A DNA stretch of 64,000 nt from Blepharisma japonicum (Eukaryota > Ciliophora > Heterotrichea > Heterotrichida > Blepharismidae), in the NCBI GenBank assembly GCA_949751835.1, contig CATKHK010000015.1:62001-126000 (forward strand). Reading direction: 5' to 3'. Below the pieces are notes generated by a model. That model saw only the letters and a list, made by a program, of their open reading frames with translations, had not been told where the DNA came from and searched no databases. Shown piece by piece: positions 1-64,000 of this stretch. The translations under genes were made by a program, and so were the position numbers. Position 1 is the first letter of the stretch, and every line of letters begins with the position of its first letter.

Positions 1-972
1 GTTGAAAGCCATCAAGGAGACCATGATAACAGTAAGGACTCTTCCGACATCGTAAGTTTCACCTTCAATTCAGCTTGTTTGATTGCTGTGAATCATATAA
101 GCGCCTAGCATGTAATTGCACCCATTCATGAGCATATATGAACACATCCCCAATGCTGTGCCTCCTCCTATTTTGAGGCCGCTCATAAACATGGATTTTT
201 GTGAGTCAGCAACTGCATCAAAGTACTTTTTGGCTTCATGCTTTTGGCCATTAAGAGAGGATACTGTTTTTATTTCTTGTAAAGCTTCTTCAGCGATTCC
301 ACCTGCAAGCTTATAAGAGGAGTCTGCTTGCTTAGCACTTTGCTCAAGCCCTGAATTCGATAAGAAAAAGCCTGCTACAATTGCTGGCCCAAAACATAAG
401 CAAAATAATTGAATTTGGCATCCTCTGACAAGTCCTATGATGAAAGCAGCAAAAATCATGCTTATTGTGAATATTAAAACAACGACTTTGTCACCTGTTG
501 CCCTTTCGATGCTCAATGTTTCTGTTGTCACAGACTGAGGAAGTTCTGCAACCTGTCTTAAGTCAAACCATCCAGGGTCACAGCCCATAATAGCCTTAAA
601 GTAATGGATTCTATATTGGTAAGATTGTCTTGCACCGACATTTACAAAACAGCTTACAGCTAAATATCCACAGCACATGAATACAAAGCCACTTGCAGTA
701 AGTTCATATGCTACTACTTTCGCCTTATCATAAAACTCATTCGCTGTTGTCCCTGGGCCCATAGAGCCAAAAAAGTCTCCCATGAAATAAAAAAAGAGAG
801 GCTGCAATGCTCCCATCCCCATTGATGCACATACCCCGACGAAAATTAGAAAATAATCATATTTGGTGGCATATATATAGAGATCTTTAAGAGAAGCTTT
901 GGGCTTATCCTTCAGATTCTCTCTTGTACTTTGAGTCTCAAAAGGCTTTTCTTCGTCTTCCTCAACTTTCAT
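1..972 (-). CDS. ABC transporter, subfamily B (MDR-like), 5' part, runs off the left edge
   Basis: N-terminal part of a full-length or half ABC-B (P-glycoprotein/MDR type) exporter; the rest lies beyond the left edge. The ATG at 970-972 is followed by an acidic leader (about 25 residues) and LYIYATKYDYFL, the usual lead-in to the first transmembrane domain. Hydrophobic segments around residues 40-60, 95-115, 165-185 and 190-205 fit helices TM1-TM4. An in-frame TGA at 70-72 is read as Trp (TS-W-IEGETYDVGRVL); this matches the ABC-B pattern of a TYDVGDVL-like segment before TM5, so the gene stays open to base 1. No nucleotide-binding domain is visible because the window ends first. The family drives ATP-dependent export of lipids or drugs across membranes; the substrate cannot be told from this part. 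Confidence 0.85.
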
Positions 973-2353
973 TTTATTGGTGAAATTTTTGTGATGTATA
1001 AATCAACAAGAATTTAATTGATGACGAAGGCAGAAAATATGAGAGAATTAATTTAAAAAGAGGCATTTTTGGCATCTATGAAAATGAGTAAAAGGATTTT
1101 ATATCTTTCTGGATATTTTGAAAAAATATAAGAAAGAAGTCAATATTGAGTATAAAGAAGCTAAATATCTATGAAAAGCGTCATTTTAAACCGAATAATT
1201 TTTGATTTTTTCTCTTTTTAATTTATAGTTCTAGAAATGGCTTCATATTTATAGTCGATAAATAATTATAATAAATTGATGAATTTGAGGCCAAAATTTA
1301 CTAAATTTTAAAAGAGATTTAAATCAAAGCTAAATTTTATTTGATTATAGTTTATTTTCATGGATCTAATTTAAATATTGCTATATTTTACTTAATCTTA
1401 ATCTTTAAATTAAAATAAAAATATTGGTAAGAAGCTTATTATATTTATTATATTCCATAATAACAATTTTAATATTAAGTTAACTAGTAAAAAATAGATA
1501 AGCTAAAGCTACATTTTTTTAACAGTTAATTAAAATTTACTATAAATTAATGATATAGAAAATTCCTGAGGATAGTAAATTTGGCGCTATCCTCAGGAAA
1601 CGAAAATAATAAATTTTTTAATCTCTTTCCATAATGCTCATTTACTACATTTTGATTTTGATGCTAAGATGGGCATAAAATGACAGAAAAGCCCATTATT
1701 GCCTAAGACAACCTCTAGGATGATTGAGCATTTCTCAAGCACTAATTGAGTGTATCTTAGGCTCAAAGTTTCCACCTTGAGAAAGTCTTTTTATAATGCT
1801 AGCAAAGTTAAATACAATTTGAAATGTTTTTCTAAAAAGTGGATAATTTTTATAAATAAGAGAAAAGTTGCAATAAATAAAAATTGCTTTAAATGAATCA
1901 AATGAACTCAATAATTTCAACTTGTAATTCATATTCTACTTATATCAGAAATTCCAACTATTTGAATATTTCAGCAAATTAACTATTTTCGAACCAGTAA
2001 AAAACCAGCTTTTGAGAGACATAGAAAATCCCAATTGAATTTTCTTTATAAGTTTATCATCAATTAGTTCATAATTTCAATAAGTTTTTCTTCTCTTAAT
2101 TCCTTAAAATAATATGCTTAGAGGTATTTAATTGATCTTTTTTGTAAAACGATAAATCTTTTATATAATTAATTTAAATAATTTGAATCCTTTTCACAAT
2201 TTCTTTATATAACCAATTTTTTCTTTCTATTCTAAATTTTTTCTTTTAAGTTTCAAAATAAATCATAACGTATTCGTAAAATGTGTTCATTTCTTTTTCT
2301 TACTGGATGCTAAATATGATAAGCGTTCCATATTTTGGCTGGCATATAAAATT
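973..2353. other. intergenic region, 1.4 kb, divergent promoters
   Basis: AT-rich spacer between the ABC transporter and the H+-ATPase, which are transcribed away from each other. No convincing gene was seen. A minus-strand ORF (1696-1932, 78 codons with TGA read as Trp) has no recognisable family and A/T-driven composition. The only clear structure is a perfect inverted repeat at 1563-1599, listed separately. Confidence 0.5.
1563..1599. repeat. perfect 13-bp inverted repeat, 11-nt loop
   Basis: TTCCTGAGGATAG at 1563-1575 and its exact complement CTATCCTCAGGAA at 1587-1599, separated by 11 nt. The arms are less AT-rich than the surroundings. It could be a hairpin-forming element, a regulatory palindrome or the footprint of a small mobile element. 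It is too far from either gene end to be an obvious terminator. Confidence 0.75.
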
Positions 2354-5140
2354 ATGGAAGCAGACGAGCAGCACATTCTTAGCGAAGATGAGATCGAGCT
2401 TGCAGAACAAAATAACACCTCAGGACATTCTTCCAGAGAAGATGAAGAAAAAAAGGAAAAATTGCAACTCACTCCTCAGCAACTTGAAGATATACAAACT
2501 GGGCCAGAAGGGCTTGAATCGGCTGAAGCACAAAGACGATTTGAGCGAGACGGGCCCAACGAACTACCTGAAAAGAAAGTGAACCCCTTACTTAAATTTT
2601 TGTCATATTATTGGGGACCGATGCCCATTATGATCTGAATTGCCTTTATAATAGAACTAATCCGACTGTCATACATCGATTTTTGTGTTCTGTTCATTCT
2701 CCAATTCTTCAACGGCTTTGTCGGCTGGTATGAAGAAAAAAACGCAGGAAATGCAATTGAAGCTTTGAAGAAAAACTTAGCTCCAAGGGCAAAAGTGAAG
2801 AGAAACGGAGAATGGACGACTATTTTGTCTAGAGAACTTGTACAAGGAGACAGAATTAATATTAAACTGGGAGATATTATTCCTGCAGACTCGATTTTAG
2901 GGCCTGGATTTGCAGAAATTGACCAGTCTTCCTTAACAGGAGAAAGCTTAGCTGTAACAAAATTTGAAGGAGAAATGGTTTATCAAGGATCTGTTTGCAA
3001 AAAAGGAGACTTAGAAGCAATTGTAGCTGCAACAGGCTCAAATACCTTTTTTGGGAAAACTTCAACTTTGGTGGGCCAAGCAACAGGAAACAGAGGAAAT
3101 TTTCAAAAAATAATATTAAAAGTGACAGGGATCTTAATGGTTGTCTCCTTTGTCTTGGTCACTATCATCTTAATTGTTGTCATTACAAAAGGAAACGCCT
3201 TTTTAGAAACGCTTGCTATATGTGTCGTTATCCTTGTAGCATCAATCCCTATCGCAACACAAGTGGTGTGCACAGCCACAATGGCTGTAGGTGCGCACGC
3301 ATTAGCCAAACGCCAAGCAATAGTAAGTAAGCTAAGTTCAATTGAAGAGCTCGCAGGAATGCAAATTCTGTGCAGTGATAAAACAGGGACTCTTACCAAA
3401 AATCAGCTTACAGTGAAGCATCCTGTTGCCTTAAAGAAAAACACTAGAGAAGACATTTTCACCATTGCAGGTCTTGCCTCCAAAAAAGAACTTACCTCGC
3501 AAGATGCAATTGATAAAACAATCTATGAGTACGCCACCAAAAATCTGGAAATCAGATTTGACCATTTCGAAGAGCTCGAATTCATCCCATTTGACCCAAG
3601 TAATAGACGAACTGAGGCTACAATAAAAGACAAAGTGACGGGCCAAATATTCAAATGCACAAAAGGAGCTCCTCAAGTGATTCTGAGAATGTCAAACGAC
3701 CCTAGCTTGGTTGAAGAAGTTTCTAAACAAGTACAGTATATAGCTTCAAGAGGCTACAGAACACTTGGAGTTGCCAGATCAGATGAAGACGGTGGCTGGG
3801 ACATGATTGGTTTGATTCCTCTATATGACCCTCCTAGAGACGATACCAAAGAAACAATCCACAAAGCAACCCAAATGGAAGTCAAAGTAAAAATGATCAC
3901 AGGTGATCAGCTGGCCATTGCTCAAGAAACAGCCCACATCTTAGGCCTCGGTGACAAAGTGTTCAATTCTGAAGTGCTGAATACAGAAAATACCATAGCT
4001 CAAAAAGAAGTAGTCACGAAGATTGTTGAAGAGGCTGACGGATTTGCTGAGGTCTTTCCTGAACACAAGTTTGGGATTGTAAAAATATTACAAGAGACTG
4101 GATACAGAGTAGGGATGACAGGAGACGGAGTCAATGATGCCCCTGCACTCAAGCAGGCAGATGTAGGAATTGCTGTAGATGGGGCTACTGACGCAGCTAG
4201 GGCTGCTGCTGATATCGTGTTGACTTCTGCAGGCCTTTCAGTCATCATCGAGGCCATATACAGGGCTAGGAAGATTTACCAAAGAATGAATAATTATTGT
4301 ATATATCGAGTAGCCTGCACGGTGCAGCTTCTTTTATTTTTCTTCATTACAATGTGTGCTATAAACCCAAGCCGCGATTATGACTGCAAGCCAAAAGATC
4401 CTACAGATACTTGGTGTGATGACGTCCCTAACACTTTTGCCTTGCCAGTTATAGCTATTGTCCTTATTACAGTACTTAATGATGGTACAATTATTTCTAT
4501 TGCATATGATAAAGTAACAGTATCACAAAAGCCTGAAAAATGGAATTTGACCCTTATGTTCTTTAATTCCTGCACTCTTGGAGCTATTGCATTGGTTTCA
4601 TCTATTATATTGGTATTGTTAATGCTAATGCATATGGACCATGAGGACCCTTCAGACTTCTTTCATGGCTTTGATATAAGCACTTTTACTTATGGAGAAA
4701 TCCTTACTGCATTATATTTGAAAGTTTCTATTAGTGATTTCTTGACGCTTTTTGCAGCCAGGACTAGCAGATTCTTTTGGACCAGAACACCAAGCAGAAT
4801 TTTGATTTTTGCCTTCATTTTTGCTTGTTTTGTGGCAACAATCTTTTCTTGTTATTGGTGGCTCAATGTGATTAATGACTCAAGCAGCATTCCAAATATG
4901 GAATCTATTTCATGGAGACTGGCTGGGTTTATCTGGGGATATGATATTGTGTTTTTCTTAATCCAAGATACAGTCAAAGTATTAGAGCTCAAAGGAATCG
5001 CAACTTATTATAGTTACTCTGGAAAAGAAACTGGATACACAGGGAAAATTCTACGAGACAGCTTCCTCAATTTCAATTCGCCTGCGATGCAAAGCATCGT
5101 CAGAAAAGCCACTTCATCATTTTTCCAGTTGCCAAGTTAA
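2354..5140 (+). CDS. P-type plasma-membrane H+-ATPase (P3A type)
   Basis: 928-residue proton pump, matching the usual length of fungal, plant and protist P3A ATPases. It hydrolyses ATP through an aspartyl-phosphate to pump H+ and energise the membrane. Visible signatures: actuator TGES at residues 195-198, phosphorylation motif DKTGTLT with catalytic Asp342, KGAP nucleotide-binding motif, MITGDQ and GDGVND (590-595), with hydrophobic segments flanking the cytosolic domains and a C-terminal bundle. TGA at 2636-2638 encodes Trp (PMPIMI-W-IAFIIE), where this family has Trp; without it the gene would look split in two. The start is the first ATG in frame and is followed by an acidic leader. A Na+-pump specificity is possible, but the GDIIPAD/SSLTGES context favours H+. 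Confidence 0.95.
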
Positions 5141-5321
5141 TTGATTAATATAAATATTTTTCAAACTTTTTGAGATTTTTACTATCGCTAAACTTTTCTC
5201 TTTATATCTGTTAGAAAAAATATTTTTTTTATATTTATATTTCTGTGTGATCTATGCTAATAAGTTTTTCTACTTCTTTGAAAGTAGAAATGTTAGAGAC
5301 GAATCGATCTTTTATTGTAAT
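5141..5321. other. short spacer after the H+-ATPase
   Basis: AT-rich DNA with T-runs downstream of the ATPase stop. It lies tail-to-tail with the small gene at 5322-5678. Nothing specific seen. Confidence 0.4.
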
Positions 5322-5678
5322 TTATCATTCATAGGTAGAAAATCCAATCAGCATATTTGTCGCCAAAAATATTTGGAACGGTCTTAGCTCAACTAATTTA
5401 TTTTTAAGCAATGCCAAGCCATTTATGGCTTCTTTTAATGATTTTATTTTATTTGGGGTCTGAAAAGCTTTTAAAGATCATTTAAAAGAGAGGCTTAATA
5501 AATCTCTTCTTTTTCTGATTTCTTGCAAAGCCCTTCCGCTACTAGTAATAAGGTTAGGTGGGGATAGAATGCTCAATAAGTTTCTGATAGCCGGTACAAA
5601 AGAGGGATCATCAATAAAAGCGATCTCTTTTTGAAAAATTTTTGGCTTAGCTGTTATAATGATTTTTAAAAAATTCAT
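5322..5678 (-). CDS. small hypothetical ORF, 5' end uncertain, possible frameshift
   Basis: With TGA read as Trp, two short frames join into one that ends TGA-TAA (Glu-Trp-stop, TAA at 5322-5324). From the Met at 5676-5678 it gives 118 residues, including ITAKPKIFQKEIAFIDD and QEIRKRRDLLSLSFKW. Composition looks coding: mixed hydrophobic and charged helices rather than random A/T codons. The same frame stays open upstream to about 5796 and reads NKGYSAEIAALISKPK. A different frame over 5650-5745 reads AKIPEKVEVIKAETEFLKL and looks equally coding, so the 5' half is either frameshifted (a pseudogene) or uses an exon boundary I cannot place. No family recognised. Confidence 0.4.
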
Positions 5679-5860
5679 GCAACTTCAAAAATTCCGTTTC
5701 AGCTTTAATAACCTCAACCTTTTCAGGTATTTTGGCTTTGAGATTAGTGCAGCAATCTCTGCGCTATATCCTTTATTATTTATAGTAAACTTTCCTTACA
5801 TAAATTTGCATTATTTTTAATGAAAATTAATTAATATAAAGAGGTTATCGCGATTAATTA

Positions 5861-7618
5861 TTACATTCGATACTTGGTAGGACTATATTGAGTAATAAAT
5901 GATGACAACTCAGGCAAAGCTCCTTGAAAAGTTAGCGAAAAAGGGCTGAATTTTTTTTCAGGTGAATTAGATGAATTCAATGTTTCATTGTGAGTTTCCG
6001 TTAAATTTGAGTGTGTCCTCAGTGACGGTGAATGAGTGGCGGTGCTAATTTTGGAAAAAGTTTTGAGTTTCGGCATAAAATGAGGGTTATCAATACCGCC
6101 GATGTACTCAGGCTCATATTGGGTATTTGGTCTCCAGATTTTCTGATTCTCTGGAGACCATTTCCTTGGAGTTGAAATTTTTTGTAAGAAGGCTGTAGTT
6201 GGCTTTGAAATTTGTTCAATACTTTTTATATCAATTGTTTTACTTGGCTTTTCTTCGTCCTCTTCATTTTCAAAAATTAGTTCAGCGTCCCATCTTCTTC
6301 GACTGAAGCACATAGTTTGCCTCATATAGTTTGGCTCGTCGAACTGATTGATTTTTCGGGCATTTTTGGTAGTTATTGATCTTTCAGGCAATTTTGACAC
6401 TTTTTTATCAGGGATTTGGAGGCTTATAAATAAATTGGTAGGAGATTCTTGTTCAGGGCTAGCCTCCTTTTTTACTAAATAAGGCAAAAGTCGTGACTCT
6501 TTCAGCTTTTTAAAGTTATAAGAGATCCCTGATTTTTCTAATTTGGCTTTTCTAAGTTCTTCAAGCTCTTTGAGAAGTTTTTGTCTTGCAATTGCTTCTT
6601 CGTCAGGCTCAGCTTGAGAGTCTATTGCACTTGAGGCGTCTTCATTATCAATGCTTTCTGGAGTTGGAGATTTTTCAATAATCTCAGGCTGTGGGATCGT
6701 AAGCTGGTTTTCATGCGCAATTGCCTTATTTTCCAGTTCTTCTTTAGCATCTAAAGCTACTTTTTTGAAGATTTCCATAACAGCTTTTTTTCTCATTGGT
6801 CTAAGTCTCACTTGTCTTCTTCATTTTTTGACTTTTAATCTCAGAAGCCTAAAGTTAAGCTTTTTCTTTTTATAAAATCTCCTGATTTTAAATATTGCGA
6901 TTTTTTCTCTTATCTCTTTAAGCCTTTTTTGCTTATTGCTTTCTTGCCTTGCTAGCATGACGACAACTTTTGCATGAAACCTTTGTATTGTAGGGACCAA
7001 AATTTTATAGGCACGGATTACTTTTGCTTCATAAAGAATTTCATAAACATTTTGAAGCCGGAATATTTTTTTCCTAAAAATGTAAATTTTGCATAATTTT
7101 TGTATTTTTTTTGCTGCTATGTCTGGCATTAGGCCGACACCGAAAATCATATAATCATTTTGCCTTCTTAAATTTTCTAAGCCGTTATTGGTTTTTTTGT
7201 TTATGATTTCAGTAATTTCCTAAGTAGCAAATACATCTTCATATTTTTTCCTAATTAAATAGCCTCTGGTAACTTTTTGGATTTTTGTAGCTGATTTTTC
7301 CATTTGTTGAGATTCCTTTTTAAGTCTTTTCATTTCTTCTTTGACTCGCTGCAGCTGAGAGTCTAAAAATGCTGCTTTATCTGCGATTGACTTGAAATAG
7401 TTCATTTTTTCTTTTACATTTTTGTGCTTTTCTTGTAAATTTAAGCTAAGTTTAGAATTGAGCTTTTTGAGAAGGACTTCTTTTTGTAATGAGTTATCTT
7501 GAAAATTCTTACAGTTTTTACTTAGTGATTCAACTGTTCCGTAGTAGTTCCGAGACCGTGGAGAAATCGAAAGGGATAAATATCGTTTATGAACGGGTTT
7601 ATAAGTAATTTTATCCAT
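5861..7618 (-). CDS. IQ-motif protein, one 15-nt intron
   Basis: 580-residue protein assembled from three frames on the minus strand: a 15-nt intron at 7220-7234 removes a TAG, and a TGA at 6821-6823 is Trp. The start is the ATG at 7616-7618; an in-frame upstream TTG is not a likely start. The N-terminal 110 residues are a coiled coil. An IQ motif follows (KSATKIQKVTRGYLIRKKY), then a second, degenerate one (AAKKIQKLCKIYIFRKKIF) and a very basic stretch (KKKKLNFRLLRLKVKK). The C-terminal 300 residues are mostly disordered, with acidic and proline/serine-rich segments. IQ motifs bind calmodulin or centrin, so a cytoskeletal or basal-body role is plausible. This is inference; no orthologue is recognised. 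Confidence 0.75.
7220..7234 (-). other. 15-nt spliceosomal intron in the IQ-motif gene
   Basis: GTATTTGCTACTTAG on the minus strand. It begins GTA, ends TAG and has A at position 10. Removal keeps the frame (YED then EITEII) and eliminates the only TAG between the coding blocks. Confidence 0.9.
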
Positions 7619-7727
7619 TTTATGAGTCAAAATAAATGAGTTTGCAGCTTATTACTTATATTTATCTCTTTATGTATTAAAATTTTGATATTTTTTATTG
7701 CAAAATTCTATTATATTGGCAATGCAA

Positions 7728-9221
7728 TTATCGATTTAGAAAAAATAAATCAGTAAGGGTTTCTTCATGAATTTCAAACCTTTCTTTAAGTTCATCAATG
7801 ACCTGTTTACAAAGAATAAACTGGCTCTCACCTTTGTCTAACCTATAAAACTGTGGAAGATATAAAATATCCCTGAATTTTATGATATCTTGGGTATCAC
7901 TATTACTTTCAAAGCTTTTAAAATTTAAGACATTCATTAGTCTTTCTGTAAACTCCAAAGAATAGTATATATATTGTGGCTTTGGGATGGCTCTTCTAAG
8001 GCGAAGCTCGTGCTCAACACCTGCTCTTAAAGTCTGCTCAGTTAAATTAGTTAAATTCTTTATATGCCGAATGAAAAGTTCTACCTGTAACTCATAAGTT
8101 CCGATAAAAACTCCTCTGAGCATGCCAATAATGCCGAATCCATAAAGATCAGGGTGAATTGTATTTAAAAAGCTCACGACTGGGAGAACATTATCATGGC
8201 CATCATAATTGAGGATTTCCAATATTTTCTCGTCGCAAAATGACAAATCAGCTTCATAACCTGTGCATCAAATGACTGCATCAGCTTCCAACTCATTTCC
8301 ACTCTCTAGAATTAAGCTATTTTCTGTCAAATTAGTTGGCTTTCCTTTGATAATTTGGATTTTGCCATCTTCCAAACATTTTTTATAGTTTATGCTGACT
8401 ATAGAAAAAGAATTTGACTGCTCTCATTCTGGTAAAATAACTAAATCTGGATGTCCTGGATTCGCAGCCAGTCGGCAGAATCCTTTCTTCATTTCTGGCC
8501 CAATTTCTAAATTTTTAGAAATTATCCAATTATGAAGTGATTTTGTTTTACTAAAAAAATCAATAGGTATGCCATGGTAATATTTAGGCAGCAAATAATG
8601 AGGTTTTCTAATGACTTGTATGACCTCGCTTGCATAATTCACTAAATCTCCTGCTATATCGCAAGAACTTGTAGAAGCGCCAACTATAATAACTTTTTGC
8701 CCAATAAAGTCCTTAGGATCTCTATATTTCCCACTGTGTAAATTTTTCAGTTTCGATTGACAAGAATTATCAACAGGGATAATTTCTTTAGTATGAAATC
8801 CATTTGCTACGATAACGTAGGGAAATACTTTTTCGAAAATTTCTCCAGATAAAGTGTGCTGTCACCTTACAAAGTAACCTTCTTGAGTTTTGTTGACATA
8901 AATCGCTTTGCAGTTAAAGTGAAAATTATCAAATAGCGAATGATGCCTAATATAAGATAAAAAATAGTCCATAACTTCTCTATTGGGTGGTGTTGGATCA
9001 GTAGACGATGGCCATGGCATATCAGAAAAGCATGTAAAATATTTGGACGTATTAGTCCTCAAATTATTCCACACCCCTATTTCTTCATCAGAATTTTTCC
9101 AAATACCTCCAAATCAATTGGATTTTTCAATCACAAAAGGCACAAGCCCATAATCTTTTGCAATTTTACAAGAAATTATTCCTGCAGCACCGCCACCTAT
9201 AATACAAATTTCTTCATCCAT
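7728..9221 (-). CDS. flavin-containing monooxygenase (FMO family)
   Basis: 497-residue FAD/NADPH-dependent monooxygenase. From the N-terminus: MDEEICIIGGGAAGI (FAD-binding GxGxxG), NWFGGIWKN (the conserved FGGxW block), VWNNLRTNTSKYFTCFSDMP (the FMO rtN...FSDfP segment), HSGKYRDP, then a second dinucleotide-binding loop VIIVGASTSSCDIAGDL and the C-terminal DAVIWCTGYE motif. Several of these Trp are TGA codons. All pieces lie in one reading frame with no intron; ATG at 9219-9221, TAA at 7728-7730. The family oxygenates soft nucleophiles (N- or S-containing compounds). The physiological substrate is unknown; plant YUCCA-like or yeast Fmo1-like roles cannot be separated here. Confidence 0.9.
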
Positions 9222-9376
9222 TATAAATAATATCAGCTTCAACACAAGCCATTTTTGAGATTATGCAACACTGATATAATCTGAAATCTTCCTTGAAGAG
9301 ATAGTAACGTCACATTATTTTAAACCAAAAATTATATGTTTCCATATTTATATTTAAACCATTAAATCTTTAGGCA

Positions 9377-12300
9377 CTACTGCCCATAAACCGCTTGAAC
9401 TGATTGCACAGAGGTAATAATTGCCTGAAGCTTCTCATTCAACCTGCTTTCTTGGCCTTGCATTTGTCTCTCCAATGCCACAAGTCTTTTATCAAACTGC
9501 GCAAATCTATCATTTATTTGTTCAGTAACTTTAATTTTGATATACTCTGCTTTATCAGCCTGGATTCCACTCAAAAAGCTTTTGAGCTTCTCGAACTCGT
9601 CTTCAAGAGCTTTATTTTTTCCTTCCGTTTTATCTCGTTTGTTTTGCTTGAAATAGTCTAGCTTTTGCAAATAAGTTCTACTGCCTCTATTCCTAGCCCA
9701 AAACATCAGCGACTCAAATTCGATGACAACGTCAAGCATTTCTTTAGTGTCCATTGAAACTTGGCTTTGCTGAAAATCGTCGAAGGATTTACCAAGAATT
9801 GAAATGAGGAGATTCAGCATGAGGATAACGTTAAGGATTGAAGCCAAGGTAAAAGTTGAGTACTCTGCCCAGTCAAAACCATCATTTGCAAACCCTCCCA
9901 TATCTAGCTCAAAACTCGCCTTCCAAGCAGTTTCAATGTCAAAGTGGTTTGTTGCTGAAACATAAAGGACTGCAAATCCAAATGTAGAGTATAGCAAAAT
10001 CATTAGGAAAGTTACTGTATCAAAGGCAGCTCGGATGATCAGCCGGACGTAAAATCTTGTTTTATCAAATGTTCTGAAATAGACCAGCCCTCTTAAGAAA
10101 TTTGCGATTACAGTAAAAAATGAAAGCCCGTCATAAAAATTGCCAGTAGCGCCAATTATACTCCAAGTAAAGCTCAAGGCCAGTCTTATAATATCATGAT
10201 AGTTTATAGCACTCATGAAATATCCCCATCCTGACGAGTACATCTGGAAAACTTCATAAGACATCAATAATGCATTAATAATCCAATATGCAATAAAAAG
10301 CCCGATATCAGCTGTCCCATTAAGTGACAAAATCCAAGACAGGAACACAATATTCATTGCATATATAAAGGTTAAGAACAGGTTTAGGTAATAAAATGAG
10401 TCCCATTTGAGCCTGATAATTGATTTAATAAAAGGAGTCTCATAAATTTCAATTATAGGGCACTCTATAATAGCTTTTAAAAACTTAATACTTTCCCTCG
10501 AGCCGTTTTGGAAGTTTCAGCTTAAAGGACTCGTCCACATTTGTACCAAAAATTCTGTTTCATTAGTTTGCTCTTCTTGGCCGCATATAAAATCCTCAAT
10601 TCTTGGTAAAATTGTATGGGAAAATTTTGTGATAGGAAGTTCTCCTTTAGGAGCTGCGAATAAAATATAATCATCGTCATCTCTTTTTCGGAAAATTGCT
10701 TCAAGGAATGGAACTATTTGTGCAGAATGAGAATCCAAGACTTTTATGATATCGTCTCTTAGTGCATGCATAGATTGTTCTAAAGTATCATAATTTTTAC
10801 AAAAAATGATGCCATTTAATAAGAGGTCGAGACATCTTCTGGATTTTCGAGACATTGCATAGAAGAGAGGACTTCGGCCGAAATTGTCTCTGAATATAAA
10901 GGCACCCATTTCTTGTGCTTTTACTACATGCTCAACTAAATCGAAATAACAATAATAATGAAGAAGGCTGATTTTCATAGGTCCAATAACAGCAGATATC
11001 ATGCTGTCATCAGGTGGTTGCCTACTTGTAAGCTTCTTGATATAGATTTGGTTAAGAATCCCTGAATCATAGCCATAAACTCTGATCCCTGACATTCCGT
11101 TCATGCTAAACTGAGGTCTGATAATTACATCATCAATCTTCCATATCTTAATGCTTTGGTCTTTTGACGAAGTTGCAATAAATTCATCGTCACTTGAGAT
11201 TTTTAAGCAGTGAATTATAGACTCATGTGCCTTTAACAGTCTTTCTTGTCGTCTTTCATCAAAATTTCATATTCTAACAGTCCCATCATCAGAGCTGGAA
11301 ACAATATACTTATCATCATTAGTAATTTCTATACTGAGAACTCTTCTTTCATGCCCTCTGAGCACACATACCTGGATTCTCTCATAGAAATTCCAAATTC
11401 TTATGGTTTTATCATTAGAGCCTGATACAATGAATTGCTGGTTTCTTGTCAATTGTAGACACTTAATTTCGTTTTTATGGCCTTTGAGAGTGGAGACGAG
11501 CTCATAAGTGATGAGATTTCAGATTATGATATTGCAATCGTCTCCTCCTGAAATGGCGAATTCATTGTCTCGAGTTAATTGAAGGCAAAATACATGATCT
11601 TCGTGGCCTTTTAGAATGAAGATTTCTCTTTGGTTTTCGAGACTCCAAACCCGAAGAGTGTTGTCTCTAGAGGCGGTAACTATTTTTTGGCTATCTGTAG
11701 TTATTAGGAGGGCGTTTATGACATCTGTGTGGCCTGTTAGTACAGCTTCGTACTCCCAGTCAAGGAGATTTCAGATGTGGATTTTGTGCTCTACTGAAGC
11801 TGCTACAACTTGCAAATTGTCAAGAGTTATTTGCAGTATAATTATTTTGGCATGGATATTTTTCACTTTATCCACTGTTTTTAAGTCATCAAATTTTCAC
11901 ATTTGTAGCTTTTCATCTTTTGTAGCTGAAATCAAATAGCTGCTATCACTAGATAAAGCAAGAGCTGTAACTTCTGCCTCACATCCATTTAAGCTCGCCT
12001 CCCTTTTATTATTCAGTACATTTCATACTATTATTGAATTATCAGTCGACCCAGCTGACACCAAAAACTTATTATCTCTTGTAACAATCAAATGCTTGAC
12101 TTCTCCTGCATGCCCTCTCAATACCTTTTCTTTTCCCAGCTCTTCTGTGCTTCATATTCTGATTCTATGATCATATGACCCACATATAATAAACCTGTTA
12201 TTACAGCAGATTCTTATATACTTTATGTGCGCTTCATTTCCATCAAATTGGTAAACCTGCTTATTGTTTTCTGTTATGTCCCAAACCCTCATTGTGCAAT

Positions 12301-13252
12301 CATATGAAGCTGACACAATATACCTATTATCATTTGTTATGTCCACAGAGAGGACTTCACCATTATGCCCTTCATAGATCATTTTTTTTTCAGTCTCATT
12401 AATATAGAAGACTAGTAAAGTGTTGTCATTTGAGCCGGTAACGAACCATTCGCTATCTTTTGACACAGCTATGCATGTGATTTGAACAGCGTTTCCTTCT
12501 CTTTGGCTTGCTTTGCCAGTCTCAATATTGTAAATCTGTATCAAAATGTATTCAGAGACTGCAATAATGTATTTGCTGTCATCTGTGAGCTCGAAAAAGT
12601 TGATGACTCCAAACTCTGTTAGAGACTTATATTCAGCCCTCTCCTGGACATTTCATATCCTGCATGAAGTGTCTTCTGAGACAGAGACAATATATCTGCA
12701 GTCATTAGTAAAGGCTACCTTTGTAACTGCACCTATATGTCCTGTGAACTGAAAAGCTTGGCTTTTTTCAAAAATCCACAAGTGGACTATCCCATCAGCA
12801 GTTCCAGCCGTAATAAACTCATTATTAGAAGAAATATCAATAGAATTGACCGGAGAATGCAAATCCATGCTTGAAATCACTGTTTTGTTATAGAGGCTCC
12901 AATACTTTACAGTTCCATCATAGGAGCCAGAGACAAGGTAGTTATTATCACATGTCGCTTTTAAGCAGCTGACTTCTTCATTGTGTTTATCCAAAAGGAC
13001 GTCAAGCTCAACGCCCGTTCTAGCTCCAAAGGATTTTGTGCTTCGGCGGTGCTCTGAGCCTGTTTTTTCGAGCAAGGTCTGGACTTTGTTGGCTAGGTCT
13101 ATGACTTTGATATCGCCTGATTTGGTGCCAACATAGACAAAATTATCGTTGTTTGTGATACTCTTAAAGTCAAGATCAAAAATAGTAGGATTGAGAAATT
13201 GGTTGGCGGCACTGTCAATGTCGTCTATTGTTATAGAGATCGGAGATATCAT
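9377..13252 (-). CDS. giant WD40 - ankyrin - six-TM cation channel (TRP-like) fusion
   Basis: One uninterrupted frame of 1291 codons once TGA is Trp; many WD repeats end in RI-TGA, which is the WD 'W'. Residues about 25-700 hold some 15-16 WD40 repeats, enough for two beta-propellers. Residues about 715-780 contain ankyrin-like helices (SLLHYYCYFDLVEHVV, FGRSPLFYAMSRKS). Residues about 940-1165 carry six hydrophobic segments with a pore-helix-like stretch (WKASFELDMGGFANDG) before the last one, ending NLLISILGKSFDDFQ, which resembles the S6 end of TRP/ion-transport proteins. The C-terminus is coiled coil. Inference: a cation channel gated or scaffolded through its cytosolic propellers. ATG at 13250-13252, TAG at 9377-9379. 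Ion selectivity cannot be read from the sequence. Confidence 0.85.
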
Positions 13253-13541
13253 AAGATAACAATGAATTATAAGAAAAGGACAGATTTATTAAAAACGTTA
13301 CATATGGAAGAGTTAATAAGAAAAGAAATTACAAACTACTTTTGATATTTATGGGCAATTTATTATGGATGCTTTGTATATAGGTTCCATGTTTAGTGTA
13401 AAAGAATTAAAATTTTCTTTAATTCAAAATATAATAAAGGATGGAAGATAACTGATATTTTATTAATAATTTAATATACAGATTTACAATAGATAGCCCA
13501 TATAAGTAGGCCTTAGAAATGGATAAAAATGTATATTTACA
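13253..13541. other. intergenic spacer
   Basis: 289 bp of AT-rich DNA between two minus-strand genes. It must contain the promoter of the WD40-channel gene. No repeat or ORF of note. Confidence 0.4.
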
Positions 13542-15068
13542 TTAATCTTCGCTTAAATTTCGATTTAATTCCATTTCGTAAAGCTTGATCAAATGCTTAT
13601 ACTTGCTGATGCAGTTTTTCATTTTTGAAGCTTTGGACTTATGCTTTATTTTATAGTTTAAATGTTCTTCCCTGAGCTCATCTATGATCTTTTTATAGTT
13701 TTTTTTCTCATCGTCTTTTCCTCCTTGCAAAGAAATCAAGTCTTTCATGCTTTCTACTTCATTTTTGTACCAATCCAAAATGAAGTCGCAGAGTAATACA
13801 ACCCCTTTGAAGCATTTTTCAACACCCATTGAATACTCAGGCAAAAACTCAAAAATCCCCGTTATCAGGCTTCTGATTTGCCTTGAATATATCATTAAAA
13901 TTTGATTGCAGTACTCTTTAACCCCAGTCAATTTTTCGTTTGCAAAATTTAGCTGTTCATCTAATGTAACATCCAGGTTTTTCAAGGTTGTTCTTCCTGA
14001 GCTTTTTAAGTTCAAAATTTTCTGTATTAAAGTTTCTTTGCTTGATTGAGGGTCAATCTCTGGAAGAGGAGATCGAAATGGTTTGGATTTTGACGCAGAA
14101 GCTTGTGTTAATTTCATAAAAGATGGGGTATGAGGCCTTCGAGATCTCTTTCTCGGAGAGATACTTAAGCTTTCCATAAGTGGCATAGAGTTTTCTTCGA
14201 TTTTTTCGAGGTTTTTTACTTCATTTGTATATTGAATTCTGCATAAAATACTGTCAGAGTCTCTTATTCATACTGTTTTGTTGCCAATTTTCATACAAAA
14301 ATTAAGCCACTCTGGTTTTTTTGGCAATAAGCTACCTTCTTGAATTTCTGTTGATTTAGTTGGGCCGAATGACGAATCCAGGTCTGTACATTTAGGATTT
14401 ATCAATGCACTTGAATAGACTTTAAGTATTACTGCTAGCTCTGACTGGTTTTCCACTGCATTTCCATCAAGGCACCATTCACAGATGCTGCCTGTATGCC
14501 TTCCTATAACCTCTGCATTGCATTTAGCACATTTTTCAAGCTTATCTTCAACTTCAATTGTTTTGGGAATATAATTTTTCCCAGGCTCTTTTGCCATCAT
14601 TTTTCACCCAGGAGAAACTGACCTTCCTCTTTTCTTCAAATTTTCGCTCCCAAATTCTTGAGAATTTTTTATATTCTCGCTCGGTTTTTCATTTTGTTCA
14701 GGCTGAAAAATGTAATCTAAAATTTCAAGCAAAGTGATCACGAGATCTCTTTTATTTGAAATATCATAATTTGTGTCAAGGAGAGGAATTAACGAAGTTA
14801 AATGCTTAAGAGAGTTCAGAAATTTTTCATGCTGCTGCTTTGAGTTTTCGAGGAGGCTAAGGTCTTCTTGTTTGTCGATTAGGCTGCTGACTTGCTTTAG
14901 CCGGTTTTTGTACTCAAATAGCTTGTTTCTTGAAGAAGGGAAAGGAGAGATTTTGCCTTTGAGACGGGAAGAGTCTAGTATATCGGATGGGACTCTGATC
15001 CTCTTCGGTTGGTTAGGAGATTCTTCTCGACGAAATTTTAGGTGATAAATGCTATGAGAAATCTCCAT
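13542..15068 (-). CDS. zinc-finger and coiled-coil hypothetical protein
   Basis: 508 residues from one frame, with TGA codons at 14604-14606 and 14268-14270 read as Trp. The N-terminal 150 residues are basic and helical. Around residues 170-200 is a four-cysteine zinc-binding knuckle (CAKCNAEVIGRHTGSICEWC; CxxC...CxxC). A Ser/Pro/Arg-rich segment follows (LSISPRKRSRRPHTPSF) and then a coiled-coil-rich C-terminal half ending in NLSED. The pattern fits a cytoskeletal or centrosomal scaffold or a nuclear protein, but no family is recognised. ATG at 15066-15068; TAA at 13542-13544. Confidence 0.75.
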
Positions 15069-15562
15069 GAATTTAAATAAGGAATATCAAAATATTTAAT
15101 TTTCTACTGGTATTTTATTATAAATGGAGCCTATACAAGTATTTATCATATATAGATTGCACTATTTAAAGAAAGATATATTTTTGTAATTAGAACGCAG
15201 GATAGGAACTGTTTGAGTTTCCTAATTATGATATATTTCTGTCCAATGCCCAAATAATAATTTTAACATTTACAATTTGAATTTTAACTAAATTAAGATT
15301 TGTTTATTAATTTATGCAAAGTCGCGAAATCACTTTATTTCTCTAATTTTAATATATTTCGATTACTTCAAGCCTATTCACCAATTGAATTATAATATAG
15401 CATTAATTTTCAAATATTTAGAACCCAATTTATTTATGCTCATTTAAGGTACCTTTTACCACATTTTCAACTAATTAATACTTTTAGCTAAGAATAGAGT
15501 CTTATAGTTTAGCAAAATAATTTAATTCTTAGTTTGACATTATAACTTAATAATTTATAAAA

Positions 15563-15653
15563 GATATATTTTAATAAAAAACAAATTTCTAGAAGGACAA
15601 TAAAAAATTGGATATAGGCAATTTTATTTCTTCTAGAAGATTATAGTTTGGAT
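15563..15653 (+). repeat. dispersed ~90-bp repeat, copy A
   Basis: Clearly related to 18171-18262. Shared blocks include AAAAAACAAA, TTTGAAAATTTTGGATAT-like sequence, TTGGATATAGGCAATT and ATCTTCTAGAA-like arms. Copy A has a 9-bp perfect stem: TTCTAGAAG (15587-15595) pairs with CTTCTAGAA (15630-15638) around a 34-nt loop holding GGATATAGGCAAT. It may be a small structured RNA or a decayed MITE-like element. Confidence 0.6.
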
Positions 15654-16613
15654 TTTTAAAAAGAAGTTTGTTCTAAATAAGAACAATTAATGCTGTGCTA
15701 ACTCCCATATTTTATTGCTAACATCACATGTAAATGGTGGGAGTCTTAAACCTCAACCTATGAAGTTATAAATAGAAATATTGAGAACTAATTAGCAATG
15801 GATTAATTAAATTTCAAACTCAATGCCAATGCTTCATATAAAACAAAAATAGGTGATCAATTGTAAATTTTATATAATTTCTTGTTATATAAACTACATT
15901 AGCAATATCATTCACCTGTGATCTTCCCTACTAGCTGAATTTTCTAAGATAGTTGATATATAATTTTGTAATTATACAAATAGATCCAATTTAAGAAATA
16001 TAAAGGCTTATCAGCTTATATTTCAACCATATATCAAAGAATTTTTATCCAAAATTTCAATCTTTACCATTATTTTTCTTTTTAAGTATCGATTCAAATA
16101 GATTGAGTTTCAGTAATTGCCATATCATGAAGTCTTATCTTTTCTTGTTTTAATTATTATTTAATTATCTATTAATCTTATTTAGCTATTTTCGAGATGC
16201 TTTAAAAAGCATTTAATTATCAAAATTTATATTTGCTCTTTTGGCTAAAAATATTCATGGATTCATGACATTTGAAGCCTTGAGAAGCATAATTAACATA
16301 TCTTTTAATATTATTTAGTAGTTCTTTTAATTAAATGATTTCATGCAGATTTAAATATTTTAAGCAGCTAAAATTATTTGAGTGTAATGAAATAATTAAA
16401 ATAGCAATGTTCAAAATTTTGGAAATTAAACTCTTTGAAGATAATTATTTTTAAGCATTTTATCATTTATTATTTTACTGCCTCTCAAAGTTCTTTCACT
16501 GACCCAAAAATTTACATTTTCTTAGTCGTAAAATGGCTTATAATTATAATGGATGTATAACCAAAAATCATATATTACCCTTCTTGAGCTTTTATCCAAT
16601 TTTTAACACTTGC

Positions 16614-16657
16614 ATAATCAAAGGATGCCCAAAAGTAAAGAATTAACCTTTGATTAT
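16614..16657. repeat. perfect 11-bp inverted repeat upstream of the SLC37-like gene
   Basis: ATAATCAAAGG (16614-16624) and CCTTTGATTAT (16647-16657), with a 22-nt loop. It lies 64 bp upstream of the transporter ATG, inside what must be its promoter or 5' UTR, so a regulatory role is possible. Confidence 0.65.
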
Positions 16658-16721
16658 TGACTGCCCATAAAATAAAACACTGAAGTTTTTATATCTCCCA
16701 CAATGTGTTGAATAATTTATA

Positions 16722-18048
16722 ATGGGTGTCCTCGTGAAGTACCATTCCGTTATATTTTTGCTATGCTTTATATGCACCGTGTCAAGACATGCCTTACTGG
16801 AAGGCTGGGCCATGGCTTTGCCTCATGTCCACTCAGATTTGCACTTTTCGACAACATGAATCGGTGCAATCGATATGCTGTTTTTATTCATGTATGCCCT
16901 TGGGAATATGATTGCTGGGGCAATCGGGGATTCTTATAGTAGGGTTCTTGTGGTCTCGCTTGGCTTGATTGTGTCTTCAGGCTTTTGGGGAATTGTAATC
17001 ATCCAATTAGGTATGGGTCTTAATCATGTCAAGTATAGATCAGCCTCCGATTTATTTGATACTTTTCGGGATTATGGGGTGCTTGCAAGGTGGAATATAT
17101 CCTGGAACCGTCGTAATTATGGGAAACTGGTTCCCTAAAGAATCAAGAGGGAAAGTCCTTGGTATATGGTCTTCCTGCGCAGCAGTTGGAAATATCTTAG
17201 GATCTCAATTTTCAGCCGGAGCAATGAGCTTAGGCTTTTCGTGAAAAGAGTACCTCATTGTACTAATCGCCAACTTATGCTTAGTAGGTTGTATTTTTTG
17301 GGTTTTTGCGAAGGATTCAGCGATAATTGACCCAAATATACCCAAAAAGAAGCGCATTTCAGCAATTCAAGCTTTGAAAATTCCAAAAGTCATACCTTAT
17401 GCTTTAACATTTAGCTGCTTAAAAATGCTTAATTATGGCCTTCTTATGTGGCTTCCGTATTTTTTAAAGACCGATCAAGACCTCCGTGAAGAAATTGTCG
17501 CAGCATTAACAGGACTTTTTGACATTGGAGGGGTTATTGGCTCTGTTACTTTAGGATGGATAAGTGATAAATATCTGGATAGAATTATCACGGCTATGAT
17601 TGCTTGTCTAATTCCTATTCCAGGCTTAGGAATCTTTAGAAGCATAACACCGGACGTGTATTGGATGTTTTTCATAGTTATTCCGATATTAGGATTTGCA
17701 TTAGGAGGAGGGACTGCATTTATCTCTGCAGTTGTTGCTGCAGATTTAGGACAAGATCAAGCAGACCAGCCTGAAGAGTCCAAATCTACAATTGCAGGAA
17801 TTATGGATGGGGCTGGAGGATTTGGTGCAGGATTGGGACAAATCATTGTAAGAAATAATTAGATTGGAGGACTTCAAAATATTAGTTGAAGTGCAGTATT
17901 TATTTATATGATGTTAGTAGGATGCCTTGCATTGGTTTCCATTTCACCCTTGGTTATTAAGTACATTAAGCAAAGAAAAAGAGAAAAACTAGTGGAATTA
18001 GAAGATAAACAAGAAAATTCTATGCAGATTTCATTGAGCGTAGACTAA
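16722..18048 (+). CDS. SLC37-like major facilitator transporter, two introns
   Basis: 431-residue MFS transporter resembling the SLC37 (sugar-phosphate/phosphate antiporter) group. Three exons: 16722-17027, 17044-17847 and 17863-18048. The first intron is 16 nt and corrects a frame change; the second is 15 nt and removes a TAG. Key segments: GNMIAGAIGDSYSRVL (loop 2-3), GIMGCLQGGIYPGTVVIMGN followed by WFPKESRGKVLGIW, which matches the SLC37 pattern of GxxQ...P...GNWF..rGkimGiW, and LGWISDKYLDR in the second half. TGA codons encode Trp (STT-W-IGAID, GFS-W-KEY, NIS-W-SAVF). About twelve hydrophobic segments are present. The substrate is not provable from sequence alone. Confidence 0.88.
17028..17043 (+). 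other. 16-nt intron in the SLC37-like gene
   Basis: GTCAAGTATAGATCAG. Removing exactly 16 nt joins two different frames and gives GMGLNH-PPIYLILFG, a smooth transmembrane reading. A 28-nt (17013-17040) or 22-nt (17019-17040) choice would also restore frame but would be far outside the size of all other introns here. Confidence 0.75.
17848..17862 (+). other. 15-nt intron in the SLC37-like gene
   Basis: GTAAGAAATAATTAG, with A at position 10. Removal joins GQII to GGLQNISW in frame and eliminates a TAG. Confidence 0.9.
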
Positions 18049-18933
18049 AGATATACCGTTAATTAAGAGTTAAAATATATTTACCTACAATTTGTTTTCT
18101 CTTCTACTGGATAAGTATTATCCAGCAAGCTGATAAACTGGCAGCTTTTTCTTAAGGAATTTTATGCAAAGATATTTTCTTTAAAAAACAAAACTTCTGG
18201 AAAGATTTGAAAATTTTGGATATTGGCAATTAACATCTTCTAGAACTTATATAAATTTGGATCGTGGGTTCAGATATTTTAAATAAAATATAATTAATTG
18301 ATAAATATTATTATGACAGATTTTAATTTGGCTCATCTAATTAATAATAAAAGTGAAGAGAGTTAAAGATTATCTTAGACTGTTGCCAAGCTTATAAGCT
18401 ATAATGAATTAAAATAGAAATGGTGTCAATTTTTCAGCTATAAATTTGCTCCATTTTTAATACTCATAAAAAAGAGTTTATAAAGGGAGTTAAAAGAGGA
18501 TTTCTTTCGATTAAATAGAAATTTCAATATCTGCTTCTTTATTTTGCTTTCATCCTCACTACACTAAAAATCTTTTTTCACAAGGCAACATTGCAAAAAT
18601 AAATTGCAATTAAAAAATATCGCATGTAGCCATGGATTGAAAATTTTCTTATTCGAAATCTCATTTTCAAAATTGTCATCGCTAATAAGAACATTATCGT
18701 TTTAATTATATATCATACTAATAGGAAAGGGCATATTGATTGAATTATTCATATATTAAGATTAGGTAAATGATGCAAACACATAAAATTGCCATATGCT
18801 GAACTTGGGGGGCTTTTTAAATCACATTCAAACTAAACTGTCAGATATATATTTACTGATGAAGGATATGATTAAATTTTTACATTAATATGTAATTTTA
18901 TCTTAAGATTTATACTTAAATACATCTCAAGTG
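18049..18933. other. non-coding spacer with dispersed repeat copy B
   Basis: AT-rich DNA after the transporter. It contains repeat copy B at 18171-18262; the remainder holds no recognisable gene. Confidence 0.45.
18171..18262 (+). repeat. dispersed ~90-bp repeat, copy B
   Basis: Second copy of the element at 15563-15653, same orientation. The stem arms TTCTGGAAAGAT (18195-18206) and ATCTTCTAGAA (18235-18245) still pair; an A-to-G change in the 5' arm gives a G-U pair, and one A bulges. The loop keeps GGATATTGGCAAT. The two copies flank the SLC37-like gene. Confidence 0.6.
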
Positions 18934-19888
18934 GTCAGTGATTACAAATTTGCTAAATTAGCATCTTTGCTATTAAATGAAATCACTTATAAGGACTTTA
19001 GTTCTATACTTTTATATCAGGGTAAAAAGAAAGAGCATGGAGGTCGATCTATTCATGCTAGCGCAAGAGATTAAAATGTACGAATATATAAATTACTGAT
19101 CAAAATCCTAAATTTGAAAGATTTCTGAAGGACCTTTCAAAAATCAGTATTTGTAAGGAAGTTTTTCAGGGCCTTGTGCCTACTGAAGAAAATAATAATG
19201 AAGAGCTACTAGAATATCTATTTATTTGATCAATAGAAAATTGTTATTATTATAATCTTCATAGTCAATTGCATGGTCTCACTGCTATTGAACTCAACAT
19301 ATTTGTATCATCCAGATTCACTGGCAAAAATCCACTTAATATTGGCACAAGTTTTGTGATTCTCCTGTATGAAATTGCCCATCTTACATCAAGATTCTAA
19401 GATTATGAAAGTGCTTATTTCCAGATTACACTTCGAAAATTTGATTCCTAGAAATCAGTTGGAGAGAAGGGAAATTACCTGATATCGTTACTCTTTGGAG
19501 ATAGATTAGCATCTCTTTATCTCAGTGCGGCTAAATATATTATAGATATTTGAAATTGGGATAAGCCTCTCCAAAAATTCAAAACGAATTTAAAGTACTT
19601 CAAGATGTGGGTGAAAAAGCAAAAGAACTAGTGATGAAATCAATTGTAGAGATACTATTATTGCTCTTTGGAGATAGGCTTGCATCTCTTTATTTCAGCG
19701 AGGCCAGATATATTCTAAATATTGAAAACTGAAACCAGCCTATCCAACAATTTCAAAATGAGTTTAAATTAATCCAAGAATGAGGCGAAAGTAAAAAAGA
19801 AGACGTGCATTGGTTTACGAAAGGTAGATTAAATTGCATAAGGTTTGGGAGATTGGAATGGCTTAAAGACTTTCTTGACCTTAAATAA
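18934..19888 (+). pseudogene. decayed gene with a degenerate HExxH-like motif and an internal tandem duplication
   Basis: Clearly coding-like peptide is spread over several frames and broken by TAA and TAG (for example 19398-19400 and 19449-19451), which remain stops in this code. Successive pieces read SDYKFAKLASLLLNEITYKD, then KNPLNIGTSFVILLYEIAHL, then LLFGDRLASLYLSAAKYIID. YEIAH (19368-19382) resembles a metallopeptidase HExxH with the first His changed to Tyr. The LLFGDRLASLY segment recurs 173 bp downstream in another frame (19491 and 19664), a tandem partial duplication. The last part (to TAA 19886-19888) is open and reads FTKGRLNCIRFGRLEWLKDF. Parent family unknown. Confidence 0.7.
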
Positions 19889-19960
19889 TAGTTAAAGCTG
19901 TATCTTAATGCTTGTCTATTCATATCTATTTCCCATCTTTTTCATTATTACGAATGTAAA

Positions 19961-20503
19961 ATGAGCTGCTCAATCTGCATCAGTTCTTTTTCCCCACCAA
20001 TTTGCACTCTCTTTTGTTCTCACGCCTACTGCTTTTCCTGCATCCAAGAATGGTGCAAAGGCCACGATTTCTGCCCACTCTGCAGTCAGCCAATATCAAC
20101 AGCCAGTCTTTCAGAAGTTGATGGCTCTACACAAGAAATTCACCTTGAATGCAAAAAGGCAGAAGCTGAGCGTTCACTTATATGCCTTGATCATGACTAT
20201 TTCAAAAAAGAAATCGCCAAACTGGTCAGGCTTGCATATAATGTTGAAGTCGAAAGATTTAAACAGCGAAATAGCCAAGGAACGCCAGGCGAGTGGAAAC
20301 TTTTACAGAATATCAAAAACAGACTAGAAGTCTTGGATTACGAAAACAAAGAGCTCATCCAGTTTGACCCAGAAACATTACTGGATGAAGTTTATACACT
20401 TGACTCACAATTAAAGATGGTAAAACGCGGCGACGTCCCAGAAGACTTAATTCCTAGAGAAAAATCAATATCAAGTGATGAGGAAGATTACTATGACGAC
20501 TAA
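19961..20503 (+). CDS. RING-finger protein (C3HC4)
   Basis: 180 residues with a RING at the extreme N-terminus: Cys3, Cys6, Cys19, His21, Cys24, Cys27, Cys38 and Cys41, a canonical C3HC4 cross-brace. The rest is helical and acidic, ending SSDEEDYYDD. RING proteins usually act as ubiquitin E3 ligases. It is followed after only 17 bp by the SMP-30-like gene, so its 3' UTR and polyadenylation signal must be minimal. No in-frame TGA is needed. The substrate is unknown. Confidence 0.85.
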   Translation: MSCSICISSFSPPICTLFCSHAYCFSCIQEWCKGHDFCPLCSQPISTASLSEVDGSTQEIHLECKKAEAERSLICLDHDYFKKEIAKLVRLAYNVEVERFKQRNSQGTPGEWKLLQNIKNRLEVLDYENKELIQFDPETLLDEVYTLDSQLKMVKRGDVPEDLIPREKSISSDEEDYYDD

Positions 20504-20520
20504 TAGTTAAGTAATAAAAA

Positions 20521-21384
20521 ATGGAAGACTTGCAAATAGGGCCTTTTGAGCCTATGATTGAAGGGATTCTGGATGGAATATGGAGCGTCACAGAAGATGT
20601 TGAAGGAAATGTGTATGCTGTTTGCCAGACTGGCTATGTGTATTCAATTGTGGACAGACAATGCCAAGAACTTTACTATACAGGAGGACAGCCAAATTCT
20701 TTATGCTTTGACAGCAATAATACAGCTTATATTGCAGATATGGCCCATCAAAGAGTTTTGTGTCACACTGATAATGAAGGGAAGCAAGAAGTAACTGAAA
20801 TTGTGAAGGATTATGAAGGAAAACCATTATTGGGGCCAAATAGCTTAGCATTGAATGAACAAAGCAATTATTTGTATTTCACTGATAGTGGGCCATTAGG
20901 GGAAAGCACAATTGCATCTCCAACTGGGAGTATCTTTGCGGCTGATTTAGAACTTTTGGTGCTGAAACCGTTAGCCTTGAACTGCTTGGCACATCCTACA
21001 GGAATTGCGGTATCTGCAGACGGGAAAACGATTTTTGTAGCTGAATTGTATAGAAATAGGATATTGAGGCTTAGCCAAAACCCAAGCGGAGTGCACCATA
21101 TGAGCGTATTTCACCAGTTTTCAGGGAGATTAGGACCTTCTGCAATTGCAATTAGTGAAAATGGGCTTCTTTATGTAGCGAATTATGATTTCGCAGACTA
21201 TGCAAGAAATGGGCTGATTTCAATCCTCAATATGGACGGGCTGCTTCTTAATACAGTAACTGTTCCAAATGCTCCAGAAATTACAGGACTCTATTTTTCT
21301 AAAACAAAGCCTGGGATACTTTACATAACAGAGTCAACAACAGCAACTGCATATAGAGTCTCAGTCCCCAGTGATCATGCTTAA
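20521..21384 (+). CDS. SMP-30/gluconolactonase-like beta-propeller protein
   Basis: 287-residue protein built from propeller blades. Visible signature segments are DGIWSVTEDVEGNVYAV, QPNSLCFDSNNTAYIADM, GPNSLALNEQSNYLYFTDSG, HPTGIAVSADGKTIFVAE and GPSAIAISENGLLYVANYD. The PNSLxL...LYFTDS and PTGIAVSADGKT pattern is typical of SMP-30/gluconolactonase and strictosidine-synthase-like six-bladed propellers, which bind a divalent metal and hydrolyse lactones or esters. Catalytic specificity cannot be deduced. There is no signal peptide, so it is probably cytosolic. Confidence 0.8.
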   Translation: MEDLQIGPFEPMIEGILDGIWSVTEDVEGNVYAVCQTGYVYSIVDRQCQELYYTGGQPNSLCFDSNNTAYIADMAHQRVLCHTDNEGKQEVTEIVKDYEGKPLLGPNSLALNEQSNYLYFTDSGPLGESTIASPTGSIFAADLELLVLKPLALNCLAHPTGIAVSADGKTIFVAELYRNRILRLSQNPSGVHHMSVFHQFSGRLGPSAIAISENGLLYVANYDFADYARNGLISILNMDGLLLNTVTVPNAPEITGLYFSKTKPGILYITESTTATAYRVSVPSDHA

Positions 21385-21446
21385 AATTTAAGAAAAAAAT
21401 ATTTAAATTATATAAGAAGCTTTTATATTATAATATTTAATAAAAA

Positions 21447-21517
21447 TGCACCATCCGGGACTCGAACCCGAGCCGGTAACTTGGGAGGCTACCATCATAC
21501 CCCTAGACTAATAGTGC
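21447..21517 (-). tRNA. tRNA-Gly (anticodon CCC)
   Basis: 71-nt cloverleaf on the minus strand. The 7-bp acceptor stem pairs GCACTAT with ATGGTGC; the discriminator base is A. Anticodon stem GTAGC/GTTAC encloses loop CTCCCAA, giving anticodon CCC (reads GGG). T-arm TCGGG-TTCGAGT-CCCGG contains the B box GGTTCGAGTCC. No intron; CCA is not encoded. The A-box-like region TTAGTCTAGGGGTA fits an internal Pol III promoter. Confidence 0.93.
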
Positions 21518-21673
21518 AGTCATCTCGTATCGATGCCCTTGAGTTATATACTTCGTTTTTGTTTAAATTTAAAGATTTATTATTAGATATCTCATTAAAA
21601 CTATAAAGAAATATAATAAAATCTCAAAATCTTTTGGTATTTAAATTGTATAATTTACTGAAAAAAATTCAGA

Positions 21674-23530
21674 TTAAAAAGATTTATCTCTCTTTTGGAG
21701 CCCTGGAATTGACTCCTTAATTTTCAGCAGCCATTCTTGTGAAATTTTGGGCTTCAGCCTTTCTTCTTTGATAACTGCGCTTTCTATTCTTTCTTTAAAT
21801 TCTTCAACCTCTCTATCAATTAAGTCTCCATTTTCTGATTTGCTATCAGCCATTTCTTTTGATGAGTTTTTTTGCTTCTGATTTTTCGTGGATTTTTTTT
21901 CATCATTATTAATAAATCTTAACACTTCATCTACACTCATTTTGGTTGGGTCAACAGTTTTGGATTTTTTAGTTCTTGTTTTGCGTTTTCCTTTAGGTTT
22001 TTCTATGCTTGGAATCCGCTTCGCTTCATATGTAATTTCCTTGATTACCATAGGAGTATCTCAAGTGATATTTTTGACTTTAAAAAATTTCTGAGCGATT
22101 TTATTACATAATTCTTTTAATGATTTGAATTTTTGTATGATTTCTTTTAATGAATCATAACACTTGCTTTGCAAAAATAAAATAGATAGTGGGTTTGAAT
22201 ATTCGTTACTTTCCATGATTTCAAGTAGGGAGTAACAAAATTCTAAAATCTTTGTTTGGAATAGCTCATCATCAATTGTGAAAGCGATTTTTATTTCTTT
22301 AAAAAAACAAAAATTCATCAATTTCAGTTTGCCTTGATTATTTTTATTATTGATATATAAAATTTTATTTTCTCAATGCTTCATATGAGAAATATTACTT
22401 TCCAAGTCTTTTGTCAATGCATTTAAAATACCATATTCATGTGCATTTTCTTGGATTTCAATAGTTATATTATTATAGCCAATCATAACGGCATTCTGCC
22501 TCCCGATTATTTTGAACTGCTTATTAAATTCCATAATGGGATCATAAGCGTTATGTTCAAGTAAATATTTTATATTTGCAGGATTTCCTGTAGCGATATA
22601 TCTAATAGCTCTTATACAAGGGATCTTTAATTTCATTTCCCCGCTTTTCAAAAACCCAATCACTTTTTCGACCAGCCCTGACTCAATTAACATATGGATT
22701 TGTCCATTAATGCTAGTTATGCCCGCTATTGCCCACAAGCAATTAGCTTGTATTTCAATATTATCACAACATATAGCTTTATCCAATAAATAAATAATTT
22801 TTTCTAAATCTTTCAATAAAAATCTGTAATTATTGCTTGCCAAATTCATTAAAAAATAAGCAATTGAATAAAATATTTCTTCGCTGACCTTGCTGATTTT
22901 TTCACAAATTTCAATAAGGATATCAAGCAGGTTAAACTCAATGATTTCGTTCTTGTATTGGTTATCGTCCTTAATTAAATTAGCAAGTGCTAAGATAACG
23001 GCATCTATAGAAAGCTCAAGTTCAGGCTTAATAGACCTTGTTAGAATTTTTACCCCATGAGCTTCTGCGAACTTGCTGGCATATTTAGCTGAGCTTGAGA
23101 TAATTTTTGACAGCGCTGAGGCTGCGCTTGAAATGATAAAATCTTTAAAGCCCAGCCTTACGAATTCAAGCAGTAGCTCAATGTAGTTATTTTTCACCAA
23201 CAGCTCAATTGGAGGATCCTTGTCGTTTAAAAGTTGGGTTATTGACTTTGAAAGCTGCTCAATGATATCTTCAGTAGGATATCTATCAAAAATCTGCTTC
23301 ATCAGGGCAAGCTTTTTAGTAAGGGATATATCGCTTGATCAAAGTGACTGGCAATAAGTTGCTTGGCCTGATCTGGTTTCTTTTTCAGGTAGATTGGAAT
23401 CAGAAGATTTTGATTGAAAAATGTACTTAAGAGGAGAAATTGCGCTGTTTGGAAGAGATGGAGGAATATGAGCTGAAAAAGAGCTTTCACTTGGCTGGAA
23501 TCCATGTAATTCCAAAAATGACTGCGCCAT
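21674..23530 (-). CDS. ARM-repeat protein, importin-alpha-like
   Basis: 618 residues in one frame, with TGA codons at 23339-23341, 22373-22375 and 22061-22063 read as Trp. The middle 350 residues are tandem armadillo-type helices. The best-conserved block, CLWAIAGITSINGQ, followed by LVEKVIGFL and CIRAIRYIATGN, resembles ARM repeats of karyopherin alpha (the ANIAxG..Q pattern). The N-terminus is Ser/Pro-rich and not basic, so there is no obvious importin-beta-binding domain. The C-terminus has a strongly basic patch (KPKGKRKTRTKKSK) followed by an acidic tail. It may be a divergent importin alpha or another ARM scaffold. ATG at 23528-23530; TAA at 21674-21676. Confidence 0.7.
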
Positions 23531-23579
23531 ATATATTTTTTATATTTAATTTTAAGATTTAGCAACTCTCAATTGTGTT

Positions 23580-23602
23580 CTACTAGTTTTAAAGACTAGT
23601 AG
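23580..23602. repeat. 8-bp perfect inverted repeat upstream of the ARM gene
   Basis: CTACTAGT (23580-23587) and ACTAGTAG (23595-23602) around a 7-nt loop, between the divergent starts of the ARM-repeat and HP1-like genes. It may be a shared promoter element; it is short enough to occur by chance. Confidence 0.4.
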
Positions 23603-23764
23603 TGGCTTCTGAGGAAGGCGATTACTTATAATAAATATCAGTTATTTTTGAGGGGATAAGGCCATTTTAAACTGAAATTGCATATCTATTAGCTAAAACT
23701 GCTTTAGCCTTTAAATTTTTACTTACCCTTTTAATTGCAAGGGGACTTTACAATATATTATTTA

Positions 23765-24715
23765 ATGGAAGACCAAGAAGATCTCTATGTCGTAGAATCA
23801 ATTTTAGATAAGAAATTCTCCACTGCTCAAAATTGTTGGACTTATCTCGTCAAATGGCAAGGATATAGCAAAGAAGACAGCACTTGGGAGCCTGAAGAAA
23901 ACTTAGTCTACATTCCGCAAATTCTCAGCGCGTTTAATAAAGAGTACGAAGCGAAAATTGCTAGAGAAAAGAAAAAGAAGCAAAAAAAGCTTGATCACTT
24001 AGCAGAAAAACAAAAAAGTACTCAAAAATTAAAGTCTGAAATAGTTGCTCATACTTCAAAAGAAGCACATAAAGCTATGAAAACCTTAGATAAAATTGAC
24101 AAAGAAGATGTTCCAGTAAAGAAGCAAAAAGTAGAGAGTACTCCTCCAGTAAGCGTAAGAGAAGTCATAAATCCCCCCAAACCCTCTACAAGCATAAAAG
24201 AAATCCCAAACCCAACAAAAACGCCTACAAACTCAAATTACACTTATAATAAAATCCAAAATGGCCTCTTAAAGCAACCGCCAAAAGTCTATTCAAGGCC
24301 CACAAATAATATTGCTTCTGCTTTTAAATCATCTTTAGAAGAAAAATCTCAAGGAAATGAAATGGACATAGATGAAGATCCTACAACTAGCTCTAAAATC
24401 ATTGATGATCCAATCAACAATCGAGATATATTTCATGAAGAAAATGGAGGTGGCAATGAGGAGAGCATCCCAGAGTACAATTTCTTGAAAAATATTTCCA
24501 GAAGAAAAGGAGACTTAAGGTTAGATCAGCCTGCGAAAATATTAGGATGTAGACAAGAAAAAAACTCTATTTGATATGCTGTTATGTTTAAAAAAAGAAG
24601 AGATGGGTCAATTCCTTCTCCTAACGTATACAACCATGAAGAGCTGGTAAAACAAGTTCCTTATTTGCTCAGTGAATATTTGATTGATAAAGCTACTGTT
24701 TTAAACTTAACCTAG
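23765..24715 (+). CDS. HP1-like protein: chromodomain plus chromoshadow domain
   Basis: 316 residues. The N-terminal chromodomain (residues 7-55) has the HP1 pattern: YVVESILDKK, Trp25-Thr-Tyr-Leu-Val-Lys-Trp31 and STWEPEENL, with Tyr8, Trp31 and Trp41-type aromatic cage residues that read methylated histone H3 lysine. A basic hinge and a disordered linker follow. The C-terminus (DQPAKILGCRQ, then KKRRDGSIPSPNVYNHEEL, then VPYLLSEYLIDK) matches a chromoshadow dimerisation domain and is reached only if TGA at 24572-24574 is Trp (NSI-W-YAVMF). The start is the ATG at 23765; an upstream TTG is unlikely. It ends 67 bp from a convergent DOT1-like methyltransferase. Likely role: heterochromatin and genome silencing. 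Confidence 0.88.
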
Positions 24716-24782
24716 GTTAATTTATTCTATCAAATTTTGTTTCATTATATAAAAAATCTATAGGAATAAAGCTATTAATTGA

Positions 24783-25520
24783 TTAAATTTCAAGTTGATC
24801 TAATCCTACTTCTGCCCCACTATTATTTACTCTTTGCTGTATGTATACAGTAGCTTCTCCCCAGCTCATAAGCTTTTTTATACTCTCATGTATTTTCCAT
24901 TTATTTGAAGGCAGACTCTTTGTAAGCGTTATGGCCCAGGTCCCTTCTTTTACTTCACTTTCTGCAATACGTACCATCATCCTTGAATCAAAACAAGTAG
25001 AATTTGCAAAAATAAAGTCAGCATCGGCCCATCCTCTTGTAAACATATCATTTCTAGTAAACTCAATTTCTGGTATTTTTGAATCTCATAAATCAGGTCT
25101 ATTTCTGACTTCATTTGGGAAAGTTTCTTCGTAAACTCTTTTCAGTTGTAAAGAAACATTATAAAGGCCTTCAAGAATTTCAATGCCAATGCATTTGTCA
25201 AAATTATGCAGAAGAGCACCTGCAATGACTCCTTTGCCTGTGCCAGATCCTAAGTCATAGAAAATTCCTCCAGGCTTGATTCCTCCATATCTTTCTTTGA
25301 TGGTTTCAAATATTTCTCCAATTGAAACGAACTCGAGCTCACCGTAAGTGAGGGTGCTTAATAAATCATTGCTATCTCGCTCGTTTTTGGAAATTTCCTT
25401 TCCAAGTGAAACTGGAAATTCTTTGGTAATTGTTTGGAATATGCTATTCTTATCAAAGAGTTTTTGCCTGGTTTCTTCAGTTAGTCATATAGGATCATTG
25501 GCACGATAGGAACGTTCCAT
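24783..25520 (-). CDS. DOT1-like class I SAM-dependent methyltransferase
   Basis: 245 residues with TYGE (58-61) and the SAM-binding loop FYDLGSGTGKGVIAGALL (about 87-104), then CIGIEILEGLY, which supplies the acidic ribose-binding residue. The C-terminal ADADFIFANSTCFDS fits the motif IV region, where DOT1-type enzymes carry an asparagine after a hydrophobic strand. This arrangement is seen in many protist proteins classed as DOT1-domain (histone H3K79-type) methyltransferases, though small members may act on other substrates. TGA codons at Trp12 and near residue 149 (PDL-W-DSK) are decoded. ATG at 25518-25520; TAA at 24783-24785. Confidence 0.75.
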
Positions 25521-25931
25521 TAAATTTTTTAGTGGGAAATGGATTTATTAGGAGTTAATAGAAAAAAATTTGATTATTGTATTTCTCAAATTATCATAAG
25601 TTTCTCGAAAAAGTTTAATATAAAAAATATGTATAGAATATAAAAACAATATAATTAAAAACAATTTTTAATATGAATCAGTTATTCAAAATTTGGATAG
25701 GAATTTTGTATATTTAGTATATATACCGCAAGTCGAGAAACATTGCATTGTAAGTATGCCATATGAATGGCAAAATAAAATTAACACAAGTTTGAATATT
25801 TGCCTAGGGCTTATCGTTATATAAGTGATTCCCGCGACTTGTGCACTTAAGGGCAGCTAAATGTATTTCTTATGTATGCTATATACTTGAGTCACAGAGT
25901 ATGTTTTAATTAATCAATTTAGATATATAAA
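25521..25931. other. divergent intergenic region with a folded element
   Basis: 411 bp between the DOT1-like and WD40 genes. Most is AT-rich, but 25727-25855 is noticeably richer in G+C and folds well; see the separate entry. Confidence 0.5.
25729..25841. ncRNA. candidate structured element (three-way junction)
   Basis: An outer stem CAAGTCG (25729-25735) / CGACTTG (25835-25841) encloses a perfect 6-bp tetraloop hairpin TGCCAT-ATGA-ATGGCA (25757-25772) and a second hairpin, GGG-CTTAT...ATAAG...CCC (25807-25833). Local G+C is higher than in the flanks. No known RNA family recognised. It could be an snoRNA- or snRNA-like gene, or a DNA-level palindromic cluster. Confidence 0.35.
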
Positions 25932-27554
25932 ATGGCTGATATGGATGAAAGACTTAAGGTCTTTCAAGGGATTTTTGCTGATAGAGTTGTAAAAACCCCT
26001 GAAGAAGTCCACAGCGTCGTAGCAACAGAATCTTGCTTAATCCTAGGCCTAAGATCTGGAAAAATCATGATCCGTGTTATAGAAGAAGATTTAGACGAGC
26101 TCATCGAAGCCCATTCCTCTGCAGTCAATATTTTAATTATTTCTGACGATAACAAATATATTATCTCTGGAGGCCAAGACAAAAAAGTCATCATATGAAA
26201 CCTCGAAACTTTTGACCAAGAAGCCAGTTTGCCAGCCCACAATGCTGTTGTTACCTCTTTATGCACGAAAAATGGCTTTTTATACACAGGCAGCGTCGAC
26301 GAATCAGTAAAAATCTGGGACTTGGAAACCAAAGAAATTGCAAATGAAATTAAATTTGAAAGCTCAGTCTGCTCAGTAAAGGCGACTGATGATTTTTTAA
26401 TAGTCGGCTGTGACGATGGAAGCATAAGGGTTCATAATATTGAAGGATTAGACGTTTCTTTTGTATTATGTGGGCATGAAGATGCAGTCTGAACTATTGA
26501 TGTATGGAATAATGTTATGGTAAGCGGAGGGTTTGACGGAAGAATCCTTATTTGTGACTTAAAAACACAGTCTCAAGAAGTCTTAGGCGAACACCAAGGA
26601 GTTGTGAATAAAGTAATGATTATTGATCCAAGTGGAGCCAATATCCCTATGATTATTTCAGGAGGGTCAGACAACCTGATAAAAATTTGGAGCTTGGAAG
26701 GGCTTAAAGATACGTTAGAGTACCACCAAAATTCAATTAGTTCAATATTTAATATTGACTATTATTTAATTACAGCTAGCTTTGACAAGACTGTAAGAAT
26801 GTGGAATTGGATGAATACAATGAAGACCAAAAAGGTTTTTACACACAATTACCCAATAGTTGGCTTAGCCACTGACTCAGAAGGGAATTTTTATTATACA
26901 AGTGAAGAGTCAATTGTAAGGCAAAAAGCTAATAATATGAAGGATAAAAAAGTTTTTAAGGATTTTGAAGGGAAAGTGACATGTGTTGCGCTTGATGAGT
27001 CCTCAGGTATTTTAGCTTGTGGAAGCCGTGATAGAATGGTAAGGCTTTTAAGTGTCCCTGAGCTAAATTTAGCAACTATGTTTGTAGATCATGAATCAAT
27101 AGTCACAGGTGTAAGTTTGTATCAAGGACTTTTGGTGTCTGCAGATAACTCGGGGAATATAATTCTTTGTGATTATGGCTCAGTACTGAACAGGCATTCA
27201 ATTGAAGTACCGATATCTAGTGTCCAAATAAATCAAGAGTATATTTCGTGTACCACTTCAAGTTCTCTATATTTATTTTCCCACTCTTTTACCCCAGTCA
27301 GCTCAGTTGAAATTGAAAAATCAGCATTAAGCCATTGTTTTACAGAGGATTCTGCATATATCATTCTTTCAACTGAAGACACTATACAAATACACAGTGT
27401 TCCAGCCTTAACAAAGGTAGCAGTTTTTCCTGTGCCTTATCAAGCAACTTCTTTGTCAATAATTCCTTCAATCCCTTGGATTTTCTGTGCATCAAATAAT
27501 CATATTTTGATGCTTCCACACTATATAAAAGAATGTGAGAATTTAATTAAATAA
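25932..27554 (+). CDS. WD40-repeat protein
   Basis: 540 residues, almost entirely WD40 repeats: roughly ten to twelve, probably two propellers. Clear blades include KYIISGGQDKKVIIW, GFLYTGSVDESVKIWDLE, VMVSGGFDGRILICDL, PMIISGGSDNLIKIWSLEG, YLITASFDKTVRMWNW and GILACGSRDRMVRLLSVP. In-frame TGA codons at 26196-26198 and 26490-26492 are Trp, the first being the WD tryptophan itself. ATG at 25932; TAA at 27552-27554. No additional domain is present, so it is a scaffold of unknown complex. Its blades resemble those of the large channel fusion at 9377-13252 only at the general WD level. Confidence 0.85.
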
Positions 27555-27766
27555 ACAGGTTCAGTGATATGATTTAATTAATATTAAATGTTTTTGGGAA
27601 ATTATAACTTAATATCAACAAATCTTGTAGAATTTGTCATGCTAAATTGGCTTTTAAATCATATTTAATATACAAATTTCCAAATATGAAAGCTAAACTT
27701 CTTTTTTTGCACCCAAAAAGTTATTACGCTGTAAATTAATGAAAATTCATTTAAGCTTGTTTATAA
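27555..27766. other. spacer between WD40 gene and PRMT1
   Basis: 212 bp, AT-rich; holds the PRMT1 promoter. Nothing else seen. Confidence 0.4.
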
Positions 27767-28849
27767 ATGGCCAGAAAGGAACTGCTTGCAAACACACAAA
27801 AAGAAGTTATTTCTGGGTCCCGTGAAGAAGAATTCCAAGCAGGTTCCACTTGGGCCGGCCTTGATATAGAAATGGAAGTTGAAGACCCTTATTTTTCTTC
27901 ATATTCCCATTTCGGAATCCATGAAGAAATGCTGAAAGACGAAGTGCGCACAGAATCATATATGAATGCAATAATCCAGAACCCAAATTTATTCCAAGGC
28001 AAAATCGTCCTTGATATAGGCTGTGGGACTGGGATTCTCAGTATTTTTGCAGCCCAAGCTGGAGCTACTCATGTTTATGGAATTGATGCGGCTGATGTTG
28101 CAGACCAAGCCCATGAAATAGTTAGGGATAATGGCTACTCAGAAATCGTGACCATTATTAAAGGGAAAGTTGAGGATATTGAATTACCTGTAGCTAAGGT
28201 TGATATCATAATTTCTGAATGAATGGGATATTTCTTATTGTATGAATCAATGCTGGATACTGTGATTTATGCTAGAAATAAATGACTGAAACCTGATGGG
28301 TTAATGTTCCCTGATAAAGCAAAACTTTTTATAGCTGGAATTGAGGACGCTGATTATAAAGAAAAAAAGGTAAATTTTTGGGATGATGTTTATGGTATTG
28401 ATATGGGAATTATCAAGCCTAATGTATTAGCGGAACCAATAGTAGATGTGGTTGAAGCTGAAGCATTAGTGACAACCGATTCATGCATTTTTACAATGGA
28501 TTTGAAAACTGTGAAAGAAAATGAATATGAAATTGCTGCGAAATATAGATTGACCGCAACGAGGCAAGATTATGTGCATGGAATTGTTGCTTGGTTTGAC
28601 GTTGAGTTCACTCATGGGAGAGAAAGAATTACGATATCCACAAGCCCAAACAGAAATTACACACATTGGAAGCAGACGGTGTTCTATTTAAATGATGTAT
28701 TACCTATTATGGTTGGAGAAGAAATTATAGGCAGCTTAGCAATCCGAAAAAACCCTGAGCATAAAAGAGATTTGGATGTAAAAATTTCTTATCATTTCGA
28801 TGGGACAAAGCATACTTACCACGATTACAGATATTATAAAATCAAATAA
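27767..28849 (+). CDS. PRMT1: protein arginine N-methyltransferase 1 (type I PRMT)
   Basis: 360 residues, the normal PRMT1 length. It transfers methyl groups from SAM to arginines of histone H4 and RNA-binding proteins, forming asymmetric dimethylarginine. Motifs in order: [20 protein letters not shown] motif [11 protein letters not shown] (81-90), the double-E loop [11 protein letters not shown] (about 150-160) with both catalytic glutamates, and the THW loop ([10 protein letters not shown]). The Trp in the double-E loop is encoded by TGA at 28220-28222, as is the Trp in NK-W-LKPDG; both are near-invariant family positions and therefore strong evidence for UGA=Trp. ATG at 27767; TAA at 28847-28849. 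Confidence 0.96.
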
Positions 28850-28910
28850 TTTTTTATTTATAACTGAATTTATTTATATTAAAATGAATATTAAAGCTAC
28901 CTAAAATATA

Positions 28911-30632
28911 TTATTCATAAATATACCACTTGGAGTAATTTTCACCTTCAGAGACACACTGATGAGTTATGTCGATTTTTTTATCATCCACTTCAGTCCC
29001 AGAAGTTTTAAACGGAATGTACAAGCTAAATAGCCAACTACAGTCTTCTTGGTTAACCATAAAATCGGTGTATCCCCTTAATAAACAGATCAATGGATCG
29101 AACATAAAGAGACAAGTCCCATTTTCTTTCATGATTTTCATCATATCGATCCAGCTTTTTCTTTTCGCAGCATTTTGTTTGATTTGGAAAATTTCTTCAA
29201 ATTCTTCTAGAGACGCAGAATGTGAAGTAAATTCAAAATAATGCTCAAGCAAATATTCATTTTCGTCAACCATTTTAGGGATAATAGAGATTGACAGCTC
29301 AGAATCATTATCTGCTTTTTCAATCAAAAAATTGATCAAGGCATTTAAAATGCAGGAATAAAATGCTTTGTCTCCAAACGAGCTTTTTGGATAGTTGTCT
29401 GCCCGTGCTAGAGAAATTGATATTCTTTTTAGTGAAGCTTTTTGAAAGAGCATTTCAATAACATTGTGAGCTTCGATAAAAAAGTCAAGATAATCACTTT
29501 TAAATTCAATTTTTTTCAGACAATAGCTTTGAAATAAATGCAGACCTCTCATTTCATTTTTAAGCAAGTTAAATTCCGCCAAAAATTTTGAACTCAAAAA
29601 TTTTTCTTTTTCGAAACATTTTATTAATTTACTTAGCAGTTGTTCTGCTAAAGCTTGCAGCTCTTTATAGCTCTTTATAAGAAGAAATCTGTTAAGAAAT
29701 CATATAGAGACATCAATAAAAGTGATTCGTATTTTTTCTTGATCATATCATTTCACAATATCAGTTTTTATAATAAATCCAGAATTTTGAACATTTGTTG
29801 AATTAAAATCTGTAAGGTTTTTAAATATTGTGGATTCCTCATCTCTTGCCTCGCCTTCTGCTTTATATGCGTTCAAAATCAAGCTATTTGCTCAAGAGGA
29901 GCGATCATCATCAAAAATATCTTGAAATTTACCATATTTAAGCATATTTTCAGGCTTTCCATTCTGTTCAGCAATTGCCAAAGCCTTTTTATTATAATAA
30001 GAAATATCGCCTTCTTTATTTAATATATAAACTGCAGAGTGAGAGTTCTCTGTGATATTTTCAAACTCATCACATCTTTTTTTGGTGCAAGAGTATTGTA
30101 TCCAAATATTTCTGTAATCATTCTCAAAAATCATGCTAATAACTGTATAAAATATAGATGTAAAAATCATTCCTTTCAGATTTTGCCCTGTATAGATAAA
30201 AACAATAATTGCTTCAAAAATACTGTAAAATAAAGTGTACTTTCACTGTTTTATACAGAGGAATGTAAAGCAAAAACAAGGGAAAAGGGCACCAATATTT
30301 TCTAAGAGATTGCTTGTTTCGATGTTTCTTAGATGAAACTGGATGCAAGCGAATTCAGCTATTAAACGCTTGATATGAACATTGATATGTGTAAGTCCAA
30401 AAAAAGGAATCAGTGAAATAACAGAGATTGCTGCCCTTCCATCATAGAAGTCTCATAAACTAGCTGAAAGGATTGATAAGAAAATAAAGCACGCTCATGA
30501 ATATCTTTTATAAGTAATTAGGCAGCTTCTCGTGTCTTCTTGAAAGGTTTTCTCTGTTGAGGGGAGTAGAAACTCTAAAAGCATATTTTTGCTGAACCAA
30601 GCATCTTTCAATCCATCATCACACGTAAACAT
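28911..30632 (-). CDS. membrane protein with PAS and degenerate histidine-kinase-like region
   Basis: About 573 residues in one frame after TGA=Trp. The N-terminal 200 residues hold about six hydrophobic segments (YSWACFIFLSILSASLWDF, ISVISLIPFFGLTHI, FSIFEAIIVFIY and others). A PAS-like segment follows (HSAVYILNKEGDISYYNKKA...), then a helical linker. The C-terminal half has the layout of a HisKA/HATPase pair (DKAFYSCILNALINFLIEKA corresponds to the N-box region), but no phospho-acceptor His H-box or clear G boxes are seen, so catalysis is doubtful. The start is set at the ATG 30630-30632, just after an in-frame TAA. Likely a sensor-derived membrane protein; the ligand is unknown. Confidence 0.6.
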
Positions 30633-31444
30633 TATAAAAGCAAGAAGCCATTAAAATTGCATTGATTTTTCTTAAGTTGTAAATAAATCTAAGAAAGTCT
30701 CATGTATAGAAAAAAGATGTGCCATAACTTAATTAATCAAAATTAGCCTAGCTTATTTTAAACTTTTATGAGAAAATCAATTGCTGAAAGATTCTTTATA
30801 TCGGCATGAAGTGGCACTTTCAAGCCATATTCACCTAATTCAATAGTTTAGCTTTAAAAAGGTTAAAAATTAGTAGTCATATTAGTAATAATGAAGGAAT
30901 TTTGCAATTTTTCGCAACAAAATTACATTATTTCTATTTTTAAGTGTTGATGGATAGCAATAATAATTGTTTTAAATATTATGCCATTATATCTTTGTTT
31001 TTTCTAAGCATTTTTATTGGTGTAATTTATATAAATTGTAAATAGAAAGCCTATAGACTGCTAAAAATAATTATTTTAACCAAGCATATACATATGAAAG
31101 ATTTCTTGTCATTTAGATTTAAATATTCTGCATGCCTAAAGGATTAGATACATATTTTAATAATATCTAACCTAATTTATTTAGATAATTAACAGATAAG
31201 AATAAAAATTTTGAATCATTTGTTTTCCTATTTTTGATATAAATTTATAATTTATACCCATTAAAGGAATAATTTTATGAATGAATTTTACATAAAAACA
31301 TTATTAAATTTATATTTTATATATTGAATAAGATTGCTTGAGTGGATAAATAAGGTATGCTTAATTTCCTTTAGTAATAGTTTATTAAATAGTGTACTAA
31401 TTATTAAATTATTTATTGATTAAGTTAAGGAACCTATTCTAAAC
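30633..31444. other. intergenic region, no gene seen
   Basis: 810 bp of AT-rich, stop-rich DNA between two minus-strand genes. No repeat, RNA gene or coding-like ORF recognised. Confidence 0.4.
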
Positions 31445-32599
31445 TTAAGCCTGAGCTTCTACTTTATGATCTTCATGATGCTCTTCATGATGATGCTCTT
31501 CGTGATGATGCTCTTCATGATGCTCTTCATGATGCTCTTCATGATGCTCTTCATGATGCTCTTTATGCTTCTTTTTCTTCTTTTCTTCATCACTTGAGGA
31601 GCTTGATGATGAGCTGGATGATTTTCCCTCCTTCTTTTCCTTATGATCCTTATCTTTATGGTGCTTTTCCTTATGATGTGTTTCTTCAGTTACCTCCACC
31701 TTAGTCTCAACAGTTACTCCACCCTTGACTTCAACCTTTTCAGCTTTCTTCCCTTTTCCAAGAATTTCTGTCATTTGAGTCTTAATAATTGCTGGTCTTT
31801 GGCTTAGTACGACAAGTCTAATCCCATGTGGAGTCAACAGATTTGCGTTTTCTTCCTCGTCGAAGACTTTTAGGAAATCTTGCAAAGAAACGCTCTCTTT
31901 TGGCTTGAGTTCTTCAACCTTAACCTCATGCTTTTTTTCTTCTTCCTTTTTCTCTTCTTTTTTATCTTCTTTTTTATCTTCTTTTTTCTCTTCCTTTTTC
32001 TCTTCTTTTTTCTCTTCCTTTTTCTCCTCTATCTTTTTGGATCCTCTTTTATCTTCACTGAGGAAAGTTTTGGCGATTTGAATAATGCCTTTATCTTTAT
32101 ATTCATTTAGAAGCCTCACATAATTTGCCCACTTTTCTTCAGTAACTGTAGTTAGAGGTCCATGAAGTAGGGTTAGCTTATTGATAGAAATGTCAACCAT
32201 TTCAGCAATTAAAGCGTGGATTTCAGCTCTGTGAAGCTGTTTTATATCCATAGGATCTCTTGTCTCAAACAGAAGTTTTGCTTTATCTCTTGAGCTTCCT
32301 TGGCTTAGCATTGCTCCAAGAACGAGCATTGTACGGAGTGGGAATTTTCCATCCTTATTCTTTAGTGAGGCAAAGAAATCAACTGCTTTTGGATTTTGGG
32401 GAGTGCTTTCGACATTGAGACTTAGATAAGAAACGATATCACGCCACTGTTCAGCGTTAATTTCAAAAGCTGCTGAGTATTTATGATGGCAAAAATCCAC
32501 AGTTTTGCAGTTATTGTGGGCATAGTTCAGTTGTGCTTCCTGACAAAGCAAAACACGCTCTTCATCAGACAGTTCAGTTCTGCTTCCTTGGCAACCCAT
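31445..32599 (-). CDS. putatively N-myristoylated protein with charged KKEE and HHEE repeats
   Basis: 384 residues. The ATG at 32597-32599 gives MGCQGSRTEL, a textbook N-myristoylation site with an adjacent Cys for palmitoylation, so membrane anchoring is likely; the upstream TTG frame start would destroy it. Residues about 20-190 are a helical globular region with weak EF-hand-like character (LFETRDPMDIKQLHRAEI). Then comes a lysine/glutamate repeat (KKEEKKEEKKEE...), a second small region, a Ser run and a C-terminal (HHEE)n tail that could bind divalent metal. The repeats are 12-nt units at DNA level. No enzyme motif seen. A membrane-associated calcium- or metal-responsive scaffold is a guess. 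Confidence 0.75.
   Translation of the reverse strand: MGCQGSRTELSDEERVLLCQEAQLNYAHNNCKTVDFCHHKYSAAFEINAEQWRDIVSYLSLNVESTPQNPKAVDFFASLKNKDGKFPLRTMLVLGAMLSQGSSRDKAKLLFETRDPMDIKQLHRAEIHALIAEMVDISINKLTLLHGPLTTVTEEKWANYVRLLNEYKDKGIIQIAKTFLSEDKRGSKKIEEKKEEKKEEKKEEKKEDKKEDKKEEKKEEEKKHEVKVEELKPKESVSLQDFLKVFDEEENANLLTPHGIRLVVLSQRPAIIKTQMTEILGKGKKAEKVEVKGGVTVETKVEVTEETHHKEKHHKDKDHKEKKEGKSSSSSSSSSSDEEKKKKKHKEHHEEHHEEHHEEHHEEHHHEEHHHEEHHEDHKVEAQA
31470..31562 (-). repeat. 12-nt tandem repeat encoding His-His-Glu-Glu
   Basis: Imperfect repeats of the 12-mer TCATGATGCTCT (plus strand), coding for the HHEE tail of the myristoylated protein. Prone to slippage, so the copy number may vary between alleles. 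Confidence 0.85.
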
Positions 32600-33076
32600 A
32601 TTTATTAAAACCAATGGCTTTTGAAAACTTAAAAGTCTTATCTTATCAAGGATTTTATTAGATTATTTTAAAACTTAATATTAAGTCTTATTCCTTGATA
32701 TTTCATAAAATTCTTTTTAAGTCTTTTTAACTAAATAGTAGTGAAAGGAATTTATTAGAATTTTCTATATACTAAAAAATCTCTATTTGCAAAGTAAATT
32801 TTTTTGGAAGCAGCTTGATGCTAAATTCCTATGATTATCATAAATTTTAAGAATTCTAGAAGCCATATATACTTGCAAGTTTACCAATTATAGGCTTCAA
32901 ACATAAATATAACTAACTAAGGATATAAGATAACCCTTAAAACTCTGCAAGCTGCTTATAATCCATCTAGATATTCAGCAATTAAGTGGCAAATGCCAAT
33001 CTCGGAGTTGTTTTACCAACTTTGGCTAGCTAAATAACTTTAAGAGTTAAAAATGATGATAAACGTATAGTAAAAG
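32600..33076. other. divergent intergenic region
   Basis: 477 bp, AT-rich, between the myristoylated-protein gene and the small ORF at 33077. No structure of note. Confidence 0.4.
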
Positions 33077-33259
33077 ATGGAAGACTCTAACATTTCCTCA
33101 AAGCTCTCAAAACCTGAAGATGCTGAGTACGTAGCAACTGTATTGGGCCTTATCTGCTGCCCAGTAAGCAATTCTCCTCCAGAAACTGTAGAAAGGCCAG
33201 TCGAAACCACCTCATTGTTAAGACCGATGCCAGATGGATCAACAACTACAAGTGATTAA
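33077..33259 (+). CDS. small hypothetical protein, 60 aa
   Basis: MEDSNISSKLSKPEDAEYVA onwards, ending TTTSD with TAA at 33257-33259. Base composition is richer in G+C than the flanks and codon choice resembles neighbouring genes, and the spacing to both neighbours is typical here, so it may be real. It contains GLICCPVSN (two adjacent Cys, possible lipidation or metal site). No homologue recognised; it may be a chance ORF. Confidence 0.45.
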   Translation: MEDSNISSKLSKPEDAEYVATVLGLICCPVSNSPPETVERPVETTSLLRPMPDGSTTTSD

Positions 33260-33344
33260 ATTTATAATTATTCGTTTTAAGTACCTAATTCCAAATTTTC
33301 TTAATTACCGTCCTTCTCAACAGCCATAAATAATTTTGTAATAG

Positions 33345-34334
33345 ATGGATTTGGCATTTATTCACAACAGAAAACCAATTAGTTTCTTAGAAGTAGATGC
33401 CCCAAGGGTAAACGAGAAAGACGCCTATAACTTTTTAGAGTCGAAGTTTGACATGTACCAGATAACACCGTATGATTCGTATCAAAAAGCAAGATCCTTT
33501 GCGTTCTTAGAACACATCCTGAGGATAACAACTCCTAAAGTTGAAATTGCCAGGTTTATGAGCGGGACTAGTCCTATTTTAGCAAAAAAAATCACCGAGA
33601 TTTTAAAAATAAATGAAGGTGCTCAAGGCGAAGCCTTAAAAATGCTGCAAAATGAGATCTCTGAAGAGGATCTTAATTCAATTCAACCCACTTTAAATTA
33701 TTTGACGACTTATAAGCTGCAAAAAGGCCAGCTAATGGTATATGAAGAACCTGATAATAAAAGAATGAGATCATACTGCTATATTTTGATATCGAAAAAA
33801 AGATTTTTTATTTTATACACCCCAATTATGACTTTTGTAGATGGTTTTGATCCATTTTCAGGAAATAAAATAACACCCCTAATTCCTCCTAATTTTGTGG
33901 CTTGTTCTGCAAGAGTTTTGTATATCAACTATAATAAAAATTACGACGAAGCGTTTCCTGCAGTTCAGCGAAGACTTACTAAGGAGCCTTCAATAAAAGT
34001 CCCTCCAAAAGTTGAGAAAAAGCCAAGCGGGATGTCAGTATTTAATGCAGATGATGACAAAGCCCCAGAGCATATATTTTCAGAAGAAAGTTTTAAAGAA
34101 AGCGAAATCAAACCTTCCCAAATGCAGCAGGATACTGAAGAAATAGAAGAGGACGAAGAATTTTCTGTTGACGATATTAACTTTGATACAGCCAAAGAAG
34201 AGTCTGAAGAGGAAACAGAAACAACCACAATGCCAGAGCCTGATTTTAGAGCAATTCAGTGGAAAACAACTGAAAGAAAAATCCGTACCAATAGAGAAGA
34301 ACTGTGTGGAGCTGGAAGCTGTCTATTATTTTAA
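33345..34334 (+). CDS. hypothetical protein with C-terminal CaaX box
   Basis: 329 residues ending GAGSCLLF. The last four, Cys-Leu-Leu-Phe, form a CaaX prenylation motif (Phe is an accepted X residue), so the protein is probably membrane-anchored. Residues 1-200 are globular with no recognised fold (segments SYCYILISKKRFFILYTP and VACSARVLYINYNK look like a beta-rich core); residues 210-310 are acidic and disordered. It ends only 10 bp before the DHHC palmitoyltransferase start, and the Cys just upstream (ELCGAGSC) could be a palmitoylation site. Function unknown. Confidence 0.7.
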   Translation: MDLAFIHNRKPISFLEVDAPRVNEKDAYNFLESKFDMYQITPYDSYQKARSFAFLEHILRITTPKVEIARFMSGTSPILAKKITEILKINEGAQGEALKMLQNEISEEDLNSIQPTLNYLTTYKLQKGQLMVYEEPDNKRMRSYCYILISKKRFFILYTPIMTFVDGFDPFSGNKITPLIPPNFVACSARVLYINYNKNYDEAFPAVQRRLTKEPSIKVPPKVEKKPSGMSVFNADDDKAPEHIFSEESFKESEIKPSQMQQDTEEIEEDEEFSVDDINFDTAKEESEEETETTTMPEPDFRAIQWKTTERKIRTNREELCGAGSCLLF

Positions 34335-34344
34335 TAATTAATAT

Positions 34345-35139
34345 ATGAGAAAAGATGCATTTTCTGCTTATTTGTTAGCACAAGCTACTTATATTATGAT
34401 CCACTTATTTGTGATATTGATTTTCTACTTATACCCTAATGATATCGCAAACTCTTGTACAGAAAATGATATATCTTGTTTGTATTTCCCAGCACTAAAA
34501 ATATCAGCTTCAATCCTATATTTTTTGACTAGGAGAAATCCTGGATTTATAAGTAAATCAAAAATTCCTCAGGAAATTGAATTGCCGAGTGAAGATGATT
34601 GGGAAATTCCTAGACAGGGTTATTGTGATGTATGCAAAATAACTCAGCCTTATAGAGCTCGCCATTGCAAAAAATGTGAAGAATGCGTTGCTAAGTTTGA
34701 TCATCATTGTTTCTGGATTGGATCTTGTATAGGAGAGCTAAACCATTTTCGGTTTTGTTTGTATCTTGTATTGGAAAGCTCTGCAATTAATTGGGCAACT
34801 TATAATTGCTTAAGTGGACTATCTGAGGATCAAGAAGCTTATGGCGCTTTTATTGTGGCACTTATAATTTCAGGTCTTTTTGGGATATTGACGACTGCGC
34901 TGTGCATTTTTCATATATATTTAGTCAGTTCTGGCTATACTACATGAGAATTTGTTAAAAGGGACTCAATAAACTACTTTAAAATTTACCCTTCAAATTT
35001 TCATCCATTTGACCTTGGAGTCATTCAAAACTGGAAAACTGCAATATTTGACAAAGAAATTAGACAGTGGACTCTGCCAAGGCCGATGCCTGTTTACCCA
35101 TTCAATTGATGTGACAATGAATATTGGAGCTGCTGTTAA
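34345..35139 (+). CDS. DHHC-type palmitoyltransferase
   Basis: 264 residues. Two hydrophobic segments precede the cysteine-rich domain YCDVCKITQPYRARHCKKCEEC and then KFDHHCFWIGSCIGELNHFRF, which contains the catalytic DHHC. Two more hydrophobic segments follow, giving the usual four-TM topology. TGA codons at 34945-34947 (TT-W-EFVKRDSINY, close to the family TTxE motif) and 35107-35109 are Trp, extending the protein to a C-terminal EYWSCC. The enzyme S-acylates membrane proteins; several lipidated candidates lie nearby in this window, but no functional link is shown. Confidence 0.92.
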
Positions 35140-35143
35140 AAAT

Positions 35144-35767
35144 TTATTTATTAACTCTTTTCATATCATATCTTAATTGCTTTCTTAATTTTTTGAGCCC
35201 TTCTGTAGTCAGAACTTCGTTTGGCTCCACTTTTATGTACAAGCTTCTCTTATATCTTTTTCTTTTTTTAGCCATCATTTCATCATATACTAAATTTACC
35301 GACTCTTTTAGCTCGTTTTCTAGTTTCTGGAAAAATACTTTACCATTATCATAATAAGGCTTTAAATTGTTCGATTTTTCTTTTTCTATTTCGGAAAGAA
35401 TATGATCAATGCCTTGTAGACGATTTTTAGAGCCGGAGTGAAGGTTTGGCTGAGATTGAATTTTCGAAAGTTCAGAGAAGCGGAATTTACAAGATAATGA
35501 ATTGGTTGAAGATCCTGTATAGCAGCCTGTGCTGTCTTGAGAAGTTGGCCGAAATGAATTTGCGAGAGGCTTGGCAGTGATAGTGGTTGACCTTTTGCGG
35601 CCTTGCGAAAGAAGCCCAGGGCGGAGAAGATGATGAGTGATCTTATTTGATTTTTTAGGTAGAGTTTTCGAACCACTGTCTACTGTACGGTAAAATAGCT
35701 TCGGACTTGTTGGAGCAGAAACAAAGGAGATTTTTGGAACTTCACGTTTTTTCAGACCAGTTTCCAT
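35144..35767 (-). CDS. hypothetical basic protein
   Basis: 207 residues, Ser/Lys/Arg-rich. The N-terminal 120 residues look disordered (KISFVSAPTSPKLFY, RKRSTTITAKPLANSFRPT); the C-terminal 80 are helical with a basic patch (MMAKKRKRYKRSLYIKVEP). Convergent with the DHHC gene: only 4 bp separate the two stop codons, so the 3' ends of their mRNAs must overlap. No family recognised. Confidence 0.65.
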   Translation of the reverse strand: METGLKKREVPKISFVSAPTSPKLFYRTVDSGSKTLPKKSNKITHHLLRPGLLSQGRKRSTTITAKPLANSFRPTSQDSTGCYTGSSTNSLSCKFRFSELSKIQSQPNLHSGSKNRLQGIDHILSEIEKEKSNNLKPYYDNGKVFFQKLENELKESVNLVYDEMMAKKRKRYKRSLYIKVEPNEVLTTEGLKKLRKQLRYDMKRVNK

Positions 35768-36508
35768 AACAAAAAAAATGAATTCAACTTAATTATAATT
35801 AATACCAATAAAAATCAAGCTTATATTTCTCCTAATTTCCATTAAACTTTAATTTGGCTTAAATAATTGACTTATTTTATAATTTCTGATTTTATGCAAA
35901 ATTTGAACATTAAAGTGCTTCACAGCCAAGATTTCTTCAATAAAATTGGTATAATGATCTGATAAAGATCCTATAAGCTTATAAAATATTTCTTATAGTT
36001 CTGATAGTTTTTGCATTGATTTCGGTATATGAACTTCATTAAAGAAATTCTTTTTGAGAAAAAGTCAAATTTCTGCCACATTTTGATATGATGAGAAGCT
36101 GGTCAACTAGACAGATTTATAAAATTTTATTTTACTGTCTACTAATTACGAATTGCACATGCTAGAACTGATTTTGTAGAGATGAAGCATTCTGGACTAT
36201 AATAAATAAAGGAAGGCTTTATAATTAATTTAATTAAATGAGATAATTAATATTTGCTTTATTGAACTATTTTAATGTTAAAAAGGCCAGAATAATAAGA
36301 TTATATATGAAGAAATATTTAACAGCTTTTATTATCATTGTTTATAATTACAATTATTCAATTTAATATTATTATTTTCCTTATTTAAATTTCTAATTTT
36401 TGATGAGGAAGGAAGGCATTAATTTTAATATTGTTTTCCAAAAAAACTTCTCATTTATGAAGAAACTAATACTAATTAATTAAACTTCTATTAACATAAT
36501 AATTCATT
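35768..36508. other. intergenic region with a possible gene remnant
   Basis: 741 bp, AT-rich. A short plus-strand frame at 36029-36145 (38 codons with TGA=Trp) and the codons after its TAA look faintly coding (MNFIKEILFEKKSNF, then LRIAHARTDFVEM). It is too short to call and may be a degenerate fragment. Confidence 0.3.
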
Positions 36509-37342
36509 TTAATGCTGAATCCTGCATAACGGACACATCGATCGCCTTTCAAACCATCTAATTAAGCAATTTTCATGAAACTGATGCCCACATGAATTTA
36601 TTTCAAGTGTGATATCACTCATTATTAAATTTTCGAGACAAATAGCACAGGTTTTTTCATCCCCTTTTGGATCATAGCTTATACGCTTATAAGCTACTGC
36701 AGTTCCATCATTTTGGGGTGAATAAATTTCACTTTCTTCAGTTTCTACGATCAATCTTCCGTCAAGATCTGGATTATCAATTGAATACTCTATAACATAA
36801 TCTCTATATATTTTATTGGCATCAAAATACCTTAACACTCCTAATAAAATACTGAATAAAATTACAGTACCGACATAAATAATCGCATTGAAATTGAAAT
36901 TTTTAGATTCAATTATGTTATATGCGATTACCCACGACTGTATAAATAACTCTAAAAATACCGTCATATAATATTTCCCAAAAAATACACATAAAGTTAA
37001 TTTGTAAATTTCTCTTGTGTCTTTTAGCCCCATAAAGAACATCAAAAATTTCATTACCTTAGGATGCATAGCTAAAAAAGTATTACAAAAAATAAAGGCA
37101 ATCGGAAAAAATGCATAGATTCTCAATGAAAAATTAAAAGATGACAATTCTGTCCGATATGCCGATATAAGTATTAATAAAATAGGATTCGAAATAAAAC
37201 TGAGAATTAAAATGCTGACACAAAATCTTTGTAAAATCATAATACTAAATTCCTCAGTCATTAAATACATCATAAGTACTGAATCGTATAAAATAAACAT
37301 TCCAAACAGTAAAACTAAATTGAGTTTTTTAAACCAATTCAT
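36509..37342 (-). CDS. membrane RING-H2 E3 ubiquitin ligase
   Basis: 277 residues: about five to six transmembrane helices in the first 190 residues, then a C-terminal RING-H2 finger, CAICLENLI (CxxC), SCGHQFHENC (CxH, H, C) and CPLC, i.e. C3H2C3 spacing C-x2-C-x14-C-x-H-x2-H-x2-C-x10-C-x2-C. Such membrane RING-H2 proteins act as ER, Golgi or endosomal ubiquitin ligases. No in-frame TGA. Its ATG lies 11 bp from the ATG of the divergent gene at 37354, an exceptionally compact bidirectional promoter. Confidence 0.88.
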   Translation of the reverse strand: MNWFKKLNLVLLFGMFILYDSVLMMYLMTEEFSIMILQRFCVSILILSFISNPILLILISAYRTELSSFNFSLRIYAFFPIAFIFCNTFLAMHPKVMKFLMFFMGLKDTREIYKLTLCVFFGKYYMTVFLELFIQSWVIAYNIIESKNFNFNAIIYVGTVILFSILLGVLRYFDANKIYRDYVIEYSIDNPDLDGRLIVETEESEIYSPQNDGTAVAYKRISYDPKGDEKTCAICLENLIMSDITLEINSCGHQFHENCLIRWFERRSMCPLCRIQH

Positions 37343-37353
37343 ATTGCTTTTAT

Positions 37354-38046
37354 ATGGAGAGTAATGGAACTTCCACTAGTCAGTTGTTGCAGAATAAATT
37401 GCAACGAACAAAAACACCAGTCAACCAACGCCTGAGGATGTCTATATTAGAATTCACAAAAAACCGCAGAACTACATCACAGTTACCGACTTCAGAAGAA
37501 ATAAAACAAATGTCATCGACATTTCTTGCAAGTAAAAAGAGAAGTTCTGAAATCTCTCCTGATATTATGAAGGTAAAATCAGAAAGGACAATAAAACTGC
37601 CCAGGCTGAAGCTTAAAAAAGCTTTAGATGGGCTAAATACAGGAGAAAATTGGTTTAAAGAAGAAGAGGAATTGGATCTTTTAGATCACCAAGGGGCGAC
37701 TAGATTTTCATCAAGACCAACGGAGTATTCACAAAGAAAATTATTCCCTTCTGCCGAAATTAAAGTTAATGAGTTTCCTCAATCTATCTCAGAGCGATTT
37801 GGACAAATTGATCCAGCCAAAGATCAAGAATTAGCCAATTATTTGGTGAATTCTAAAAATGCGTTCAAAACGAACTGGTCCAAACATATGACCTTGAAAA
37901 ACCGGAAATTTTATCCGAATACTCATCCAGAGTTTTATTCAACTCATATGGAGTTTAATAAGAAAAGTGATAATATGGTTGAGTTCAGAGAAGCGATGCT
38001 TCTATGCAAAAATATGATGAAAGAAGCTTGGAGTGTTAAAAAATAA
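37354..38046 (+). CDS. hypothetical protein, divergent partner of RING-H2 gene
   Basis: 230 residues, basic N-terminal half (KNRRTTSQLPTSEEIKQ, PRLKLKKALDGLN), helical C-terminal half (LVNSKNAFKTNWSKHMTLKN, FREAMLLCKNMMKEAW). No recognisable domain; the composition suggests a cytoskeletal or ciliary structural protein. ATG at 37354-37356 is the first possible start. It shares an 11-bp gap with the divergent RING-H2 gene. Confidence 0.65.
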   Translation: MESNGTSTSQLLQNKLQRTKTPVNQRLRMSILEFTKNRRTTSQLPTSEEIKQMSSTFLASKKRSSEISPDIMKVKSERTIKLPRLKLKKALDGLNTGENWFKEEEELDLLDHQGATRFSSRPTEYSQRKLFPSAEIKVNEFPQSISERFGQIDPAKDQELANYLVNSKNAFKTNWSKHMTLKNRKFYPNTHPEFYSTHMEFNKKSDNMVEFREAMLLCKNMMKEAWSVKK

Positions 38047-38312
38047 CTCTAGCCTATTTAATAAATAATTCTAATATTATAGAAAGATAATCTGGATACT
38101 AACAATAATTAGCTTTTAACTTGGAAATTTGGATGCTTAAATATCCAGAATTTATTATCACAAGGAGAATAAATAGATCTTAATAATAAACCGTCTTTTT
38201 AACCTCCAAAGTGCATGCTTATCAAATTTATTGCCTGCTATTTCAAAAAAAATGAGCTAATTGCAATATCATTGAAAAAAATGACTAAAAATGCATCATG
38301 GCCATTTATTAA

Positions 38313-38801
38313 ATGAAAATAGTTCTGATATTGCTAGTTTCGCTATTTATAGCCCACACAAATGCCCAAAATAATTCTACAGCTATCTGTGCTGATGATC
38401 TCAATAAAACCACAAGCTGCCAATTTGATGAAGACTGCCCAGTGATTCCATGCTTTGACATTCTCTGTCCTCTTTACGTCTCAAATTGCTCTTCTTTTCC
38501 ATGCTATATTAATAGATGTGTCAATGGCAAATGCCTAGCCCTGACAAGAATGCTTTCTAATCAATGCCAAATAGGTGGCTGCAGCTCAGAATTATGTGTC
38601 TCTAACTCAACAAATGCAACCTCACCATGTATTTGGAAAAATGAATATGCGTGCTATCAAGCTTATGGGACATGCGGGTTTACCAATTGCAGTTGTGGAT
38701 GGATTCAAACCAACTCGCTTATGGCTTGCCTTAAGCAAAATAATGCGACGTTACCGAACCAAACAGGTGGAAACGCAATGAACAGCACAGGGCCAAAATA
38801 A
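38313..38801 (+). CDS. secreted cysteine-rich protein
   Basis: 162 residues with a clear signal peptide (MKIVLILLVSLFIAHTNAQ, cleavage near Ala18/Gln19). The mature part has about 20 cysteines and many N-glycosylation sequons (NNST, NKT, NCS, NST, NAT, NQT). The second half, GGCSSELC...CIWKNEYACYQ...CGFTNCSCGW, resembles the small eight-cysteine-cluster type modules seen mainly in bacterial secreted proteins. Probably a secreted or surface protein; function unknown. No TGA in frame. Confidence 0.75.
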   Translation: MKIVLILLVSLFIAHTNAQNNSTAICADDLNKTTSCQFDEDCPVIPCFDILCPLYVSNCSSFPCYINRCVNGKCLALTRMLSNQCQIGGCSSELCVSNSTNATSPCIWKNEYACYQAYGTCGFTNCSCGWIQTNSLMACLKQNNATLPNQTGGNAMNSTGPK

Positions 38802-38943
38802 ATAATAAGTTTTAAATAATAATTTTTTTTTATTCGAAATAATGATTAGATGCTTGTGAAAATCTTGAATAATAAATATTTATCTTTATCTCAAATTATT
38901 ATATACTAATGTCAAAACTTTCGGTTTGTCTTCACAAATAAAT

Positions 38944-40602
38944 ATGAATTCAAATATGCCCCACGGTCGGTCAACCTCTCAAAAAGGTCCAAAAATCGAT
39001 TTTATCAAGAAAAACAGAGAAAATATCGCAAAATCCAAGCAACGCTCTCAAAGTTCCCAGGCACTTTTAAAGTCAAATTTTAAATCTCCATCAAAAAATC
39101 CTAGCAATGGCAACTCAAAAACCTTATCCAAAAATAGCCCAAAAACAGATATTAGGTCTATTTCAGGCTCAGTAAAGCAGCATTTGAAGGTATCAAGTGC
39201 AAACAAGGAAAATATTTCAAAATTCGAATTGAATAAAGAGGACTCAATTAGAAGAACTAGCCAAAAAGAGTTCCCAAAGGTGTTTACTACTGCAAATGTT
39301 ATAGCTGAAGAAGCTGTATCTGAAGAAGTAAGCAAGTCTGAAACAAAACTAGAGCCCGGAGTCACTATTTCTGAGCCTATGCAAATTGAAAAGGATGCCG
39401 CTTTAAATCAAATTTCAGGAAAAAATAGCCCAAGGCCATCAGCCCATTTTGAGCAAATCATATATGCAGCTCCTGAAGATATGATGGTAATTGAGAGTCC
39501 TAGTGATTTTCACACAATTATTTTTGATTACAGCACCATAAGCAAATTCAAACCTCCAATTGAAAATTTAAATGAAGAAGACAGAGAAGATCAAGAAAGA
39601 GTCAGTGGGTTTGAAGGAAAAGTAAAAGAAAATTTAGAAGAAAAATACAGTGAGAGAGGAAAGTCTCTATTGGTAATTGAAGTAGACGAAAACATGGATA
39701 TTAAGCAATTCCAGCCTAATGTAGTCTATACTTATTCTTTTGCTGTGGCTTATAAGCCCCTTTTAGAAATAGAAAACCAAAGTGAAAACGAATCCGAACC
39801 AGAAGAATTTCAAGAAAAAAGAGTGTCGATTACTATTAGTCCTAGAAGACAAAGCTTAAAAGATTCAGCAAAAGAAGAATGATCAGAAGCAAGAAGTTAT
39901 TTGAATTTATTGACAACAAGTGTTAAAAAAAGGAGTATTGGGAATGAGGAACTTCAAAGAGCCAGAAGTCCGAGTTTGTTTATGCACAAGATAAATGAAC
40001 TTGAGAAAGATGAAAGACCAGAGCATGAAAATGTTATTGAAAATCAGCGAGAAGACATAGGAAGTAACGAAAGTATACCTGAGGAATTATCGACAAGTCC
40101 TGAAGAGCCTGCTTCTATAGCAATAGTTATCACAGAAATATCGATACATAATTTATTAGCAAAGCCAATTGTTATCCCTGAAGTTTCCATCATATTTAAT
40201 TCAAGCCCTAGTCCTAAACAGCCCGCAAGCTTCCAAATTTCTCCTGAATTGCAATTGCCAGCAAGATCAAAGCTTTATCTTGAAGAATCTAAAGCAGAAG
40301 TTTCCCCTTACTCGACAGTCTCTGAAAAGCAAAATTCATATAATAGTCCTGTAGATGAAAGGAGCAGTATAAGCGAGTCTCTACCTAGCTCAAGCCTTAA
40401 AAATGTCCCGAATATTCGAAGAAGTAGCAGACTAGCAATGAAAAAAATAGAAAAAGAAAAAGCCAAGAAAAAAGATAAAAACCTTAAAAGAAAAAGAAGC
40501 AAAATAACTAAAAAACACAAATCAGCTGATCAAAGTACTTGTGAAATTGCAGAGCCTGAACATCATGAAGCCCACAAGTCAAAGCGATACAAACGATGCT
40601 AG
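38944..40602 (+). CDS. disordered, probably nuclear hypothetical protein
   Basis: 552 residues from one frame, with TGA at 39880-39882 as Trp (KEE-W-SEARSY). The start is the first in-frame ATG at 38944. The protein is Ser/Lys/Glu-rich throughout, with a few better-ordered patches (FHTIIFDYSTISKFKPP, NVVYTYSFAVAYKPLL). The C-terminal 90 residues are highly basic (RRSSRLAMKKIEKEKAKKK, then KRKRSKITKKHKS), a multipartite nuclear localisation signal. No domain recognised. Stop is TAG at 40600-40602. Confidence 0.65.
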
Positions 40603-40655
40603 GAGTGCCATATAATTATCTAAAATTAAATTAGTTCAAATAAATTTTAAATAAA

Positions 40656-41651
40656 ATGGAAAATGAGTATATTTATTGGGAACAGCAGGATTCTGATATG
40701 CTCTGCGCAGTCAATGCATTAAATTCTCTTTTGCAAGGCCCTCATTGGAATGCAGTCAGTCTTGCAAGCATTTCTCAAGAACTAGACTCAGAAGAAAATC
40801 TGCTTCTTTCAGGATCTCAACAATTTGATTCTGGCGCTAATGTAGGGGAAAGTGGATATTTCTCAGTTCAGGCTTTACAAAGAGCATTGGCTTCATATGG
40901 TTTGGTGTGCGATTATTATAACGCTGAAATGAAGCGTGGAAACGACCCAGTCAATGAAAAAGCTTTTATTTGTAATAGGCTTGACCATTGGTTTTCTTTA
41001 AGAAAAATCAAGGAAACATGATGAAATTTAAACAGCTTGAATGACCAGCCTGGCCCTCAAAGAGTTGGAGAATTTTATTTGTCAGCACTTTTGGATAATA
41101 TACAATCAGATGGATATACAATTTTCGTAGTCAGAGGCGATTTGCCTGAGTCTAATAAAGATTTCTGGCCAGGTTTAGGAGAAAACCAGTTTTGGGTACC
41201 CAGATCTATATTGGAACCAGAACAAAGGGCCCCAAACCCTGATGAAGATATGGCTAAAGCTATAGAAATGAGCTTAAAAGAATCAGCAGATATGATGGAC
41301 CCAGATTTATTATGGGCAGTCCAAGAGAGTTTAAGAGCTGAAGAAGCAAGAGCTTTACAAGAGCAAGTGCAAAAAAATGATGTCGAAATTAAGCCAGTCC
41401 CAGAGTTTGAAGGAGAAAATGCTTTTATTATGAGATTAAGACTGCCTGATGGGAAATTTGAGACTAAAAAATTTTTGCCAGAGTGTAAGCTAAGCGATGT
41501 GAGTAATTGGGGGAAGTTCATTACTAAGAGAGAAGTACAGTTAGTAGAAAATTATCCAAGAAAGGTGCTAAATGAGCTGGACAAAACATTACAAGAGGCT
41601 GGATATGGCCCAAGTAACAATTCATTAGTCTTGGAATACATCACCAATTAA
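40656..41651 (+). CDS. ataxin-3-type deubiquitinase (Josephin - UIM - UBX)
   Basis: 331-residue cysteine protease that cleaves ubiquitin chains. Josephin domain residues 1-180: catalytic Cys17 in QQDSDMLCAVNALNSLLQGP, His111 in NRLDHWFSLRK and Asn126 in WWNLNS. His-to-Asn spacing (15) is the same as in human ataxin-3. The WW before the catalytic Asn is two consecutive TGA codons (41019-41024). Two ubiquitin-interacting motifs follow (DMAKAIEMSLKES, LLWAVQESLRAE). The C-terminal 80 residues (FIMRLRLPDGKFETKKF onwards) look like a UBX domain, which binds p97/CDC48. There is no polyglutamine tract. Confidence 0.92.
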
Positions 41652-41778
41652 TTTTACATTATTTCTACTCAGTTTCTTATTTTTAATAACTTCCTCAAAT
41701 ACTAGCTTTATCTCTACAAGTTTCCTGGTCCATTTATTTGATTATTTTATTAAATAATGTTTTGTAATTATAAAGATA

Positions 41779-42810
41779 ATGTCACTGCAAAAACAGCTTG
41801 GCGATGGCAAACCCTCAAATTTTGAAGATAATTCAAGCCCATCTAGCGAAGTTTTCACATATCAAGCGCCATGAGCAGTGTATTCCTTTAATTTCTCAAA
41901 CCATCCCAGCTATCCTTTTCAATTAGCATTAGGTTCCTTTATAGAAGATACAGATAACAGTATTCAAATCATCCAGCTGCACCCAGAAATGGGCCGATTT
42001 GAAGTAAAAACGACGATTCCACACACTTATGCGCCTACAAAAATAATGTGAATCCCAGATCTTGAAGGTTCCCATCCTCACCTGATGGCAACTTCTAGTG
42101 ACCATTTGCGAATATGAAGGTCTGATGAATCTGGAGTAAATATTCTTTCAAATCTTGTAAATAATCGACACACTGATTATTGTGGCCCAATCACAAGTTT
42201 TGATTGGAATGCTAATGATTTGACGATGATTGGGACTGCAAGCATAGATTCTACTTGTACTATATGGGACATTGAAAGGCAGGCTATGAAAAAACAGATT
42301 TTAACACATACAAAAGAAGTTAACGACATCGCATTTGGCCACGACTCAAACACCTTTGCAAGTGTTGGAGCAGATGGATCAGTAAGAAGGTTTGACTTAC
42401 GAAGCTTAGAGCAATGTACAATTCTCTATGAAAGCCAAGGCTATATTCCTTTGTTAAGACTAGCTTGGAATAAAATTGATCCTAATTACATTGCGATCAT
42501 TATGATGGACTCTCCTCTTGTCACAGTTTTAGACGTCAGGTCTCCAGGGATGCCTTTGGCTATTTTACAAAGTCACCAGAACTTCGTAAACGCAATATCG
42601 TGGGCTCCTAATTCGAGCTGCTATATATGTACAGCTGGAGATGACAGACAAGCTCTTATATGGGATTTAAGGCGAACTTTAGGCGAAGTAAGAGAACCAA
42701 TGATGGTTTACGGCGCGGAAGCAGAAATTATAAGCTTAAGCTGGTCTGTACTGCAGCCTAACTGGGTTGCCATCGCTTATAATAAGAGTCTCCAATTATT
42801 AAAGCTTTAA
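41779..42810 (+). CDS. DCAF7: DCAF7/WDR68 (TTG1-like) WD40 protein
   Basis: 343 residues, the same length as animal DCAF7. It reads VFTYQAPWAVYSFNFSNHP, then LGSFIEDTDNSIQIIQL and TTIPHTYAPTKIMWIPD, the diagnostic N-terminal blades of the WDR68/TTG1 family. It ends with HQNFVNAISWAPNSSCYICT and AGDDRQALIWDL. Three TGA codons before 42220 (APW, IMW, RIW) are family Trp positions. The protein scaffolds DYRK kinases and CUL4-DDB1 ligases and acts in transcription and development in other eukaryotes. ATG at 41779; TAA at 42808-42810, 16 bp before the CAP gene. Confidence 0.93.
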
Positions 42811-42826
42811 ATATGTTGCATAAATT

Positions 42827-44110
42827 ATGGCAGCCAATCTTGCAAGTCTAATTGAAAGATTAGAAAAAGCTGTAGGAAGCTTGGAAGGTCTTGTTGGATA
42901 TGGAGCTCCTGCTGGTGAAGAAAGAAAAGCAGCTACAGAAGAGACTAAAACTGTAGAAAAGAAAGCACCAGTTGAAGAATTGCCAGCCTTCTTGCATGAA
43001 TTCCAAACTGCAGTCTTAAGTAAAATCCCTCAGTTGATTCAGACAGCTCAAGCAGTTGATGCACAAGTTGTCCAAATTGTAATTAACATCTAGTCAAATG
43101 AGTTCATTAAAGGCTTGAATTTTGTCTATGACTTGCTGGTTGCGTCTTTCAAATGCCGAAAGCCTTCTGACCAAGAAAACCAAGAGCATATTATCTCAAA
43201 ACTCCAAGCTATTTTTAAAGCACTAGCAGACTTGAAAAATATTAGAAATAACTTCACTAACCACTCCACTGCAGCTTTTGAAGCTGTACAAGCGATTCAA
43301 TGGCCTATTGCAGCTATGCCAGGACCAATTGTAGACAACTTTTTGGATGCTTCAGCATTTTATGGGAATAAAGTTCTTATGGCAAAAATTGAAACACACA
43401 CAGCTTGGTATAAAACTATGAGAGAAACTGTGGTAGCAATGAGAGACTATGTTAAAGCGAACTTTGCACAAGGCTTAAACTGGAATGCTAGAGGTGTTTC
43501 AATTGGAGAGCATTTTGCAGCTAAGCAAACCCAAGCTCCAAAAGAAGAAACCAAAGCCCCTGTAGAAGAGAAAAAAGCCGTCCATGAAGAATCCAAAACC
43601 CCTGCACCAGCAGCTAAAACAAAAGAGCCTAAGAAATTCGAAAGAGGCATAAGCTGGATCATCGAGAACTATTCAGAAAACAAGCAGCTTGAAATCTCTG
43701 CTGAAGAAGCAGGGCTCAAAAAAGCCATTATGATTGAAAACTGCGAAAAGTGTATTGTCCAAGTCAAAGGGAAAGTAAAATCAATCATCATAAGCAAATG
43801 CAAAAATACCAGTGTGGTTTGCCAAGATATTGTTTCAGGTATTGAAATTGTAAATTCTACCAAAACTCAGCTGCAAAGTACAGGGACTGTCCCATCAATT
43901 TCCATTGATAATAGTGATGGCGCCCAACTTTTCTTATCAGTAGGTCTAGACAACTTGATTATCACCACATGCAAGAGCTCAGACATGACAGTTACTATTC
44001 CAGACCCTGCATGTCCTGATGAGTGGATTGAAAAAGCAATCCCTCATCAGTTCACCCACAGAATTTCTTCAGGAAAAGTTGCAAGCGCTGTCAGTGACGT
44101 TTACCATTAG
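42827..44110 (+). CDS. CAP: adenylyl cyclase-associated protein (CAP), one 15-nt intron
   Basis: 422 residues from two exons (42827-43078 and 43094-44110). The N-terminus LASLIERLEKAVGSLEGL is the conserved CAP RLE motif that precedes the helical folded domain; the middle is Ala/Pro/Glu-rich and shorter than in animals; the C-terminal half is the beta-helix CARP domain (KKAIMIENCEKCIVQVKG, then KSIIISKCKNTSVVCQD and ISIDNSDGAQLFLS). CAP recycles cofilin-bound ADP-actin and promotes nucleotide exchange. Stop is TAG at 44108-44110, 28 bp before DAD1. Confidence 0.94.
43079..43093 (+). other. 15-nt intron in CAP
   Basis: GTAATTAACATCTAG; A at position 10. Splicing joins VVQI to SNEFIKG in frame and removes an internal TAG. 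Confidence 0.95.
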
Positions 44111-44138
44111 TTAGTTAATTAATCAGGGCAAATAATAA

Positions 44139-44480
44139 ATGGCTTCCTCGGTCATAAGTTCTCTAGTGGAGTCTTTTAATATTCTCAAAAAAAAGTATAC
44201 AAAGGAAACGAAGAAGAGGACCAAGCTTATTGACTTGTTTATTGGTTTTAACTTAGTTTTGGCGACACTTCAGTATGTTTATATGAAAATTGCAGGAAGT
44301 TTTCCATTCAATGCATTTCTCTCAGCCTTTTTCTGTAGCATTGGGACTGCTGTCTTGACTGTGTGTCTGAGGATGCAAGTAGAAAATAAAAGTGCAGGGA
44401 AATCTGAAGAAAAAGCGTATGTGGAATATATGTTCTGCTGTCTGATATTGTACCTGGTTTCTTTTAACTATTTAGGCTAA
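44139..44480 (+). CDS. DAD1: DAD1/OST2, oligosaccharyltransferase subunit
   Basis: 113 residues, exactly the length of animal DAD1. It contains QYVYMKIAGSFPFNAFLSAF and VLTVCLRMQVENK, then a C-terminal YLVSFNYLG, all matching the family (three transmembrane helices, FPFNxFLSGF signature). It is a membrane subunit of the ER oligosaccharyltransferase that N-glycosylates nascent proteins. Compact neighbour of CAP; no introns, no in-frame TGA. Confidence 0.95.
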   Translation: MASSVISSLVESFNILKKKYTKETKKRTKLIDLFIGFNLVLATLQYVYMKIAGSFPFNAFLSAFFCSIGTAVLTVCLRMQVENKSAGKSEEKAYVEYMFCCLILYLVSFNYLG

Positions 44481-44596
44481 GATTTTATAAGATTCATAGA
44501 CTTTACATAAAATTATACTAAATCTCTATTCTATCTCTATTCTACTTAATTAAAACGCATAAAGCTTCTTTTTCTTAAAAATAATTAAATTTTAAT

Positions 44597-45223
44597 ATGA
44601 GTGAAAATATTCTCTGCCTCGCAATTGGAAGATTCGATGATAGATCAATCCTTGCTGAGCTCATCCCAAGTGTCTCTATAAGACAAGCTATAAGAAAAGA
44701 AATATTCTCCCTTCTCTCCGAAAAGCCTGACGTTGAATGAATGGTATCTTCTGATTCACAATTCGGCCTTTGAAGCATGATTGCTAACAATGACATATGC
44801 TATATGTTTTTAGGCCCCAAAAATTACCCTTCTCACCTAGTAAATTCACTTCTTTTTGATATAAAAACTGCTTTAAAAGACAAAAAGTACTCAGAACAAG
44901 AAGTCTTAGAAATTATGTCCCAGAAATACCGAAATTCCAATGGGCAAGACAAAATCAAGAACTTAACAACACAAGTAAAACAAGTTCAAGAGCTAGCTTA
45001 TGTAGGCATCCAAAAAGTTTTAGAGAATACTGAAGTCGCTGAAAATCTGTCTGTGAAAACTGACGAGTTGGCAAGCACAAGCTACTTACTGAATCAAGAG
45101 TCAAAAAGATTGTCAAGACAACTGTATTGGAGAAACTTCAAGCTTAGATGTATAGTAGGAATTGTTATTGCCACAGTTCTTCTTTATTTGATAATTTCCT
45201 TGTTTTCAGAAGATGATAATTAA
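44597..45223 (+). CDS. longin R-SNARE, VAMP7-like, with zero-layer Asn
   Basis: 208 residues: N-terminal longin domain (1-115), SNARE motif (about 125-185), C-terminal membrane anchor (CIVGIVIATVLLYLIISLF). Two TGA codons (VE-W-MVSS, GL-W-SMIAN) are Trp. A gapless match to VAMP7-type motifs (VQELAYVGIQKVLENTEVAE against VRGIMxxNIEKVLxRGExLE) puts Asn144 where the zero-layer Arg of R-SNAREs should be. The fusion role in endosome/lysosome or contractile-vacuole traffic is inferred from the family. ATG at 44597. Confidence 0.88.
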
Positions 45224-45271
45224 CTTATTGATAATAAACCATAATGCAAAATTAAATGATCTTATAAATAT

Positions 45272-46261
45272 ATGGACCTTTTATATATCAATCTCCATTC
45301 TAGGATTCCAGGAGAATGCTTATCAGCAGTTGACTTACCCTTAGTCTTTTTATCTTCACTCATTTTGTCTCCGTTCAGAGTAATCGGGCTAAACTACCAA
45401 TTATCCTCAAGCATTTCTCAGTCGTCCATAGGCGAAGGCCTCAAAAGTCTAAGAGCATGGAATACAAAAAGCTATAAATTCAAAGCAAAAACACAAATTC
45501 CCTCTCAAAAATACCTGAAAATCCCAGTTTTTAAAAGTTACAGAGAATTGCTATTTTCTATGTCAAACAAAAAATTCACAACTTTATACTCAGGAAACTT
45601 TTGAGATAGCAATTTATGATTTATTTCTTTTAAGTTAAAATGCTCTATTATAGCTTTAATTGGAGGGAATTATATTCAAGATCCTTATGCTAACACATTT
45701 TTATTTGCTGCAATTTTTACACTCTTTGACTTAGCCAGCTACCAATTTGAGTCAATTACCACAAAAATTACATATGAGTATTTTCACTATGGCCAAAACA
45801 AGCTAAAATACATGAATTCTAAGTTTTTTGGCTACTTCAAGCAGATTGACAATAATATAAAAGACCTTAAATATGTAATTTCCCCGCCTTCTGAAAATCC
45901 AATTCTTGGCACAAAATTCATATGTTGACTGTATTCTATGGTGGCTTTTCGCAATAAGTGGGAAACTGAAAAAATGATTGACTTGTTTATTCTTCATACC
46001 TTGTTTTACCCACTTACTACAGCTCAAAGGAGAATTGAGACTCAATTTACTTATCCTGCATTGCAGCCTTTTAGGTACAAAAACATTTTGCATGCTCTGC
46101 AGAAGATTTATTATCAGGAAGGTATTTTGGATGGGCTTTATAGAGGATTTATACTGAACACAATTTATGTACTCCCGAGGTATTTTTTTATTCCGCCTAT
46201 AGTCTATGCGTACTCGCTGAAGAATCAGGAAATTTTTAATAGAATTAAATCAGAGATGTAG
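45272..46261 (+). CDS. mitochondrial-carrier-like (SLC25/MTCH-like) membrane protein
   Basis: 329 residues in one frame after three TGA codons are read as Trp (45602-45604, 45617-45619, 45926-45928). The best match to the carrier fold is in the last third: YPLTTAQRRIETQF followed by YKNILHALQKIYYQEGILDG and LYRGFILNTIYVLPR, i.e. the Px[D/E]xx[R/K] helix (with Thr for the acidic residue) and the xxEGxxxLYRGxxxN half-repeat. The first repeat is degenerate. Such divergence is typical of MTCH2 or SLC25A46-like outer-membrane members rather than active carriers. Stop is TAG at 46259-46261, convergent with MCM6. Confidence 0.7.
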
Positions 46262-46319
46262 GATGGTAAAACACATTAATGGATTTTTTATTAAGAAATA
46301 GGCAATTTAATTAAGGAAA

Positions 46320-48644
46320 TTAAGGAACATAGTTCCAATGCACTTTAAGAGTGCGTTCTGATTTATCCGGGTTATCTTCGACGATTACCAAGATGTGGTC
46401 TTTCATTACCAGCCTTTGTATTACTCCATTGACGATTTCCATCAGTTTTACAGAGTCGTCTTCTGTGGTTACTTCATGCATGTGCTCTTCTACATATTTT
46501 TGCACAATTTCGCCTTGTTTTACACCGGCTTCTCCTTCTTGTTGCCTCAGCAGCATTGCTATCCACTTTGCCATCCTATCATACTCTTCAAAAGAAATGC
46601 TGGTTTTTTTAGGTCCAGCTTGCTGCTCAGCCAGTCTTTTTTCTCTATCAATTTCCGCTTGTTCTTGTCTATAAGTATTCATAGCAGATTCATCAAACTG
46701 TTCTTCTACGTCTACATCACTAGTTTCTACATGAATAATGGACTTTTTCAATAGTCTGCAAGCTTCTAATACATATTCAGGCCTTATATATTGGTCATAA
46801 TTAAGCCTAGAGATTGCTTCTGAAAGCCTGATTAAAGACTCAAGCTGTCTTACAGTGATTCTATAGGCATTGTTCTGGTGCATTGAGTCTGACTGTCTAA
46901 GCAGCTTGTACTGCTCTCTGAGAAGCTTTGCAGCATCAGTCGTAAATGCAGGATTTATACGTCTAGCCCCAAGGATGTATTTTTTCATCATGTCCATTGA
47001 AAACTCTCCTTCTAGTGCTCTGTCTCCATTGGTATGTAGATTTACTATATGGTTTGCAATGGCATTGTCTACATGTTCGTCTCCTTCATCAACGATTACA
47101 AAAAACAAGTCAAATCTGGACATCAGGGGTGGTGAAATGTCAACATTTCTGCGGAGCTCTAACGATTTATCGTATCTTCCATATTTAGGGTTAGCAGCAG
47201 CTAGCACAGAACATCTGGCATTAAGAATAGCTTGAATCCCAGCTTTTGCAATAGAAATAGTCTGCTGTTCCATAGCTTCATGAATAGCCACTTGATCTTT
47301 GGAGTCCATCTTATCGAACTCATCAATACAACAAATACCATTGTCTGCAAGCATTAAAGCTCCTGCTTCTATGCAAAAATCGCCTGTCTCTAGATCTCTT
47401 TGTACGGCTGCTGTAAGACCAGCGGCTGATGAGGCTTTTCCAGAGGTATATACAGATCTTGGCAAGAAATTGCAGACGTATTTCAAAAATTGGGATTTTG
47501 CGGTAGATGGGTCGCCGACGATACAAATATTGATATCTCCTCTTAGCTTCATGCCTTCTGGAGTCTTTTTATTTGACCCTCCAAGTAGCATTAACAAAAT
47601 TCCTCTTTTTACTTCTTCATGCCCAAATACAGTAGGAGAAATACATCTTGCTATTCTTGAATATAGATCAGGCTCAGCCCTCATTTTTTCAATGGTTTCT
47701 TGGTCAGCTGCGGTAAGCTCTGTCACTTCTTCGTCTTCTCTGAAATTAAAAGCAGGATGCTTTGTGACAGCACAAGCGATAAATACAAGTTTATAGTTCA
47801 GTTCTCTTACACCTAAGGCTTTTAGTCCGGTTACTGCATCAAGGGTTCTGTCTCTTCCTCGCTGCCCGTCATGCTTCATAGACATTTGTTGCCTTTCTCC
47901 TGGGGTTAGAAATGAAGCAATTTCAGGAACTGCGATTAAAGTGCCTGTGAAGATAAGCCTTTCTCCAGGCTTGGCAGTGTCTACAAGCTCATGCCTGAGA
48001 ATAACGTCTATTGATCTGGGCATACTGCCTGCTGGGATTTCGTTAGAGTGCTCTTGGACTCTGACCTTTTGCCAGTCACAGAATTTTGAGCTTTCTAAAA
48101 TCAGCTCCCATCGTGATTTATTACCACAATGACCATTTGGACATATTTGAGGTGTTGTGTACTTAAATTGCTGCACGACATCTTTCACTTCATAGTTGCA
48201 AGCCAAACATTTAAAGCTTCCATACCTCAGTTCTGGGCGAACTTCAGTACTTTTTGTGACTGTAGCACTTATTGATGAAAGTTTTCCTATTCTTTGTGTT
48301 TTCAATGAGCGGATTTTGTCTTCATATTTATTATTAAAGAGGCCTACATGGATTTCGTTGTCTTTGGCGTATTCTGGGAAGCATTTAAACATAAAGCGTT
48401 GGACTGCTTTTTCAATGAAAGGTTCAAATTTGTAATAGTCCGATAAAAGAGCTGTTAGGAGGTCATCGAAAAGTGCTAAATGAGAAAGGTCAACAAAAAG
48501 TGTGGTTTTTTCGTTAACTACAAGGTCTTGGCCTTTGTAAAAGTAAACTTCACGATCATTTAGTCTGAATGTTTCAAGAAATTCTAAAAAGCGTGATTGG
48601 ACTGCTTCACCTTCAGCTTCTGTGGCGAGTTCTATGTTCATCAT
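46320..48644 (-). CDS. MCM6: MCM6 replicative helicase subunit
   Basis: 774 residues. It contains the N-terminal OB/zinc domain (CLACNYEV...CPNGHC), then QKVRVQEHSNEIPAGSMPRS, AAA+ Walker A GDPSTAKSQ (about 375-383), SSAAGLTAAV, Walker B CCIDEFDKMD (about 436) and the arginine finger SRFDLFF (about 506). The motif QFKYTTPQICP and the sequence around Walker A follow MCM6 rather than other MCM paralogues. It is part of the MCM2-7 hexamer that unwinds origins. It has no in-frame TGA, despite its length. Start at 48642-48644 (a second ATG follows immediately); TAA at 46320-46322. Confidence 0.95.
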   Translation of the reverse strand: MMNIELATEAEGEAVQSRFLEFLETFRLNDREVYFYKGQDLVVNEKTTLFVDLSHLALFDDLLTALLSDYYKFEPFIEKAVQRFMFKCFPEYAKDNEIHVGLFNNKYEDKIRSLKTQRIGKLSSISATVTKSTEVRPELRYGSFKCLACNYEVKDVVQQFKYTTPQICPNGHCGNKSRWELILESSKFCDWQKVRVQEHSNEIPAGSMPRSIDVILRHELVDTAKPGERLIFTGTLIAVPEIASFLTPGERQQMSMKHDGQRGRDRTLDAVTGLKALGVRELNYKLVFIACAVTKHPAFNFREDEEVTELTAADQETIEKMRAEPDLYSRIARCISPTVFGHEEVKRGILLMLLGGSNKKTPEGMKLRGDINICIVGDPSTAKSQFLKYVCNFLPRSVYTSGKASSAAGLTAAVQRDLETGDFCIEAGALMLADNGICCIDEFDKMDSKDQVAIHEAMEQQTISIAKAGIQAILNARCSVLAAANPKYGRYDKSLELRRNVDISPPLMSRFDLFFVIVDEGDEHVDNAIANHIVNLHTNGDRALEGEFSMDMMKKYILGARRINPAFTTDAAKLLREQYKLLRQSDSMHQNNAYRITVRQLESLIRLSEAISRLNYDQYIRPEYVLEACRLLKKSIIHVETSDVDVEEQFDESAMNTYRQEQAEIDREKRLAEQQAGPKKTSISFEEYDRMAKWIAMLLRQQEGEAGVKQGEIVQKYVEEHMHEVTTEDDSVKLMEIVNGVIQRLVMKDHILVIVEDNPDKSERTLKVHWNYVP

Positions 48645-49021
48645 GGTTCCCGCGAATAATTATAAGGAAAAATGGTATTGCGCCAGTTCCTTGTTTTAAG
48701 TAAATATTATTCTCTATAGACCTCAAAGTCATAAAAATCGAAATTTGCCATGTTTAAAAAGTTAAAATTTATTTAACGGCGCTTTGATTGTAATTTTAAT
48801 TAAAATCAGAAATTTTAATATAAAATTGTTGAAATTATAAGAGAAATAATAAGAAATTTCTAATTTGTTAATCAAAGTCTTAGGATTGTTATAAATTAAA
48901 AGTAAATTAATCTAAAACTCAGTATAGCCTAAATATCTTCAATCACTTTAGCATTTCTTTTTATATATAAAGATTCGATTAACAAGACCATTTAATTAGA
49001 ATCTAAAATGAAATTAATCTA
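48645..49021. other. divergent promoter region
   Basis: 377 bp of AT-rich DNA between MCM6 and the TPR-IQ gene. No clear element seen. Confidence 0.4.
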
Positions 49022-51361
49022 ATGGAATCTTTCAGCAGTCCATATGGATTTATGTTTGACCACTTGCAAGGAGTATCTCTTACATAGATTGAAGACATCG
49101 TCCTCAATATAAACAAGCTTGCTATGGAAGCTCTACATGAAAATGATTTCAATACCGCAGTAACTTTGCTTCACAGAGCGAATCATATGCTTAGACAGCA
49201 GCCTGTAAATTTGCAAACAATCAAGCTTAGAGCAATTACTTTGAATAATTTAGGATGCCTATATAAAAGGACAAACCAAAATCCTAAGGCTTTGCAGTTT
49301 CTAAAAGAAGCTTTGGAATGCGAAAAGAAGTTACCAGGGGATTATACGAATATAGCAGGGACACATCTTAATATATGTGCGATAAAATCGCTGCTGAGTC
49401 ATCATGAAGAGTCATTGGCGCATGCACTTAAAGCTATTAATATTATTCAACAAAACCCTTTTTTAGATGAGGAACTTATAAGATCTCTTGTTGTAGCTTA
49501 TTATAATGCAGGAACTGAGTACCAATATTTACATAGAAATTCAGAAGCTGCTGCATTTTTAAGGCATGGGTATAATTTGTCATCAAAGCATTTAGGCAAA
49601 AACCACCCTTTAACGTTGAGCTTCGGGATAGGAAAAAATGAAAAAAATAAGCAGAAATCCAAAAGAGGAAAATTGAAGCCGATTGATTTTGAGCTGATAA
49701 ATAAAAGCCTAGATCTTGAAGAAGAAAAAATAGACCAATCAGCTGAGAAGAAAAATGAAGAATCATTGCTGCCTGATATTTTTAGTAAAAGTAGGGCTCA
49801 GACTATAAGAAATAATGATGGAATACAGCTGGATACCACTCCTTGGATTGATGATAATAAAGAAAAAAGCGTCAGAGGATATTTCAGAAATAATAAAACG
49901 AAGAAAATACCTATAGAAGAAAGGAAAAGTATAGCAAATGAAATTTCAACGCCAAGAAGATCATATAAAATTCCTCAAACCTTGAGAGAAAAAATTGAAC
50001 ATTTCTCAATGTCGCCAAAACATGAAGACAGTTTTGACAGAAAATTAGGTCACAAAGCAGGGAATAAATCAGAAGGCCAAGTAACTCCTTTTAAATTCAA
50101 TTCAAGCCTTGACAAAAATTCTCTTACACCATCAAGAAATATGGTAAAAAATAAAGTAAATTCTCAAGCAAACAATATTAAATCAGATAAACAACTAAAG
50201 CCTAAATCACCTGCAAAATTAAATCCTATTACAAATAAAAACCAAGCTAAGCTACCAATTCAAAATATTTTCCAAATTAAAAAAGATCAAAATAAGTCCC
50301 CTTTTATTACTTGTGAAAGTCCGATTCCAACTGTAAAAACAAGAGACTCAACCCATAGCTTGCTACCTACATTTTCAAAAGATAGTGAAAACAGTCCTAA
50401 CGTAAAAACTCATAAGTCAAGTAATAGTTCTCTTCCAAGGACCAAAGACTCAAGTAATAGCCCATTTCCTACATCAAAAACTAAGGACTCAAGCAGCAGC
50501 CCTATTCCATCTTTTTCTCAAGCTTATTTAGCTCAAACCCCTCCAGAACCAAAAAAAGCAGTTTCTCCATTATCAAATAATGTAAAAACACGTTTAAATT
50601 CTATTGATGATAAATTATCAACACTACAAAACAGATTAAATACTTTTGAAAATAAAATACAGCCATTAAAAGAGCTAACAGAAGCGGAGGAAGATACTAT
50701 AAGCAATATATCAGTTCCTCCAGATAATACAGGAAAAAGAGTAGCAGCAGCAATTAAAATTCAAGCTAAATATAAGGGTTGAAAAGAGTATCAAAAATAT
50801 AAAAAAATAAAGGAAAACATAATAAAAATACAAAAACATGTTAGAGGATGGATTTGTAAGAAAAAGTTTCAAAAAATAAAGAAAAATACTATAGTAATAC
50901 AAAAATACGTAAAAGGATGAATTTGCAGGGAAAAGTACATGAAAATGAAATTGGAATTAAAAAACCAAAAAAATTTTGGGCAGCAGTTTGGCTCAAATTT
51001 GGTAAAAACTGAAGACATACAGAGCCAAACAGATTTAAATATGCGCGATCCAATTTTGTCAGCAATTCATTTAGCTCCTTCAAAGGCATTAGCAAATAAA
51101 TCACTTTTAAGTATTGTAATATTAATCCAAGCTCACATTAGAGGATTTTTAAAGCGAAAATGATATAAAAAAGTTCTGCATTCTATCTTATTAATCCAAA
51201 AAACAGCAAAAAAGTATAAATTTTGTCGGCTGTACAAAGAAATATTACATGCAATAATTTTCATACAAACTATGTACAGAGGTTACAGAGCCCGAAAACA
51301 TTATAAACGACCCTTAAAATTTGGCGAAAATGCTGTTTTCAAATCTGTAAAGATTTGGTAA
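49022..51361 (+). CDS. TPR - disordered - multi-IQ protein, one 15-nt intron
   Basis: 774 residues. The first exon is tiny (49022-49072, MESFSSPYGFMFDHLQG); after the intron come TPR helices (AITLNNLGCLYKRTNQNPKA, THLNICAIKSLLSHHEES, VVAYYNAGTEYQYLHRN). Residues 180-560 are disordered, with imperfect TKDSSNSP-type repeats and a short coiled coil. The C-terminal 200 residues hold five to six IQ motifs (IKIQAKYKGWKEY, IIKIQKHVRGWICKKKF, ILIQAHIRGFLKRKW, IIFIQTMYRGYRARKHY), several of whose Trp are TGA. Calmodulin- or centrin-binding is likely; a basal-body or cortical role is inference. TAA at 51359-51361. Confidence 0.85.
49073..49087 (+). other. 15-nt intron in the TPR-IQ gene
   Basis: GTATCTCTTACATAG; A at position 10. 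Splicing joins HLQG to IEDIVLN and removes a TAG near the 5' end. Confidence 0.92.
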
Positions 51362-51453
51362 AATAATAAAAATTTTGGTGCATTTTTTATATTATTTATA
51401 AAAATTATAATCATGCCTAATTTCAAGAAATATTAATTATGGAAATTATTTAA

Positions 51454-51783
51454 TTCCCACTAAAAGTCGGCACTTTATACTTACAGATTTTGAAACTAGA
51501 TGAGTGTGCTCATGTGTATATTGGGAAAGATGAGTGCTCTTTTAACAATCTGATTATGGGAATTCAGACAAAATATAATACATTGCCGAATATTGTGCAT
51601 ATCATGGGATTTGAAGAAAGCTGAACATATTTTATACAGAAAATCTGCAAAAAACCAAATATACCAATAGTTTTTTCTATTAATATTGAAACAGCTAACC
51701 CTGAGATGATTCCCATTATTGAGGAAGAATATAAAAAAAATTATCATAAATTCATAAGGCCTAATTTAGGCTCTTTAAAATAA
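51454..51783 (+). CDS. proteasome assembly chaperone 4 (PAC4)-like, 5' end unresolved
   Basis: Open frame from just after an in-frame TAA (51451-51453) to TAA at 51781-51783; about 109 residues. LQILKLDECAHVYIGKDE, then NLIMGIQTKYNTLPNIVHIM and KPNIPIVFSINIETANPE fit the small PAC4/PSMG4 fold (a beta-hairpin with VxIG, a helix, then VFVSxNL). One TGA encodes Trp. There is no ATG between the TAA and the conserved part; an ATG at 51439 is separated from it by the TAA, and another frame (ATG 51413) reads LWKLFNS, which could be a displaced N-terminus. Either an unrecognised exon junction, non-ATG initiation, or a recently broken gene. Confidence 0.6.
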
Positions 51784-51805
51784 TTTTTAATTAAAAGAAG
51801 CACAC

Positions 51806-52492
51806 ATGGATAATAAGTAAGAAACATTTAGACTGTTCCTGACAGTTGATGAAGAAACAAAGGCTCATCAAATGCTAAATCTTTTAGAGCTTCATGATGA
51901 AAGCGTGGAATTTCTCCATCCAGTGGATTGGAAACTCCTAGGAATCCCCGACTATCCTTTACAAATAAAGAATCCTATGGATCTAGGCTCAATAAAGAAA
52001 AAAATAAAAAGCAAGGCCTACCATAATCTATCTGATTTCATTGCTGATGTGCAGCTAGTTTGGAATAATTGTAAGACATATAATGATTCAAGCTCAGTAC
52101 GCAATAAATAGGAAATTTATCAACAAGCTGAGTTCTTGGAAAAACAAATGAGAAGATATTGCACAAAATTAAAAATCCCAGTACCAAGAGGCCAAGCTAA
52201 ACACTTGAGGGATGAAGAAGAAATAGTAAGGGAAGACCCGAATGTGGTTTCATTTGAAGAGAAATGGGAAATGACTGAACAAATAAAAAAACTAGGCCAA
52301 TCTACGCTTGAAGAAATTGTACAATTAATCACGACAAATGCACCACAGGCAGTTGAAAATGAAGAACAGGAAAAAATAAAGGTGAAGCTAGATGAAGTTG
52401 ATAGAGATACTTTTACGAAAATGCAAGAAATTATAGTCAGAAGCTTTACTGTTGAGGAAGGAGCACCACATAAAAAGGCTAAAAGATCATAG
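51806..52492 (+). CDS. BET-type protein: bromodomain plus NET domain, two 15-nt introns
   Basis: 218 residues from three exons (51806-51816, 51832-52096, 52112-52492); the first exon encodes only MDN and part of the next codon. Bromodomain: FLHPVDWKLLGIPDYPLQIK, NPMDLGSIKKKIKSKAYHN and WNNCKTYNDSSS, with the acetyl-lysine-binding Asn in the YND motif. The C-terminal part (MTEQIKKLGQSTLEEIVQLI, then VKLDEVDRDTFTKMQEIIV) fits an extraterminal (NET) domain. It reads acetylated histones and recruits chromatin regulators. Stop is TAG at 52490-52492. Confidence 0.92.
51817..51831 (+). other. 15-nt intron 1 of the BET gene
   Basis: GTAAGAAACATTTAG; A at position 10. It interrupts a codon (phase 2) after an 11-nt first coding exon. 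Confidence 0.92.
52097..52111 (+). other. 15-nt intron 2 of the BET gene
   Basis: GTACGCAATAAATAG; A at position 10. Splicing joins YNDSSS to EIYQQAEF, exactly within the bromodomain helix C. Confidence 0.95.
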
Positions 52493-52620
52493 ATAATAAA
52501 GAAAATAGTAGTTTAAATTATATTTTGATAATCTAGCCAAAGTCAGTCTATGCAAATACTATTGCGATATACTTGATAATTGCTAAATAATTTAAAAATG
52601 TGATATTACAAAAAAATTAC
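52493..52620. other. short convergent spacer
   Basis: 128 bp of AT-rich DNA between the 3' ends of the BET and DZIP1-like genes. Nothing else seen. Confidence 0.4.
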
Positions 52621-54762
52621 CTAGAATACCTCTTGCAGCTCTACATCATGTTTTTTAATGTCTCTATTTAGCAGCTTAAGAACTGCTTTGGCTCCTATAA
52701 GCAGCATCTGTTTCTTTATTTTCTGAGTGTCCAGTCCCATAACAGAATTTTTTCCTAAATTTCTCTCTCCGAAAATAGCTCCTTCCCTAAAATTATAGCT
52801 TCCTTTTTCCACTGCAACTGGATCTTTAATAGATTCTTTATTTTGTATATGCTCTACTCCTTGGATTAGCCGAGATTCCTTTTGTGCAATAGAGTCATCA
52901 ATTCTTCCTGAAATCTTATAAGTCTTTTTTTCTTCTTCATCTTCAGGGAATTTTTCATTATTTATTTTCAAGTTAAATATTTTGATATTTTTCTCTTGCT
53001 TATTTAATCTTGATTCAGAAACTTGTGGCTTGAGCTCAGGAAATTGGTGTTTCTGGGGAATGTTTTGTCCCTGATTTTCTGAGAGTGATTTTCTTATTTG
53101 TGGAAGTGGGGGACTTTCAAGCTCATTAGCCATTTTCATATTAGAACTCAGACTAGTTTGTTTTGTTTCTTCACACATTTGATTAATTCTGTTCATAATT
53201 TCTACTCTTTTTGCGGAATAAATAGGATCTTTCCGCAGTCTATTATGAATTTCTTCTTCAGAAAACCGTAAAATTTGATTCTCCAAAGCAGTCTCAATTT
53301 TTTGTCGAATTTCACATAAATATTCATAATTATAGTAATAAAAAGTTTCTATTGGAGATGCATATTTTTCATGAAAAGCTAAATGAGTTTGTCTTTGCAT
53401 TAATGGTCTAATTCTATTTGCAATGTTAGTTTTTTTTCTTTGAGCTTCTAAATTTATTATTTTTATACTTGGAAAATCAACTTGTGTTTCTATATTCTCT
53501 TTAAATGCTGCAATTTCTGAAGAGATTTCTTCTTTTATCTTCGTTTTTTGAATAGAAATCTCTTCAATAGTTTTATTAGCTTTTAAAGAAGAAGCATTTT
53601 CGTCTTCGGAAGCAGAATCATCTTCAAGATCCTGGGCATTTGAGCCAAATTTTAAAGGAGACTGCACATTTCTTTTATTGTTAGGGCTTGAATCATCTTT
53701 AAGATTTCTTGGACTTTTTGATTTTGCAGGAACTTTTATTATAATTGGCTGACTTTCTGGAGAAAAATCTATTTTTTGCTCCTCAATTTGCTCTTCTTGC
53801 AATATATTTTCTAAATCTATTTTTTTCTTATTAATAATTTCTTTATTTTCTTTCATTTCATTAATTTTCCTTTCATTTTCCTCAATTTTTTTCTTCTGCT
53901 CTTCAATTAAAATTTGTTTTTCAATGCATTCTCTGCTTATCTGCTCTTCTTGTGACATAAATAAGCTTCTTTGTTGCGATTCTTTTATTTTCATTGATCT
54001 CTGTATTTCTTGAAAACTATTCATTTCAGAAATTCTCGACTCATAAAGATCTTGCATTACTTTTATTCCTCTGAGATTTGCATCAGCTAGAGTTTGAAGC
54101 TGCTGGGACATAAATGAATTTAAAGTATTCATTATTGGGACTATGTTAAGTTGCTGATTTTGGATTAAATTCTTATTTTGGGAATTTTCTGGAGCATGCC
54201 TCCTAGCTTTATGCTTATCTAAGTAATCCTGCGAGACGAACCTTTTGGGGCAAAGCTCACATTTAGCTGCAGCTGCTTGGGTCATCTCCTTTCTCATCAT
54301 TATTGAAGTGAAAGGCTGCTTTAAAAGATGCTGATATGCAGTTATTGCATGCTTTTTCTTTTGTAGTTCAGCTTTTAAATTGTTTATTTCTTTTTCATTA
54401 GCAGTAAAAGATTCTTGTAAATACTGATTTTGCTCAGAATATGATTTATATTGAGACTCAGAAGAGCTTGCTTTTATACTGAGTTGATTTTGAGTATGCA
54501 AAAGATATTCCATTGCCAATTGTGATAGTCTAAAAACTTTAAGCAAACTTGAGTCTCCAATTTTTTCTAAATCTTCTCTATCTAAAGTTGCAAAAGTTAA
54601 ATTTTCAATAATGCTCTGCAAGCTATCAAGATTTCCAGCTTGAAACGCAGCGTCAATATCAAGAGTTTTTATTTTGTTTCAATTGATTTTCTCTAATCGT
54701 TTCTTCCATACAAAGTTTGAGCTATCTTCTGGATCAAGATTTGGTATCAAAGGCTTTGACAT
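52621..54762 (-). CDS. DZIP1/Iguana-like ciliary protein
   Basis: 713 residues, with TGA at 54676-54678 as Trp (EKIN-W-NKIKTLDID). The N-terminal 130 residues match the DZIP1 N-terminal domain: FVWKKRLEKINW, LDSLQSIIENLTFATLD, LLKVFRLSQLAMEYLLHTQ. A single C2H2 zinc finger follows (CELCPKRFVSQDYLDKHKAR...H), then long coiled coil and disordered segments. DZIP1 proteins sit at the basal body and transition zone and are needed for ciliogenesis and Hedgehog signalling in animals; in a ciliate a basal-body role is expected. Stop is TAG at 52621-52623. The start is the ATG at 54760-54762. Confidence 0.88.
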
Positions 54763-55018
54763 TTTAAATTGCTATGCTTTTTCTTATAATATTAAGTCAA
54801 AATTATTAAAAATTTATATTTAATTTACCCTGATTTTCTTATCTGCATAAATAAAGTATTTTTATAAAACTATATAATAAGCAGTATGCTCTGTAAGAAT
54901 TTTAATTAATTTAATAAGCCTAAATACACAAATGATGATGATTTCTAATATTAATTAGTCGTATAAAATTTAAATAACTTAATTTAACAAGTTTTACGCT
55001 TATCTTTCAAATTTATAA
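54763..55018. other. divergent promoter region
   Basis: 256 bp between the DZIP1-like gene and the acidic CaaX protein gene. AT-rich; no specific element seen. Confidence 0.4.
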
Positions 55019-56941
55019 ATGGAACCTGGTGGTGAGAATCAATCTGAAGAAGTAGGAGAAGTTTTGTCACAAGAAAATCCTGAAGTCGCTCAAAATAACC
55101 CAGAAATAACAGAGCAGACTCAAGATGTTCAAGCGGAGAGTGAAAATCCGCCATCCACATCAGAAATAGAAGAAGCTAAAAATCCTGAAGAAAAGCATGA
55201 AGAAGCCTTGAATGAGGAACCAGACAAAAATCTTTCTGAAACTGCTCAAGAAAGCAGCAAATTAGCGGCTAGCCAAGTACAAAGCCAAGAAAACGATACT
55301 GAAGAAAGCAAAGTTATAAATGATGAAGCAAATCAAGAAGCTGCAGCAGAAATTATTGAGAAAAGTGAAATTCCTTTAGACAGTGAGCAAAATCCCCCAG
55401 AAGAAGAAGAAAATACAGAAGTAATTCAAACTGAAGTTAGCATGGAAAATAATGAAAATTCGGAAGCTCCTATTATTGAAGAGGCATCACAGCCTGTAAC
55501 TACAGAGGAGATATCTCAGCACTCAGAAGGAGTATTTTTGCCTCCTGTCAGTGAAGAAATATCTCAGCCAAATACTAGTGAAGAGATATCTCAGACTCCT
55601 GCCACCGAAGATGTATCTCAGATAATTCAAGAGGTTTCTCAGCCTCCAGCAATTGAGGAAGTTTCTCAGCCAGTTATTGAAGAAGCTACTGAAGAAATTT
55701 CTGAAAAAGCAGCTGTTGAAGAGATATCTCAGCCTATTATCGAAGAACCTGCTCAGCCTGCAGTTGAGGAGATTTCTCAACCTGCTATTGAAGAAATTTC
55801 TGAGCCTGTTGTTAGTGAAGAGATATCGCAGCCTATTATTGAAGAAGCTGCTCAACCTGCAATTGAAGAGATTTCTCAATCTGTAGTTGAGGTGATTTCT
55901 CAACCTATAGTTGAAGAGATATCTCAGCCTATCGTTGATGAGGTTTCTCAAGCTGCACAGGTAAATTCAGAGCTTAATGAGGAAGATAAAACTACAGAAA
56001 ACACAAGCCCAATTGAGACAATTCAAGAAAACACTGAGGCAGAGGCTGCAACACAAGCTAACCAAATTGAAGTTACTCAAGAAGAAAGCAAAGTAGAAGA
56101 ACCTCATGCTGAGAAATCTGAACCAATCCCTGACAGTGAAGTTCCCTCAGATTCTGCTGAAAACAAAGAAACTTCAGAAATTATCCCAGAAAGTAGCCAA
56201 ATAAACACAGAAGAGATAACAGAACCTCAGGCAGAGGAAAAGTCAGAAAACATTATCCAACCAGAGCCAGAAATTTCTCATAGCGAAGAAATTCAGCAAG
56301 AAACCAATTTAGATACTCCCCATCATGAAGAAATTCAAAGCAATCCTGAGCCAGCACAAGCTATCGAGCCTGCAAAATACATTGAGAGTGCTGCTATTGA
56401 AAGTAACATTGAAGAGCCTAAAGAAAGTCCTAGAGAAGTGGTAGTTGAAGAAGAAGTTATTGAAGATTCCCCCCCAGAAGCTTCAACCTCATTGAAAAAG
56501 AACAAAAAGCTTAAAGTTAAATCTAAGAAAAGAGTAGTAGAAGAAGCCCCTGCAGAAGCTGAGCAAGCCAAAGAAGAAATCCAGCCACAAATGAAAGCTT
56601 CAAATGACCAAGAAAAAATAGCTGAAAACCCTCTAGCAAATGCTGAAGCCCCTATACCCCAAATAAAGGAAGATCCTCCTAAGAATGTAGAGACGAAGGC
56701 ACCAGCCACCACAGCCCCACCTCCTGCTGCCCATTATAATAATCCTCAGAGTCAGCCCCCTGCTCATACTTATAATGCTATAAAAGAGGAAAATAAAGAA
56801 GATTACCATGAAGCTCACATAATTTCAGGCAGCATCCCAACAAAATATGAAGATCAAGCAGCTAATAGAGAAAAAATCTCTGACAAAAAAGCTCCAGATT
56901 CTCGAGGGACGACATCGTGTGGAAACTGCATTTTACTATAA
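55019..56941 (+). CDS. acidic repeat protein with C-terminal CaaX box (CILL)
   Basis: 640 residues, low complexity and strongly acidic; about residues 150-310 consist of imperfect nine- to ten-residue repeats of the type EEISQPxIEE. A basic patch (KKNKKLKVKSKKRVVEE) lies around residue 490-510. The protein ends TTSCGNCILL: Cys-Ile-Leu-Leu is a CaaX box of the geranylgeranyl type (X = Leu), with a second Cys three residues upstream. Probably an extended, membrane-tethered protein of unknown function. Its C-terminal half is duplicated and decayed at 58889-59708, but the CILL end survives in that copy. The antisense ORF across the repeats is a shadow. Confidence 0.8.
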   Translation: MEPGGENQSEEVGEVLSQENPEVAQNNPEITEQTQDVQAESENPPSTSEIEEAKNPEEKHEEALNEEPDKNLSETAQESSKLAASQVQSQENDTEESKVINDEANQEAAAEIIEKSEIPLDSEQNPPEEEENTEVIQTEVSMENNENSEAPIIEEASQPVTTEEISQHSEGVFLPPVSEEISQPNTSEEISQTPATEDVSQIIQEVSQPPAIEEVSQPVIEEATEEISEKAAVEEISQPIIEEPAQPAVEEISQPAIEEISEPVVSEEISQPIIEEAAQPAIEEISQSVVEVISQPIVEEISQPIVDEVSQAAQVNSELNEEDKTTENTSPIETIQENTEAEAATQANQIEVTQEESKVEEPHAEKSEPIPDSEVPSDSAENKETSEIIPESSQINTEEITEPQAEEKSENIIQPEPEISHSEEIQQETNLDTPHHEEIQSNPEPAQAIEPAKYIESAAIESNIEEPKESPREVVVEEEVIEDSPPEASTSLKKNKKLKVKSKKRVVEEAPAEAEQAKEEIQPQMKASNDQEKIAENPLANAEAPIPQIKEDPPKNVETKAPATTAPPPAAHYNNPQSQPPAHTYNAIKEENKEDYHEAHIISGSIPTKYEDQAANREKISDKKAPDSRGTTSCGNCILL

Positions 56942-57038
56942 AAAGTTTCGAGTTATCTTATTAATCTTATCTTAAGCAAAATTATGCTTGATTTATACAT
57001 AAATGGTGATTCTATAATTTTTCGCTGATAAAAACTAT

Positions 57039-58388
57039 ATGGGTGAAGAAAATGACTGCCAGATGTTTGAAAAGTGCCATGAATGCCATCTAAGACCATT
57101 CAATCAATGGTGCAATTGTGAATCTAAATTGCTATTATGCTCATTCTGTGCAAGAAATCATTATAGGAAAATTAAAGATCTTGGAGTAGAAAACCATGTG
57201 TTCAGTAGAGATAAACAGGGAGATTTTGAGACACCAATTTGCCCGTTTGAGACTGAACAAATTTGAAATTTCATTTTAAAAACTAATGCTGAGATGGAAA
57301 ACATAAAAAACATTAAAAATGAACTTGAAAATAGATGCTCTAAATGAAAACCCGAACTAAATTATAATAATTATCGTCTTACAAAGGAAGAAAAGATTTT
57401 TTATGCTCAAAAATATAAAGATTGAATTTATTGAATTGGGAAAATTAAAGAAATCACTAATTTTGAAATAGAAAGGATAATAGGTTTCTACAGTTTGCAT
57501 GAAAATTTGGCCAAACTATTAGACAATCTCAGCTTGATTAGCCAAGTTATCAATTATTATAACAATGAAAATGAATCGCAGCAATCTGATATTTGAAGCA
57601 AGGATGCTGGCTCTGCTAGTAATACTATGAAAGCGATTCTTGTATTTAATGGGGATTATTCTCATATATCTTCAATTAGCAACTGGTTTGACATACTTAC
57701 TATGGAAGATGCTTTAAATGTTCTAAGGACCTTTTTGATTATGGAATACACTTTTTCAATCAGTCTTATTAATGATATTTTAAAGAGTTTACGAGAAAAA
57801 TGCAAAACGGAAATAAGGGAGCAAACTGAGAGGCAAGCAATTACTCAAAATCAAATGCAAATTTTTCTTAAAATGTGTCGGAAGCTGAGGAGAAAGAAAA
57901 AATATATTTCAGATGAAATTTTAAACCCAAGGCTAGAATTGCTACAAAATGATCAAGATAAAGCCTTAACTATTGTTTCAGCTGGATTATTAGTCAAAAA
58001 TACAGATTATGAGAGACAATTAGAAAACTTAATTTTTGGTTTAAAATATTGAAAAATTGACAATCCTCTTGTAATCATCTATATTCTGATGCTTCAAGCA
58101 TATGCTTGCAAGAAAGTGAATGATTTTCAAAAAGCTGAGGAATTGTTAAATCATGCTTTGCACGAACTTTATGAGGCTACAGGAGAACTTCATCCTTTGG
58201 CAAGTGAATGCATGATATGGCTAGCTGAATCCTATATGAATAATCAAACTCGATGGCCATATTCTCTGAAACTATTTGAAAAAGCTTTAGATTTACGAAT
58301 GAAAAACCCCAACTGATATGAAAGAGACTCTATAGTAAGCATAATAAACCAAATACAATATCTCAGAGGCAGTTTGCATCCTAAATAA
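57039..58388 (+). CDS. B-box zinc-binding and TPR-like protein, paralogue 1
   Basis: 449 residues in one frame with several TGA=Trp codons. N-terminal Cys/His cluster: CHECHLRPFNQWCNCESKLL followed by CSFCARNHYRK, which has B-box-type spacing. The middle is helical. The C-terminal 110 residues read like a TPR or SMYD-type helical tail: KAEELLNHALHELYEATGEL, then HPLASECMIWLAESYMNN and KLFEKALDLRMKNP. No catalytic motif seen; probably a scaffold or regulator. Its tandem paralogue lies at 59802-61133 with near-identical C-terminal sequence, so the duplication is recent. TAA at 58386-58388. Confidence 0.78.
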
Positions 58389-58405
58389 AAATTTTTAAAA
58401 TTAGT

Positions 58406-58848
58406 CTATTCGCTAATCTTTAAGTTACATCATTGTGATATCATCAGGTTTCCCTCCATATCATATCATCCTTGCTTTCATTGCATTAATCATAAAAGGG
58501 CTCTTAAACATCCTATTATTGCTTTGTTCATGTGCAAGCTTTACCAGTTTTTCTGCTATTTCTTTCAAATTCACATCAGTATTCATAGAAAGCCTTACAA
58601 TTTCAATTTTTTATTCTTCATGCAAATTATCTCCTACCCCATCTGTGTATATAACAATAATATCTTTGTCTTGGACTTCAAAAATCTTGAAACTGGCTTT
58701 TGAAGGGTCGTCTCCATTTTTACCGAACTAAAATAAAAATTAAAATCATGTGTAACTTCTTTGCTTTTAGCAACAAGGGTGATATTTTCGTCTTTTTTCG
58801 GTAAATGATAAATCCAGAGTCTCCTATTTTAGCTGTATTTAAATTGGA
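58406..58848 (-). pseudogene. truncated PTC7-like phosphatase fragment
   Basis: 3' half of the phosphatase gene at 61151-61948, on the same strand relative to its neighbour. It lacks the N-terminal DGVGGW region and has disabling indels: one T missing from a poly-T (near 58798) shifts the frame, and the segment around 58728-58735 is altered (ACTAAAATAAAAATT versus GCTGAAATGGAAAATT in the intact copy), adding stops. The duplication breakpoint lies just after 58848. Confidence 0.85.
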
Positions 58849-58888
58849 AAATAAATACCCCTAAATTCCTTATTTTATAGATTTAAGA

Positions 58889-59708
58889 ATTCAAGAAAAC
58901 TCTGAAGCAAAGTCTGTAACACAAGCTAGCAAAACTGAAAATAGAAGAGTCTCATGCTGAGCTATCTAAACCTATTCCTAATAGTAAAAGTCCTTCTAAT
59001 TATACCGAAACAAAGAAACTTCAGAAACTTCTTATAATAGCCAAATTAATACAGAAAAGATAACAGAACCCCAGGCCGACGAAAAGCCTAGGGATCAACC
59101 AGAGCTAAAAATCTCTTATGGAGAAGAATTCAACCTGAAACTAATTTAGACATTCCCCATCATGAAGAAATTCAAAATAATCCTGAGCCAGAACAAACTG
59201 TTGATAGCGCTGCTATCGAAAGTAGCACCGAGTACCAAAAGAAAGCCCTATAGAAGTGGTAGTTGAAGAAAAAGCTATTGAAAAATCCCTCCCAGAAGCT
59301 CAAATCACGTTGAAAAAGAACAAAAAAATTAAAGTTAAATCTAAGAAAAGAGTAGTAGAAGAAGCCTCTGAAAAAGCTGAGCAAGTTAAAGAAGAAATCC
59401 AGCCACAAATGATAACTCCAAATGACAAAGAAAAACAGCTGAAAATTCTCTAGCAAATGCTGGAGCCTCTATACTCCAAGGAAGATCCTCCTAAGAATGT
59501 AGAAACAAAGGTATCAACTATCACAGCTCTACCTCCTGCTGTTCATTATAATAGCCTTAGAGTCAACTCCTGCTCATACCTAAAATGCTGTAAAAGAGAC
59601 AGCATCCCGACAAATATGAAGACCAAGCAGATAATAGAGAAAATCTCTGACAAAAATGTTACAGATTCTTGAGGGACGACATCGTGCGGAAACTGCATTT
59701 TACTATAA
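58889..59708 (+). pseudogene. decayed copy of the acidic CaaX gene, C-terminal half
   Basis: Begins at TTCAAGAAAAC, matching 56021 onward of the intact gene, with several small deletions and frameshifts. Open patches remain (59256-59453, including KKNKKIKVKSKKRVVEEA). The last segment still reads TTSCGNCILL with TAA at 59706-59708, so the CaaX end is intact, but there is no promoter or start. Confidence 0.85.
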
Positions 59709-59801
59709 AATTTCAGAGCTATCTTATTATCTTATCTTAAGCAGAATTATGCTTAACTTATAACATAAATTAGATTCTATAATTATTGCTCATAAAGCTT
59801 T

Positions 59802-61133
59802 ATGGCTGAAGAAAATACTTGCCAACTTATTGAAAAATGCATTGAATGCGCTCTAAGACCAGCCAATCAATATTGCAACTGTGAGCCTTCCTTATTATTA
59901 TGTTTATTCTGTGCAAGGAACCATTGTAAGAAAATTAAAAATCTTGAAATAGAAAATCATGAATTTAGTAGGGATAATCAGAATTACCAAGAAATGCCAA
60001 TTTGCCCATTTGAGGCTAAAACAATTTTTAGTTTCAATGGAATAACTAAAACTGCTATGCAAAGCATAAAAAACATTAAATACATACTCGAAGATAGATG
60101 CTCTAAATGAACACCCGAACTTCATAATTATAATAATCGTTATACAGAGAAAGAAAAGTCTTATCATTCTCAAAAATTGAAAGAATACGATTACTGCCTA
60201 AATAAAATTGAAGATATCATTAATTTTAAAGTAGAAAGCAGGATAGGTTTCTATAGTTTACATGAAAATTTGGCCAAAATATTAGACATTCTCTGCTTGA
60301 TTAACCTAGTTATCAATTATAAAAACAATGAAAATGAATGAAACTCAAAGAGTGGTCCTGCTAGCAATACTATAAAAGCTATTCTTGTATTTAATGGTGA
60401 TTATTCAATTATACCTTCAATTAGTAACTGATTTGGTGTACTTACTATGGAAGATGCTTTAAATGTTCTAAGGACATCCTTAATTATGGAATACAACTTC
60501 TCAAACAGTTTTATTTGTCCAATTTTGGAGTTTTTAAACGAAGCATTCCAAAAGAAAAGCAATGAGCTTACTAAAAAGCAAACAATTACCCAAAATCAAA
60601 AAGATATTTTTCTTAGAATGAGTCGGAAGCTGAGTGGTTGCACAGACTATATTTCAAATGAAATTTTAAACCCAATACTAGAAGAGCTACAAAGTGATCA
60701 AGATAAAGCCTTAACTATTATTTCAGATGAGTTATTAATCAAAAATACACAATATGAGGGAGCATTAGGAAATTTAATTTTTGGTTTAGAATATTGAAAG
60801 ATTGATAATTCTCTTGTTGTCGTCTATATTCTGATGCTTCAAGCATCTGCTTGCAAGAAAGTGAATAATTTTCAAAAAGCTGAGGAATTGTTAAACCATG
60901 CTTTGCACGAACTTTATGAGACTACAGGAGAACTTCATCCTTTGGCAAGTGAATGCATGATATGGCTAGCTGAATCCTATATGAATAATCAAAATAGATG
61001 GCCATATTCTCTGAAACTATTTGAAAAAGCTTTAGACTTACGAATGAAAAACCCCGACTGATATGAAAGAGACTCTATAGTACGCATAATAAGCCATATA
61101 CAATATCTCAGAGGTATTTTGTATCCTAACTAA
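59802..61133 (+). CDS. B-box zinc-binding and TPR-like protein, paralogue 2
   Basis: 443 residues, tandem paralogue of the gene at 57039-58388. N-terminal cluster CIECALRPANQYCNCEPSLL followed by CLFCARNHCKK keeps the zinc ligands; one extra Cys follows (NHC). The C-terminal helices (LLNHALHELYETTGELHPLA and so on) are nearly identical to paralogue 1, while the middle has diverged more. TGA codons decode as Trp (CSK-W-TPEL, NE-W-NSKS, SN-W-FGVL). TAA at 61131-61133 lies 17 bp from the convergent phosphatase stop. Confidence 0.8.
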
Positions 61134-61150
61134 AAATTATTAAAATTAAT

Positions 61151-61948
61151 CTATTCGCTACTCTTTAAATTAACCTGTCCACACACCACTGTGATATCAT
61201 CAGGTTTCCCTCCATATCATATCATCCTTGCTTTCATTGCATTAATCATAAAAGGGCTTTTAAACATCCTATTATTGCTTTGTTCATATGCAAGCTTTAC
61301 CAGTTTTTCTGCTATTTCTTTCAAATTCACATCAGTATTCATAGAAAGCCTTACAATTCCAGTTATTTGCTCTTCATGCAAATTATCTCCTACCCCATCA
61401 GTGTACATAACAATAATATCTTTGTCTTGGACTTCAAAAGTCTCGAAATTGGCTTTTAAAGGGTCGTCTCCATTTGTGCCGAGCTGAAATGGAAAATTAA
61501 AATCATGTGTAACTTCTTTGCTTTTAGCAACAAGGGTGATATTTTCGTCTTTTTTTCGGTAAATGATAAATCCTGAGTCTCCTATATTGGCTGTATATAA
61601 TTTTGGCTCATCTTTATCAATGATTGCTAAAGCACATGTAGAGCTGCCGATTTCTTTACTATTTTTGGCAGCTTCTACTAATATATCTCTAGCACTGTAT
61701 TTTTGGGGCTCTGGAAGGGAGTCAAATGCTTTTCCAACGTTATTCATAAGTTCCCAGGAATATTTAGAAGGGTCAATCCCCATTGTAGTCCATCCACCTA
61801 CGCCATCTGCAATAGAAATGATTTCTGGGCTTGTAAAATAAGCGTCTTCACCTAGTTTGTTGATTTTTTCAGGCCCAGGAACTCCATGTTGAGCTGACTT
61901 AAAACAATTTTTCAGCTGTGAAAAATTTCTAATTAATTTAGTCAGCAT
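61151..61948 (-). CDS. PTC7-like PP2C protein phosphatase
   Basis: 265 residues of the PPTC7/PTC7 branch of metal-dependent Ser/Thr phosphatases. Motifs: GEDAYFTS (33-40), the metal-binding Asp in ADGVGGWTTMGIDPSKYS, GSSTCALAIID, ANIGDSGFIIYR, IVMYTDGVGDNLHE and, after TGA=Trp at 61217-61219, YGGKPDDITVVCGQV with the last metal-binding Asp. PTC7 enzymes are mitochondrial and regulate coenzyme Q and mitophagy; the N-terminus (MLTKLIRNFSQLKN) could be a targeting peptide. TAG at 61151-61153. A truncated duplicate lies at 58406-58848. Confidence 0.92.
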
Positions 61949-62194
61949 TTTATTATATTATCATTACTAATAAGAGAATTGGAAGCTCATTCCACCTTCT
62001 CGGACTCCCCATCAGAAAAAGAATCAATCTGAATATTATTGTGAACAGTTAGCCTAGGATTGCTGCTCCATCAAATTAGCGAAAAACGGCTGATACCCAT
62101 TCTTGTGGGCAAGTTTTCTTCCTCAATAATCCGGTATGTTAAGATTTTCCTTCTACAGGAGAGAATAAAGGCAAATTTTATTATATTAGATTTA
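61949..62194. other. spacer with an unassigned minus-strand ORF
   Basis: 246 bp between two minus-strand genes. With TGA=Trp, a minus-strand frame runs through the whole gap (TRMGISRFSLIWWSSNP, IDSFSDGESEKVEWASNS) and ends just inside the phosphatase start. It looks mildly coding but has no clear start or family. It may be part of an alternative 5' end of the phosphatase or a chance frame. Confidence 0.3.
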
Positions 62195-63550
62195 TTATCA
62201 CACAATACGCTTACTAGGCGGCCCAAATACTCCATATGATGTATCTGGATGATTGATTTCTTCATCACTGTCTTCATCAATGCTTATTACTGCTATTGTG
62301 TTCCTCATCCTTGATTTTTTCTTTCTTATCGGTTTTGGAGTCTCTTCTTCAACAGGTGGCTGTATACTTACAATTTGAGGTTTAGAAGAATCTTCAGCCA
62401 TTTGGTGAATTGTCTGTAGCGCCGCCATCAGGTTGGTTAAATGATACCTTTGTTCACTTGAAGCTGCTGGACAAATTGAAAATTCAAGAATAAATGTCAA
62501 ATTTGCATGAATGTAACGAGGCTGATATGATGCTAAAAAATAAGTTAAAAGTGGGAAATATTGATCAGCTGTAGTTTCCCAGCGCTCAGCTTTTGGATGA
62601 TTTTTCAACAAAAGGAAATTTTTGCAGCATTTATCAATTGATCCTGCTAATTTTGTCAAAACTTCTCCTTTTTCTCATGGTGTTTTAAAATCATTTATTG
62701 AATTCATTACTTCTAAGCTGTCATCAAACCTGCATCCTTGTAAATCAGTATCAAACCCAAAACTATCAATAGGCAGCTGCTTTAGTAATTTTTCTGAGTC
62801 TTTTTTGAACTCTTGTTCTTTTTGTATATGAAATTCTATCATATGTCTAAAAAGTTTATCATAAATGTTATACAAAATATTGCTTTCTACCATCTCACAT
62901 GCATATTGCAAAAGATTTTTATTATTGTCAATCCCCCTCAGCTGCTCAATTTTCAATACCAATGCTTTCATATCTTTAAGGCCTGTTTTTACTTTATCAT
63001 AGCAATCCTTCGCAAATTCTTTGAAAATGATATAAGAGTGGTTAAAATGCTGCACAAAGGCTTGGGAGTACATAAGAGCTGCTTCTGATCCTTCCACTGC
63101 GCATTCTAAGTATCCGATGTATTCTCTTGCTGAGTAAAATTTGTAAATCGGCTCAGGAGGAAGCATAGCTGATTTTTGTTCTGAGTCATCCAGTGGGGCG
63201 CTAACTAAAATTTGTTTATAAACTCTTCCATTATTGTCATGAGCATTTTCTTCTTTTATGATTTGTAAGGTAAACTTATTGGAGTAGCCTGTGTGGGATT
63301 TTATTTCTCCATTCTTTATTAATAGATTTTTCCCAGTCATCGTTTGGAAGAGATGCTCTACATAAGGAGATGGCTTTATCATATGATGCACTGATTAGAA
63401 TTTACTCACAAATCTTCGATCGATTTCTATCCCTACAATTGAGGAAGGTGATGGAATACATACAATATATTTCTTGCTTATCGCATGATCAAGAACATCT
63501 GAAAATTCTGACGTCAAAGCCTCTAGGAATTTGTTATCCTCCTCTGTCAT
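62195..63550 (-). CDS. VPS9-domain protein (Rab5-type GEF), one 15-nt intron
   Basis: 446 residues from two exons (63406-63550, 62195-63390). The C-terminal half is a VPS9 domain: AERWETTADQYFPLLTYFLA, then PRYIHANLTFILEFSICP and SEQRYHLTNLMAALQTIHQM, with the catalytic Asp in the (G/A)DQ(Y/F)FP motif and the Tyr in the YxLTNL motif. TGA codons encode Trp (KTP-W-EKGEV) and also the last residue, which is followed directly by TAA. VPS9 proteins exchange GDP for GTP on Rab5-family GTPases at early endosomes. ATG at 63548-63550. The C-terminal tail is basic and acidic and ends KRIVW. Confidence 0.9.
63391..63405 (-). other. 15-nt intron in the VPS9 gene
   Basis: GTAAATTCTAATCAG on the minus strand; A at position 10. 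Splicing interrupts a codon and creates an ATG (FV-M-HHMIKPSP), removing the TAA that separates the two exons. Confidence 0.95.
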
Positions 63551-63814
63551 AAATATTTTCCAGAATTTTAGTTAAAATGAAATAGAATTTTGTTTAGAAT
63601 TTTAATAAAAATTGCTTTATTCAGTTTGGAGTACTTAATTATCAATTTAATTATTAATAAAAAACTTTAAATTATTGTGAATAATATTTTCATTAAATAA
63701 AAACTATTCAGCAAAAAATCAAATAAAAAGACATTGCAAAACATTACGGAAAAATAAATAGCTCAAGGTTTAACTGCCAAATCCATATTTAAATTCATAT
63801 TAATTCAGATTCAA
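63551..63814. other. divergent promoter region
   Basis: 264 bp AT-rich gap between the VPS9 gene and the kinase start. No element recognised. Confidence 0.4.
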
Positions 63815-64000
63815 ATGGCAAGCCCACGACCCAATACACATAGAACCCCAGATCAGCGTGACCCAATCTCTAGCAATACTAGGGATAAGGCTCAAGCTGC
63901 TAAAGATTATATAGAGAAAAAATATTCTCGGCTTAGGAAAACAGAAGAATCAAGGAAAGAAGAATGGCAAGAACTCAACGTCAAAATGGCTGAATTGAAG
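63815..64000 (+). CDS. NDR-type AGC kinase, N-terminal part, runs off the right edge
   Basis: 62 codons from the ATG at 63815-63817, open to the end of the window. After a polar leader, TRDKAQAAKDYIEKKYSRLR and EESRKEEWQELNVKMAEL match the N-terminal regulatory (MOB1-binding) helix bundle of NDR/LATS kinases (pattern KxxxAKxYIExxYxxxxxxxxERKERxxxLExKM). The kinase domain would lie beyond the window, so the call rests on this helix alone. NDR kinases act in morphogenesis and mitotic exit. Confidence 0.6.
   Translation, partial: MASPRPNTHRTPDQRDPISSNTRDKAQAAKDYIEKKYSRLRKTEESRKEEWQELNVKMAELK

Follow-up and report, generated by a model that had tools for sequence, protein, structure and literature searches.

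A Blepharisma gene family that appears to place a WD40 double propeller in front of a TRP-like channel region

A 64,000-nucleotide stretch of the Blepharisma japonicum genome (contig CATKHK010000015.1 of assembly GCA_949751835.1, positions 62,001 to 126,000 of the forward strand; hereafter the window, with positions counted from its first letter) raises the question of whether a TRP-type membrane region can be joined in one polypeptide to a run of WD40 repeats, and of what such a protein might do. Few sensory channels are as well known as the TRP channels, whose gating is set in part by their cytosolic regions. Our preferred reading, to which we give a probability of about 0.6, is that the window protein is a TRPV/TRPA-like cation channel of a large Blepharisma family, gated by a partner that its propellers bind. 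The parts of the gene, all on the minus strand, are as follows.

9377..13252, minus strand: whole gene, a single open reading frame of 1291 amino acids from ATG to TAG, with no need of an intron
11129..13195, minus strand: WD40 region, residues ~20-708, 16 WD-type units (Pfam WD40, repeat register, own-repeat profile)
10808..10984, minus strand: ankyrin-like repeats, about two, residues 757-815 (sub-threshold Ank_2, matches of clade profile A2)
10394..10432, minus strand: putative pre-S1 helix with the K949-W950 motif (member counts, PDB alignment)
9779..10390, minus strand: predicted S1-S6 transmembrane region, residues 955-1158 (hydropathy, profile match to TRPV, TRPA1 and TRPM8 chains)
9878..9925, minus strand: pore-like loop, with FELDMGGF at residues 1114-1121 (alignment, member counts)
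9656..9823, minus strand: end of S6 (LNLLISILG) and TRP-helix-like stretch, residues 1144-1199 (alignment past S6, identity with paralogue L010)
9404..9616, minus strand: C-terminal helical tail, probable coiled coil, residues 1213-1283 (family heptad test)

The frame of 1291 codons lies where the first-pass annotation of this DNA had placed it, and it is uninterrupted when TGA is read as Trp. There are eight TGA codons in the gene, each read as Trp, and seven of the eight encode the Trp of a WD signature (residues 200, 367, 410, 452, 494, 578 and 662). Because these seven fall on signature Trp positions, the gene itself supports this code. For Blepharisma stoltei, both TGA as Trp and the telomere unit CCCTAACA are on record (PMC9942806). 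In the genome studied here, three consecutive copies of that unit have 168 exact, overlapping matches and the reversed control has 0. Code and telomere repeat thus agree with Blepharisma, and the DNA is most likely macronuclear. The start of the protein (MISP..TIDDID..AAN) is common to the window gene and its paralogue L010. It could still be argued that two neighbouring genes, one for a WD40 protein and one for a channel, have been read as one through a sequencing error, a read-through or a missed intron. The length of the frame speaks against this: with TAA and TAG as stops and the base composition of the window, the chance of 1291 open codons is ~2e-32.

The rest of the genome bears on the same point. 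A search with the full protein returns 106 rows from 36 scored candidates, which we read as 36 genes including the window's; all 36 read as single frames with TGA as Trp, and seven (L012, L013, L014, L017, L018, L019 and L024) extend past the end of the extracted sequence. A search of the 45.2 Mb assembly with the channel half (76 of 88 candidates scored) gives 78 rows, some of them partial, at contig ends or short, and these merge to ~75 loci, with two rows made one at each of C64, C66 and C115:12796-14342. The loci followed further do not include three rows with an internal TAA or TAG (C84, C31:331795 and C115:12796) or L060 (178 nt, at a contig end). We examined the sequence upstream of the channel in 44 of the ~75 loci, namely the 36 full-protein genes (window gene included), 3 further loci and 5 slices, and find propeller-like sequence in the same open frame in all 44. 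The match is clear in 40 of them (whole-sequence E <1e-4) and weak in four (L018 0.02, L053 0.049, L054 0.0042, L057 6e-4), where the E-values are to be taken as lenient, coming from a set of 45 sequences and from a repeat profile built on the window gene, itself one of the 44. L053 and L054 also align by BLAST with the WD40 region of the window protein, and in L059 the repeat match sits in the frame leading into the channel.

The junction itself can be followed between paralogues. L010 is 57% identical to the window protein over residues 1-1278, and across the junction at residues 709-757 the codons pair up, 49 of them in L010 and 48 in L011. Since paralogues carry the same join and the junction codons pair up, two genes misread as one is very unlikely, close to negligible. 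Judged from the gene sequences, the joining of propeller module to channel is genuine, and the proposal of one polypeptide with WD40, ankyrin-like and TRP-type parts is borne out by a join that recurs in every locus examined. The first-pass annotation had also called for a search for the WD40-plus-channel architecture; in the organism's own genome it recurs many times. A maximum-likelihood tree of 39 channel regions, rooted for drawing only, consists of a clade of 12, which holds the window gene, L010 and L011 together, and a clade of 27. Several family members also lie near each other, for example on contigs C2, C5, C75, C81, C129, C156 and C209.

Now we consider the propeller half. The repeat register gives 16 WD-type units with a period of ~42 amino acids, unit 1 being set apart from unit 2 by an insert; a profile built from 11 of the protein's own repeats recovers 15 units, and Pfam WD40 finds 13 passing stretches (E 1.3e-105), so that the original count of about 16 repeats stands. 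With repeats of ~42 amino acids, the WD signature, and at least one seven-blade propeller's worth of units, this part is a WD40 repeat protein by its sequence, and we take the repeat number to suffice for two propellers, each with seven or eight blades. A hydrophobic peak of 1.4 at residues 470-488, inside the WD40 region, is taken as a strand and not as membrane. As a separate matter, recent copying of repeats within the gene was considered and rejected: the 15 WD units average 21% amino-acid identity, with a maximum of 45%.

Structure prediction for residues 1-725 from the single sequence reaches a pLDDT of 54.1 (the other four models 25-34), and in this low-confidence model the propeller part is predicted to be all beta. 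Foldseek searches with this weak model give low TM-scores that single out no one relative. Among the look-alikes are chains of the ciliary doublet microtubule, including CFAP52 (8snb_4A), which also matches the window protein by sequence (E 3.9e-38). WD40 propellers are usually binding platforms. Both the look-alikes and this general habit favour an alternative in which the TRP-like cation channel is real and the propellers serve only as an address or anchor, for example at the axoneme, basal body or cortex, with no role in gating. However, the ciliary chains share the list with Tbl3 and Pwp2 (both of ribosome biogenesis), Apaf-1 and the repetitive propeller 2ymu, which are placed among them or higher. 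The list of look-alikes therefore says 'long WD40 protein' rather than 'ciliary', and nothing specific to cilia was found. We regard propellers that only anchor as doubtful, though not far-fetched, and continue with the reading in which a propeller-bound partner gates the channel.

Whether there is a channel to be gated depends on the membrane half. Hydropathy shows S1, S2, S5 and S6 clearly (peaks 1.6-2.3), with S3 and S4 weaker (~1.16); the six hydrophobic segments and pore-like loop proposed earlier are present, two of the segments being weak. Hydropathy and alignment would both fit S1-S6 with a re-entrant pore loop between S5 and S6; the single-sequence structure model of this half (residues 704-1291, pLDDT 38.9) is unusable. 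For the window protein alone, we find no Pfam channel match (Ion_trans or PKD_channel) at E up to 1.

Kinship appears when the family is compared as a whole. We built a profile, A1, from 35 family channel regions, omitting L045 for its short channel and dropping L032-L038 as shorter copies of L039-L045, and compared it with all PDB sequences. The best 60 of its 247 matches consist of TRP channels throughout (types V, A and M), headed by TRPA1 (7ykr, 1.6e-13) and Inactive (9nvn, 2.5e-13) and followed, within those 60, by TRPV3, V2, V6, M8 and V1. Membrane-helix composition lends these TRP matches a bias, put at 11-21 bits over the main membrane stretch in three of the A1 alignments; HMMER removes it only partly, and this counts against our preferred reading. 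The TRPA1 score adds up pieces of both kinds, ankyrin and membrane, and the alignment with Inactive is one stretch from before pre-S1 to beyond the TRP helix. With both Inactive and TRPV3 the alignment continues unbroken past S6, which by sequence indicates a TRP helix after S6. A narrower profile, A2, made of 11 rows from the window gene's clade only, ranks TRPV3 and TRPV6 first among PDB chains, weakly (E 3.3e-4 to 4e-4); from rank 10 (0.0012) downward the list holds ankyrin proteins.

The pre-S1 motif, which aligns with KWKK of TRPV3 and KWNS of TRPA1, is kept across A1 (K in 35/35, W in 33/35), and KW, R1066 and the S6 NLL motif are all invariant or nearly so, the N, L and L of S6 being kept in 33, 34 and 32 of the 35 members. 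The pore-loop Gly (G1119 in the window protein) is kept in 29/35. The residue after it is D in 12, N in 11 and G in 5 of the 35; the window protein has Gly1120 at this filter position, where 23/35 have Asp or Asn, and this counts against our preferred reading.

Could the membrane part instead belong to a different kind of six-helix protein, either a channel of the polycystin type or a transporter of unrelated origin? Three of the 35 A1 members match PKD_channel at E up to 1 (best 2.6e-6), and the lack of a Pfam channel match for the window protein alone leans the same way; Ion_trans, at the same limit, is found in 26/35 (best 5.6e-12). Against such an origin stand the uniformly TRP composition of the best 60 PDB matches and the order in which the pre-S1 KW, pore and TRP-helix features follow one another, which matches that of TRP channels, and we consider it highly improbable. 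By these profiles the family is homologous to the TRP superfamily, and so, through its membership, is the window protein; we conclude from them that the channel half is a TRP relative of the V/A kind. What survives of the original label 'TRP-like channel' is this homology of the membrane part, seen through profiles; for the protein on its own the label has no Pfam channel match behind it. Searches outside the eukaryotes gave no confirmed relatives: 147 stretches in a collection of viral contigs fit the pattern against A1 and 20 stretches in bacterial and archaeal genomes fit that of the single protein, none being confirmed in these non-eukaryotic collections.

An N-terminal array of six or more ankyrin repeats is a mark of both TRPV and TRPA, and we sought such an array in the window protein by sequence. 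Only about two repeats are recognisable, and upstream of them the WD40 region occupies the place of a longer ankyrin array. In the window protein alone Ank_2 stays below threshold (E 0.0029; 18.6 bits, cut-off 27.3); profile A2 matches ankyrin chains at residues 757-815 (ASB8 E 0.0012, HACE1 0.011), which makes the earlier wording 'ankyrin-like' a fair one. Because the long array was not found, we file the protein as neither TRPV nor TRPA. We rate it instead, from these comparisons, as a putative TRPV/TRPA-like channel whose ankyrin part is shortened and preceded by a WD40 double propeller.

Comparison of the window gene with its two paralogues shows which parts have changed most. Within the WD40 region, identity with L010 is 46% in the first half, residues 91-420, and 62% in the second, 421-708; it is 73% over S1-S6 and reaches 79% in the TRP-helix stretch (residues 1166-1199), so that conservation between the two genes is highest in S1-S6 and the TRP helix; the corresponding values with L011 are 38%, 52% and 57% for the first three regions. 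Over eight regions, compared with L010 or L011, dN is 0.14-0.65 and dS runs from 1.07 to saturated. At the junction, residues 709-757, constraint shows plainly in the comparison with L010 (dN 0.46, dS saturated); it is weak in that with L011 (dN 0.63, dS 1.07), a point against our preferred reading. These two pairwise comparisons show, at the codon level, a protein sequence under constraint, and the faster divergence of the propellers in the same two comparisons fits an input domain that varies over an output that stays constant.

The membrane region is not intact in every member of the family. L045, which belongs to the window gene's clade, lacks S5, pore and S6 in frame, and the matches on either side of the gap are only 18 nt apart:

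L045:1330-2460 (genome G000, contig C66, ~220907-222256), minus strand: pore-less stretch in which S4 leads straight to the TRP-helix stretch

L045 keeps its WD40 repeats, ankyrin-like part, S1-S4, TRP-helix-like stretch and tail, and it may be a poreless channel relative, a case of somatic excision, or an assembly slip. In another member, L051 (2919-4358, plus strand), the alignment has the S6 NLL motif replaced and the pore Gly kept. Given that L045 lacks S5-pore-S6, some family members may serve without a pore. Both genes lend weight to an alternative in which the family is TRP-derived and some members, perhaps the window's, are non-conducting, acting as scaffolds of membrane-anchored propellers or, in mixed tetramers, as dominant partners. 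For the window protein, this has to be set against the high identity of S1-S6 and the TRP helix with L010, where conservation is greatest, and the near-universal S6 motif of the A1 members. We hold a non-conducting role to be improbable, and keep a conducting, propeller-gated channel as the preferred reading.

The C-terminal tail had been described as a coiled coil. A sliding heptad test over 39 family members gives 22 with p<0.05, the control segment giving 0/39; the 39 are kin and so do not amount to 39 independent tests. The tail of the window protein alone is not significant (p 0.08), and a fixed-segment test on it is negative (698 and 300 of 2000 shuffles); among paralogue tails, the fixed-segment test is positive for L010 (49 of 2000) and negative for L012 (395) and L045 (594). 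The description therefore holds as a family-level signal and not as a property demonstrable in the window protein by itself, whose polar helical tail is, on that family signal, probably a coiled coil.

How might such a protein work? In the mechanism that we favour, the cytosolic N-terminus would carry two beta-propellers in tandem and, after them, about two ankyrin-like repeats, where TRPV and TRPA usually have a long ankyrin domain, and four subunits would surround a common cation pore, with the C-terminal coiled coil helping assembly. The propellers would hang in the cytosol and bind a partner, which may be the cytoskeleton or some signalling molecule, protein or peptide. Any change in this partner, or a pull on it, would travel by way of the ankyrin-like linker, reach the pre-S1 and TRP helices and open the S6 gate, and the resulting current would be depolarising and possibly carried by Ca2+. 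The first-pass annotation had imagined a coupling of excitability to a ciliary or cytosolic scaffold in mechano- or photo-response; links of this channel to cilia, light or touch are conjecture.

It is useful to set the protein beside known systems. With TRPV channels, including Inactive (9nvn), which we take to be a fly TRPV, it shares a profile match from the pre-S1 KW through S1-S6 and the pore loop to the TRP helix, and ankyrin-like repeats ahead of the membrane part. TRPV has six ankyrin repeats. In contrast to TRPV, the window protein has WD40 repeats for what would be two propellers, about two ankyrin-like repeats, a probable C-terminal coiled coil, and only remote identity. TRPA1 is the best single PDB match among those listed (7ykr, owed partly to ankyrin repeats) and shares the pre-S1 KW; it has a long ankyrin array and a C-terminal coiled coil and, to our knowledge, no WD40 propeller. 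The double-propeller WD40 proteins Apaf-1, Pwp2, Tbl3, CFAP52 and 2ymu resemble it in their long runs of WD40 repeats, with no specific kinship to any one of them found; they are soluble and not known to carry a channel.

A TRP channel outside the animal clades, ADF1/TRP15, and a WD40 protein, ADF3/FAP16, are both deflagellation genes of Chlamydomonas (PMC5068960). There the two are separate proteins, whereas in Blepharisma the two kinds of sequence lie in one polypeptide. A combined WD40-propeller and TRP architecture was not found among literature titles and abstract openings, a body of text that covers few subscription papers; unreviewed database entries for WD40-TRP proteins may well exist.

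If the reading is right, a large natural WD40-TRP family would mean that an input module of an entirely different kind can work on the TRP gate, and the family would supply candidates for the genes by which heterotrichs respond to light and touch and in mating. A broader picture, which we put forward tentatively and think rather unlikely as a whole, is that Blepharisma, and perhaps other heterotrichs, has formed a sensory receptor superfamily of ~75 loci in which a fast-diverging double propeller controls a TRP channel; the ligand, cytosolic or ciliary, would differ from member to member, and poreless members of the L045 type would modulate mixed tetramers.

Several other genes were seen along the way. 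Next downstream of the channel gene in the window, at 7731-9221 on the minus strand, is an FMO-like flavin-binding monooxygenase (E 2.2e-40). A second WD40 protein, of 540 amino acids, lies at 25932-27551 on the plus strand (Pfam WD40 E 2e-34), and a protein of 573 amino acids at 28914-30632 on the minus strand has a weak PAS-fold match (E 1.4e-4; 22.3 bits, cut-off 22.6), making it a possible sensor. The minus strand at 52624-54762 encodes a protein like DZIP1/Iguana, a ciliary basal-body family (E 4.2e-26). Elsewhere in the genome (G000), Ion_trans matches run densely on contigs C16 (129-146 kb), C71 (204-226 kb) and C95 (119-124 kb), with at least 12, at least 13 and at least 4 rows respectively among those listed, nearly all of them strong and many in long frames; our guess is that these are arrays of multi-domain voltage-gated channel genes.
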